The translations under genes were made by a program, and so were the position numbers. DNA of 46,714 bases from Clostridia bacterium (lineage in GTDB: Bacteria > Bacillota > Clostridia > Christensenellales > Borkfalkiaceae), in contig JAFTWU010000006.1 of the NCBI GenBank assembly GCA_017465145.1, forward strand, positions 1 to 46,714. The letters run 5' to 3'. This document shows positions 1-46,714 of this stretch, piece after piece. The notes under the pieces are model-generated. The model was not told the DNA's origin and did no database searches. It was given only the letters and a program-made list of their open reading frames with translations. The first letter of the stretch is position 1; each line of letters begins with the position of its first letter.

Positions 1-248
1 CCAGTTGCACCCGTTAAACCGATAGGGCCTTGTGGACCAACAGCACCAGCATGACCAACAGGACCAACCGCGCCCGTAGCACCCGTAGGACCAACTGGGC
101 CTTGCGGACCTTGTGGACCGATAAATCCACGCGGACCTTGTTCGCCTTGCGGACCGCGGATATACCTTATTTCAGGTAAGGGGCGATTGCATTGATTTTG
201 GTGATTACAACGACTACAACCGCAGCCGTTGTTAACAAAAAAACACAT
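1..248 (-). CDS. Collagen-like Gly-X-Y repeat protein, N-terminal part
   Basis: The gene runs off the left edge of the window, so only the first 82 codons are present. The start is ATG at 248 on the minus strand, preceded by a perfect GGAGGA ribosome site (258-263). The first 20 residues are Cys-rich (Cys 2, 9, 11, 14, 20) with no hydrophobic signal peptide. From about residue 31 the protein becomes a Gly-X-Y repeat ([20 protein letters not shown]) up to the edge. Bacterial collagen-like repeats form triple helices and are typical of surface, spore-coat or exosporium proteins. The missing signal peptide and the Cys-rich head favour an assembly-type structural protein over a Sec-exported one. 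The location is an inference. Confidence 0.8.
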
Positions 249-381
249 CTATAAATTTCCTCCGTAGTGTTATAAAAGGCTTAAACCTTCCATTTATCAA
301 TATATTCAACACGCCTTCCTATTTGTTACAATGGCTAACCTGAAACGAATAAAAAAATTTGCCCTACTACTTAAATAGGTG

Positions 382-410
382 TTGCCTTTTTTAAGTTAAT
401 ATTTTATAAT
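382..410 (+). promoter_or_regulatory. Promoter of uvrBA
   Basis: TTGCCT (382-387), 17-bp spacer, TATAAT (405-410). Transcription should begin near 417, giving a leader of about 60 nt. A second TATAAT at 444-449 has no good -35 box. No GAAC-N4-GTTC (LexA-like) palindrome was found between 265 and 479. The rest of this gap shows nothing else recognisable. Confidence 0.6.
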
Positions 411-479
411 ATTTTTAAGGCAATAAATTACCTACCGATTGGGTATAATAAAGATAATCTTTATTAAAGCGATTTATAT

Positions 480-2441
480 ATGGAAAAAAGAGATTTTAAA
501 CTTCAAGCAAAATTTAAACCTACGGGCGACCAACCGCAGGCGATAGAAAAACTTACAGAAGGGGTGCGTGACGGATTGCGTACCCAAGTTTTGCTTGGCG
601 TAACGGGGTCTGGTAAAACTTTTACTATGGCAAACGTTATTGCAAATCTTAACCGCCCCGCACTAGTTATTGCACATAATAAAACGCTTGCCGCCCAACT
701 CTGCAACGAATTTAGAGAATTTTTCCCCGAAAACCGCGTGGAATTTTTCGTTTCATATTACGACTATTATCAACCAGAAGCCTATATTCCGTCCACCGAT
801 ACTTATATCGAAAAGGATTTATCAATTAACGACGAAATAGATAAACTTCGCCACTCTGCAACCTGTTCTTTGGCAGAGCGTTCAGATACTATCGTTGTGG
901 CGTCCGTTTCTTGTATTTACGGTCTTGGCGCACCCGAAGATTATTACCGTCTTGCAGTATCAATTCGTCCCGGCGACACGATGGATAGAGATGCGCTTAT
1001 GCGAAAGTTGGTGGGTATTCAGTATACGCGTAAAGACGTAGATTTTTCCCGTTCATCTTTCCGTGTTCGCGGTGATATCGTAGATATTTTCCCGTCTTCT
1101 AACACCGAAATATTTATTCGCGTAGAATTTTTCGGCGACACCGTTGACCGCGTTTGCGAAGCAGAACTAGTAACGGGCAAGGTTATTTCCGAACTAAAGC
1201 ACGCGGTAATTTTCCCCGCAAGTCACTATGCCGTTGCAGAAGAAAAGTTAAATTTAGCCCTTGCCGCAATAGAGCGCGACAAAGAAGATGAAGTTGCTTT
1301 TTTCCGTGAAGACGGCAAACTTATAGAAGCGCAACGCCTTGACCAGCGCACTAATTACGATTTGGAAATGATTCGCGAGATAGGTTTTTGTCGCGGTATA
1401 GAAAACTATAGCCGTTATTTTGACGGCAGAGATATAGGCGAACCGCCCTTTACTTTGTTAGACTATTTCCCCAAAGATTTTTTGGTGTTCATTGATGAAT
1501 CGCATATGACCATACCGCAAATCGGGGCAATGTATAACGGCGATAGAAGTCGTAAAGAAAACCTTGTAGGGTATGGGTTTAGGTTAAAATCGGCATACGA
1601 TAACCGCCCCTTAACCTTTAACGAATTTGACGAACGCGTTGGACAAATGATATGCGTTTCGGCAACACCCGCTAAATACGAACTGTCTCAAGCGGGGCAA
1701 GTGGTAGAACAGTTAATTCGCCCCACGGGATTACTTGACCCCGTGATATCCGTGCGCCCAACTAAAAACCAAATTGACGACCTTTTGAAAGAAATTAACG
1801 GCGTAACGGCAGAAGGGGGCAGAGTTCTTATAACCACCCTTACCAAAAAGATGGCGGAAAGTTTAACGGAATACTTAAAAGAAAACGGCGTTAAGGTACG
1901 CTATATGCACAGCGATATAGACACTATGGAGCGTATTGAAATAGTTTCCGCTCTTCGTAACGGAGAGTTCGACGTGCTTTGCGGTATCAACCTTTTAAGA
2001 GAAGGTTTAGACTTGCCAGAAGTTAAACTTGTGGCTATTTTAGATGCCGATAAAGAAGGCTTTTTGCGTAGTGAAACTTCGCTTATTCAAACGATAGGTA
2101 GGGCGGCGCGTAACGCTGACGGTAGGGTTATAATGTATGCTGACGTTATCACGGGCAGTATGCAACGCGCAATTAGTGAAACGGAACGCCGTCGCACCGT
2201 GCAAAACGAATATAATATAGCGCACGGAATAACGCCTAAAACTATCGTTAAAGACGTTGTTAATACCCTTGAAATTACCAAAAAGACGGATAGAACTAAA
2301 GATATTAAAAAGCAAGATATTCCTGAAGAGATTGAAAAATTAAAGGCGCTTATGAAAATAGCGTCCGCTAACCTTGACTTTGAAAAGTGCATTGAAATAC
2401 GCGACACTATTGCTAAACTTAAAATGAAAATGAGAAAGTGA
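480..2441 (+). CDS. uvrB: Excinuclease ABC subunit B (UvrB)
   Basis: UvrB is the damage-verification helicase of nucleotide excision repair. It is loaded by UvrA and then recruits UvrC. The 653-residue length is normal for the family. Visible are Walker A GVTGSGKT (40-47), the beta-hairpin region with [10 protein letters not shown] (93-102) that clamps the strand, the DESH helicase motif II (339-342), motif VI with [13 protein letters not shown], and a C-terminal UVR motif (about 612-650) that contacts UvrC. The ATG at 480 begins the conserved N-terminus leading into [10 protein letters not shown]; the ribosome site is weak. uvrA follows after 2 nt, so the pair is an operon. uvrC is not in the window. 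Confidence 0.98.
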
Positions 2442-2443
2442 TT

Positions 2444-5275
2444 ATGAATGATAAATTAATTATTAAAGGGGCAAGAGAAAACAACTTAAAAAACGTTGAT
2501 TTGACTATACCGCGCGATAAACTAGTTGTATTTACGGGGTTATCTGGTAGCGGTAAGTCTACGCTTGCCTTTGAAACTATATACGCCGAAGGGCAACGCA
2601 GATACGTGGAAAGTTTATCAAGTTACGCCCGTATGTTTTTAGGGCAAATGGAAAAACCCGACGTTGATTCTATAGACGGGTTATCCCCCGCGATATCTAT
2701 CGACCAAAAGACCACGTCGCACAATCCACGCTCTACCGTTGGCACGGTTACGGAAATTTACGATTATTTCCGCTTGCTTTTCGCAAGGGCAGGCGTTCCC
2801 CATTGTCCAAACTGTGGCAAAGAAATTGCGCGCCAAACGGTTGACCAAATCGTTGATAAGGTTATCGCCTTACCAGAAGGCAGTAAAATTCTAGTTAACG
2901 CCCCCGTAGTGCGCGGTAAAAAGGGGGAATATACCAATCAACTAGAAGGTTATAAAAAAAGCGGTTACGCCCGCGTAGAAGTTGACGGCGTAGTTTACGA
3001 CCTTGGCGAAGAAATATTCCTTGATAAAAACAAAAAGCACACTATTTCGGTGGTAATAGATAGGTTAATAGTTAAACAAGGCATTGAAAAACGCCTTGCC
3101 GACAGCATTGAAACGGCACTTAAACTTGCCGACGGGTTGGTTGTAGTTAGGCTTTTGGGCGACACCCCGGAAGATATGCTTTTTTCCACCAAATATTCTT
3201 GCCCAGACTGTAATATCAGTTTAGAAGAAATTGAACCGCGCCTATTTTCATTTAACAACCCCTACGGCGCGTGCCCAGAGTGCCACGGCTTAGGTTTCCG
3301 CAACGAAATTGACGAAAATTTAGTGGTTAAAGATAAAAACAAATCTTTGCGCGAAGGTGCTATGACGGTTTCTGGGTGGAACCTAGATAGTGGAAAAATG
3401 GCGGAAATGAATTTTACTTCACTTGCACGCCACTACGGGTTTAGTTTAGACGTTCCCGTTAAAGATTTGCCACCCGAAATTTACAATATGCTACTTTATG
3501 GTAACGATGGCGAAAGAATTGAAATGAGTTACCAAACTAGAACTTTTAACGGCAGTTATATGTCGTCTTGGGAAGGCATTATACCCAACCTAAAGCGTAG
3601 GTATAGGGAAACTACAAGCGACTATACCAAGATGGAAATAGAACGCTATATGCAAGTTGTTCCCTGTGATACTTGCCACGGCAAAAGGCTTAAAAAAGAA
3701 GCGCTAGCCGTAACGATAGGTGGCAAAAATATCGCCGAACTTTGCGACCTTGATATTGCCGACCTATACGCTTTTATAGACGGCTTAAAGTTGAATAAAA
3801 CTCACACCTTAATAGCGCAACCGATAATAAAAGAAATTAAAGCAAGACTTAACTTTTTAATTAACGTTGGGCTATCTTATCTAACGTTATCGCGCTCTGC
3901 GTCTACGCTATCTGGGGGCGAAGCGCAACGAATTCGCCTTGCAACCCAAATAGGTAGCGGGCTTACGGGCGTGCTTTATATCCTAGACGAACCAAGTATA
4001 GGTTTACACCAACGCGACAACGAAAAGTTGCTTGCAACACTTAAAAACTTGCGCGATTTAGGTAATACGTTAATCGTTGTTGAACACGACGAAGACACTA
4101 TGAGAAGTGCCGACTATATAGTGGATATCGGCCCGAAAGCGGGCGTTCACGGTGGCGAAATCGTTGCTTGCGGTACGGTAGACGATATTATTAACGAACC
4201 GCGCTCTATAACGGGCGACTATCTATCGGGCAGAAGAAAAATAGAAGTTCCCGCAAGCAGAAATTTACCCGACGGCAGATGGCTAGAAATTAAAGGCGCA
4301 AATCAAAATAACTTAAAGGGGATTGACGTTAAGTTCCCCGTTGGGTTAATTACGGCGGTTACGGGGGTATCGGGTAGTGGCAAAAGTTCTCTCGTTAACG
4401 AAATAGTTTATCCCGCCCTTGCAAACGCGTTAAACCGTGCAAAGATGCGTGAAGGCAGTTGTACGGCAATAGACGGCATAGACCATTTTGACAAGGTTAT
4501 TGCAATAGACCAGTCGCCCATAGGCAGAACTCCGCGCTCTAACCCCGCAACGTATACGGGCGTATTTTCGGCAATACGCGAACTTTTTGCGCAAACGGTT
4601 GACGCTAAAGAAAGGGGATATAAAGCGGGCAGATTTTCCTTTAACGTTTCGGGCGGTAGGTGTGAACATTGTGAAGGGGACGGCGTTATTAAAATTGAAA
4701 TGCACTTTTTGCCAGATATGTACGTTCCTTGTGAAGTGTGCCACGGCAAGCGTTATAACAGAGAAACTTTGCAAGTTAAATATCGCGGTAAAAACATAAG
4801 CGACGTTTTAGAAATGACGGTAGACGAAGCGTGTGAATTCTTTAAGAACTTCCCCGCAATATATAATAAAATTAAAACCTTGCAAGACGTTGGTTTGGGG
4901 TATATTAAACTTGGGCAAAGTTCTACCACACTCTCTGGTGGCGAAGCGCAAAGGGTAAAACTTGCAACCGAACTATCTAAACGCGCAACGGGCAGAACGC
5001 TTTATATTTTAGATGAACCTACCACGGGCTTGCACTCTTACGACGTAGACAGGCTTTGTAGCGTACTACTCCGCTTGCAACAAAGCGGTAACACCATTAT
5101 CGTTATAGAACACAACCTAGACGTTATTAAACTTGCCGACTATATCGTTGACCTTGGCCCAGAAGGTGGGCGCGGCGGCGGTTTAATCGTTGCTGAAGGT
5201 TCGCCAGAACAAGTTGCGCAAAATTCTGCAAGTTATACGGGTCAATTCTTAAAAAAGGTGTTAAATAAAAACTAA
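2444..5275 (+). CDS. uvrA: Excinuclease ABC subunit A (UvrA)
   Basis: UvrA is the ABC-type ATPase dimer that scans DNA for lesions and loads UvrB. The 943 residues are full length. The first Walker A is GLSGSGKS (32-39), followed by CPNC (121-124) and later paired CxxC zinc modules (CPDC/CPEC, CDTC, and CEHC/CEVC in the second half). Both ABC signatures are present, [12 protein letters not shown] and [16 protein letters not shown] at 2438 overlaps the uvrB stop and would add two residues. I chose ATG 2444 because family members start at the equivalent of [14 protein letters not shown]. The gene is coupled to uvrB and ends at a hairpin terminator. Confidence 0.97.
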
Positions 5276-5290
5276 CAAAATAAATTAAAA

Positions 5291-5320
5291 AAAGGATTGG
5301 GTTATCTCAATCCTTTTATA
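5291..5320 (+). terminator. Terminator after uvrA (repeat-family copy 1)
   Basis: AAAGGATTG (5291-5299) pairs with CAATCCTTT (5308-5316) and is followed by a short T-rich tail. The same hairpin recurs after each of the next three genes. Confidence 0.8.
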
Positions 5321-5333
5321 GTATAAAGCCGTA

Positions 5334-5362
5334 TTGACAATGGCACTAACAGGGTGTAAAAT
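5334..5362 (+). promoter_or_regulatory. Promoter of lipoprotein gene 1
   Basis: TTGACA (5334-5339), 17-bp spacer, TAAAAT (5357-5362). Predicted transcription start is near 5369, only about 11 nt before the ATG, so the AAGGTG ribosome site lies almost at the 5' end of the mRNA. Confidence 0.8.
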
Positions 5363-5379
5363 TAAAAAAAGGTGATTAT

Positions 5380-5769
5380 ATGAAAAGATTTTTAAAACTT
5401 ATAGCTATATGTGTTGTATGTATATTATGCCTTGGTTGTTGTGGTTGTAAAAAAACGGGACCTATACCTAACGGTTTTTATTGTTTTAGTAGTGAAGGAG
5501 AGAACATTTTCGTGCATACAGAACATAATATTAGAGATTCTTATGGCTGGGAGATTGAGGGCGATAAGGCTCAAGCTTGGGTTAGTGGGACGACGGAATA
5601 TAAAGCAAAAATTGTTGAAAGAGACGGAAAAATATATTTAGAGTGTTATAAGTGGAGAGACCTTTTTGATATACTTTTTCGTAAAGGGAAAAAACAAGGA
5701 ACAGAAAATGTGTATGAAGTAATTTATGATGCCGATGCAAAAACAATAACCTTAGAACTTGTAGAGTGA
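5380..5769 (+). CDS. Small lipoprotein, tandem family member 1
   Basis: A 129-residue predicted lipoprotein of unknown function. It begins MKRFLKLIAI and has a hydrophobic stretch ending in a Cys cluster (Cys 17, 20, 21, 23), so the exact lipidated Cys is uncertain. The mature part starts GPIPNG and contains WEIEGDKA, a YKAKIVERDGKIYLECYKW block and a YEVIYD strand, consistent with a small beta-rich domain. The same blocks appear in member 3 (6567-6986), so the two are paralogues. ATG 5380 has AAGGTG just upstream. It has its own promoter and terminator and so is not obliged to be co-transcribed with its neighbours. Confidence 0.85.
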   Translation: MKRFLKLIAICVVCILCLGCCGCKKTGPIPNGFYCFSSEGENIFVHTEHNIRDSYGWEIEGDKAQAWVSGTTEYKAKIVERDGKIYLECYKWRDLFDILFRKGKKQGTENVYEVIYDADAKTITLELVE

Positions 5770-5822
5770 GTATTTGTTGCATATTATTGATAAAAAGTTA
5801 AAAAGAAAGAATAATACAACAA

Positions 5823-5850
5823 AAAGGATTGGGTTATCTCAATCCTTTTA
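5823..5850 (+). terminator. Terminator after lipoprotein gene 1 (copy 2)
   Basis: AAAGGATTG (5823-5831) pairs with CAATCCTTT (5840-5848), with a T-rich tail. It is the same hairpin sequence as after uvrA. Confidence 0.8.
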
Positions 5851-5865
5851 TATTATAAAGTCGTA

Positions 5866-5894
5866 TTGACAATGGCACGAACAGGGTGTAAAAT
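5866..5894 (+). promoter_or_regulatory. Promoter of lipoprotein gene 2
   Basis: TTGACA (5866-5871), 17-bp spacer, TAAAAT (5889-5894). The leader is predicted to be about 11 nt. Confidence 0.8.
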
Positions 5895-5911
5895 TAAAAA
5901 AGGTGGATTAT

Positions 5912-6466
5912 ATGAAAAGATTTTTAAAACTTATGGCTATTAGCCTAGTAAGTATACTTTGTATAACTTTTGCTGGCTCTATCCTAAACGGCTGTGGCGA
6001 TGCAAGTTCAAACAAAAATAGACTGACTATACCATATAATGATTTTTATTGGAACAACGTTAAAGAAAGTTTTTCCTATAAAGAAGAAAATCGTATTAAT
6101 ATTGCGTATAAGAACAAGGATTTTGACCCCGATGCTCCTGGAAGTGAACCAGAATATGTTATTGACGACTCTCTCCCATCAAACAGAGTTATAATGATTA
6201 CAGAACAGTCAGTTTTAGAAGAGGCGTTAATAACTGTTCCCGTTGTCGATTTTGAAAAGGAAATGGTGTTGGTTGTTCTATTTTCAGCAGTTGGAAATAG
6301 CGGGAATTATTTAGAGGATATTAGAATCGAAAATGACGTATTAGAAATAATAATGCACTACAATTATCACGGGGGTTCAACTGAACCAAGTCTTGTGAAT
6401 TGTGTTATAGTGATGGATAAATTAGACGTCAACGATGTCGAACTTTTAAGGATAAAGAAAAGTTAA
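5912..6466 (+). CDS. Small lipoprotein, tandem family member 2 with a different mature domain
   Basis: A 184-residue predicted lipoprotein. The signal peptide (MKRFLKLMAISLVSILC) and lipobox LNGC (Cys 28) are almost identical to member 3, but the mature region is unrelated to members 1 and 3. It has a long charged linker, then a compact region with VDFEKEMVLVVLFSAVGNSG and alternating strands. That part vaguely recalls PrcB-type C-terminal domains, but I would not assign it. An in-frame GTG at 5903 exists; ATG 5912 is preferred because AGGTGG at 5901-5906 is the ribosome site and because ATG matches the paralogues. Function unknown. Confidence 0.82.
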   Translation: MKRFLKLMAISLVSILCITFAGSILNGCGDASSNKNRLTIPYNDFYWNNVKESFSYKEENRINIAYKNKDFDPDAPGSEPEYVIDDSLPSNRVIMITEQSVLEEALITVPVVDFEKEMVLVVLFSAVGNSGNYLEDIRIENDVLEIIMHYNYHGGSTEPSLVNCVIVMDKLDVNDVELLRIKKS

Positions 6467-6474
6467 CAAAAAAC

Positions 6475-6506
6475 AAAAAGGATTGGGGTTGTCTCAATCC
6501 TTTTAT
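6475..6506 (+). terminator. Terminator after lipoprotein gene 2 (copy 3)
   Basis: AAAAGGATTG (6476-6485) pairs with CAATCCTTTT (6495-6504). Confidence 0.8.
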
Positions 6507-6520
6507 ATTATAAAGCCGTA

Positions 6521-6549
6521 TTGACAATAGGGTGTAATAGTTGTAAAAT
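6521..6549 (+). promoter_or_regulatory. Promoter of lipoprotein gene 3
   Basis: TTGACA (6521-6526), 17-bp spacer, TAAAAT (6544-6549). Confidence 0.8.
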
Positions 6550-6566
6550 TAAAAAAAGGGGATTAT

Positions 6567-6986
6567 ATGAAAAGATTTTTAAAACTTATGGCTATTAGTT
6601 TAGTAAGTATACTTTGTATGACTTTTGCCGGCTCTATCCTAAACGGCTGTGATGATTTACCGACTACTAGTACAGGACCTATACCTAACGGTAAGTACAT
6701 TGCTTCGCCAGGTAACGTTTATACCTTTACAAATGAAAAGGGTATTGTTGATATAGAACGATGGGAGATAAAAGGTGATAAGGCTGAATATTGGGCTGAT
6801 GACTATGTCGCCTATAAAGCCACCATTGTAGAAAGAGATGACAAAATTTACTTTGAATGCTATAAATGGGTAGATATATGGTCTGTGATAGCGTGCATTG
6901 GTAAATCAGGGACGGAAGCTGTGTTTGAAGTTGTATACGATGATGTAAGCAAAAGTATAACAGTAAAATATTTATTTCAAAACTAG
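6567..6986 (+). CDS. Small lipoprotein, tandem family member 3
   Basis: A 139-residue predicted lipoprotein. The signal peptide ends in LNGC (Cys 28) and is nearly identical to that of member 2. The mature domain is that of member 1: GPIPNG, WEIKGDKA, YKATIVERDDKIYFECYKW and a final strand pair (FEVVYDD, SITVKY). It therefore combines the cassette of one relative with the domain of the other. ATG 6567 follows AAAAGGGGA. No known family recognised; membrane-anchored on the outer face is an inference from the lipobox. Confidence 0.85.
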   Translation: MKRFLKLMAISLVSILCMTFAGSILNGCDDLPTTSTGPIPNGKYIASPGNVYTFTNEKGIVDIERWEIKGDKAEYWADDYVAYKATIVERDDKIYFECYKWVDIWSVIACIGKSGTEAVFEVVYDDVSKSITVKYLFQN

Positions 6987-7003
6987 CGAAAAATATAAAA
7001 AAC

Positions 7004-7036
7004 AAAAAGGATTGGGTTGTCTCAATCCTTTTTTTG
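7004..7036 (+). terminator. Terminator after lipoprotein gene 3 (copy 4)
   Basis: AAAAAGGATTG (7004-7014) pairs with CAATCCTTTTT (7023-7033), with the longest T-run of the four copies. Confidence 0.85.
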
Positions 7037-7187
7037 TTAAAGTGTTTATTTGGGTGCTAAACGGCTAAATTTTGGCACTATGTAGTTATATAATATATTT
7101 ATATAATTAATTATTTAAAAAAATTGCAAAAAATAAAAAGGGTTTTTGGCAAATAAAGGGTATTATTATATGTAAAACGAAAAATTT

Positions 7188-8195
7188 GTGAGAAAAAACG
7201 TGAAAGATAAAACCTTACTTATTGAAGAAACTTTTTTATCTCCCTTTGCTAAAAAGTCAAAAGATACCGTTGGCAGACTTCGTTTTGAAGAAGAGTGCCC
7301 TATGCGTACCGACTTTCAGCGCGATAGGGATAGGATAATTCATTGTAAGGCGTTCCGCCGTCTTAAAAACAAAACGCAAGTTTTCTTTTCGCCAGAAGGC
7401 GACCACTACCGCACACGCTTAACGCACACCCTTAACGTTTCGCAAGTGGCAAGAAGTATTGCGCGCGCGTTATCTCTTAATGAAGATTTAACCGAAGCAA
7501 TCGCGCTAGGGCACGATTTGGGGCACACCCCGTTTGGACACTCTGGCGAAAGAATTTTATCACGCTTAAATCCCAAAGGATTCGTGCATAACGTTCAGTC
7601 GGGTAGGGTAGTTGACTTTTTAGAAAACGAAGGCAAGGGGCTTAACCTTACGCGCGAAGTGGTTGACGGCATTATTAACCATAAACTAAGTTCTAACCCC
7701 ACTACGCTAGAAGGTAAGGCGGTTAGCCTTGCAGATAGAATAGCGTATATAAATCACGATATTGACGACGCTATCGTTGGTGGCTTTATCACCATAAACG
7801 ATTTGCCAAAAGACTGTATTGAAATTTTAGGCGAAGATTCTTCAAAGCGCATAAACACTATGGTACACTCTATCTTCGTGGAAAGCGACGGCAAGAACAA
7901 AGTGGAAATGCAAAAGGATATTGCAGACGCTACTATGCGCCTTCGCACCTTTTTGTTCGATAAGGTTTACAACGATAAAACTTTCCGTGGCGAAGAAGAG
8001 CGCGCGGACAGAATGATTTCCGCCCTATACGAATATTACAAACAAAACTTAGACAAGTTGCCCGAATTTTTCCGCCAAGAACTTGAAACTAACGACGTAG
8101 ACACCGTGCTTTGCGACTATATTTCGGGTATGAGCGATATGTTCGCGGTAAAAACTTTTAACGAAATTTTCGTTCCAAGAAATTGGAAATTATAA
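7188..8195 (+). CDS. dgt: dGTP triphosphohydrolase family HD protein
   Basis: A 335-residue HD-domain protein of the dGTPase family, which hydrolyses dNTPs to the nucleoside and triphosphate. The sequence shows TDFQRDRDRIIH and KAFRRLKNKTQV (41-66), then the metal-binding set H80, HD (109-110) and LGHTPFGHSGE (111-121). Dgt-type genes upstream of dnaG and sigA are common in Bacillota. The start is uncertain: GTG 7188 fits the frame, but there is no clear SD and a GTG at 7200 is also possible. The upstream stretch 7037-7187 is AT-rich; several weak -10-like boxes occur but no convincing -35 pair. Confidence 0.9.
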   Translation: MRKNVKDKTLLIEETFLSPFAKKSKDTVGRLRFEEECPMRTDFQRDRDRIIHCKAFRRLKNKTQVFFSPEGDHYRTRLTHTLNVSQVARSIARALSLNEDLTEAIALGHDLGHTPFGHSGERILSRLNPKGFVHNVQSGRVVDFLENEGKGLNLTREVVDGIINHKLSSNPTTLEGKAVSLADRIAYINHDIDDAIVGGFITINDLPKDCIEILGEDSSKRINTMVHSIFVESDGKNKVEMQKDIADATMRLRTFLFDKVYNDKTFRGEEERADRMISALYEYYKQNLDKLPEFFRQELETNDVDTVLCDYISGMSDMFAVKTFNEIFVPRNWKL

Positions 8196-8218
8196 TTAGC
8201 AAAAGAGAAAAGTAAAAA

Positions 8219-10000
8219 ATGAAAGGCTTTGACGCAAAGTTCATAGAAGAACTTAAAAACAAAAACGATTTAGTAGAAGTAGTTTCTAAATACGTGCACT
8301 TAGAACAACGTGGCGGAAACTATTGGGGAAGATGCCCTTTTCACCACGAAAAGACGGCTTCTTTTACCGTAAACGCCGTTGGGCAATTCTACTATTGTTT
8401 CGGTTGCCATAAAAGTGGCGACGTTATAAGTTTTATTATGGGCTTAGAGTCGTTAGATTTTAACGACGCCGTTAAACTTCTTGCCGAAAGGGCGCATATG
8501 ACCTTGCCCGAAGTTACTTACGACGACGAAAAGGTTAAAGAACAAAAAAAACACAAAGAACGTGTTTTTGAACTGTTAAAAGACACGGCAAGATTTTACG
8601 TTTCTAATTTAAGACAGCCACAGGCAAGCGCACATAGAGAATATATCTTAAAGCGCGGACTTTCAAACGAAACGGTGGTTAAGTTCGGCATAGGCGCGTC
8701 GTTAGATTATAACGGGCTTGTGGACTATCTTAAGGCAAAAGGCTATACCGAAAAGGAAATGACCGATTCCGGTGCTGTTGGCGTTAATAAAAACGGCAAG
8801 TGTTACGACTTTTTGGCGGGCAGACTTATTATCCCCGGCATTGACCAGTTTGGCAACGTTATATCTTTCTGCGGTAGAATTATTGATAACCGCAAAGACG
8901 TTGGTAAATACGTTAACACGCGCGAAACTCTTGTGTTTACTAAAGGTAAAAACCTTTTTAACATAAACAACCTTAAAAAATTGAAAAATGAAAAAGGGTT
9001 ATCAAGCATCATTATGGTAGAAGGTCATATGGACGTTATATCGTTGGTGCAAGCGGGCTTTGAAAACGTTGTTGCAAGTATGGGCACGGCGCTTACCAAA
9101 GACCAAGCAAGAATATTAAAGCGTTACGCCGAAAAAATTCTTATTTGTTACGACGGCGACTTCGCGGGGCAAAAGGCAACCGTTAAGGGCTTGGAAATTC
9201 TTAAAGAAGAAGGGCTAGACGTTAAAGTAGTTGCTTTGCCAGACGGTCTTGACCCAGACGACGTTATAAGAAAATACGGCAAAGACGGTTATCAAGGCTT
9301 TTTAGACGACGCTAAGCCTTTAATCGACTTTAAACTTGACATTATCAAAAGAACGTTTGACGTTAAAACGGTTGACGGCAAGCGCAAATATATATCTTCG
9401 GCAATTAAGGTAATACGCGAAAGCGATTCCCCAGCAGAACAAGAAGACCTTTTGAAAATCGTGCGTGACTATACGGGCACTACCTATGAATCTTTGCGCA
9501 GAGAACTTTACAGCGCAGATACGGGTGCAAAAGAAAATACTACGGTTACCACAGACTATATAGAAGGGGCGGGGGACAAGGTTGTTCGCGCGGCACGTTT
9601 CGTGCTTTACGCTTACCTATTCAAAAAGCCTTTTGCGGACGTTGAAGACGTTAACGGCGTGGAATTTACAAACCCCGTTCATATTGAAATTATGCACTAC
9701 GTTCGCGAAAAACTTGAAAGTAAACAATCGCCTAGGTTTAGCGACCTATTCGATATGTTTGAAAACAGCGACCACGCGGAACTTTCTTTAATTGCGGAAA
9801 TGGAAACGGATGAAAGCAAGAATTTCGACCAGCAATCTTATTATAACGACTGCATACGCACGTTAAAAATTGACGGTTGCAACCGAAAACTTGAAAAGAT
9901 GACCGCGCTATTTTCACAAGAAACCGACCTTACTAAGCGCAGAGAATACGCCAAAGTTATGGCACGTTTGCTTGCCGAAAAAAATGGTTACGTTAAGTAA
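8219..10000 (+). CDS. dnaG: DNA primase
   Basis: DnaG makes the RNA primers for lagging-strand synthesis. At 593 residues it is full length. The N-terminal CHC2 zinc finger has Cys39, His42, Cys60 and Cys63. The TOPRIM core has Glu268 in VEGHMD and the DGD motif (312-314). The C-terminal part, which in this family binds the DnaB helicase, is present but poorly conserved. AGAGAAAAG lies upstream of ATG 8219. It is 23 nt after dgt and 82 nt before sigA, the classic macromolecular-synthesis arrangement. Confidence 0.97.
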   Translation: MKGFDAKFIEELKNKNDLVEVVSKYVHLEQRGGNYWGRCPFHHEKTASFTVNAVGQFYYCFGCHKSGDVISFIMGLESLDFNDAVKLLAERAHMTLPEVTYDDEKVKEQKKHKERVFELLKDTARFYVSNLRQPQASAHREYILKRGLSNETVVKFGIGASLDYNGLVDYLKAKGYTEKEMTDSGAVGVNKNGKCYDFLAGRLIIPGIDQFGNVISFCGRIIDNRKDVGKYVNTRETLVFTKGKNLFNINNLKKLKNEKGLSSIIMVEGHMDVISLVQAGFENVVASMGTALTKDQARILKRYAEKILICYDGDFAGQKATVKGLEILKEEGLDVKVVALPDGLDPDDVIRKYGKDGYQGFLDDAKPLIDFKLDIIKRTFDVKTVDGKRKYISSAIKVIRESDSPAEQEDLLKIVRDYTGTTYESLRRELYSADTGAKENTTVTTDYIEGAGDKVVRAARFVLYAYLFKKPFADVEDVNGVEFTNPVHIEIMHYVREKLESKQSPRFSDLFDMFENSDHAELSLIAEMETDESKNFDQQSYYNDCIRTLKIDGCNRKLEKMTALFSQETDLTKRREYAKVMARLLAEKNGYVK

Positions 10001-10082
10001 TTCGTTATAATAAGAACCGAAACAAAGCAAAAAATTAAACACTAAAGTTACAATTGCGGTATCGCAGGAGGAAAGAATTTTT

Positions 10083-11222
10083 ATGGACAAAAAAGAATAT
10101 CAAACGATAGACGTTAGCCCCGCCCTTGCTAGTATGGAAAAGGAAGCGGACAGAGAGTTTGATAAAGAAGAAGGCTTAAGCATTGAACTTTTAACGGTTG
10201 CTACGGAAGTTATTGCCGACTATAAAAAGAGCGGTAGTATCACCACCGCCCAACTTTTAGACCGTTTAGATAAGATTCAAGTGTCGCCCGCAGAATTAGA
10301 CGAAATTTATAAACTTTTTGATGATTCTGGTATTCAAGTTGTTAACGAACTTGAACGCGACAAGGACCTTTACGACCAACTTCTTAAGGAAGTAGGCACG
10401 GACGACCCTGTTAAAATTTACCTTAAGGATATAGGTAAAGTTCCACTACTTCAACCGGAAGAAGAAATTGAACTTGCTAAAAAAATGATGGAAGGGGACG
10501 AAAACGCTAAAAGACTTTTATCAGAAGCTAACCTTCGTCTAGTAGTTTCTATTGCAAAAAGATATATGGGACGCGGTATGCAATTCCTTGACCTTATCCA
10601 AGAAGGTAACCTAGGTCTTATGAAAGCCGTTGAAAAGTTCGATTATCAAAAGGGCTTTAAGTTCTCTACCTACGCTACGTGGTGGATTCGTCAAGCGATT
10701 ACCCGTGCTATTGCAGACCAAGCAAGAACTATCCGTATCCCCGTGCATATGGTTGAAACTATCAACAAGTTAGTGCGCGTTTCAAGACGTTTACTTCAAG
10801 AACTTGGCCGTGAACCTAACCCCGAAGAAATTGCAAAGGAAATGGATATTACCGAAGAAAAGGTGCGCGAAATTCAAAAAATCGCACAAGACCCCGTTTC
10901 TTTGGAAACGCCTATCGGTGAAGAAGAAGACAGTCATCTTGCAGATTTTATTAAGGACGAAACTAGCACCGCACCCACGGATGCAGTTGCATTTACAATG
11001 CTTAAAGAACAACTTCTCGGCGTCCTTGATACTCTTCCCCCAAGAGAACAAAAGGTTCTTCGTTTGCGCTATGGTTTAGACGACGGCAGAGCGCGTACCC
11101 TAGAAGAAGTTGGTAAAGAATTTAACGTTACCCGTGAACGTATTAGACAAATTGAAGCAAAGGCGTTAAGAAAATTACGTCACCCCAGCCGTTCAAAAAG
11201 ACTTAAAGACTTTTTAGATTAA
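10083..11222 (+). CDS. rpoD: Primary sigma factor (RpoD/SigA)
   Basis: The housekeeping sigma factor directing RNA polymerase to TTGACA/TATAAT promoters, which are abundant in this window. At 379 residues it is close to Bacillus SigA. A region 1.1-like acidic head (1-105) is followed by [11 protein letters not shown] (region 1.2), region 2 with [20 protein letters not shown] (194-213) that reads and melts the -10 element, region 3, and a region 4.2 helix-turn-helix with [17 protein letters not shown]. The ribosome site AGGAGG is ideal. trmK starts 2 nt after the stop. Confidence 0.98.
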
Positions 11223-11223
11223 T

Positions 11224-11874
11224 ATGGCAGGCGCGATAAATAGACTTAAAGAAATTTATTCGGTAATACCCGCGTGCAATATTTTTGCCGATATCGGTTG
11301 CGACCACGGTTATATTGCCAAGGCTATGCTAGACGGTAATAAGTGCGAAAAGGTGATTATTGCCGATATAAGTGCACCGTGCTTAAAAAAGGCAGAAGAC
11401 CTACTTGCCGATAAAATTAAAAGTGGCAAGGCGCAAAGTTTCATTGCGGACGGCTTTGACGGGCTACCCGCGGTTGACTGCGCGCTTATTGCCGGTATGG
11501 GTGGCGAAGAAATTTGCGCCATACTGATAAAGGCAAAATCTTTGCCCGAAAAGTTAGTTTTGCAACCTATGAAAAACCCCCGTAAAGTGCGCGAAACTGC
11601 GCTCTCGCTAGGGTATAGGTTTATAAAAGACTATACTTTTACTTGCAACAAAAAGTATTACGACGTTATGGTTTTAGAAAAGGGACAAGATAGTTTAACC
11701 GAAGAAGAGTTAGACTTTGGCAGAACTAACCTAACGGAAAAACCACAAGGTTTTAAGGCGTTTATAGATTATAAGGTAAACGAACTAAACGGCTATCTAC
11801 AAGCCCCAAATCTAAATGAAAATTCTATAGCGAAAATTAAAAAAGATATCGAAAGGTTAAATAAATATGTATAA
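11224..11874 (+). CDS. trmK: tRNA (adenine(22)-N1)-methyltransferase
   Basis: A 216-residue class I SAM methyltransferase of the TrmK/YqfN family, which forms m1A at position 22 in the D-loop of certain tRNAs. The SAM-binding motif FADIGCDHGYIA is at 21-32, an acidic loop with IIADIS follows, and the catalytic-face region has DCALIAGMGGEEI. The C-terminal third is helical and charged, as in TrmK. It follows sigA by one base and overlaps the next gene by 8 nt. This sigA-trmK-nif3 order is conserved in Bacillota and supports the assignment. Confidence 0.9.
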   Translation: MAGAINRLKEIYSVIPACNIFADIGCDHGYIAKAMLDGNKCEKVIIADISAPCLKKAEDLLADKIKSGKAQSFIADGFDGLPAVDCALIAGMGGEEICAILIKAKSLPEKLVLQPMKNPRKVRETALSLGYRFIKDYTFTCNKKYYDVMVLEKGQDSLTEEELDFGRTNLTEKPQGFKAFIDYKVNELNGYLQAPNLNENSIAKIKKDIERLNKYV

Positions 11875-12658
11875 TACCCAAAGTTTTATGCAAATTTTAG
11901 ATAAACACGCGCCATTATCGTTAAGCCAAAAAATGATTGAAAAGGGCAGTTACGATAACAGCGGTTTATTAATCAATAACGGTAAGCCCGTATCTAAAGT
12001 GCTTTTTACGTTAGATTTATCACTTCAAGCGTTAAAAGTGGCAAAGCGTTACGGTTGCGACACTATCGTTACTCACCACCCCGCAATTTATTCGCCCATA
12101 TCTTCTATAGATGCAGAAAACGGCGATACGGCGGTAATTTACGGCGCGATTAATAGTGGTTATAGCGTTATTTCAATGCACTTAAATTTAGACGTTGCTA
12201 AAGGCGGTATTGACGATTGTTTATGCAAGGCGCTTGGCGGTGTTAGTTATAAAATTTTAGAGTATACCGATGAACTTCACGGCTATGGCAGAGAGTTTAA
12301 TTTAGGCGGTATAACCTTGCAAAAGTTTACCGCTAACGTTAAAAAGACTTTCGGCACGCGCAAAGTTATCGTATACGGTGGTAAAAATACCGTGCTAAAT
12401 AAGGGCGCGTCTTTTTGTGGCGGTGGTTCTTCACACGCCTTAAAAATGGTAGAAAATAGCAAAACCGACGCCGACGTTATCGTGACGTCAGATATGCCAC
12501 ACCACGTTATAAAAGCGCTTGTGGAAAGGGGAAAGTGCATAGTTCTTTTGCCACATTACACGGCGGAAAATTACGGATTTAAAAAATATTTTGAAAAAAT
12601 TAAAAGGGAAGCGAAAGGGGTAGAGTGTTTCTATTTTGAAGACCGCCGTTTCGTGTAG
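11867..12658 (+). CDS. Nif3-like dinuclear metal-centre protein
   Basis: A 263-residue member of the Nif3/YqfO (DUF34) family. The family forms hexamers with a two-metal site, and its biochemical role is still debated despite the 'GTP cyclohydrolase type 2 homologue' label. Metal ligands are recognisable: THHP (69-72), HLNLDVAKGGIDD (105-117) and HYTAE (230-234). It is translationally coupled to trmK. Its length corresponds to the short form without the inserted PII-like domain of Bacillus YqfO. Confidence 0.9.
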   Translation: MYNTQSFMQILDKHAPLSLSQKMIEKGSYDNSGLLINNGKPVSKVLFTLDLSLQALKVAKRYGCDTIVTHHPAIYSPISSIDAENGDTAVIYGAINSGYSVISMHLNLDVAKGGIDDCLCKALGGVSYKILEYTDELHGYGREFNLGGITLQKFTANVKKTFGTRKVIVYGGKNTVLNKGASFCGGGSSHALKMVENSKTDADVIVTSDMPHHVIKALVERGKCIVLLPHYTAENYGFKKYFEKIKREAKGVECFYFEDRRFV

Positions 12659-12700
12659 TTTTATAAAATAAAAAGGTAAAAACAGTAAGGAGATTATTGT

Positions 12701-13402
12701 ATGATAGAAAATTTATTAGCGTATCAAGTTGCCGATGCGCGCCTTCGCAAAATTGAAATGGAACTTTCTGGTAGCGAAGAAAGAAAAAAGGCTGTTTCAG
12801 CAAAAAAATATATTGAAACCGCACCCGAAAACGTTAACAAACTAGACGATAAGGCAGCGGATTTAGAGGCCGAACTTAATTTAGCCGTTAGCGAAACCGC
12901 TAAAATTAAAGAGCAACAAGCCGAACTTGAAAAGGCGTTAAAAACGGTTGAAGAACCAAGCGATGCGACCTATCTTATTGAACAAATTGACGAACTTATG
13001 GCTAATCTTAAAGTGCTAGACGGTAAAATTTCCAAAATTACCGCGGAAATTCAAACTATTTTAGGCGAATTTTCATCTATCAAAAAGATGACTAAAGCGG
13101 CACAGGCTCAATACGCTGAATTCGGTAAAAAGTATAACGACTTAAAGGCGTCTAAACAAGGGGAAAGGGAAGTGATTGAAAAGGAACTTGAAGGGCTAAA
13201 GAAAAACGTGGACCCCGCCCTTATGGAAAGATATCTTAAAAAGCGCGCTAACAAAATTTACCCTATTTTATACGAAGTTACGGGCAATATTTGTGGTTCT
13301 TGCAATATGGAACTTTCTATGGCAGAACTCAGCAAATTGAAAAACGGCGAAGTGATAGATTGCGAAATGTGTGGCAAAATGCTTTATATTTCAAAAAAGT
13401 AA
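12701..13402 (+). CDS. Coiled-coil zinc-ribbon protein (DUF164 type)
   Basis: A 233-residue protein with a long charged, heptad-like helical hairpin (about 25-180) and a C-terminal four-Cys zinc ribbon, Cys198/201 and Cys221/224. This matches the C4-type zinc-ribbon family often placed next to nif3 in bacteria. The family is thought to bind nucleic acid, but the function is not established. It has its own AAGGAG ribosome site 42 nt after the Nif3 gene and is followed by a strong terminator, so it probably closes the dgt-to-nif3 transcription unit. Confidence 0.85.
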   Translation: MIENLLAYQVADARLRKIEMELSGSEERKKAVSAKKYIETAPENVNKLDDKAADLEAELNLAVSETAKIKEQQAELEKALKTVEEPSDATYLIEQIDELMANLKVLDGKISKITAEIQTILGEFSSIKKMTKAAQAQYAEFGKKYNDLKASKQGEREVIEKELEGLKKNVDPALMERYLKKRANKIYPILYEVTGNICGSCNMELSMAELSKLKNGEVIDCEMCGKMLYISKK

Positions 13403-13461
13403 TCTAACGAAAATTATAAAAAATTTAATTTAGTATAAATTAAAAACTCGTTAAAAAATTG

Positions 13462-13490
13462 AAAACGCACCATTTTTGGTGCGTTTTTCT
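13462..13490 (+). terminator. Terminator after zinc-ribbon gene
   Basis: AAAACGCACCA (13462-13472), TTTT loop, TGGTGCGTTTT (13477-13487), then a T-rich tail. Confidence 0.92.
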
Positions 13491-13581
13491 TTCTTTTTTG
13501 TGCTAATTTTTACAAAAAATCACTTCGCGCGTGTAAATATTATTTACTTTTAAAATATTTAAAATAATTTCGTGCAAGCCA

Positions 13582-13610
13582 TTGTAAAAAGGCGGTAAAT
13601 TTGGTATAAT
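13582..13610 (+). promoter_or_regulatory. Promoter of ftsK/spoIIIE
   Basis: TTGTAA (13582-13587), 17-bp spacer, TATAAT (13605-13610) with an extended -10 TGG just before it. Transcription start is near 13617. Confidence 0.75.
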
Positions 13611-13638
13611 TATTTCGACTATATTTAAGGTGCGTATA

Positions 13639-16600
13639 ATGGGCGGATTAGGTAGAAACGTAAAAAAAGAAAAAAAGGAAAACAAGGAAAAAAGTCAAAT
13701 TTTCACCGCGGAAACTTTAGGGGTTGTAATTTGTCTTTTTGCAACGCTTTGCTTGGTGTGTTTAATCACAGGCAACGCGTTATTTGCCGATATCGGCAGG
13801 GCCGTGCAAGTATTCTTGCTTGGCGTTTTCGGCGTGTTTGCATATGCCGTTTTACTTTATCTTTTAGTGCTTGGCGTTTGTCTTATCACGGGCAAAAAGA
13901 CGGGGACTAACTTAAAACAAAAAATTATTATCACGTTATTTTTCTTATCTATCACTTTACTTGGTCAAGCCATCACTATGCGCGATTATAGCGCGTTATC
14001 TTACGGCGAATATTTATCCACTTGCTATACGATAGCAGAAGGCGGTATTAAAACTTCTTCAATGGGCGGTATAATCGTCGGTTTAGTTTCATACGGCGTT
14101 ACCGCGCTTGTTAAAAACGTTGGCGCTTACGTTATATTTGCTATCACAACCCTTGTTGCCGGCGCGTTTATCGTGCTTGAATGCGTTAAAGTGTTCGGCA
14201 AAAAGGAATTCGGCAAGAAAAAGGCCGTTCAAGTTGAAGGGGAACGCGATTATCCCGTTGCAGATTTAGATTTTAACGGTGGAAACGTTGGCAATATTTC
14301 TACGCCTGAAACCATTTCACAAAATCAAGAAGGAATTTCTAGTTCTATCCCCAACGCTACCCAAGGTATACAATACGCTACGGGCGGTAATATGCAAGCG
14401 CAAACGGCAACCGCAAACAACAATTTTAACGAAAATAGCGCGCAAGATAGTTATCAAGGTCCTATTTACAGTCAAATGCAAGGGGATACCTTTAGTGCTA
14501 GAAACGGTTTAGGCGGTATGGCTAACGGCACGCAAAAGGGCGGAGTTCAAAATAACGGCGCAAACCTAAACTTTGAAAATGGCGAAAGTGCTGAAAATTT
14601 AACGGAAAATTATTCTACCACTTCTTCTTATACCGACACTCAAGGTTGGTCGTTGCAAGAAAAGATTGATTATATCTTAAAGCCGATGACGTATGATGAA
14701 ATGAATAAATATCCCACGTCTTCTACAAGGGTTTCTAACTACGTTAACCCGCGCGATGCAAGAGCAAACGCGCAAAACGAAGAAAGTACCCCGTCAGTTC
14801 CACCACTTTACGAACATAATCAAGTGGAAGATGCGCCCACAACTAGTGGCACGGGCTATCAACCTTCAACCCGTTCTGGCTTAGATTATTTTGATTTAGA
14901 CGGCGCTATTCAACAACCCGAAGAACCTGTTATTGAAGACGCTGCAACCCACGCAGAACAATTTGCAAATAAATATGCTTTAAGCGAAGACTTTGGCGAT
15001 AACGAATATTTTACTACCGATGAGAGTACGGAAATCGGCGCTGATACCGACGAACCGCAAGAAGTAAGTTTCCGCCCCGTTGAAAGCACGGGCTTTGGCG
15101 GTAGAGTTGGTTTTGGTAGTGCAACGCCTATTGCGGAAAGTTCTAACGTGGAAGACATATCTAACGACACCTTTAACGATAACGGCGCAAGCGATATAAC
15201 TTCAACGCGTGATATTAGCTCAACGCGTGACGTTAATTCGCCCCGTGATATAACTACGCCCCGCACGGAATTTACTTCAAGGCGTGGCGACATACTCTCT
15301 AATTTAAACGATACCGATAACGGTAAAAGTGAAACTGAAAGCAAACCTAGCGTGTTTGACGATAGCGCGGACAGTCTTTTCAAAAAGGATACTAACGGCA
15401 CGGATTTCTTATCTTCAAGGCGCCGTACCGATTTTACTAGTAGGGTAGAAGCGGACAATAATTCATCAAGCGCAAGCAATTTAACCCCCGCACCCGAACC
15501 AATAAAGGAAGAAAAACCCAAGCCTATAATCAAAAAGCCTTACGTACGCCCACCGCTAGATTTACTTGAAACTTACGTTGCGCCTGCAGACGCACCTAGC
15601 GAAGACCACGAAGGCAGACAACAGGCAATTAAAGACAAATTAGAAGAATTCCATATAAGCGTTGAACCACAATCTTTCGTTCACGGACCTTCAGTTACTA
15701 GATACGAAGTTAAAATGCCCGCGGGTATTTCCGTTAAAAAGATTTTGGGTTACGACGACGACCTTAAGGCAACCTTAAAGAGTAGGCACGGCATAAGAAT
15801 AGAAGCGCCTATACCTGGTAAAGACCTTGTTGGTATAGAAGTTCCCAACAAATATAAAACTACCGTTGGCTTGCGCGAAATTATGCAACAAGCGGCGTCT
15901 ATGCCCGCTAAACCCGGCTCTTTAATCTTTGCACTTGGTAAAGATATCGTTGGCAACTGCATTACTCATAACCTTGCAAAAGGTCCACACTATCTAGTTG
16001 CAGGTGCAACCGGTTCTGGTAAGAGCGTATGCTTAAACGTTATGATAATTTCACTTATTATGCGCTATAGCCCAGAGGAATTAAGATTTATTCTTGTAGA
16101 CCCCAAGAGCGTTGGCTTTGGTATTTACAAGCACATACCCCACCTTTTAATTGATGAAATTATTACCGAAGCACCTAGAACGCTTGCGGCACTTCAATGG
16201 TTATATACCGAAATGGAACGCCGTTACAAGTTGTTTGAAGAAAGCGAAGGCTTAATTTCCGACTTAGACGCGTATAACGCGCGCGTTGCAAAGGACGGCG
16301 AAAAACTACCCCGTATCGTTGTTGTGGTAGACGAACTTGCCGACCTTATGGAAAATTACAAGAAGGATATGGAACAACGTATTCAAGCGCTTGTTCAAAA
16401 GTCGCGTGCGGCAGGTATCCACCTTGTTCTAGCAACTCAACGCCCGTCAGTTAACATTATTACGGGTACTATTAAAGCAAACTTACCTACGCGTATCGCA
16501 CTTAAGGTTATGAACTTTACCGACTCTCAAACTATTTTAAGTGAAGCGGGTGCGGAAAAACTTTTAGGTAACGGCGATATGCTATTCCGCGATTCAGGTA

Positions 16601-17034
16601 TGCCGGAAAGCGAAAGATATCAAGGCGCTTGGCTATCTGATGCGGAAATCGTTAACGTTGTTTCCTTTATTAAAGAAAACAACCCCTCTTATTATAGCGA
16701 TGAATTAACGTCTTTCCTTGACCGTAGCGTTAAACCCGCGCAAGACGACCGTTCTACCGACGCTTTGGGTAACGGTGGCTCTTCAGGTGGCGAAGAAGGT
16801 GGTCAAGACGACCTATTCTTAAGGGCGTTATGGCTTGGCGTTACGTCAAAAAGCATTTCAATTTCTCAACTTATCCGCCGTTTCCAAATCGGTTACGGTA
16901 AGGCGGGTGGCTTAGTTGACAAAATGGAAAGAATGGGTTTCGTTTCTCCAAGTGAAGGCAGTAAACCTAGAAAGGTTTTAATTAGCAGGGAAGAATACGA
17001 AGAAAAATTCGGCGGTCCACCTGCAAATATGTAA
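13639..17034 (+). CDS. ftsK: FtsK/SpoIIIE DNA translocase
   Basis: A 1131-residue membrane-anchored motor that pumps chromosome ends through the closing septum. About five hydrophobic segments lie between residues 26 and 184. A long low-complexity Gln/Asn/Ser/Thr-rich linker (about 200-640) includes short TRDI/TRDV-type repeats. The motor has Walker A GATGSGKS (789-796) and Walker B IVVVVDELADLM (about 894-905). A winged-helix gamma domain (last 70 residues) reads chromosome polarity. The start ATG 13639 has AAGGTG seven bases upstream; GTG 13630 is possible but poorly placed. Whether it acts in vegetative division, sporulation or both cannot be told here. Confidence 0.95.
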   Translation: MGGLGRNVKKEKKENKEKSQIFTAETLGVVICLFATLCLVCLITGNALFADIGRAVQVFLLGVFGVFAYAVLLYLLVLGVCLITGKKTGTNLKQKIIITLFFLSITLLGQAITMRDYSALSYGEYLSTCYTIAEGGIKTSSMGGIIVGLVSYGVTALVKNVGAYVIFAITTLVAGAFIVLECVKVFGKKEFGKKKAVQVEGERDYPVADLDFNGGNVGNISTPETISQNQEGISSSIPNATQGIQYATGGNMQAQTATANNNFNENSAQDSYQGPIYSQMQGDTFSARNGLGGMANGTQKGGVQNNGANLNFENGESAENLTENYSTTSSYTDTQGWSLQEKIDYILKPMTYDEMNKYPTSSTRVSNYVNPRDARANAQNEESTPSVPPLYEHNQVEDAPTTSGTGYQPSTRSGLDYFDLDGAIQQPEEPVIEDAATHAEQFANKYALSEDFGDNEYFTTDESTEIGADTDEPQEVSFRPVESTGFGGRVGFGSATPIAESSNVEDISNDTFNDNGASDITSTRDISSTRDVNSPRDITTPRTEFTSRRGDILSNLNDTDNGKSETESKPSVFDDSADSLFKKDTNGTDFLSSRRRTDFTSRVEADNNSSSASNLTPAPEPIKEEKPKPIIKKPYVRPPLDLLETYVAPADAPSEDHEGRQQAIKDKLEEFHISVEPQSFVHGPSVTRYEVKMPAGISVKKILGYDDDLKATLKSRHGIRIEAPIPGKDLVGIEVPNKYKTTVGLREIMQQAASMPAKPGSLIFALGKDIVGNCITHNLAKGPHYLVAGATGSGKSVCLNVMIISLIMRYSPEELRFILVDPKSVGFGIYKHIPHLLIDEIITEAPRTLAALQWLYTEMERRYKLFEESEGLISDLDAYNARVAKDGEKLPRIVVVVDELADLMENYKKDMEQRIQALVQKSRAAGIHLVLATQRPSVNIITGTIKANLPTRIALKVMNFTDSQTILSEAGAEKLLGNGDMLFRDSGMPESERYQGAWLSDAEIVNVVSFIKENNPSYYSDELTSFLDRSVKPAQDDRSTDALGNGGSSGGEEGGQDDLFLRALWLGVTSKSISISQLIRRFQIGYGKAGGLVDKMERMGFVSPSEGSKPRKVLISREEYEEKFGGPPANM

Positions 17035-17107
17035 AGGGCGTTTATATAACGCTAAATGGCAAAGATTTTTATTAATATGACAAAGGTTGTCGCAGTTTAA
17101 CGTTAAA

Positions 17108-17191
17108 ATGAACTTGAAGTTAACGGCATCGCTTTGCGCATATTATTACGGCAAGCAAAAGAGGGAACTAACACGGCAAGAAAAACGGTAA
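17108..17191 (+). CDS. Possible 27-codon ORF before rimO
   Basis: ATG 17108 to TAA 17191 encodes a 27-residue basic peptide ending KRELTRQEKR. It lies in the 162-nt gap between ftsK and rimO and stops 5 nt before the rimO ATG, a layout that could allow coupled translation. No ribosome site is visible and no family is recognised, so it may be chance. A 14-codon ORF at 17056-17100 precedes it. Confidence 0.2.
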   Translation: MNLKLTASLCAYYYGKQKRELTRQEKR

Positions 17192-17196
17192 GCAAT

Positions 17197-18528
17197 ATGG
17201 TGCAAAATAAAAGTATAGGCGTTATCTCTTTAGGATGCGATAAAAACCGCGTAGATACCGAAAAGATGATTGCGCGCTTAAAAACTAAACATACCATTAC
17301 ACCCGATATAGAAAAGGCGGAAATTATAATAGTAAACACTTGCGCTTTTTTAGAAAGTTCTAGGAAAGAAGCGATAGAAGAAATACTTTCCGCATATTCT
17401 TATAAAAAGGGTGGCGAAGGGAAGGGCGTTGCCGAAAAACTTATCGTTACAGGTTGCTTACCCCAAAGATTTATTAGTGAAATTTTTAACGAATTTACCG
17501 AAGTGGACGCCTTTTTAGGTATATCGGACTACGATAAAATTAACGAAATTATAGACGCGCTTTACGATAGCGATAAAAGGTTAAACGCGGTTGGCAATCC
17601 TTCTAACGAAAGGCTTTTAGATAGAACGCTAACTACAAACGGCTACGCTTATCTTAAGATTGCAGACGGTTGTTCTAACCATTGCACGTACTGTTTAATT
17701 CCGTCTATACGCGGTAAATATCGTTCAGTTCCTAGTGAAATGCTACTTAAGGAAACCAAAGCGCTTGGCGAAGTTAACGAACTTATTCTAGTTGCTCAAG
17801 ATACCACCGCTTACGGCGTTGACCTAAATAACGGTGAAAATTTAGTTTCGCTTATTCGCACCTTGTCCGCACTTGATAACGTAAAAAGCATAAGACTTCT
17901 TTATTGCTATCCCGAAAATATTACCGAAGAATTAATTGACGAACTAGCCACTAACCCTAAACTTATAAAATATATCGATATCCCAATGCAACACGCGGAT
18001 GATAAAATTCTTAAACTTATGAACCGCAAAGGCACTTTCGATAAATATCTTTCTCTTGTTGAAAGATTAAAAGAAAGGGTTAAAGGCATTGCAATTCGCT
18101 CTACTTTTATAACGGGTTTTCCCCAAGAAGATGAAAAAGCGTTTAATAACCTTGTTAATTTTTTAGAAAGGGCAAAACTTTTCAACGCGGGGTTCTTTAA
18201 GTATAGTAGAGAAGAGGGCACGGCGGCGGCGCGCTTAAGTGGTCAAATAGATGGTAAAACAAAGACGGCAAGGCTTAAAAAACTATATGCCGTTCAAAAA
18301 AAGATAGTAAAACAAAACTACAAAGATTTAGTTGGCAAAACCTTTAACGTCGTTTGCGAAGGTTTTGATAACGACCAACTAGTTTATTACGGCAGAGCAT
18401 ATTTTAACGCCCCTGATATTGACGGAACGGTTTACTTTTTCAGCGCAGACGAAACGGTTTGCGGAGCGACCTATCCCGTTAAAATTATTAAAGCCACAGG
18501 ATACGATTTATACGGAGAAAGACAATGA
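17197..18528 (+). CDS. rimO: Ribosomal protein S12 methylthiotransferase RimO
   Basis: A radical-SAM enzyme adding a methylthio group to an Asp of ribosomal protein S12. N-terminal UPF0004 cysteines are Cys14, Cys49 and Cys87. The radical-SAM triad is Cys159/163/166 in DGCSNHCTYC, and a C-terminal TRAM domain ends the protein. The open frame extends upstream to a TTG at 17134, but the family N-terminus (xxGVISLGCDKN) places the start at ATG 17197, giving 443 residues, the usual size. It overlaps pgsA by ATGA, so the two are translationally coupled. Confidence 0.94.
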   Translation: MVQNKSIGVISLGCDKNRVDTEKMIARLKTKHTITPDIEKAEIIIVNTCAFLESSRKEAIEEILSAYSYKKGGEGKGVAEKLIVTGCLPQRFISEIFNEFTEVDAFLGISDYDKINEIIDALYDSDKRLNAVGNPSNERLLDRTLTTNGYAYLKIADGCSNHCTYCLIPSIRGKYRSVPSEMLLKETKALGEVNELILVAQDTTAYGVDLNNGENLVSLIRTLSALDNVKSIRLLYCYPENITEELIDELATNPKLIKYIDIPMQHADDKILKLMNRKGTFDKYLSLVERLKERVKGIAIRSTFITGFPQEDEKAFNNLVNFLERAKLFNAGFFKYSREEGTAAARLSGQIDGKTKTARLKKLYAVQKKIVKQNYKDLVGKTFNVVCEGFDNDQLVYYGRAYFNAPDIDGTVYFFSADETVCGATYPVKIIKATGYDLYGERQ

Positions 18529-19106
18529 ACTTACCCAACAAACTTACCATATTAAGAATTCTTCTCATACCCGTTTTTGCAGCCGTTTATCTAATCGGTG
18601 CAATTCCGTATAACTTTTTAATTGCGGGTTGTATTTTTACCATAGCGGCACTAACCGACTTTTTAGACGGCTATATTGCAAGAAAACACAACCTTGTAAC
18701 AAACCTTGGCAAGTTTTTAGACCCTATTGCCGATAAAATTTTGGTGTCTACTGCATTTATTTTAATGCTAGTAAGCCCCTTTGGTTCTAGCCAAGTTATA
18801 CTTCCGCAATACGCTGCTATTGCCGTTGCAATAATCTTAGCGCGCGAACTTATGGTAAGCGGTTTTAGAATCGTTGCGGCAAGCAAAGGCTTAGTTCTTG
18901 CGGCAGATAAATCGGGCAAGATTAAAACCTTTACGCAAGATATCGCAATAGTGGTTTTACTTGTTGCACCCACCTTTAACGCCTTCCCAAGCGTAGCAAA
19001 TATTATCCATTTAGTAGGACTTGGAATTTTAGGCGTTGCAACTATTTTAACCATAGTTTCAGGCATTGAATATTTGGTGAAGAACAAAGCCGTTCTTAAA
19101 GATTAA
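18525..19106 (+). CDS. pgsA: CDP-diacylglycerol-glycerol-3-phosphate 3-phosphatidyltransferase
   Basis: A 193-residue integral membrane enzyme making phosphatidylglycerol phosphate, the first committed step to phosphatidylglycerol. The CDP-alcohol phosphotransferase signature is complete: Asp45, Asp48-Gly49, Ala52-Arg53, Gly62, Asp66 and Asp70. Multiple hydrophobic helices surround it. The start overlaps the rimO stop (ATGA) with GGAGAAAG upstream. A second family member lies at 31128-31892, but this one is the better pgsA candidate because of its typical length and its rimO-pgsA-cinA-recA context. Confidence 0.93.
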   Translation: MNLPNKLTILRILLIPVFAAVYLIGAIPYNFLIAGCIFTIAALTDFLDGYIARKHNLVTNLGKFLDPIADKILVSTAFILMLVSPFGSSQVILPQYAAIAVAIILARELMVSGFRIVAASKGLVLAADKSGKIKTFTQDIAIVVLLVAPTFNAFPSVANIIHLVGLGILGVATILTIVSGIEYLVKNKAVLKD

Positions 19107-19196
19107 TTGTAAAGACTAGTTTTTAATTAATTCCACGGCACAAATTAAATTAATAAACGAAACAACTATTTAACCAAAGAAAAGGCACTATCTCTG

Positions 19197-20402
19197 ATGA
19201 AAACCGCACTTATTTTATTTAGAAATCCAGATGAAATTTTAGACGCCCAATATATATCTAACGTTGGGACGGTTTTTGCTAACGCGGGTTTTTCAATCTA
19301 TACGGTAGAAATATTGCCTTGCGAAGACGAAGTTACCTTTACGCGCAGTTTTTTGCGCCTTAAAGACACGGTGGACAATCTTATAATACTTGACAGTTGC
19401 GATACTAAATTCGACTTAAAGCAAGTTATCGCCACCGAAACGGGCACTACGCTTGTGGAAAACGACAACGCGCTTAAATTTCTAGACGCCGTTTCCCGCG
19501 CAGACGGGGTAGAGTACTCTACTGAAAACGCCGTTATCCCTATGGAAGCAACCCTAGTTCCAAATATTCAAGGGGCATACCAAGGCTTTATGCTTGATAA
19601 CGAAGAGTTTACGCTGGTCGTACTCCCCGCGGATATAAACCAGTTTAGGGTAACTTGTTCACAATACGTTTTGCCATATTTAGAAAATAAATTCGGCATA
19701 GAAAACAAAAAAGAAACGTTAAAATATTTTGGAAGTAAGGCAAAGTTAACTTCCGCCTTAAACCTTGCGGAATCTAACTCTTTCGGGGCGTTACGTTCTT
19801 TCGTTACCGAAGAAAACGGCGATTTTACCGTTCAGTTAGTATACGAAGGCAAAGACACACACGCCTTTAACGAAATTATAAGAACGCTATATTTGGAACT
19901 TAAAGATAACCTTTATTCTGATTACGATGCAAGTTTATCAGAAGTATTATTTAACCTTCTTAAACTTAAAGAAATTAAACTTTCCGTTGCCGAATCTTTC
20001 ACGGCGGGTAGGGTAGTTTCCGCGCTAATAGAAAATAGCGGTGCGTCTAGTTACGTAGAAGAAGGTATTGTTAGTTACAGTAACGCAAGCAAGGTTAACC
20101 GCCTTGGCGTGTCGGGGGCGGATATCGCTAAAGTCGGCGCGGTAAGTTCTGCGGTTGCCTATCAAATGGCTGCGGGACTTCTTAAAACGGGTAATTGCGA
20201 TATGGCAATTTCCACTACGGGTATCGCAGGGCCAAAAAGCGACGATACCGCAAAACCCGTTGGGTTATGTTACGTTGGTATAGGTATGAAAGACGGTGTT
20301 CACACCTTCAAACTTAACCTTTCGGGCACAAGAGAGCAAATTACGGAAACAGCCAAAAACACGGCGTTGTTTCTTGCGATAAAAAAATTAAAAAGCATTT
20401 AA
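19197..20402 (+). CDS. cinA: CinA family protein with divergent N-terminal domain
   Basis: The C-terminal 160 residues are a clear CinA/PncC nicotinamide-nucleotide amidohydrolase domain, with [23 protein letters not shown], and STTGIAGP followed by [10 protein letters not shown]. It deamidates NMN in pyridine-nucleotide salvage. The N-terminal half occupies the position of the MoaB-like pyrophosphatase domain but lacks that domain's usual GTELL and GGLGPTxDD motifs, so it is probably inactive or repurposed. At 401 residues the overall size is normal. It sits 14 nt before recA, as in many Bacillota. The gap before it (19107-19196) shows no clear promoter. Confidence 0.85.
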
Positions 20403-20416
20403 AAGAGGAAAACAAA

Positions 20417-21415
20417 ATGGATGAAAACAAAGCAAAAGCGTTAGACAGCGTGCTTGCGCAAATTGAAAAACAGTATGGTAAAGGTTCTATTATGAAACTT
20501 GGGCAAAATGCCGGCGATACTAACATAGAAGTATTGCCTACCGGTTGCTTGTCTTTAGACCTTGCCGTGGGCGTTGGCGGTTTCCCACGCGGTAGAATTA
20601 TCGAAATTTACGGGCCTGAATCTTCAGGGAAAACTACCGTTGCACTATCAGTTATTGCCGAAACTCAAAAGAACGGCGGTATCGCAGCTTTTATCGACGC
20701 GGAACACGCGTTAGACCCCGTTTACGCTAAAAACCTTGGCGTTAACCTTGATGAACTTTACGTTTCTCAACCCGATAACGGCGAACAAGCGCTTGATATC
20801 ACCGCATCACTAGTTAGCAGTAAGGTCGTTGACCTTATCGTTGTAGACTCTGTTGCAGCGCTCACCCCAAGGGCAGAAATCGAAGGGGATATGGGCGACT
20901 CTCACGTTGGCTTGCAAGCAAGACTTATGTCTCAAGCACTTCGTAAACTTACCGCAATTACTAACAAGAGCAAAACTTGTATCATCTTTATCAACCAACT
21001 TCGTGAAAAGGTTGGCGTAATGTTCGGCAACCCAGAAGTTACCGCGGGTGGTAAGGCGCTTAAGTTCTATGCAAGCGTTCGTATTGACGTAAGAAAGGCA
21101 GACGCGCTTAAAGACGCGGGCACTACCTATGGTAATCACACCAAGGCTAAAATTGTTAAAAACAAGGTTGCTCCACCCTTTAAGACGGCGGAATTCGATA
21201 TTATCTACGGCAAAGGCATCTCTAAGGGTAGCTGTTTAATCGACCTTGGCGTAGAATATCAGGTTCTTGAAAAGAGTGGCTCTTGGTTCTCTTATAACGG
21301 CGAAAAGATTGCTCAAGGCAGAGAAAAGGCCGTTGACTATCTTGAAAAGAACGTAGAAGTTGCAGAAGAAATTAAGGCTAAAATTTTAGAAGCATTCTAT
21401 AATCGCGCAAATTAA
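20417..21415 (+). CDS. recA: Recombinase RecA
   Basis: RecA forms the filament for homologous recombination and stimulates LexA-type self-cleavage. Walker A is GPESSGKT (66-73). Also visible are the DNA-binding loop region with [12 protein letters not shown], and [21 protein letters not shown]. At 332 residues it is slightly short because the acidic C-terminal tail is reduced. AAGAGGAAA precedes ATG 20417. Transcription probably comes from the rimO-pgsA-cinA unit; no LexA-type palindrome is visible nearby. It ends at a strong terminator. Confidence 0.98.
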
Positions 21416-21421
21416 TTAATT

Positions 21422-21456
21422 AAACCAACCGAACGGAAAGTTCGGTTGGTTTTCAA
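21422..21456 (+). terminator. Terminator after recA
   Basis: AAACCAACCGAAC (21422-21434), GGAAA loop, GTTCGGTTGGTTT (21440-21452), then T-rich. A 13-bp perfect stem. Confidence 0.93.
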
Positions 21457-21590
21457 CTTTTCTAAACGATTTTTAATAGGAAAAGGTGAAATTTTCGTTC
21501 TTTTTGTCGAAAAAAAGTAAAGGCGATAAAATAAAAAGATTAAGCGAATAAAAATTTATATACTTTTATATAAGTTATAAAAAGTAACCT

Positions 21591-21619
21591 TTGACAAATT
21601 AACGAAAATGTATTACAAT
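21591..21619 (+). promoter_or_regulatory. Promoter of rny
   Basis: TTGACA (21591-21596), 17-bp spacer, TACAAT (21614-21619). The leader is about 70 nt. The 21457-21590 stretch is AT-rich with nothing else recognised. Confidence 0.85.
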
Positions 21620-21695
21620 ATATTTAGTAGCAAAATATGCGTCGATATACAACTTATTGTTTCGGCGTTGACAAAATATAACAGGAGGCAAAATT

Positions 21696-23309
21696 ATGTC
21701 AAATTTTAATTTAAGCAACCTGTTCTTAACCCCTGTAGATACCAGCTGGGTGGTAGTTATAGCAATAGCAGTTTTCGTTGTTGCTGCGGCTGCCGGCGTG
21801 GCTTTGGGTATGTATTTTAAGAAAAAGTCTTTTGAAAAGAAACAAGGTGATATTCAAAAACTCACCGAAAAAATGCTTGACGACGCAAGACGTGAAAGCA
21901 ATTCATTAAAAAAAGAAGCTATATACGAGGCTAAGGAACAGGCTAAACAGTATCGCGACGAAGTAGAAAGAGAAATTAAGGAAAAGAAGGTTGAACTTCA
22001 ACGCCAAGAAAACAGGCTTAACCAAAAAGAAGATAACCTTGATAAAAAAGAAGAAGCTCTTTCTAAACGTAACGAAGAAACCACAAGGCAACAAAACGCC
22101 TTGAAAGAAAAGCATTTGGAAATGGATAGAAAACTTGAAGACATCGCAAGTCAACACGACAAGATGATTGAAGAGTTTGAAAAGATTTCTCAAATGAGCA
22201 AAGAAGAAGCGAAGCAACAATTAATCGACGCCATTACCGACGAAGCAAAGCGCGACGCGGCTGGTATGGTAAAAGATATTGAAGCTGAAGCAAAAGAAAA
22301 CGGCGAAAGAAAGGCTAAAGAAATCGTTAGCCTTGCAATTCAAAAATGTTCTACCGAACAAGCAACTGAAATTACCGTTTCAGTCGTACCCCTACCTTCA
22401 GACGATATGAAGGCAAGAATTATCGGTAGAGAAGGCAGAAATATTAGAACGCTAGAAAACGCTACGGGCATTGAACTTATCATTGATGATACCCCAGAAG
22501 TTGTTATCGTTTCAGGCTTTGACCCCGTAAGGCGTGAAGTTGCGCGTATCGCACTTGAAAAACTTATCCAAGACGGCCGTATTCATCCTGCAAGGATTGA
22601 AGAAACGGTTGAAAAGGTTAAAAAAGAACTTGACCAGCAAATTAAAGAAGCAGGCGAAGCAGCTACCTTCGAATGCGGTGTATTCGGTCTTCACCCCGAA
22701 CTTGTTAAAACTCTTGGCAGATTAAAATTCCGCACTAGTTACGGTCAAAACGTTCTTAAACACAGCATAGAAGTTGCCCATTTAGCTGGCGTTATGGCGC
22801 ACGAACTTGGCGTAGACGTTGCACTTGCAAAACGTGCAGGTTTGTTACACGACCTTGGTAAAGCGGTTGACTTTGAAATTGAAGGTACGCACATGCAAAT
22901 CGGTGCAGACCTTGCTAAAAAGTTTAAGGAAAATCACAGCGTAGTTAACGCAATCTTGGCTCACCACGGCGACGTAGAACCCAAAACCGTTGAAGCGGTA
23001 TTGGTTGCTGCGGCAGACGCTATTTCAGGCGCACGCCCCGGTGCAAGACGCGAAACCACCACTAACTATATTAAGAGATTACAAAAACTTGAAGAAATCT
23101 CTGGCAGTTTCAAGGGTGTTGAAAAATGCTATGCTATTCAAGCGGGCAGGGAAGTTCGCGTTATGGTTAAACCCGAACAAGTTGACGATGCTCAAACGTT
23201 ATATCTTGCAAAGGATATCGCTAAGAAAATCGAACAAGAAATGGAATATCCTGGTCAAATTAAGGTTAACGTTATTAGAGAATGGCGTGCAACCGAATAC
23301 GCTAAATAA
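21696..23309 (+). CDS. rny: Ribonuclease Y
   Basis: A membrane-anchored endoribonuclease that starts mRNA decay in Bacillota. The 537 residues show an N-terminal membrane helix (about 18-42), a long Glu/Lys-rich coiled coil (about 45-200), a KH domain with [13 protein letters not shown], and an HD domain with [10 protein letters not shown] and [10 protein letters not shown]. It ends with the usual C-terminal extension ([14 protein letters not shown]). ACAGGAGGC before ATG 21696 is an excellent ribosome site. It is transcribed alone, with its own promoter and a terminator at both sides. Confidence 0.97.
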
Positions 23310-23319
23310 TTTAATAATT

Positions 23320-23349
23320 AAACCGACGGCAAAAGCCGTCGGTTTTTAT
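23320..23349 (+). terminator. Terminator after rny
   Basis: AAACCGACGGC (23320-23330), AAAA loop, GCCGTCGGTTT (23335-23345), T-run. Confidence 0.93.
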
Positions 23350-23350
23350 A

Positions 23351-23379
23351 TTGAAAAGATAACGAATTTATGGTATAAT
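23351..23379 (+). promoter_or_regulatory. Promoter of mgsA
   Basis: TTGAAA (23351-23356), 17-bp spacer, TATAAT (23374-23379) with extended TGG. It begins directly after the rny terminator. Confidence 0.8.
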
Positions 23380-23438
23380 ATATTAAGAAAAAATAAAAAT
23401 TAAAATTTTACGCTTACTATTAAAGGAGAAAATATATA

Positions 23439-23819
23439 ATGCACAAAGAAAATTTAACCATAGCACTTATCGCGCACGACAATAAAAAAGATGAAATCGT
23501 TGCTTGGGCAACCAAAAACGCGGAATTTTTGAAAAATCACAATCTTTGTGGAACGGGTACTACCGCTAAAAGAATTAAAGAAGCAACGGGGCTAAACGTT
23601 AAGGGCTATCTTTCGGGCCCACTTGGCGGCGACCAACAAATAGGTGCTTTGCTTGCTCAAGGCGAAATTGATTTAGTCGTTTTCTTATGCGACCCGCTAA
23701 CCGCTCAACCACACGACCCAGACGTTAAAGCACTTCTTAGAATTGCCAACGTATACAACATAGCAATAGCAACCAACGTTGCCACCGCCGACTATATTAT
23801 TACTTCTAATTTGATATAG
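23439..23819 (+). CDS. mgsA: Methylglyoxal synthase
   Basis: Converts dihydroxyacetone phosphate to methylglyoxal and phosphate, a phosphate-independent bypass of lower glycolysis. The 126 residues contain His13 in IAHDNKK, the phosphate loop GTGTT (38-42), catalytic Asp65 in GGDQQ, and [11 protein letters not shown] with His92 and Asp95. These correspond to E. coli Asp71, His98 and Asp101 by equal spacing. AAAGGAGAAA precedes the ATG. It has its own promoter and ends at a shared bidirectional terminator. Confidence 0.96.
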
Positions 23820-23865
23820 GGTATGGCAAAAAGGTACGATATATTAAAAATTTTTAAGGTAAAGT

Positions 23866-23901
23866 AAAACGCTCCGCAAAAATGCGGAGCGTTATTTTTT
23901 T
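23866..23901. terminator. Bidirectional terminator between mgsA and guaA
   Basis: AACGCTCCGC (23868-23877) pairs with GCGGAGCGTT (23884-23893). An A-rich flank on the left and a T-run on the right serve both convergent genes. Confidence 0.88.
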
Positions 23902-23917
23902 ATAAACTACAAATATT

Positions 23918-24898
23918 TTATTCCCACTCGATAGTTGCAACGGGCTTGGGTGATAGGTCGTATAATACGCGGTTAACGCCTTCTACTTCGCTTAAAATTC
24001 TTGCGGTAATGTGTTGTAATACTGCAAAGGGAACGTCTTCTACGGTAGCGGTAACGGCGTCGGTAGTGTTTACGGCACGGATGATTACGGGCCAACCTTC
24101 GTAACGTTTGTCGTTTTTAACACCAACAGATTTAATATCAGGGATAGCGGTAAAATATTGCCATACTTTACCTTCTAAACCGCACTTAGCAAATTCTTCA
24201 CGCAAAATCGCGTCGCTTTCTCTAACTGCTTCTAGGCGGTCACGGGTGATAGCGCCTAAACATCTTACGCCAAGACCTGGGCCGGGGAAGGGTTGACGGA
24301 ATACCATATTGTCAGGCAAGCCTAACGCTTTACCAACAACACGAACTTCGTCTTTATAAAGTAATTTTACAGGTTCAACTAATTCAAATTGAAGGTCTTC
24401 TGGCAAACCACCAACGTTGTGGTGCGCTTTTACGCCGTCACTTTCTAAAATGTCGGGGTAAATGGTGCCTTGTGCCAAGAATTCAATGCCTTCTAGTTTT
24501 CTTGCTTCTTCTTCAAAAACCTTTATAAATTCGCCACCGATAATCTTTCTTTTCTTTTCGGGGTCGCTAACGCCGTTTAATTTATCCAAAAAGCGGTCAA
24601 CCGCGTCAACGTAAACAAGGTTAGCATCCATTTGGTTGCGGAAAACTTCAACAACTTGTTCGGGTTCGCCTTTTCTTAACAAACCGTGGTTAACGTGCAC
24701 GTTTACAAGTTGTTTGCCTATCGCTTTAATTAAAAGTGCGGCAACTACAGAACTATCAACACCGCCAGATAGCGCAAGTAAAACCTTTTTATCGCCAACT
24801 TGTGCGCGAATTTCTTTAACTTGTTCTTCAATGAACGCGTTTGCAAGTTCTACGGTAGTAATTCTTTCCATATCGGTAGGGCGTACGTTACTTAACAT
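23918..24898 (-). CDS. guaA: GMP synthase ATP-pyrophosphatase subunit, stand-alone
   Basis: This is the XMP-aminating half of GMP synthase. It has the PP-loop SGGVDS (44-49), [28 protein letters not shown], and the C-terminal dimerisation domain ending [13 protein letters not shown]. The protein is only 326 residues. Ordinary bacterial GuaA (about 510 residues) also has an N-terminal glutamine amidotransferase, which is absent here and not encoded nearby. The split form is the archaeal arrangement (subunit B). The real start has AGGAGAAA upstream and the N-terminus aligns with the linker, so a truncated open frame is unlikely. Its glutaminase partner must be elsewhere, or it uses free ammonia. 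Confidence 0.92.
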
Positions 24899-24973
24899 AA
24901 AATTTCTCCTATAAAGTAAGTGAAGATAAGGGCAAAACGATAAAATTATATTGCTTTAGCCCGCTTTTTATAT

Positions 24974-25002
24974 ATTTTATCACAAACCGTCCGCGATGTC
25001 GA
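24974..25002 (-). promoter_or_regulatory. Promoter of guaA
   Basis: On the minus strand: TCGACA (24997-25002), 17-bp spacer, TAAAAT (24974-24979) with an extended TGA. No purine-riboswitch core was recognised in the 75-nt leader. Confidence 0.65.
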
Positions 25003-25116
25003 TTATATACAATAATTTTTATATCACTTTTTATTATTTTTTTAATAAACGGGGCTTATATCCGTTAAAATGGAGTGGTGCGGAACTATTAAACCATCAA
25101 AAAGGGCAAAATTGCA

Positions 25117-25196
25117 AAATACCCCCTAAAAAACGGAAATTACCCCCTTAAAAACGAAAAACACCCCCTTAAAATTGAAAAATACCCCCTAAAAAC
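25117..25196 (+). repeat. Four TACCCCCT elements at 21-bp spacing
   Basis: TACCCCCT (CACCCCCT in copy 3) occurs at 25120, 25141, 25162 and 25183, exactly 21 bp apart, separated by A-rich segments. It ends about 34 bp upstream of the glnN -35 box. The spacing equals two helical turns, so all copies face the same side of the helix, as expected for an iterated protein-binding site. Confidence 0.8.
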
Positions 25197-25229
25197 TCAA
25201 AAACGCAAAAAAATTGTTGTTAAAAACGA

Positions 25230-25259
25230 TTGACACTGTATATATAGGCGTGATACAAT
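25230..25259 (+). promoter_or_regulatory. Promoter of glnN
   Basis: TTGACA (25230-25235), 18-bp spacer, TACAAT (25254-25259) with an extended TGA. Transcription start is near 25266. Confidence 0.85.
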
Positions 25260-25260
25260 C

Positions 25261-25350
25261 AACTTAAGTCATACTAAAAGATTAAGTTAAGGCAAAATTC
25301 TAAAAGGATTGTAACGGTTTGCACGATATAGCCTTTTAGTTTGTTTTTAA
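25261..25350 (+). promoter_or_regulatory. glnN leader with attenuator-like hairpins
   Basis: Hairpin 1 pairs AACTTAA (25261-25267) with TTAAGTT (25282-25288). Hairpin 2 pairs CTAAAAGG (25300-25307) with CCTTTTAG (25332-25339) and is followed by TTTGTTTTT, an intrinsic-terminator layout upstream of the start codon. ACTAAAAG in the loop of hairpin 1 (25273-25280) could instead pair with CTTTTAGT (25333-25340). Function inferred. Confidence 0.5.
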
Positions 25351-25360
25351 GGAGTTTATA

Positions 25361-27457
25361 ATGAAAGCTGTAGAAATACCCGAAATTTTCGGCACTATGG
25401 TATTTAGCGACAAGGTAATGAAAGAACGCTTGCCCAAAGAAGCTTACGACGCCGTTTGCAAGGCAAGAGATTTTGGCACGCCGTTAACTTACGACTACGC
25501 TAAAATCGTTGCAAAGGTTATGAAAACTTGGGCGATAGAAAAGGGCGCAACCCACTTTACTCATTGGTTTCAACCTATGACGGGCATTACCGCCGAAAAG
25601 CACGACAGTTTTATAGAACCTGACGGCACGGGCGAAGTTATAATGAAATTTAACGAAAAATCGCTTGTAAAAGGCGAATCAGATGCGTCAAGTTTCCCAT
25701 CGGGCGGTTTGCGTGCCACCTTTGAAGCGCGTGGCTATACCGCTTGGGACCCCACTTCTTACGCTTTCGTTAAAGATAACAGCCTTTATATTCCCACCGC
25801 ATTTTGTTCTTACGGTGGCGAAGCGTTAGATAAGAAAACCCCACTTCTTCGTTCAATGGACGCTTTTAACAAGCAAGCGTTAAGGGTGTTAAAACTTTTT
25901 GGCGATAACGAAACTAAAAAGGTTACCCCAACCGTTGGCGCAGAACAAGAATATTTTTTAATTGACAAAACCGTTTACGAAAAGCGTATGGATTTAGTGC
26001 ACTGTGGCAGAACGCTATTCGGTGCGCGCCCCGCTAAAGGTCAAGAACTAGAAGACCACTATTACGGCGCTATAAAGTCAAGGGTTTCCGCTTTTATGAA
26101 AGACCTTGACGAAGAACTTTGGAAACTTGGCGTTTACGCAAAAACAAAGCACAACGAAGTTGCGCCCGGTCAACACGAACTTGCTTGTGTGTTTGCATCA
26201 TCAAATATTACTAGTGACCAAAACCAACTCACTATGGAAATTATGAAAAGCATTGCAAACAAGCACGGCTTAGTTTGTCTTTTGCACGAAAAACCCTTCA
26301 AAACGGTAAGCGGTAGCGGTAAGCACAACAACTGGTCGCTATCTACCGACCGTGGTGAAAACCTTTTAGACCCCGGCAAAACCCCCGCAAACAACGCACG
26401 CTTTTTACTTTTCTTGCTTGCCGTTATTAAAGCGGTAGACGAATATCAAGATTTACTTCGCATTTCCGTTGCAACGGCAGGTAACGACCACCGTCTAGGC
26501 GCAAGCGAAGCGCCCCCCGCGATTATTTCAATGTATCTTGGTGAAGAACTAGAAGGCATTTTAGAATCGCTTGAAAAGGGCGTTGTGTACAACTCTAAAA
26601 GGAAAGAAGAACTAAAGATAGGTTTATCTGCACTTCCGCCTATACCCAAGGATTCAACCGACAGAAACCGTACGTCACCTTTTGCATTTACGGGTAATAA
26701 GTTTGAGTTCCGTATGGTAGGCTCTTCTGCAAATATCGCGTGTCCTAACTTTATTATAAACACCATCGTTGCCGAAGAACTTTGCGTGTTTGCAGACGAA
26801 CTTGAAAAGGCCAAAGACTTTAACGAAGCGCTAGATAAACTTCTTAAAAGGACTTATACCGAACACAAGCGCATTTTATTTAGTGGCAACAACTATGCTG
26901 ACAGTTGGCGCAGAGAAGCAAAACGCCGTGGCTTATTAAACCTTAAGACCACCGTTGACGCTTTGCCTTATTACACGGCGGAAAAGAACGTTAAACTATT
27001 TACAAAGCACAAGGTATTATCGCGTAGTGAAATTTATTCCCGTATGGAAATTTTGCTTGAAAACTATGCAAACATTATCCATATAGAAGCGCTTACCGCA
27101 CTAGATATGGCGCGTAAAGAAATTACACCCGCCGTTATCCGCTATGAAAACTTCTTAAGCGAATGCGTTATTAATAAAGAAAAACTTAACGTTCCCGCAA
27201 CGCTTGAGCGCGGTGTTCTAACTACGCTATCTTCTTTATCAGAAGAATTTGCCGTTATTATCGAAAGGTTATCTAATAACCTAGACGCTTATAACTTAAG
27301 CCACAAAAATATAACTAAGGCAAAATATTGCAAAAACACCTTGCTTGCCGATATGGAAGCACTAAGAGAAGTTGTTGATAAAATGGAACTTATTACGGGC
27401 AAAGGCTATACGGCGTTCCCCACCTATGAAGACATTTTATATAGCGTTAAATATTAA
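25361..27457 (+). CDS. glnN: Glutamine synthetase type III (GlnN)
   Basis: ATP-dependent synthesis of glutamine from glutamate and ammonia. The 698-residue length and the motif SFPSGGLRATFEARGY identify the large GSIII type, distinct from the 450-residue GSI. Metal- and substrate-binding blocks GAEQEYFLID, HEVAPGQHELA-like NEVAPGQHELA, and GSGKHNNWSLSTDRG are present. AAGGAG lies 7 nt before ATG 25361. Regulation looks elaborate: iterated upstream elements, a near-consensus promoter and a terminator-like hairpin in the leader. The gene is monocistronic and ends at a strong terminator. Confidence 0.96.
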   Translation: MKAVEIPEIFGTMVFSDKVMKERLPKEAYDAVCKARDFGTPLTYDYAKIVAKVMKTWAIEKGATHFTHWFQPMTGITAEKHDSFIEPDGTGEVIMKFNEKSLVKGESDASSFPSGGLRATFEARGYTAWDPTSYAFVKDNSLYIPTAFCSYGGEALDKKTPLLRSMDAFNKQALRVLKLFGDNETKKVTPTVGAEQEYFLIDKTVYEKRMDLVHCGRTLFGARPAKGQELEDHYYGAIKSRVSAFMKDLDEELWKLGVYAKTKHNEVAPGQHELACVFASSNITSDQNQLTMEIMKSIANKHGLVCLLHEKPFKTVSGSGKHNNWSLSTDRGENLLDPGKTPANNARFLLFLLAVIKAVDEYQDLLRISVATAGNDHRLGASEAPPAIISMYLGEELEGILESLEKGVVYNSKRKEELKIGLSALPPIPKDSTDRNRTSPFAFTGNKFEFRMVGSSANIACPNFIINTIVAEELCVFADELEKAKDFNEALDKLLKRTYTEHKRILFSGNNYADSWRREAKRRGLLNLKTTVDALPYYTAEKNVKLFTKHKVLSRSEIYSRMEILLENYANIIHIEALTALDMARKEITPAVIRYENFLSECVINKEKLNVPATLERGVLTTLSSLSEEFAVIIERLSNNLDAYNLSHKNITKAKYCKNTLLADMEALREVVDKMELITGKGYTAFPTYEDILYSVKY

Positions 27458-27478
27458 TTAAAAGGCAACTAACTTGTA

Positions 27479-27513
27479 AAAAAGACCAACGAAAATTCGT
27501 TGGTCTTTTTTTT
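27479..27513. terminator. Terminator between glnN and tetR
   Basis: AAAGACCAACGAA (27481-27493), AA loop, TTCGTTGGTCTTT (27496-27508), with A-run left and T-run right, so it can serve both convergent genes. Confidence 0.92.
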
Positions 27514-27566
27514 ATTATATATGTTTATCAAAAGTAAACACGGTATTTCGGTTAATAAACCATTTT

Positions 27567-28139
27567 TTAGTTATTTTGATAATTAATGCATTTATAAATA
27601 AGGGTTATCAAATTATTAATTTCCATATTGCAATCTAGTGCAATCCACTTGTGTATTATTGCTACAATACCTTGTGTAAAAAATTCTAAAACGTACACCT
27701 TTTCATTTTCATCATCAACGAACTGTGATACGGCAGGATAAAAAATATTGTTGTACATTGTTTGGTAACTTTTCTTTGCATTAAACAATTGGGGTTTGCT
27801 GTATATCAATTTTAGAACGTGTTTATTTTCCTTGCAAAATTCTAAGTATGGCACTAAAAATTTATTAGTAATTAAAAACGCATTTTCCTTATTTCTTAAA
27901 TCAAGTGGTTTTTGCAAGTTAAAAGATGTTATAAACTTTTTATTAAGATTTTCTATCGTTTCGTCTAATAGATCGTAAATAGTTTCATAATGCAAATAGA
28001 AAGTAGAGCGATTAACACCTGCTTTTTTTGTTATTTCGGTTATAGTAATATATTCTATATCCTTTTTTTCTATAAGGGACAAAAGAGCTTGATTCATCAG
28101 TTGTGCCGTATAAAAATATTTACTTTCGTTCTTTTTCAT
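27567..28139 (-). CDS. TetR/AcrR family transcriptional regulator
   Basis: A 190-residue regulator. The N-terminal helix-turn-helix is typical: AQLMNQALLSLIEKKDIEYI, then ITEITKKAGVNRSTFYLHYETIYDLL (about 31-57). The C-terminal ligand/dimerisation part resembles the TetR_C/DhaS-like group. It is the last gene of a minus-strand operon and overlaps the membrane-protein gene upstream by 20 nt, so it likely regulates that operon. AAGGA lies upstream of the ATG. Base composition is more AT-rich than the flanking core genes, suggesting an acquired segment. Confidence 0.88.
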   Translation of the reverse strand: MKKNESKYFYTAQLMNQALLSLIEKKDIEYITITEITKKAGVNRSTFYLHYETIYDLLDETIENLNKKFITSFNLQKPLDLRNKENAFLITNKFLVPYLEFCKENKHVLKLIYSKPQLFNAKKSYQTMYNNIFYPAVSQFVDDENEKVYVLEFFTQGIVAIIHKWIALDCNMEINNLITLIYKCINYQNN

Positions 28140-28779
28140 TTCTTAATTTCCTTAAATCTATACTTGTTTTTCTTATCATAAGAATTGCGCACGTATTTAT
28201 AAAAACAGAAACTATACCGCTTAAAATTGGTAAAGTAATGCTTCTTAACATTACGTTGGTTTCGCCAAACGTAAAAAGCATTGTGTTTGTTAGAGTTACT
28301 ATTGAAATGCTTGTCGAAATAAGGCTTATTATTGTTGCGCTAGAATAAATATAATTTGCCTTTCTAAAATATTTTATAACATTTATTATGGAAAATGTCA
28401 AAGAGGTAAAGGTATAGGTTGCAAGAGTAATAACGGTAATTTCATGGTGCTTAACATGTTGATTGCCATAAATTAAGACAAACATCATTGCCGAAAAGAC
28501 TAAACTTATTAAGAGAACGAAATACCCACACGTTCGCATATTTTTTATTCTTGTCTCAATAGGTTTTTTTGGCGACGTCTGAAAAAAGATAAAAATGCGA
28601 GTCATAGATAGAAGTGCATAATATATAGACACGGCAAAAAACCAATTTGATGAATATATATTTCCAACGACAAACAAGAAAACAGAAAAAATAACATTAA
28701 CAATAAAAGATAAAAGCAAAAACACCTTTATCCTAAATTGTATGCTATTTTTTAAGTTCTTAAAAAAAGTTGTGAACAT
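28120..28779 (-). CDS. Multi-spanning membrane protein, unknown function
   Basis: A 219-residue protein with about six hydrophobic segments (near 18-40, 45-67, 85-107, 115-137, 145-167, 175-205) and a basic, charged C-terminus. No family is recognised. It lies 8 nt downstream of the small membrane-protein gene and overlaps tetR, so the three form one operon. The ribosome site is weak, consistent with coupling to the gene before it. A sensor, transporter or stress-related role under TetR control is possible but not shown. Confidence 0.7.
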   Translation of the reverse strand: MFTTFFKNLKNSIQFRIKVFLLLSFIVNVIFSVFLFVVGNIYSSNWFFAVSIYYALLSMTRIFIFFQTSPKKPIETRIKNMRTCGYFVLLISLVFSAMMFVLIYGNQHVKHHEITVITLATYTFTSLTFSIINVIKYFRKANYIYSSATIISLISTSISIVTLTNTMLFTFGETNVMLRSITLPILSGIVSVFINTCAILMIRKTSIDLRKLRNEKERK

Positions 28780-28787
28780 ACTAGCAA

Positions 28788-29144
28788 CTATTCTTCGTTT
28801 GCTATTTCGTTTGCAAGTTTAATTATATCAGAAGCATACTTTCTTTTAGAATTTGCAAGTATTGTTTTATATAAAAGATAGTTTATGCTTACACCAACAA
28901 TCCCAACACAGCCTATAATAATACCTAACACCATCATCAAAGGGGTATTTGCTCCAATTATTCCCATAGATAAGCACATTCCCGTACCTAAAATAAGGCT
29001 TGAAACAATGCCAAAAGAATAAGCGAAAATATTTGCGGGGTTTTTTGCTTTTGCATCTAATCTTTTTAAGGCTTTAACTTTTGAAGTTTGTCTGGGTGCA
29101 TATTCGTTTGCAATTTGTTCTGCGTAAATTTTGTCTGTGTTCAT
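28788..29144 (-). CDS. Small two-helix membrane protein
   Basis: A 118-residue protein with a charged N-terminus (IYAEQIANEYAPRQTSKVKALKRLDAKAK) and two hydrophobic helices (about 39-62 and 68-92). Similar proteins in Clostridia carry the label 'dihydropteridine reductase' in databases, from memory; nothing in this sequence supports that enzyme activity (no nucleotide-binding motif). AAGGAG precedes the ATG. It is the first gene of the operon with the six-helix protein and TetR. Confidence 0.75.
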   Translation of the reverse strand: MNTDKIYAEQIANEYAPRQTSKVKALKRLDAKAKNPANIFAYSFGIVSSLILGTGMCLSMGIIGANTPLMMVLGIIIGCVGIVGVSINYLLYKTILANSKRKYASDIIKLANEIANEE

Positions 29145-29193
29145 TTTTAAATCTCCTTGTTTTTTGCGTTATTTTCTTTGCTTAAGCAATAAA

Positions 29194-29222
29194 ATTGTAT
29201 CATTGCGAAAAGGTAAATACAA
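29194..29222 (-). promoter_or_regulatory. Promoter of the TetR/membrane-protein operon
   Basis: Minus strand: TTGTAT (29217-29222), 17-bp spacer, TACAAT (29194-29199) with extended TGA. AAGGAG and ATG 29144 follow about 43 nt downstream. Confidence 0.65.
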
Positions 29223-29329
29223 CAACAAATAACACTTGAAGTGTTTATTTTACGATCGCACATTTATTTTTTAAATGAAAAGCTATTTATAAACAAAAAT
29301 TATTCTTAAAACAAAAAGTCATCTTGCAA

Positions 29330-29358
29330 TTTACAATGGGGCAATTAAATGTTAAAAT
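29330..29358 (+). promoter_or_regulatory. Promoter of the Y-family polymerase gene
   Basis: TTTACA (29330-29335), 17-bp spacer, TAAAAT (29353-29358) with extended TGT. Transcription start is near 29365. Confidence 0.65.
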
Positions 29359-29371
29359 ATTAATATGAGAT

Positions 29372-29399
29372 AGTTTGCGCCAAATTTTTAGCGTAAACT
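29372..29399. promoter_or_regulatory. Inverted repeat in the polymerase leader
   Basis: AGTTTGCGC (29372-29380) and GCGTAAACT (29391-29399) are complementary over 9 bp (one G-T). It sits just after the predicted transcription start, so it could be an operator or an mRNA hairpin. Confidence 0.45.
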
Positions 29400-29434
29400 A
29401 CAGCATAAAAGATTAAAAAGGGGGTACACTCTAT

Positions 29435-30697
29435 ATGAAAATGTTCTGTTGTATAGACTTGAAAAGTTTTTTCGCGTCGGTAGAGTGCGTTGAACGCGGT
29501 TTAGACCCCTTTAAGACTAATCTTGTCGTTGCAGACCCCGATAGAAGTAGGGGCACCGTTTGTCTTGCTATAACCCCCGCGCTAAAGGATAAGGGGATAA
29601 AAAACCGTTGCCGAATTTACGAAATTCCAAACCATATAGAGTATATAGTGGCAAAACCGCGTATGAAACTTTATATGCAAAAGTCGGCGGAAATTTATTC
29701 GGTATACTTAAAATATATCGCACCGGAAGATATTCACGTTTATTCGGTTGACGAATGTTTTATAGATTTAAGCGACTATATTAAACTTTACGGCAAAAAG
29801 GGTGAAGAAATTTGCCAAATGCTTATTGACGAAGTGTATAAACAAACGGGCATTCGTGCAGCGGTGGGTATGGGTACGAATATGTTTTTAGCAAAAGTCG
29901 CCCTTGATATCACGGCAAAAAACTCTAAAGACTTTAAGGGCTTTTTAGACCAAAAAACCTTTAGGGAAACTATTTGGCACCACCGCCCTATAACCGACGT
30001 TTGGAATATAGGCAGGGGCACGGCAAAAAGGCTAGAGCGTATGGGGATATACGACCTATACGGCGTTACTCTTTGCCCAGAAGAACTTTTATATAAAGAA
30101 TTTGGCGTTAACGCAGAACTTTTAATAGACCACGCTTACGGAATAGAGCCTTGCACCATTAAAGATATTCAAGGCTATAAATCAAAAAGCACTTCTATAT
30201 CGCGCGGGCAAATTCTTTTTGAAGATTACACCTTTGATATGGCGCGCATAATACTTCGCGAAATGGTGGACCAAATCGTTTTAGAACTTATTGATAAGGA
30301 GTGCGTTATAGACGGCATTTCCTTGCACATAGCCTATGCGGATAGGGATTTAAAACCTGCTAGCACTACTATTAAAATAGGGGAATGCACCAACTCTTTC
30401 AAAAAGATAATGGAACATTTTGAAAGATGTTACGACAAGATAGTGGATAAAAACCTTAAAATTCGTAAAGTTAGCGTAGGGCTTAATAATCTTATGCCAG
30501 AGTGTTACGCCACTTACGATATGTTTACCGATTTTAATGCAGAAAGAAAGGAAAACACGTTGCAAAAAACGATTATTGATATAAAAAAACGTTATGGCAA
30601 AAACGCCCTTATGAAAGGTACGAGTTATCAACAAGGCGCTACTGCTAGAGAGCGCAACCGTATGGTAGGGGGACACTTAAGTGGCGAAGAAGATTAG
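29435..30697 (+). CDS. Y-family (UvrX-type) DNA polymerase
   Basis: A translesion polymerase of the DinB/UmuC superfamily. At 420 residues it has the catalytic Asp8 in IDLKSFFASVEC, steric-gate aromatics Phe12/Phe13, and the palm motif YSVDECFIDL with Asp106/Glu107. A helix-hairpin-helix region (about 185-215, VWNIGRGTAKRLERMGI) and a little-finger domain follow. The DLKSFFASVEC wording and the overlapping YolD gene place it with Bacillus UvrX/YqjW rather than classic DinB. AAGGGGG precedes ATG 29435. These genes are usually damage-induced, but no canonical LexA box is visible. Confidence 0.93.
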   Translation: MKMFCCIDLKSFFASVECVERGLDPFKTNLVVADPDRSRGTVCLAITPALKDKGIKNRCRIYEIPNHIEYIVAKPRMKLYMQKSAEIYSVYLKYIAPEDIHVYSVDECFIDLSDYIKLYGKKGEEICQMLIDEVYKQTGIRAAVGMGTNMFLAKVALDITAKNSKDFKGFLDQKTFRETIWHHRPITDVWNIGRGTAKRLERMGIYDLYGVTLCPEELLYKEFGVNAELLIDHAYGIEPCTIKDIQGYKSKSTSISRGQILFEDYTFDMARIILREMVDQIVLELIDKECVIDGISLHIAYADRDLKPASTTIKIGECTNSFKKIMEHFERCYDKIVDKNLKIRKVSVGLNNLMPECYATYDMFTDFNAERKENTLQKTIIDIKKRYGKNALMKGTSYQQGATARERNRMVGGHLSGEED

Positions 30698-31025
30698 AGT
30701 TGGAAAAATGAGCCTTGCAGACAGGGCTAAACAATTTGCACCCTTTGCCGCCTTAACGGGACTTGGCGCTGTTATTAAAGACCAAGAAAAAGTTATCACT
30801 CCACGCCACGATATTACCGATGAACTTGCAAACGAACTATCTAAAACGGTAGCGGAAATTAAAAAAGGGGATATGGTTTCGGTAACCTATTACGATAAGG
30901 ACGGATATATTACGAAAGTAGGTATAGTTTCGCAGATAGATTTAACCTTTAAGGTAATAGTCGTCGTTAAAACGAAAATATCCTTTAGCGATATTTACGC
31001 ATTAAGCATCGTTAACGAAAACTAA
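30681..31025 (+). CDS. YolD-like family protein
   Basis: A 114-residue YolD-like protein, with MSLADRAKQFAPFAALTGL near the N-terminus followed by a beta-rich YDKDGYITKVGIVSQID part. In Bacillota, YolD proteins are routinely encoded with UvrX-type Y-family polymerases, and a UmuD-like role has been suggested for them. The start is GTG 30681, inside the last 17 nt of the polymerase gene, with GGGGGA upstream, so the two are translationally coupled. Confidence 0.88.
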   Translation: MAKKIRVGKMSLADRAKQFAPFAALTGLGAVIKDQEKVITPRHDITDELANELSKTVAEIKKGDMVSVTYYDKDGYITKVGIVSQIDLTFKVIVVVKTKISFSDIYALSIVNEN

Positions 31026-31046
31026 AAATAGTTTAAGATACCGTTG

Positions 31047-31075
31047 TTGACATTGATATTTAATAGTGCTATAAT
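31047..31075 (+). promoter_or_regulatory. Consensus promoter before second CDP-alcohol transferase
   Basis: TTGACA (31047-31052), 17-bp spacer, TATAAT (31070-31075) plus extended TGC. All twelve box positions match the consensus, the best promoter in the window. Confidence 0.9.
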
Positions 31076-31127
31076 TTTTTAAATAAAATCTAGCGTTTTA
31101 TATCTTTTTACACGGACAGGTGAAAAA

Positions 31128-31892
31128 TTGAAAGGTAAGATTGGGCAAACGATTAAAAAAATGCTAACCAAAGAACAGGTGTTTACAATTCCTAACGCCT
31201 TGTGTTTTTTGCGTATTTTAATTATACCGCTTATCGTGTGGGGCTTTTTCTTTTTAGACGTATGGTATTCCCACTATATAACTGCGGGTATAATAATTTT
31301 TTCCGCCCTTTTAGACGTTATAGACGGTAAAATTGCCAGAAAATTTAATATGGTTACCGATTTTGGTAAGGCGATTGACCCTATTGCAGATAAACTTACG
31401 CAAGTTACTGTTGCAACTTGTCTTGCTATAAAATACGTTTTGATGCGCGCCCTTGTCGTTCTTTTCGTTCTTAAAGAAATAGTAATGCTTATAATGGGAT
31501 TACTTGCTATGAGAAAGGGCATAGTTAAAAGCGCAAAATGGTTTGGAAAACTTAACACCGTAATTTTGTTTTTAACAATGTCGGTTATGGTGTTTTTCCC
31601 AAAATTGCCACCACTTGCGGTTAATATTATGACGCTTGTGGCAATGTGCTCTATGATAGCCACCATAATTTTATACGTTATATATTATATCGCTATAATT
31701 TACGGTAAAAAGAACGCTAAAACTTCTAAGGTGCTTACCCTTGACGGCAGAGTGCCAGATGCCGATTTGACGGTCGATAACGCCGTTAATTGTGAAACGC
31801 TAGCAACCAAAACGGATAATTTTTTTCAAGCGGAAAGTAAAGAGCAAATAAATAATTCCGTTCAAGCGGAAAAAGAGATAAAAGACTGCTAA
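31128..31892 (+). CDS. Second CDP-alcohol phosphatidyltransferase
   Basis: A 254-residue membrane enzyme with the full family signature: Asp63, Asp66-Gly67, Ala70-Arg71, Gly80, Asp84 and Asp88. It differs from the pgsA product (18525-19106) by an N-terminal amphipathic extension and a hydrophilic C-terminal tail of about 60 residues after the last helix. The alcohol acceptor cannot be read from sequence; phosphatidylglycerol-phosphate synthase or cardiolipin-type activity are options. The start is TTG 31128 with AGGTG upstream. The U32 gene follows after one base. Confidence 0.88.
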   Translation: MKGKIGQTIKKMLTKEQVFTIPNALCFLRILIIPLIVWGFFFLDVWYSHYITAGIIIFSALLDVIDGKIARKFNMVTDFGKAIDPIADKLTQVTVATCLAIKYVLMRALVVLFVLKEIVMLIMGLLAMRKGIVKSAKWFGKLNTVILFLTMSVMVFFPKLPPLAVNIMTLVAMCSMIATIILYVIYYIAIIYGKKNAKTSKVLTLDGRVPDADLTVDNAVNCETLATKTDNFFQAESKEQINNSVQAEKEIKDC

Positions 31893-31893
31893 T

Positions 31894-33900
31894 ATGAAAA
31901 TTTTATCACCGGCAGGTAACTTAAAAAGTTTAAGGGCGGCGGTTTGCAACGGTGCAGACGAAGTTTATCTTGGCATAAACGATTTTAACGCCCGCAATAA
32001 TATTGACGGTTTTGATATGACCTCGCTAGAAGAAGGGGTAGAATTTGCCCATCTTCACGGGGTCAAAGTTTTGCTTGCGGTAAATATTTTGTTTAGCGAT
32101 TTAGAACTTCCTTCTGCCGTTAAAACGGTTATAGACGCTTTTAACATGGGGGTAGACGCTTTTATCGTGCAAGATATCGGTCTTGCAAAAATACTTAAAG
32201 ATAACTATCCTAAAATTGAATTGCACGCTAGCACTCAAATGGCACTACATAACCTAGAAGGCGTTTTAGAGGCGCAATCTTTAGGGTTTAAACGCGTCGT
32301 TTTAGCGCGCGAAACCCCGCTAGAAGAAGTTCGCCGTATTAAAGATAACGCTAAAGTTGAAATTGAATATTTCGTTCAAGGTGCTCTTTGCGTGTCCTTT
32401 TCGGGCAACTGCTATTTAAGTTCATACCTAAACGATGCAAGCGGAAATCGTGGCAGATGCAAACAACTTTGCCGTTTGCCTTACACCCTAGAAGAAAACG
32501 GAAAGCCGGTAAAGGCGGGGTATTTACTTAGTGCCAAAGATTTTAATATGGCAGATAAACTTTTACAGTTGCAAAAGGCGGGCGTAGACGTTTTGAAAAT
32601 TGAAGGCAGGGCAAGAAGACCTTTCTACGTTGCAACGGCAACAAGAGAGTATTATAACGCGCTAAACGGCGGTAGAGTTAATCAAGATGCTATGCGCCTT
32701 GCCTTTAACCGCGGTTACACGGCGGGTTATTTAGACGGTAACGGCAATATAATTTCAGATATACAAAATCATGTAGGCTTAAAGGTCGGCACGGTTGAAA
32801 GGGTAAAAACGGGCAAAACTTTTAGCGAAGTGTTTATTAAAAGCACGCGCGAAATTCCAAAAAAATCTACCCTTAAAATTTTCGATGGCAATATAGAACG
32901 CTCTACCTTAACGGCATACGATATTAATGCGCTAGGTGGCGGAATTTACCGTTTAACAACAACTCAACCCGTAATGGCGGGGGATAGCGTTAATCTTATT
33001 GCAGACGGCAATTTAGAAAGCCTTGCGGAAAATTATAATAAAAAAGTTAAAGTCGATATAGAAATTTTTGCAAGTGTAAATAAGCCGATAAGCGCAACGG
33101 CAAATATTAACGGCAAAAAAATAGAAGTGTTTGGCGAAGTTTTAGAGCAGGCAAAAAGTCAACCGCTAACGGCAATAGAACTTGCTGATAACTTTGCAAA
33201 AAGTAACGACTTTATTGCAAGCATAACGGCGCATATCAACGGCAACGTCTTTATATTAAAAAAACAATTAAATCAATTCCGCAGGGACGTTTTCGACAAA
33301 ATTAAAGCGGAAATGCTTGCACCATATAAGCATAATGAAAAGGTTATAAGCGTTAAAAACGCGGGCAAGGTTAACGGGTTTAGCGACTTTGTTTTTACCG
33401 AAAATATATGCGCAGATTTTAACGAGAAAAACGTTATTTATTCGCCTGAAGAATATATAGAAGATAGCGTTAAAAAGTTTGTCGACGCTTGCCGTGAAAA
33501 AGGCAAAATACCCTATTTAGATACCCCTAACTTTGCACTTGAAAAAGATATTGAAATTATTAAAAATATCGTTAACAATACGGGGATAAAGGTGGTTGCA
33601 AACAACCTTTACGCCCTTAGTTTAAGTGAAGATACCGTTATAGGCGGTGGTCTTAACGTTTATAATTCGCACACGGCAAAATATTTTAATAAGCCCGTTA
33701 TAACGGCGGAAAGTGATATCGCAAAAAGGGTAAATTTCCCTTATATGACTTTGCGCCATTGTCCTATGAAAGCGCACCTTTTGGCAAACTGTAATAAATG
33801 CCCCTATCACGCGGGCTTTACATACGTAATGGATAGTGGAAAAAGGCTAAAATTAAAGCGAAAAAAACTGTCCACTTGCACCTTCTATCTTACCGATTAG
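31894..33900 (+). CDS. U32 family (RlhA-like) protein
   Basis: A 668-residue U32 family protein. The signature block EYFVQGALCVSFSGNCYLSS is at 158-177. Cys166, Cys173, Cys189 and Cys193 form the cluster that in characterised relatives (RlhA, UbiU/V, TrhP) binds Fe-S. A long C-terminal extension (about 300-668) resembles the DUF3656/collagenase-like part. It was once called a peptidase; better-studied members act in RNA hydroxylation. Another Cys-rich segment (HCPMKAHLLANCNKCPYH) lies near the C-terminus. Co-transcribed with the phosphatidyltransferase (1-nt gap). Confidence 0.88.
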   Translation: MKILSPAGNLKSLRAAVCNGADEVYLGINDFNARNNIDGFDMTSLEEGVEFAHLHGVKVLLAVNILFSDLELPSAVKTVIDAFNMGVDAFIVQDIGLAKILKDNYPKIELHASTQMALHNLEGVLEAQSLGFKRVVLARETPLEEVRRIKDNAKVEIEYFVQGALCVSFSGNCYLSSYLNDASGNRGRCKQLCRLPYTLEENGKPVKAGYLLSAKDFNMADKLLQLQKAGVDVLKIEGRARRPFYVATATREYYNALNGGRVNQDAMRLAFNRGYTAGYLDGNGNIISDIQNHVGLKVGTVERVKTGKTFSEVFIKSTREIPKKSTLKIFDGNIERSTLTAYDINALGGGIYRLTTTQPVMAGDSVNLIADGNLESLAENYNKKVKVDIEIFASVNKPISATANINGKKIEVFGEVLEQAKSQPLTAIELADNFAKSNDFIASITAHINGNVFILKKQLNQFRRDVFDKIKAEMLAPYKHNEKVISVKNAGKVNGFSDFVFTENICADFNEKNVIYSPEEYIEDSVKKFVDACREKGKIPYLDTPNFALEKDIEIIKNIVNNTGIKVVANNLYALSLSEDTVIGGGLNVYNSHTAKYFNKPVITAESDIAKRVNFPYMTLRHCPMKAHLLANCNKCPYHAGFTYVMDSGKRLKLKRKKLSTCTFYLTD

Positions 33901-33930
33901 ATAAATCTGAATAAATAAATTTAATAAAAT

Positions 33931-33962
33931 AAAAGCCCCGATTTGCATCGGGGCTTTCGCTT
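33931..33962 (+). terminator. Terminator after U32 gene
   Basis: AAAGCCCCGAT (33932-33942), TTGC loop, ATCGGGGCTTT (33947-33957). The left flank is A-rich, so it may also stop the convergent superoxide reductase transcript. Confidence 0.85.
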
Positions 33963-33992
33963 TATATTCTTTTTATAATAGTAAACAAATTA

Positions 33993-34367
33993 TTACGCTT
34001 TCCAAAGACTATGTAAGTTGCAATAAGCGTAAACTGCTTCTACGCTGTCCCCTTCGCAAAGGGCAAAGCAAGCCTTGGGTGCGTCGCCGGGTTTAAGCGC
34101 TTTACGTTGGTTACCTTGCTTGGTTTGAAGTGAAATCCATTCAATATAGTGTTCGGGTATCATTGGGTGTTCTACCGCGCCAACGGTAACTTTTACGATA
34201 TTGCCGTCAACCGTATATACGGGAACGTGCTTTTCTAACGACGCGTCGGTAGTGCCGGGGATAATTTCCGTCATTTTTTGACCGCAACACATAACGGGCA
34301 CGCCACTTTCTTTAACAAGTGCAATAATTTTGCCACAATGTGCGCATATATAAAATTTTTGTTCCAT
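33993..34367 (-). CDS. dfx: Desulfoferrodoxin / superoxide reductase
   Basis: Reduces superoxide to peroxide without releasing oxygen, the usual anaerobe defence. The 124 residues have both iron centres: the desulforedoxin-like Cys8, Cys11, Cys27 and Cys28, and the catalytic Fe site with Glu45-Lys46-His47, His67, His73, Cys116 and His119 (CNLHSLWK). It is therefore the two-iron desulfoferrodoxin type rather than neelaredoxin. AAGGAG precedes the ATG. It is monocistronic, with its own promoter. Confidence 0.96.
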   Translation of the reverse strand: MEQKFYICAHCGKIIALVKESGVPVMCCGQKMTEIIPGTTDASLEKHVPVYTVDGNIVKVTVGAVEHPMIPEHYIEWISLQTKQGNQRKALKPGDAPKACFALCEGDSVEAVYAYCNLHSLWKA

Positions 34368-34399
34368 AAGTCAGTCTCCTTAAATATTTATTTTTTATA

Positions 34400-34428
34400 A
34401 TTATTACATATTTTTCTTTTTAAGTCAA
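34400..34428 (-). promoter_or_regulatory. Promoter of dfx
   Basis: Minus strand: TTGACT (34423-34428), 17-bp spacer, AATAAT (34400-34405). Confidence 0.55.
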
Positions 34429-34450
34429 TATGCAAAATTCCATTTTTTAT

Positions 34451-34482
34451 AAAAAAAGACAGGCGATTACCTGTCTTTTTTT
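34451..34482. terminator. Terminator after XRE gene
   Basis: AAAAAGACAGG (34453-34463), CGATTA loop, CCTGTCTTTTT (34470-34480), with A- and T-runs on either side. The same stem sequence recurs at 35390-35419 on the other side of the XRE/lipoprotein pair. Confidence 0.9.
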
Positions 34483-34552
34483 AGTCTTTACTTTTTTATG
34501 TTTTAATAAAATAATAAAGGTTGCTCCTTTTATGCTTATATGTTGAACAAGT

Positions 34553-34756
34553 TTATTCTTCTAATAAATCTTCAACTTTAACTTCGAAAAAGTGAGCGAT
34601 GCTTAGTAAAGTATCTAAATCGGGCTCACGACTTCCACCTTCCCAAAAACTAACAGTTTGGTTACAAAAACCAAGTTGCTCACCTAGTTTTTGTTGAGAT
34701 AAGCCTTTTTCTATTCTTAACTCTTTTAATTTTTTCCCGAATACATTATTTTTCAT
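34553..34756 (-). CDS. Small XRE-family repressor
   Basis: A 67-residue protein that is essentially one Cro/C1-type helix-turn-helix: KLKELRIEKGLSQQKLGEQL, then GFCNQTVSFWEGGSREPDLDTLLSIAHFF. It has no effector or protease domain. It is divergently transcribed from a lipoprotein gene 82 bp away, with overlapping promoters and two palindromes between them, so it almost certainly controls both. Its predicted mRNA leader is only about 12 nt with no clear SD. Confidence 0.9.
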   Translation of the reverse strand: MKNNVFGKKLKELRIEKGLSQQKLGEQLGFCNQTVSFWEGGSREPDLDTLLSIAHFFEVKVEDLLEE

Positions 34757-34768
34757 AAAATTAGTTTA

Positions 34769-34781
34769 CTACAAATTGTAG
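34769..34781. promoter_or_regulatory. Operator candidate O1 of the XRE switch
   Basis: CTACAAATTGTAG, a perfect 13-bp palindrome. It covers the -10 box of the XRE promoter and lies just upstream of the lipoprotein -35 box. Confidence 0.7.
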
Positions 34782-34803
34782 GATTTTACTTGACTTCCTA
34801 CAA
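34775..34803 (-). promoter_or_regulatory. Promoter of the XRE gene
   Basis: Minus strand: TTGTAG (34798-34803), 17-bp spacer, TACAAT (34775-34780). Each box lies inside one of the two palindromes. Confidence 0.65.
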
Positions 34804-34818
34804 AACGTAGGATATAAT
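34790..34818 (+). promoter_or_regulatory. Promoter of the divergent lipoprotein gene
   Basis: TTGACT (34790-34795), 17-bp spacer, TATAAT (34813-34818). It overlaps the opposing XRE promoter almost completely. Confidence 0.8.
34797..34811. promoter_or_regulatory. Operator candidate O2 of the XRE switch
   Basis: CCTAC (34797-34801), five bases, GTAGG (34807-34811). It fills the spacer of the lipoprotein promoter and covers the XRE -35 box. It is centred 29 bp from O1 and shares the CTACAAA half-site. Confidence 0.7.
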
Positions 34819-34838
34819 GTAGAAAAAGGAGGTTACTT

Positions 34839-35375
34839 ATGAAAAAATTCTTAAAAGTTATAGTAACGGCAATGCTATTTGTGACAGTTTCATTAACCGC
34901 ATTTGGTTGTTCCGCAGGCGCTTATAGAAAAATGCGTAAAGATTTGGAAACAAATGGTACATATAATGCAACTTATGATCAGTATAAGATTAGTTTGTCA
35001 AGCAAAGTTGACTACTATTATTATGGTGATAGTGGTAATATCTGGTTAAATTATTCTGATTACGATGGTGGCACGCGTATTAGCTTTTTTATCAGCTTCG
35101 ACAAAAAATTATCGGGTGAATATTATTGGACTATGTATTATGGTGATTATACATTAATAGGCGATGTAGAGTCATCAGAATTCGACAAAAACACAAAATA
35201 CTTATATTATGATTCAAGTCAAAGTAAGGTTTCAACTTCGGTTTCCTTAAATTCCTCTTTGCGTGAACTTGCGGCAACAACATGTAAATATTGCTTACTA
35301 GATTTAGAGTTGTACTTTATAGATAATAATGTGGACGTTTCTATACAAGATTTAGGCTTTAAGAACTTATATTAA
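34839..35375 (+). CDS. Lipoprotein controlled by the XRE switch
   Basis: A 178-residue predicted lipoprotein. The signal peptide ends in AFGC (Cys24), and the mature part is rich in Tyr, Ser and Asp (YYYYGDSGNIWLNYSDYDGG) with alternating strands, suggesting a beta-sandwich. Two cysteines (TCKYC) lie near the C-terminus. No family recognised. AAGGAGG precedes the ATG. It is AT-rich relative to core genes and bracketed, with the XRE gene, by matching terminator hairpins. Confidence 0.85.
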   Translation: MKKFLKVIVTAMLFVTVSLTAFGCSAGAYRKMRKDLETNGTYNATYDQYKISLSSKVDYYYYGDSGNIWLNYSDYDGGTRISFFISFDKKLSGEYYWTMYYGDYTLIGDVESSEFDKNTKYLYYDSSQSKVSTSVSLNSSLRELAATTCKYCLLDLELYFIDNNVDVSIQDLGFKNLY

Positions 35376-35389
35376 AATTTAAACCAGAT

Positions 35390-35420
35390 AAAAAGACAGG
35401 CAAACTTACCTGTCTTTTTC
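35390..35420. terminator. Terminator between lipoprotein and condensation-domain genes
   Basis: AAAAAGACAGG (35390-35400), 8-nt loop, CCTGTCTTTTT (35409-35419). It has the same 11-bp stem as the hairpin at 34453-34480 and lies between convergent genes. Confidence 0.9.
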
Positions 35421-35425
35421 TTTTA

Positions 35426-36778
35426 TTACAATTTAATATCTTTCACTTTTACGGTGGGATTATCTATTACTTGAGTAATTATATTTAAATACTTCTTATG
35501 GAAGTTTGCAACGTCATTTTCAGTAATAATTTTCGTTTGAACGTCGTAAAACATATCAATTTCGCCCGTGTTAACGTCGTAAAGCTGTGCTAGATATGCG
35601 GGCAAAGCGCATTTTTCGTTGCTGTAAATCTTAAACGCAATACCTTTTGGCATATCAAATGGAATAAACGAAAAGGTCAAAGAGTAATAAGTTTCAAGCC
35701 AACTAGAGCGGTAAGTTTTATGTAAAAGCGTTTCAAATTCTCTATCAGGGAAACCTAAGTGGCGGTATAGACTGAACTGTTGAGAACTAAACGCCTTAAA
35801 GTTTTCTTCAAAGGGTGCGCCATAATTAATTTTGGTGTAACAAGCCACGCTTTGAACTTTACAGCCGGCACAGTTCTTTTCTAACGCCGAGCCCCTGCAG
35901 TTATAAAGGGCAAGGGGTAAAAGGTTAGCAGTGTTGTTGTTAATCATCGCTGCGGTAAGGTTACAGGTGTAAAGCAAGAAGGTTGCGGGGGAATAAGCGT
36001 TTTCTTCGCAATGCGTCATAACCTTTTTAACTAGGTCAGCATCAATTTTATGGCAAAAGTCTTTGGTGTCGTTTTTAATAAAGAACATTTGCATACCGCG
36101 ATGGTTGTTTTTAAGTTTCTTTTGCCAAATTTTGTTGTCCGGCCCGTGTAAACCTGCATAATAAGGCTCTGGATTTTCGTTAAGCAAGTCGGTAAAGAAC
36201 TTTAGGTTTTTATCGGCAATTTCCTTGTTAAATTTTCTCTTTAAGTCCTTTTTAACTACTTCTTCAAAACTTGTTGGGGGAGTAGGCAACGGCTTATTGT
36301 TTTTTATACTATCATAAATTGCCAAAAGGTCCTTAAAAATTACGTTAATGCCGTAGATATCAAGAACAAGGTGACAAACTTTTAGAAAAATCATATTTTT
36401 GCCGTCAAAAGTTTTTATAAAGTAAGGTTCAATAACCTTGCCTTTTAAGAATTTAATACCTTTTTTTCTTGTTTTTGCAATAAATTTTTGTTGCGCCTTT
36501 TCCGTTTTGAATTCTAATACGGGAATTTTCTTAACGGGTTTAGCATCGTCGAAATATTGCATAAGTTCTTTCTTTTGCTTAAAGAACTTAATTCTTAAAC
36601 TATCGTGCCTTTCAATAAGCAGGTTAAAGGCTTTCGTCATTAAATCATAGTCGAATTTTTCGTCAAGAGTAACGGACGTTAATATATTTATAACTCTTTT
36701 AAACAGAGTATATTTACATTGTAAATATGGAACGTCTTGCGATGGCGATAACGGGTAAATAGGTTTGTTCGTTTTCAT
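35426..36778 (-). CDS. Stand-alone condensation-domain-like protein
   Basis: A 450-residue protein of the NRPS condensation/acyltransferase superfamily. Evidence is the N-terminal PLSPSQ block (9-14), RHDSLRI (58-64, the C2-type motif) and VCHLVLD at 134-140, which corresponds to HHxxxD. The second, catalytic-type His136 and Asp140 are kept, while the first His is Cys135. Part of the second lobe holds CAGCKVQSVAC. No adenylation, carrier or other biosynthetic genes are near, so it is either an orphan acyltransferase or acts with distant genes. Substrate unknown. AAGGAG precedes the ATG. Confidence 0.75.
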   Translation of the reverse strand: MKTNKPIYPLSPSQDVPYLQCKYTLFKRVINILTSVTLDEKFDYDLMTKAFNLLIERHDSLRIKFFKQKKELMQYFDDAKPVKKIPVLEFKTEKAQQKFIAKTRKKGIKFLKGKVIEPYFIKTFDGKNMIFLKVCHLVLDIYGINVIFKDLLAIYDSIKNNKPLPTPPTSFEEVVKKDLKRKFNKEIADKNLKFFTDLLNENPEPYYAGLHGPDNKIWQKKLKNNHRGMQMFFIKNDTKDFCHKIDADLVKKVMTHCEENAYSPATFLLYTCNLTAAMINNNTANLLPLALYNCRGSALEKNCAGCKVQSVACYTKINYGAPFEENFKAFSSQQFSLYRHLGFPDREFETLLHKTYRSSWLETYYSLTFSFIPFDMPKGIAFKIYSNEKCALPAYLAQLYDVNTGEIDMFYDVQTKIITENDVANFHKKYLNIITQVIDNPTVKVKDIKL

Positions 36779-36862
36779 TTTTTTCTCCTTATAATTATTT
36801 TAAGTTAACCGTGCGCATTGTTGCAAAAAAACTTAATCGCAAAAAAGCGCGCAAAAGTTAAA

Positions 36863-36889
36863 AAAACGTTAAAATTTCGTTAACGTTTT
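36863..36889. repeat. Inverted repeat upstream of the condensation-domain gene
   Basis: AAAACGTTAA (36863-36872) and TTAACGTTTT (36880-36889) are perfect 10-bp arms around 7 nt. A second dyad follows directly, TTGTAA (36888-36893) and TTACAA (36901-36906). It lies about 90-130 bp before the start codon, in the control region. No confident promoter boxes were matched. Confidence 0.5.
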
Positions 36890-36979
36890 GTAATAGTATT
36901 TTACAATATTAAAATAAATTGAAACTAAACTTTGCCCGTTTTATTCAAATTTTTCAAATTGTTAAACCATTTTTTTGTT

Positions 36980-37020
36980 AAAAAAAATAAAAGCACATCA
37001 AGAATTCTCAATGTGCTTAT
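36980..37020 (-). terminator. Terminator after ygjV-like gene
   Basis: AAGCACAT (36991-36998) pairs with ATGTGCTT (37011-37018). The A-run at 36980-36990 becomes the U-tail on the minus strand. Confidence 0.75.
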
Positions 37021-37053
37021 CGTTATGTATTAAATATTTACGCTATAATTTTG

Positions 37054-37587
37054 TTATTCATTTTCCGCCTTAGGCGTTTCTTTAGTCCCTTTATGAAAAC
37101 GGATAATGCCTATAATTGAAGAAATTATTGCAAGACCTTCGTTGGCAATTCCACCGATAGAGAAAACGAAACAATTATACGCTAGTATCATAGAAGAAGT
37201 GAGCAAGATACTATATCTTAATATTTGCGGTTTTCCAAATGAAAGGAAAATTGTGTTGATAGCAAGCGCCACGATAATTAATAGCGACGGTAAGCCTTGC
37301 CAAGATAATCCGCCTAAAACAGCCATAATAACGGCAAACCCTATTGCTATTGCCGTGTTTAGTTTAGTGCCTTCTTTTAAGAAATAAAAGGAAACGTTTC
37401 TTGCAATACAAACTACGTTTAATATAAGACCTGGGTAGGCGTCTAGGCAAAAATATGCGGCACAAGTTAGCGCGGTGGCAATCGTTTGTATAATTAAAAC
37501 CCACTTTTTAGTGTTGGCTTGATAGGATAAAAAGGTTATTATCGTTGCGATAATACCTAAAACTTGCCCTATAATCAACTTTGCCAT
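37054..37587 (-). CDS. YgjV family membrane protein
   Basis: A 177-residue inner-membrane protein with about six hydrophobic segments. The pattern QVLGIIATIITFLSYQANTKKW near the N-terminus and repeated short helices match the YgjV family. The function of that family is unknown. A hydrophilic tail (RFHKGTKETPKAENE) ends the protein. It has its own terminator. Start ATG 37587 has only a distant AAGGGG upstream, so the start is moderately certain. Confidence 0.75.
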   Translation of the reverse strand: MAKLIIGQVLGIIATIITFLSYQANTKKWVLIIQTIATALTCAAYFCLDAYPGLILNVVCIARNVSFYFLKEGTKLNTAIAIGFAVIMAVLGGLSWQGLPSLLIIVALAINTIFLSFGKPQILRYSILLTSSMILAYNCFVFSIGGIANEGLAIISSIIGIIRFHKGTKETPKAENE

Positions 37588-37775
37588 AACCGAGTTTTGT
37601 CCCCTTACTTAATACGTTTATTTATAATTGTATATACAGTCGACTTTTACCAAAAGTTATTATAAACCACTAGTAAACTTATTGCAACAAAATAACTAAA
37701 AAACATAATTTCTTTTGATTGTTTAACGGCGGGTATAATGGAATTTTGGCAAGGTAAGGGAAACTTGAAAGAAAA

Positions 37776-37805
37776 AATAAAAAGCCACTCACAAGAGTGG
37801 CTTAG
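37776..37805 (-). terminator. Terminator after HdeD-like gene
   Basis: AAGCCACTC (37782-37790), ACAA loop, GAGTGGCTT (37795-37803); the A-run on the left is the U-tail on the minus strand. The rest of the 37588-37818 gap shows no gene. Confidence 0.88.
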
Positions 37806-37818
37806 TTAATTTTGAAAA

Positions 37819-38289
37819 TTACTTTTTAACAATTTTTCTACCAAACAAAGCAAGAACTGCGTTGATAAGGAAGATTACACCAGCAACTATGCACATAACG
37901 TCCATCAACGTCCATTTTGCAATTACAAGTAAAATACCTATAACTATAGTTACGATAGGTGAAAGCAAAGCTTTGAAACCCGATTTATAATATTTAGCAA
38001 CTTCAATAATGCCCTTAACGATAAGGAAAATGCCGAAAATAAGAAGAACGATATCAGCAACAATCCATCCGCAAACGATTATCGCAACGCCAATAGCAAG
38101 TTCTATTATACCTTTTACTAAGTCTTTGCTTTTTATTATGTCTACGATACCCATAACGATAAACATTGCGCCGACAACCGTCATTAAAATGCCTAGTGAA
38201 CCACTTTTAAGAATCACAAGCAATAAGCCGATAACTGCATAAACTATACAGTTAATAACGTTGTTTGTAGATAACTTTAACTTTGCCAT
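37819..38289 (-). CDS. HdeD/DUF308-like membrane protein
   Basis: A 156-residue protein made almost entirely of six short membrane helices in three similar pairs (GLLLVILKSGSLGIL, GVAIIVCGWIVADIVLL, GILLVIAKWTLMDVM), the internal-repeat pattern of HdeD/DUF308 proteins. HdeD is linked to acid stress in E. coli; the role here is unknown. A TTGACA promoter and AAAGGAG precede ATG 38289. The region around its start codon is duplicated 1.3 kb upstream (39591-39619). Confidence 0.8.
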   Translation of the reverse strand: MAKLKLSTNNVINCIVYAVIGLLLVILKSGSLGILMTVVGAMFIVMGIVDIIKSKDLVKGIIELAIGVAIIVCGWIVADIVLLIFGIFLIVKGIIEVAKYYKSGFKALLSPIVTIVIGILLVIAKWTLMDVMCIVAGVIFLINAVLALFGRKIVKK

Positions 38290-38313
38290 AAAAATCTCCT
38301 TTAATTTTATTTC
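38285..38313 (-). repeat. HdeD-like gene start region, intact copy of a 29-bp duplication
   Basis: Holds the AAAGGAG ribosome site, the ATG and the first base pair of the second codon. It is identical over 29 bp to 39591-39619. Confidence 0.85.
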
Positions 38314-38324
38314 ATATTAATTAT

Positions 38325-38353
38325 ATTTTATCTTAAAAGAAAAACTTTGTCAA
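38325..38353 (-). promoter_or_regulatory. Promoter of the HdeD-like gene
   Basis: Minus strand: TTGACA (38348-38353), 17-bp spacer, TAAAAT (38325-38330). Confidence 0.82.
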
Positions 38354-38359
38354 ATTATA

Positions 38360-38397
38360 AAGAAAAAAAGAAAAAAATAGCACTCGCTTGCGTGTTA
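38360..38397 (-). terminator. Orphan minus-strand terminator-like hairpin
   Basis: TAGCAC (38378-38383) pairs with GTGTTA (38392-38397) with an imperfect CGC/GCG top. The long A-run at 38360-38377 gives a U-tail on the minus strand. No minus-strand gene now lies directly upstream of it. Confidence 0.55.
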
Positions 38398-38526
38398 TCC
38401 CTATTTGATGGAGAGTATTAATATAAAGGTGCTGTAGTTTCCAAAGCTAAGTTGTTTTTGTTTAAATTGCTTTACAATTGTTTTTTTAAATTGTATTATG
38501 TAGTAAATATATTCTGTAGGTTACGT

Positions 38527-39213
38527 ATGAAGACTTTTGGCTGGGAACATATTGTATATTTATCAATTTGGCTTACTGTTTCTGTTCTTGTTCTTGTATT
38601 AGTGAAGAAGTTTGCTAAAACTGAGAAAGCACAAAAAATTGCAGTTAAAACTATGGGTGGCGTTTTATTGCTATCTATATTAGCAAGTAGAATAACGCAA
38701 ACCTTAATATGGGGCGATTTTACTTGGTACAACTTTTTTCCAACAACGTTTTGTGGAATGTCAAGCTTAGTTTTAGCACTTGCCGTTTTATTAGGGAAAA
38801 AAGATAACAACGTATTGCATTTTGTATGGCTAATAGCACTCGTTGGGGGAATTGCTACGTCGTTATATCCTGATTTTCTTGAGAGACATACTTCTTTTTT
38901 CCACCCAGATGTTATAACTTCGTTCTTGCACCATTCTTTATCAATAGATATGGTTGTAATGCTTTTAATGTTAAAACAAATCAATATTACTTATAAAAAA
39001 TGGTATTGTACGTTGTTTGGATTTTGTAGTTATTTAACTTACGGAGCATTCTTAATGTCAACGTTTAAGTTTAACGATGCGTTTTGTATGTTTACCCCTA
39101 TTTTAAGCGGAACACCTTTTACAGTATGGGTAATGGCTCCTATATATATTGCTGTATACGCTATAATTGTGTTGGTAATAGAGCTCGTTAGAAGAAGGAA
39201 ACTAAAGAATTAA
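38527..39213 (+). CDS. YwaF-like integral membrane protein
   Basis: A 228-residue protein with about seven hydrophobic helices. The sequence FGWEHIVYLSIWL at the start, FFPTTFCGMSSLVLALAVLLGKKDN and the HTSFFHPDVITSFLHHSLS loop match the YwaF/TIGR02206 membrane family, whose function is unknown. The frame is open upstream to 38452, but ATG 38527 starts the conserved part; TAGG upstream is a weak ribosome site. It is AT-rich with a terminator downstream, and it lies opposite in direction to its neighbours. Confidence 0.78.
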   Translation: MKTFGWEHIVYLSIWLTVSVLVLVLVKKFAKTEKAQKIAVKTMGGVLLLSILASRITQTLIWGDFTWYNFFPTTFCGMSSLVLALAVLLGKKDNNVLHFVWLIALVGGIATSLYPDFLERHTSFFHPDVITSFLHHSLSIDMVVMLLMLKQINITYKKWYCTLFGFCSYLTYGAFLMSTFKFNDAFCMFTPILSGTPFTVWVMAPIYIAVYAIIVLVIELVRRRKLKN

Positions 39214-39308
39214 CGTTTTTATATATTAATTTAAGAGTTTTTTATATCGTATAAACTTTAGTTACGTTTAATGAAAAGAGAATTTGTTTGGCAATATCGT
39301 AAACCACT

Positions 39309-39347
39309 AAACCCTGTCTCCAGAATCGGAAACAGGGTTTTCTTTTT
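39309..39347 (+). terminator. Terminator after ywaF-like gene
   Basis: AAACCCTGT (39309-39317) plus TCC pairs with GGA plus ACAGGGTTT (39332-39340), then TTTTCTTTTT. Confidence 0.88.
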
Positions 39348-39399
39348 GCCTTAGGGGTATAACAGCCTAACACACTTTTTTGCGTATAAAGAGCCTTTT

Positions 39400-39560
39400 G
39401 TGATATAATCGTCCACTTTATTAGATATAAAACTAAAAGCCGTTAAAATCAAAATAACGCCTTTTAGTGTTTAAAACAAAAAGTGAACAAACTCATCTTC
39501 CTTTCTAGGTTCGAATTTGTTCACGTTTGGCGGAAAGTTCGGGAAGAAGTTCGAATATTA
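39400..39560. other. Structured non-coding region
   Basis: The 445-bp gap 39214-39658 has no credible gene. Within it lie an extended -10 box (TATAAT 39404-39409) and a hairpin ACTAAAAG (39432-39439) with CTTTTAGT (39461-39468), whose stem continues as CGTTA/TAACG. A second hairpin pairs GTGAACAAA (39483-39491) with TTTGTTCAC (39516-39524). tRNA T-arm-like words (GGTTCGAAT, TGGCGGA, GTTCGAA) follow. It could be a small RNA or a decayed repeat. Confidence 0.35.
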
Positions 39561-39590
39561 TATAACGCAAAATATCAAAATAAAAATCTC

Positions 39591-39619
39591 GCCATAAAAA
39601 TCTCCTTTAATTTTATTTC
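39591..39619 (-). pseudogene. Orphan copy of the HdeD-like gene start
   Basis: A 29-bp exact copy of 38285-38313, carrying AAAGGAG and an ATG on the minus strand. The reading frame stops after six codons, so nothing functional is encoded. This looks like the remnant of a duplication or of a lost tandem paralogue. Confidence 0.65.
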
Positions 39620-39658
39620 CCGTTTTTTTGTGGAAATTTAAAGGCGTCGAAAAGTGAA

Positions 39659-40210
39659 CTAATTGGCCATTGAGAACACTTCTGCTAGAGTTAATGGCCT
39701 ATCACGAAAAAAACGACTTAACTGTTTAAATTGCGCTTTATACGTGTTTGCTTCTGTAGATGAAGAAGGGATAAAACGTATATTCCATATATTCCTATCG
39801 TCGCACAAGGAAAGAATATTTGCATTAAACCTTTCGACGTAGGGGGTATTTCCTTGCAGACATATTAAGTAAATTTTAGTTTTAGGGAGAGCAGATTTGA
39901 TGAGTTCTATAATTTTATTATATTGTTTAATGGCTTCAATATTGTTTTCGTCTTCTTCTCCTAATGCTATAAAAATTTTTGCAGGGCTTATAGATATAAT
40001 GCAATCTTGGACAATTTCAAGCGCTTCGTTCGTCGTTAGTCCTAGTATGCTTCTATTGTATATAGCATTTTCAAAATGATATTTATTAATTAATTCATAC
40101 AATGGGAAATTTGCCATATAGGTAGAACCGAATATAACAATTTCATCTTTTAACGTAAGCTCATTGATTCCTATCATTGCATTTGCTGATAATTTAACGG
40201 TTTTTTTCAT
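39659..40210 (-). CDS. SGNH-hydrolase-like protein, probably without the catalytic Ser
   Basis: A 183-residue protein whose block order resembles SGNH/GDSL hydrolases: IVIFGSTYMA where GDS(I/L) is expected, NRSILGLTT where NRGxxGxTT is expected, and IFIALGEEDEN where GxND is expected. A helix-rich part and WNIRFIPSSS follow. The nucleophile position reads Thr (GST in place of GDS) and the Asn of GxND is Glu/Asp, so hydrolase activity is doubtful. It is translationally coupled to the PQ-loop gene (TAATG overlap) and likely under the divergent LysR regulator. Confidence 0.6.
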   Translation of the reverse strand: MKKTVKLSANAMIGINELTLKDEIVIFGSTYMANFPLYELINKYHFENAIYNRSILGLTTNEALEIVQDCIISISPAKIFIALGEEDENNIEAIKQYNKIIELIKSALPKTKIYLICLQGNTPYVERFNANILSLCDDRNIWNIRFIPSSSTEANTYKAQFKQLSRFFRDRPLTLAEVFSMAN

Positions 40211-40494
40211 TATTTGCTCCTATTTTCAAAATTTTTCTTTTCATTTTTGCGGTTGATGTAATATAAAACTAAATCAATCGAAACAACAACTAAGTTTAAG
40301 CAATAAATAATCAAGACATAACTCAGTTGGTTATTTACGACTTTACCTATGATACCTGAAACGTACCCTATGATAATGGCTATAATAAAAAAGATGCTTT
40401 TGCCTTGAGTAGACTTCGATTTGATACTTTTATATACGGAGATAGGCCAAGATAATCCGAAACAAGCAAGCATAATAAACTCAAAAATTTGCAT
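40210..40494 (-). CDS. Small PQ-loop-like membrane protein
   Basis: A 94-residue, three-helix protein with a PQ-loop/SemiSWEET-like core (FGLSWPISVYKSIKSKSTQGKS). The open frame runs back to 40641, into the LysR gene. The true start is ATG 40494, because AAAGGAG lies just upstream and the PQ-loop fold begins there. SemiSWEETs transport sugars as dimers; others have unknown substrates. It is first in a two-gene operon with the SGNH-like gene, facing lysR. Confidence 0.75.
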   Translation of the reverse strand: MQIFEFIMLACFGLSWPISVYKSIKSKSTQGKSIFFIIAIIIGYVSGIIGKVVNNQLSYVLIIYCLNLVVVSIDLVLYYINRKNEKKNFENRSK

Positions 40495-40521
40495 TTTCTT
40501 TTTCTCCTTTCTATTTTCTTT

Positions 40522-40550
40522 ATTATACGTTTGACAAAAAGAAAAGTAAA
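40522..40550 (-). promoter_or_regulatory. Promoter of the PQ-loop/SGNH operon
   Basis: Minus strand: TTTACT (40545-40550), 17-bp spacer, TATAAT (40522-40527). Transcription start is near 40515. Confidence 0.7.
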
Positions 40551-40559
40551 ATATATAAT
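40531..40559 (+). promoter_or_regulatory. Promoter of lysR
   Basis: TTGACA (40531-40536), 17-bp spacer, TATAAT (40554-40559). All box positions match the consensus. Confidence 0.88.
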
Positions 40560-40572
40560 TTTTATGAAATTG

Positions 40573-40587
40573 ATAGGCTATGCCTAT
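40573..40587. promoter_or_regulatory. LysR-type binding site (T-N11-A dyad)
   Basis: ATAGGC-TAT-GCCTAT, a perfect palindrome containing T-N11-A. Its centre (40580) is about 65 bp upstream of the predicted start of the divergent operon and lies in the leader of lysR, the classic position for activation plus autorepression. Confidence 0.75.
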
Positions 40588-40599
40588 TAAGGAGCTTTT

Positions 40600-41457
40600 A
40601 TGGATATACAAAAATTGAAGTATTTTTATACTACGGCGCAACTAGAACACATAACGCGCGCTTCTGAAGTGTTGCACATTTCACAACCTTCGCTAACACA
40701 GGCAATACAATCGTTAGAATTTGAGTTGGGTGTTTCGTTGTTTGAACGACAAGGACGAAGAATTTTTTTAACCCAATTCGGAAAATACTTGAAAGAACGT
40801 TTGGATACTTTATTACCGCAGTTTGATAATATCCCAAATGAAATCGGGCAATTAAAAAATGCTGTAAATAAAACTATCAAATTAAACATCTTAGCCGCTT
40901 CCTCTTTCGTTATAAACACTATCATGTCTTATAAGAAGAAAAATCCAGACGTAATTTTTGATTTTGAACAAAACGAACAAAAGTATGATTATGATATAGT
41001 TATTACTACAAACGGGCTGAATAATGATAATTCAAAAAAATATGTCAAACGATGTATAAGGGAAGAAAAAATATATCTTGCCGTGCCAAAAACTTCTGCT
41101 TACGCTTCATATACCTCTATAGACTTAACGACAGTAAAAGATGAAAGTTTTATTATGCTTTCTAACACGCGCTTATTTGGGGTGATATGCAACAAATATT
41201 GCTCTATTGCAGGTTTTTTACCGAAAATTTTATTTGAATCGGATTCGCCCGCTGCTGTTCAAAATATAATAAGTATGGGTGTCGGCATAGCATTTTGGCC
41301 AGAATATTCTTGGGGTAAAATAAATAATAAAAACGTTGTATTAATCCCTATTTCTTATCCTATTTGTCAAAGAGATTTAATAATAGAGCTTCATGACCGA
41401 TTACCTAAATCTGCTTATGCAGAAGATTTCTATAAATATTTGCTACGAAAAATTTAA
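40600..41457 (+). CDS. LysR family transcriptional regulator
   Basis: A 285-residue LysR-type regulator. The N-terminal winged HTH is typical: YFYTTAQLEHITRASEVLHI, SQPSLTQAIQSLEFELGVSLF and RRIFLTQFGKYL (to about 65). A C-terminal periplasmic-binding-like effector domain follows (90-285). AAGGAG precedes ATG 40600. The divergent PQ-loop/SGNH-like operon and the dyad between them mark its likely target. The inducer is unknown. Confidence 0.92.
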   Translation: MDIQKLKYFYTTAQLEHITRASEVLHISQPSLTQAIQSLEFELGVSLFERQGRRIFLTQFGKYLKERLDTLLPQFDNIPNEIGQLKNAVNKTIKLNILAASSFVINTIMSYKKKNPDVIFDFEQNEQKYDYDIVITTNGLNNDNSKKYVKRCIREEKIYLAVPKTSAYASYTSIDLTTVKDESFIMLSNTRLFGVICNKYCSIAGFLPKILFESDSPAAVQNIISMGVGIAFWPEYSWGKINNKNVVLIPISYPICQRDLIIELHDRLPKSAYAEDFYKYLLRKI

Positions 41458-41490
41458 AAAGACGCTGCGTCTTGTGCTTATCTTGAAACT

Positions 41491-41520
41491 AAACAAAAAC
41501 CCCACACAAAAGTGTGGGGT
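41491..41520 (-). terminator. Terminator-like hairpin downstream of the tRNA-like fragment
   Basis: ACCCCACAC (41499-41507), AAAA loop, GTGTGGGGT (41512-41520). The A-rich left flank is a U-tail on the minus strand. It may also help end lysR. Confidence 0.8.
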
Positions 41521-41529
41521 ATTCGTTTG

Positions 41530-41548
41530 TTGGCGGAGAGGAGAGGAT
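41530..41548 (-). repeat. 19-bp copy of the tRNA-Ser 3' end
   Basis: Exact duplicate of 41680-41698 (acceptor 3' strand, CCA and part of the T stem), 150 bp downstream of the tRNA on the minus strand. The following 41551-41625 holds smaller repeats (GTCCGTCAA twice, TTCTCCGT twice, and the dyad CCGTCA/TGACGG at 41591-41604), but no intact tRNA. Confidence 0.7.
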
Positions 41549-41644
41549 AGTTCTCCGTTCCACTACGAACCCCTTGTCCGTCAAGTAAGTCCGTCAAATG
41601 ACGGGCGAACCAAAATTCTCCGTCCACACACCCCATCAACCAAA

Positions 41645-41678
41645 TAAAAAAAGAGTACCTTTTGGCACTCTTTATTTA
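41645..41678. terminator. Terminator of tRNA-Ser
   Basis: AAAGAGT (41650-41656) plus CC pairs with GG plus ACTCTTT (41667-41673), with A-rich and T-rich flanks. On the minus strand it gives a long U-tail right after the tRNA. Confidence 0.85.
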
Positions 41679-41680
41679 TT

Positions 41681-41768
41681 TGGCGGAGAGGAGAGGATTC
41701 GAACCTCCGATACGTTTCCGTATACACGCTTTCCAAGCGTGCACATTAGACCACTCTGACACCTCTCC
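41681..41768 (-). tRNA. tRNA-Ser(GGA)
   Basis: An 88-nt cloverleaf on the minus strand with encoded CCA (41681-41683). The acceptor is GGAGAGG/CCTCTCC with discriminator G. The anticodon loop is TTGGAAA between CACGC and GCGTG, giving anticodon GGA. It has a long class II variable arm (TACG-GAAA-CGTA) and a T-arm with TTCGAAT. It decodes UCC/UCU serine codons. Confidence 0.96.
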
Positions 41769-41919
41769 GTCTGCGGTCATCGTTTATTCTAATATATTTT
41801 TATCTAAAAAGCAACCTAATTAACCCAAAAACGACAAAATTATTTTTAAATGTTAATGCGCGCCCGCGTTACTTTACTCATATAATAATTATAAATATAT
41901 AAAAGGAAAGGAGCTATCT

Positions 41920-42150
41920 ATGAAGGAAATAATCAGCGCGTTAGACAACTTACCTTGGGTAATCAAAATTATATTTTGTTTGCCCGCGTTAAACGTTATT
42001 TGGGCAATCTACCGAATAATAAAAGGGGTAGTGGAAAGTGACCCCGTAAAAATATTAATCGGTATACTTTGGATACCGCTTGGGGCAACGGCACTTTGGA
42101 TACTAGATCTTGTGTTCGTGCTTGCTAAAAAACCGTTACTTTTTAGTTAA
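41920..42150 (+). CDS. Small two-helix membrane protein
   Basis: A 76-residue protein with two hydrophobic helices (about 14-35 and 45-72) joined by a charged turn (KGVVESDPVK). AAAGGAG precedes the ATG, and a strong terminator follows, so it is a genuine short gene. TATAAT at 41881-41886 may be its -10, without a clear -35. No family recognised and no evident link to the neighbouring tRNA or nrdD. Confidence 0.75.
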   Translation: MKEIISALDNLPWVIKIIFCLPALNVIWAIYRIIKGVVESDPVKILIGILWIPLGATALWILDLVFVLAKKPLLFS

Positions 42151-42217
42151 AATATAAAATTTTTGCTAGTGAAATTGAATAAAACGAAGTTTTTTGCACG
42201 ATTTTAGCGTATATTTT

Positions 42218-42260
42218 AACGCCTTTGCGCACTTTTTTGCGTAAAGGCGTTATTTTTTTG
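42218..42260 (+). terminator. Terminator after small membrane-protein gene
   Basis: AACGCCTTTGCGC (42218-42230) pairs with GCGTAAAGGCGTT (42239-42251), one G-T, then ATTTTTTTG. Confidence 0.9.
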
Positions 42261-42320
42261 CATAAACACAATATATTGTGGTTGGAAGAAAATTTTTTTA
42301 CAAAATGTTGTATAAAAGCA

Positions 42321-42349
42321 TTGACAAGATAATACATATATGGTATACT
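42321..42349 (+). promoter_or_regulatory. Promoter of nrdD-trxB
   Basis: TTGACA (42321-42326), 17-bp spacer, TATACT (42344-42349) with extended TGG. No NrdR-type box pair was recognised by eye. Confidence 0.85.
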
Positions 42350-42387
42350 CAAAACACTCACACACAAAACACATAAGGAGAAGGAAT

Positions 42388-44757
42388 ATGTTTCAGGTAA
42401 GGAAGAGAGACGGTGGCATAGTAGAATTCGATATGTCGAAGATTTCCACCGCGTTAAGTAAGGCGTTTAACGCAAAACAGGTTAACTATACTGCTGATAT
42501 TTTAAATATGTTAACCCTTCGTGTAGCAGCAGATTTTTCTAAAAAAATTAAGGACAACGTTATCACCGTAGAAGATATTCAAGACAGCGTTGAAGTTGTA
42601 CTTATTCAAGCAGGTTACGTAGAAGTTGCAAAAAGTTACATTTTATATCGTAAGCAACGTGAAAAAGTTCGTAACATCAAGTCTACTATCGTTGACTATA
42701 AAAAGGTTGTTGACGATTATTTAAAGGTTGCCGATTGGCGTGTTAAGGAAAACTCTACCGTAACATATTCGGTTGGTGGTCTTATCCTTTCAAACAGCGG
42801 TGCGGTTACCGCAAACTATTGGCTTTCTGAAGTTTATGATGAAGAAATTGCAGAAGCACACCGCAATGCAGATATTCATATTCACGACCTTTCTATGCTT
42901 ACCGGTTATTGCGCAGGTTGGTCACTCCGTCAACTTATTAAAGAAGGTTTAGGCGGTGTTCCCGGCAAGATTACTTCTGCACCCGCAAGCCACTTATCAA
43001 CCCTTTGTAACCAAATGGTTAACTTCCTTGGTATTATGCAAAACGAATGGGCAGGCGCACAAGCGTTCTCATCTTTTGATACCTATCTAGCACCTTTCGT
43101 TAAGGTTGACGGTCTTACCTATAAAGAAGTTAAACAATGCATTCAATCTTTCATTTACGGCGTAAATACTCCTAGCCGTTGGGGTACTCAATCTCCATTT
43201 ACCAACATTACTCTTGACTGGGTAGTTCCTAACGACCTTGCTGAAATGAACGCTTTAGTTGGCGGCAAGGAAATGGACTTCAAGTACAAAGATTGTGTTG
43301 AAGAAATGGGTATGATAAACAAGGCGTTTATTGAAATTATGATTGAAGGCGATGCTAACGGTCGTGGTTTCCAATATCCTATTCCTACCTATTCAATTAC
43401 CCGTGATTTCGATTGGTCTGAAACGGAAAACAACAAACTCTTATTTGAAATGACCGCTAAATACGGTACTCCATATTTCTCTAACTACATTAACAGCGAT
43501 ATGGAACCAAGCGACGTTCGTTCAATGTGCTGTCGTCTCCGTCTTGACTTAAGAGAATTGCGTAAAAAGTCAGGTGGTTTCTTCGGTAGTGGTGAAAGTA
43601 CCGGTTCAGTTGGCGTTGTAACTATCAACATGCCCAGAATCGCATACCTTTCTAAAACTGAAGAAGAATTCTACGATAGATTAAAGAAACTTTTAGACAT
43701 CTCTGCAAGGTCATTAAAGGTTAAACGTGATACCATCACCAAACTTTTAGAAGCAGGTTTATATCCATACACCAAGAGATATCTTGGCACCTTCAATAAC
43801 CACTTCTCTACCATCGGTTTAGTTGGTATGAACGAAGCGTGCTTAAACGCAAATTGGGTTAAGAAAGATTTAACTACTGCAGAAGCTCAATCATTTACCA
43901 AGAACGTATTGAACTTTATGAGAAATAAACTTTCTGACTACCAAGAAATGTACGGAGACCTTTACAACTTAGAAGCAACCCCTGCAGAATCTACTTCTTT
44001 CCGTTTAGCTAAACACGACAAGAAGAGATATCCTGAAATTATCACGGCATCTGATACGGATAACACTCCATATTACACCAACAGTTCACACTTGCCCGTA
44101 GGTTACACTTCAGATATCTTCTCTGCATTAGATATTCAAGACGAATTGCAAACCCTTTACACTTCTGGTACGGTATTCCACGCTTTCTTAGGTCAAAAGT
44201 TACCCGATTGGAAGGCTGCTGCAAACCTTGTTAGAAAGATTGCTGAAAACTACAAGTTGCCATACTACACGATGAGCCCCACTTACTCTGTATGTGCTGA
44301 CCACGGCTACATCAACGGCGAAGTTTACGAATGCCCAATTTGTGGAAAGGTTACCGAAGTTTACAGCCGTATTACCGGTTACTATCGTCCCGTACAAAAC
44401 TGGAACGACGGTAAGCGTGCAGAATTTGCAAACAGAAAGGTTTACGATATTGAAAATTCCGTTTTAAACGTTAAAACTCCCGCTTGCGAATGCAAAAAGG
44501 AAGAAAGCGTTGCAGTTGATATTTTAAGCACTCCCATTCTTTTCACAAGAAACGGTTGCCCCAACTGTAAGACCAGCAAGATGATGCTTGATAAAGCAGG
44601 CGTTAAATACGACGTAATAAACGCTGAAGAAAACAAAGAACTTACCGTTAAGTACGGCGTTAAAAAGGCTCCCACCCTTTTAGTAATGGAAGGTAGCGAA
44701 ATTAAGGCTTACGACAACGCAAGTGAAATTAGAAAGTATATCGAAAGCATCAACTAA
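42388..44757 (+). CDS. nrdD: Anaerobic (class III) ribonucleotide reductase with fused glutaredoxin domain
   Basis: Makes deoxyribonucleotides from NTPs with a glycyl radical. An ATP-cone (about 1-95, starting FQVRKRDGGIVEFD) is followed by the NrdD barrel with the RSMCCRLRLD Cys site. The zinc ligands are Cys636, His639, Cys649 and Cys652, and the radical site RITGYYRPVQNW has Gly664. After Cys700/Cys702 (CEC), residues 716-789 form a glutaredoxin/NrdH-like domain with CPNC (724-727) and the cis-Pro segment KKAPTLLV. The frame is open from 42340, but AAGGAGAAGG fixes ATG 42388, giving 789 residues. The activase gene nrdG is not in the window. trxB follows 20 nt later. Confidence 0.95.
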   Translation: MFQVRKRDGGIVEFDMSKISTALSKAFNAKQVNYTADILNMLTLRVAADFSKKIKDNVITVEDIQDSVEVVLIQAGYVEVAKSYILYRKQREKVRNIKSTIVDYKKVVDDYLKVADWRVKENSTVTYSVGGLILSNSGAVTANYWLSEVYDEEIAEAHRNADIHIHDLSMLTGYCAGWSLRQLIKEGLGGVPGKITSAPASHLSTLCNQMVNFLGIMQNEWAGAQAFSSFDTYLAPFVKVDGLTYKEVKQCIQSFIYGVNTPSRWGTQSPFTNITLDWVVPNDLAEMNALVGGKEMDFKYKDCVEEMGMINKAFIEIMIEGDANGRGFQYPIPTYSITRDFDWSETENNKLLFEMTAKYGTPYFSNYINSDMEPSDVRSMCCRLRLDLRELRKKSGGFFGSGESTGSVGVVTINMPRIAYLSKTEEEFYDRLKKLLDISARSLKVKRDTITKLLEAGLYPYTKRYLGTFNNHFSTIGLVGMNEACLNANWVKKDLTTAEAQSFTKNVLNFMRNKLSDYQEMYGDLYNLEATPAESTSFRLAKHDKKRYPEIITASDTDNTPYYTNSSHLPVGYTSDIFSALDIQDELQTLYTSGTVFHAFLGQKLPDWKAAANLVRKIAENYKLPYYTMSPTYSVCADHGYINGEVYECPICGKVTEVYSRITGYYRPVQNWNDGKRAEFANRKVYDIENSVLNVKTPACECKKEESVAVDILSTPILFTRNGCPNCKTSKMMLDKAGVKYDVINAEENKELTVKYGVKKAPTLLVMEGSEIKAYDNASEIRKYIESIN

Positions 44758-44777
44758 GGTAAAGAGAGAATTTTAAT

Positions 44778-45695
44778 ATGTACGATATAATCGTTATAGG
44801 CGCAGGCGCGGCGGGTATGACTTCCGCGCTTTACGCTCTTAGAAATAGTAAAACAGTTTTAGTATTAGAAAGCGAAAGCTTAGGCGGTCAAATCGCAAAC
44901 AGCCCAAGATTAGAAAACTATCCTTCTATAAGGGCTATTAGCGGTGAAGAATTTGCCGACAACCTTTACAACCAAATTATCGACCTTGGCGCAGACTTAG
45001 AAATTGAAAAAGTTGTAAAACTAGAAAAGGGTGAAGATAAAATTTTCACCGTTCACACCGAATACAACAAGTATCAAGCAAAGGCAGTTATAATTGCCGC
45101 AGGCGTTAAGCACAAACATTTAAGAACTAAATCTGACCGCGACGATTTAGTTGGTAAGGGCGTATATTACTGCGCTATTTGTGACGGTGCTTTCTATAAA
45201 GGTCAAGAAGTTGCCGTTATTGGCGACGCAAACACCGCTTTACAATATTCACTTTTATTGTCAAGCTATTGCAAAAAGGTTTACATTTACACCTTGTTTG
45301 ATAAATTCTTTGGCGATAAGGCGCACGTTAAAGCGTTATTATCTAAAGAAAATATTGAATGGAGACCGAATACTAGCGTAACCGATTTTATCGGCGAAAA
45401 CGAACTTACCGCTATCGAATATAAGGATGCAGACGGCAACATTAAAACGCACGAACTTCCCGCAGTATTCGTTGCAATCGGTCAAGTTCCCGATAATAAG
45501 GCGTTTGCAGATTTCGTTGATATCGACAATATGGGTTATATTATTGCCGATGAAAACTGCAAGACCAAGACGGAGGGTTTATACGTTGCAGGCGACTGTC
45601 GTACTAAAGCCGTTCGTCAAGTGGTAACCGCAGTTGCAGACGGCGGTATTGCCGCAACCAACGCGTCCCTTTATATCGACAGTTGGGAAGACTAA
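44778..45695 (+). CDS. trxB: Thioredoxin-reductase-like flavoprotein lacking NADPH motifs
   Basis: A 305-residue low-molecular-weight TrxB-type protein. The FAD site GAGAAGMTSALYALR (8-22), the redox pair CAIC (132-135) in YYCAICDGAF, and the FAD-tail motif GLYVAGDCR are intact. The NADPH domain is unusual: the GGGxSA loop reads GDANTA (149-154) and the HRRxxxR phosphate-binding motif reads YTLFDKF (171-177). Clostridial ferredoxin-dependent or donor-unknown thioredoxin reductases show similar losses. It is co-transcribed with nrdD, whose C-terminal redoxin domain is its likely substrate. The gene name marks the family, not proven NADPH activity. Confidence 0.85.
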   Translation: MYDIIVIGAGAAGMTSALYALRNSKTVLVLESESLGGQIANSPRLENYPSIRAISGEEFADNLYNQIIDLGADLEIEKVVKLEKGEDKIFTVHTEYNKYQAKAVIIAAGVKHKHLRTKSDRDDLVGKGVYYCAICDGAFYKGQEVAVIGDANTALQYSLLLSSYCKKVYIYTLFDKFFGDKAHVKALLSKENIEWRPNTSVTDFIGENELTAIEYKDADGNIKTHELPAVFVAIGQVPDNKAFADFVDIDNMGYIIADENCKTKTEGLYVAGDCRTKAVRQVVTAVADGGIAATNASLYIDSWED

Positions 45696-45710
45696 TTTTA
45701 ACGTGTAAAT

Positions 45711-45740
45711 TTTGCCCCATCGTAGCGGTGGGGCAAATTG
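45711..45740 (+). terminator. Hairpin after trxB
   Basis: TTTGCCCCATCG (45711-45722) pairs with CGGTGGGGCAAA (45726-45737), loop TAG. The stem is strong but the T-tail is poor. Confidence 0.7.
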
Positions 45741-45845
45741 CATTTATTTATAAAGCTTAAAGGTTAAACGGTTATTGATATAGATTAATTTGCTATTTAA
45801 GTTATATTGAATAACCATTACTAAAAGGTTTAAAAGGAGAAGAAT

Positions 45846-46714
45846 ATGAAAAAACTACTTTCAATATTGCTAGCGCTTTCGTTAACGCTATCTTTAGGCA
45901 CGTTATTTGCTTGTAGTGACGACCCTAGCAACCCACCCCAATACCCACCCGTATCTGCAGATGCGTGGGCAGACGCTTTTAACTTTGCCCAAACGGACAA
46001 CGAATACGAATATACCGTAACTGTAAAGGGTACTACGGCTGTCATAGGCTATAAGAACGGTAGTGTCGTTTCTAGAGTTGCTACCGGTCAAACCATAGTT
46101 ATGCTTGCGGTTTATTGTGAAAACAATTCATTTTATACCTATTCGCGCTTTACAACGTGGGAAGAATATTACACAAAAGAGTGCTATACCTGGGGCGATT
46201 ATTGTGTGCCCGTTGCAACCACGCAAGATTTCCGCGACAACGTAAGAGACTATTATCTATCTTTTGGGCTAATTGGAAATTGTAGTTATGAAGACTTTAC
46301 TTACGATTTTGAAAAGGAAAAATTCGTTGCCGATGCAATTGACGTGTTAGGTGTTACTTTTACTGACGTAAGCGTATCTTTTGACCAACAAAATCAACAG
46401 TTTACTGTTAATTTCGTTTTGCCAGATACCACGCCTACACAGGTAACGATGAGTTTTGAACTTAATAAAACGGTGCAAATTCCTAACGCGGGTAAAGTAG
46501 TAACTTATCCCTTAGCCGAAGAATATAAAGACGCGTTTGACCTTACTGCTGAAAACTTTGTTGCGGTTTATAAAAAATATCCCCAACACAACGAAAACGT
46601 TTTTACCACAACCTATATTAAAGACGGCGATAAAATATACGTTGAAGTAGAAGAAACGGGCAATAGATACGTGCGCAATTATTATGAAAAAGAAGGCGAT
46701 AAATATTATAACTA
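45846..46714 (+). CDS. Large lipoprotein, N-terminal part
   Basis: Runs off the right edge; 289 codons are present. The signal peptide MKKLLSILLALSLTLSLG ends in the lipobox LFAC (Cys23), then a Pro/Ser-rich spacer and a mature domain with repeated strand pairs (YEYTVTVKGTTAVIGYKNGS, IYVEVEETGNRY). This resembles the outer-face lipoproteins common in gut Clostridia; no family is assigned. AAAAGGAGAAG precedes ATG 45846. The 150-bp gap after trxB and the hairpin there suggest a separate transcript, although promoter boxes are unclear. Confidence 0.85.
   Translation, partial: MKKLLSILLALSLTLSLGTLFACSDDPSNPPQYPPVSADAWADAFNFAQTDNEYEYTVTVKGTTAVIGYKNGSVVSRVATGQTIVMLAVYCENNSFYTYSRFTTWEEYYTKECYTWGDYCVPVATTQDFRDNVRDYYLSFGLIGNCSYEDFTYDFEKEKFVADAIDVLGVTFTDVSVSFDQQNQQFTVNFVLPDTTPTQVTMSFELNKTVQIPNAGKVVTYPLAEEYKDAFDLTAENFVAVYKKYPQHNENVFTTTYIKDGDKIYVEVEETGNRYVRNYYEKEGDKYYN

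Follow-up and report, generated by a model that had tools for sequence, protein, structure and literature searches.

The question raised by the nrdD gene at 42388–44757 (789 aa) is whether its product, an NrdD joined to a redoxin domain, draws its reducing power from formate or from protein thiols. The reductant of NrdD decides whether an anaerobe makes DNA precursors without formate. This fusion is the only ribonucleotide reductase (RNR) that we found in its own genome, and Blautia is among the named gut genera that carry it; moreover, a donor fixed to the enzyme, together with a probable recharger in the operon, provides a compact comparison of formate with thiol within one polypeptide. The original prediction, made from the letters of this DNA, suggested that the enzyme is reduced by protein thiols from the tethered donor. 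The window, that is, the whole stretch of 46,714 nucleotides that was analysed, is the entire contig C6 of a Clostridia bacterium genome of 1.51 Mb with a completeness of 94%. All features lie on its forward strand unless otherwise stated.

Counts out of 81 refer to the window plus loci L002–L081, and those for trxB adjacency and nrdG2 to L002–L081. The wider sets (120 proteins, 137 upstream regions, 89 TrxB homologues and 16 unfused loci) hold some genomes twice, and several of L083–L109 are the same contigs as L002–L081. L001, L082, L117 and L119, being the window itself, were left out, with L082 retained in the NrdR-site count; L103 (in-frame stop) and L133 (cut) were also left out. L066 is fused and carries CPKC, and neither it nor L103 counts as unfused.

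The fusion gene and its redoxin domain

The open frame and its Pfam and NCBIfam matches define a protein with an ATP-cone (42394–42663, residues 3–92) [PF03477, 81.9 bits] and an NrdD catalytic domain (42748–44445, residues 121–686) [PF13597, 631.6 bits, over cut-off]. The top NCBIfam model [NF006126, 1135.1 bits, over cut-off] spans residues 2–688, which places the redoxin outside that model. By its domains, and by a glycyl-radical motif close to the C-terminal end of the core, the product is a class III RNR, and redoxin and RNR subunit are joined in one polypeptide. An in-frame ATG also exists at 42340; since it lies directly 5' of a −10 hexamer (42344–42349), and the codon at 42388 is preceded by AAGGAGAAGG, we favour the latter as the start. 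An artefact of assembly or reading frame can be ruled out, as CPxC occurs inside the open NrdD frame at all 80 of the loci L002–L081. The full-length AlphaFold model (61-row alignment) has a mean pLDDT of 82.2 and is weak in the finger-loop region, where the blocks of residues 371–400 score 67, 55 and 38.

The redoxin domain (44533–44754, residues 716–789) was delimited from Pfam, AlphaFold and conservation. It carries CPNC (44557–44568, C724/C727) and cis-Pro762 (44671–44673), as had been predicted for the region following the glycyl-radical site. The Pfam Glutaredoxin family [PF00462] matches residues 718–763 at 29.9 bits, and the search of the C-terminus that the prediction had called for gave 34.1 bits with the final 90 residues on their own, against a cut-off of 22.9. 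Modelled by itself (76 residues, 29 rows) the domain reaches a mean pLDDT of 95.6, with elements in the order beta-alpha-beta-alpha-beta-beta-alpha of the thioredoxin fold, on the presence of which the original prediction had staked itself; in the full-length model its blocks score 84–92. Against solved structures its profile matches protein disulfide oxidoreductase, glutaredoxin-like proteins, thioredoxins and NrdH. Both cysteines and the cis-Pro are kept at 81/81 loci (CPNC in 80, CPKC in one), and among 120 proteins of the wider set, which is partly redundant, the motif is CPNC in 117, CVNC in two and CPKC in one. Fold and conservation together rule out a chance CxxC in a random extension.

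The domain passes the Pfam Glutaredoxin cut-off but falls under that of each of the 13 NCBIfam models listed for it, among them that for NrdH [TIGR02194, 26.6 bits, cut-off 85.75]. The glutathione-binding signature consists of TVP and GG-D; read by eye, the domain has APT and no GG-D. Judged from the scores, "glutaredoxin" is a broad family name only, and the TrxB-like neighbour described below suggests chemistry of the thioredoxin or NrdH kind over a glutathione-fed one.

Core and redoxin are connected by a flexible linker (44449–44526, residues 688–713) which contains Cys-Glu-Cys and of which residues 696–710 have pLDDT values below 50 in the full-length model. Among the 120 proteins the linker measures 16–71 aa. 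Cysteine pairs serve as shuttles in class I RNR enzymes [PMC5704485], and by analogy the linker pair is a possible electron shuttle. Such a role cannot be general, as just 56 of the 120 linkers hold CxC or CC.

Active site

The original prediction did not describe the active site, which is of the NrdD2 type. Structure alignment places the beta-A active-site cysteine at Cys175 (42910–42912), present at 81/81 loci. The finger-loop motif MCCR (43525–43536, residues 380–383) aligns with SCCR of Thermotoga maritima and is kept in the window and all of L002–L081, and in 119 of the 120 proteins of the wider set, the one exception, MYCR, being without one of the two finger-loop cysteines. Glu529 (43972–43974) aligns with T. 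maritima Glu495 and is likewise found at 81/81 loci; in other solved structures the position is Leu (8p23) or Tyr (9d3x and T4). From the alignment, Glu529 is presumably the NrdD2 glutamate. The glycyl-radical site, Gly664 within RITGYY (44377–44379), was located by alignment and is kept in 81/81.

NrdD2 is defined by a third active-site cysteine and an active-site glutamate, with a methionine in some members [PMC4493059]; sequence alignment finds both cysteine and glutamate in the fusion. These two residues have been tied to the use of thioredoxin [PMC4493059, PMC9669993] and the finger-loop methionine to formate chemistry, while enzymes with methionine plus the double cysteine appear equipped for either reductant [PMC9669993]. 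MCCR and Glu are also found in 17/17 unfused relatives, which indicates that this active site needs no tethered redoxin.

One relative (L160, G192:C7, 450–3743) has an intein-like insert of about 400 residues that interrupts RSMC/CCR at the catalytic cysteine, and in G113, G121, G221, G245, G269 and G290 the match likewise breaks in the finger loop within a long open frame. G182 and G256 carry NrdD relatives of 46–47% identity in 941-residue frames, longer than most other unfused proteins.

The trxB-like gene and the probable operon

A trxB-like flavoprotein gene (44778–45695, 305 aa, CAIC), absent from the original prediction, starts 20 nt past the nrdD stop. Its product is the sole credible TrxB of the genome (281.9 bits, next 99.5), and scores under the cut-off for an NADPH thioredoxin reductase [TIGR01292, 343.45]; GDANTA replaces GxGxxA and HRRxxxR is missing. 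This is common at the examined loci, where 75 of 89 TrxB homologues are without HRRxxxR and 44 also without GxGxxA. PDB entries that we take to be clostridial FFTR scored 97–115 bits against the protein, compared with 178 for its best PDB match. The loss of both motifs, which serve to call NADPH-type reductases [PMC10880999], suggests a donor other than NADPH and is compatible with a ferredoxin-dependent TrxB, though the FFTR entries are not its best match; reductases linked to NADH and others independent of NAD(P)H have been described [PMC5627308].

Within L002–L081, trxB lies directly 3' of nrdD on the same strand at 61 of the 75 fused loci having at least 1100 bases after nrdD, the other 14 having no adjacent trxB. 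Unfused loci with as much downstream sequence number 16, and not one of them has trxB in that place.

Putative control signals, also new to this analysis, surround the pair. Upstream is a terminator-like hairpin of 15 pairs with a T run (42217–42252, a consensus match; the region holds nine such sites against 4.7 in shuffles), and a second follows trxB (45711–45737, also by consensus match). Between the first hairpin and nrdD there is an NrdR-box-like palindrome, ACACAATATATTGTGG (42266–42281), the sole match in the window at no more than two mismatches where 0.13 would be expected. A weaker palindrome read from the sequence, TACAAAATGTTGTA (42299–42312), is centred 32 bp from it, and a predicted sigma-70-type promoter, TTGACA(N17)TATACT (42321–42349), follows. 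The promoter agrees with consensus at 11/12 positions and is the best of 15 sites, a number near the shuffled mean of 12.4. Of 137 upstream regions from fused and unfused nrdD genes, 100 contain an NrdR-like site matching at least 13 of 16 positions, compared with 1/137 after one mononucleotide shuffle per region. The genome encodes NrdR (194.3 bits, cut-off 124.65). With hairpins on either side, a predicted promoter and a box for a regulator that the genome possesses, the pair looks like an nrdD-trxB operon, probably under NrdR control.

The rest of the genome

NrdD gave one match in this genome, the only one to any RNR; no class I or II large subunit was found in it, and at 94% completeness a second RNR might be missing. 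The absence of nrdG, from which an origin of the activase elsewhere had been proposed, is true of the window alone. An NrdG2 is encoded on contig C12 [TIGR02495, 204.5 bits, cut-off 131.15], so that the genome supplies an activase for its class III RNR and activation is no mystery. At 61 of the 80 loci L002–L081, whose flanks are of uneven length, nrdG2 is near nrdD. The fused domain is the sole PF00462 match in the genome, which also encodes one separate thioredoxin (86.8 bits) and one enzyme resembling pyruvate formate-lyase (PFL; 679.3 bits), beside the gene of which lies a match to the NrdG2 model under its cut-off (84.5 bits).

Distribution and history

An even draw over the phylum gave 299 genomes at least 90% complete, with mostly no more than three candidates scored in those having more; 12 of the 299, the present genome included, match through the redoxin. 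Two others, G125 and G176, have close relatives without it, and in G202 the match ends at the contig end. The query with the redoxin peptide, from which the best 80 of 591 relatives were kept, is no measure of frequency. Named carriers among the matches listed include Blautia luti, Ruminococcus turbiniformis and a Faecalibacterium sp.

In a quick LG+G4 tree of 84 thinned rows, in which long branches meet at the outgroup, one side consists of the seven unfused proteins whose identity is about 55%, with a support of 100. The other side holds 75 fused proteins, with L131 and L132, which are without the domain, nested among them. One gain and two losses would be the simplest account of the fusion's history. 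A relocation of the redoxin in the two loss lineages was rejected, as neither of the PF00462 matches of G125 and G176 looks like the lost domain: the only one in G125 looks to us, presumably, ArsC/Spx-like, and that in G176 lies between genes that we take to be murB-like and mreB-like.

A phage origin of the fusion was considered and set aside. One unverified "Bacteriophage sp." record of 57 kb, obtained from human faeces [L159, MT835493.1], matches the fused NrdD at 76.7% over residues 1–787; this record is probably a bacterial scaffold.

Formate or thiols

We consider it quite probable that the enzyme is a thiol-dependent class III RNR of the NrdD2 type with a built-in redoxin, recharged by the TrxB-like flavoprotein of its operon. 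What we computed is the fold, the residues and the order of genes, with the conservation of each; every step of electron transfer we infer. By homology, NrdG2 encoded elsewhere would make the glycyl radical on Gly664. Turnover would then oxidise Cys175 and a finger-loop cysteine to a disulfide, as in NrdD2 enzymes, and the tethered redoxin of the same or the partner subunit may reduce this through CPNC. Gene order suggests that the TrxB-like flavoprotein recharges the redoxin, and the box and the nrdR gene that NrdR probably controls both genes.

The tethered thiol donor of the original prediction has in its favour the third cysteine and the glutamate, the trxB gene 20 nt downstream and the conserved CxxC and cis-Pro. 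That RNR, PF00462 match and credible TrxB are each the only one of the genome is a further point for it, as is the finding that a class I RNR subunit is reduced by the glutaredoxin joined to it [PMC6187632]. Of 21 fused genomes with a completeness of at least 90% and no more than 5% contamination, 12 have no PFL-like [PF02901] match and nine have one, in a tally made by hand from rounded completeness values, with split or interrupted genes in G016 and G049, a gene at a contig end in G055, and in G017 a match (312.7 bits) that may be another glycyl-radical enzyme. The 12 favour thiol use, though formate has other sources. Use of thiols exclusively, however, fits less well with a methionine kept at 81/81 loci and a PFL-like enzyme in the genome, or with two lineages that dropped the redoxin yet keep NrdD. 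The 14 loci lacking an adjacent trxB, the separate thioredoxin, which could serve NrdD, the one MYCR protein and the low model confidence at finger loop and linker also count against our preferred reading.

Formate and the tethered redoxin may both be productive and used according to supply, a proposal which overlaps with ours and to which we give somewhat less than an even chance. Methionine, third cysteine and glutamate occur together at 81/81 loci, in the combination that appears to suit either reductant [PMC9669993]; PFL is found in this genome and in nine of the 21, and two lineages live without the domain. The 12 genomes with no PFL-like match oppose it, again with the proviso that formate may be had otherwise. 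The further combination of a self-contained RNR fuelled by formate or its tethered redoxin with a dedicated flavoprotein that has given up NADPH strikes us as possible but doubtful; if it is right, NADH or ferredoxin would supply the electrons for DNA precursors in many gut Clostridia. The methionine, the PFL of this genome and the double loss of the domain could also mean that formate is the true reductant and that the redoxin merely repairs or protects the enzyme, for instance by undoing wrong disulfides. We think this unlikely in view of the conserved third cysteine and glutamate, the 12 of 21 genomes and the adjoining trxB. Less probable still is that the redoxin serves other proteins and was joined to NrdD for co-expression only: it is the sole PF00462 match of the genome, but a separate thioredoxin exists and the fusion is maintained across the clade with two losses.

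Relation to known systems

Redoxin-RNR fusions were known already, and what is added here is the breadth, operon and active-site context of the NrdD fusion, for which no study appeared among the matches listed in the open-access literature, as far as the available text goes. In Methanosarcina barkeri, NrdD3, NrdH and ferredoxin disulfide reductase are reportedly separate proteins. There too a class III RNR has a dedicated donor of the glutaredoxin-like kind, NrdH, but NrdD3 is without the glutamate [PMC9669993, PMC4493059] and the fusion has Glu529. The NrdD2 enzymes of Neisseria bacilliformis and T. maritima are glycyl-radical enzymes with the same third cysteine and glutamate; they have SCCR without methionine in place of MCCR. 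Their reductants are free thioredoxin in the former and a protein factor of cell extract in the latter [PMC9669993, PMC4493059], and T. maritima NrdD has no fused redoxin (alignment to chain position 645 of 651).

Fusions of glutaredoxin to RNR [PMC6187632] likewise join a redoxin covalently to an RNR subunit. That of F. ignava, an efficient reductant of its class I NrdB (Rozman Grinberg 2018, PMC6187632), is N-terminal on the radical-generating subunit and fed by glutathione, whereas ours is C-terminal on NrdD. That paper names one grx::nrdD, from Lachnospiraceae bacterium TWA4, with no further study of it in the text available. Class II NrdJ likewise has a fused C-terminal redox domain that feeds the active site, between subunits; this is a zinc-finger cysteine domain and no redoxin, and its own donor was not found according to the available text [PMC5704485].

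Elsewhere in the window, the reverse strand encodes a stand-alone NRPS-type condensation-domain protein (35426–36778) [PF00668].
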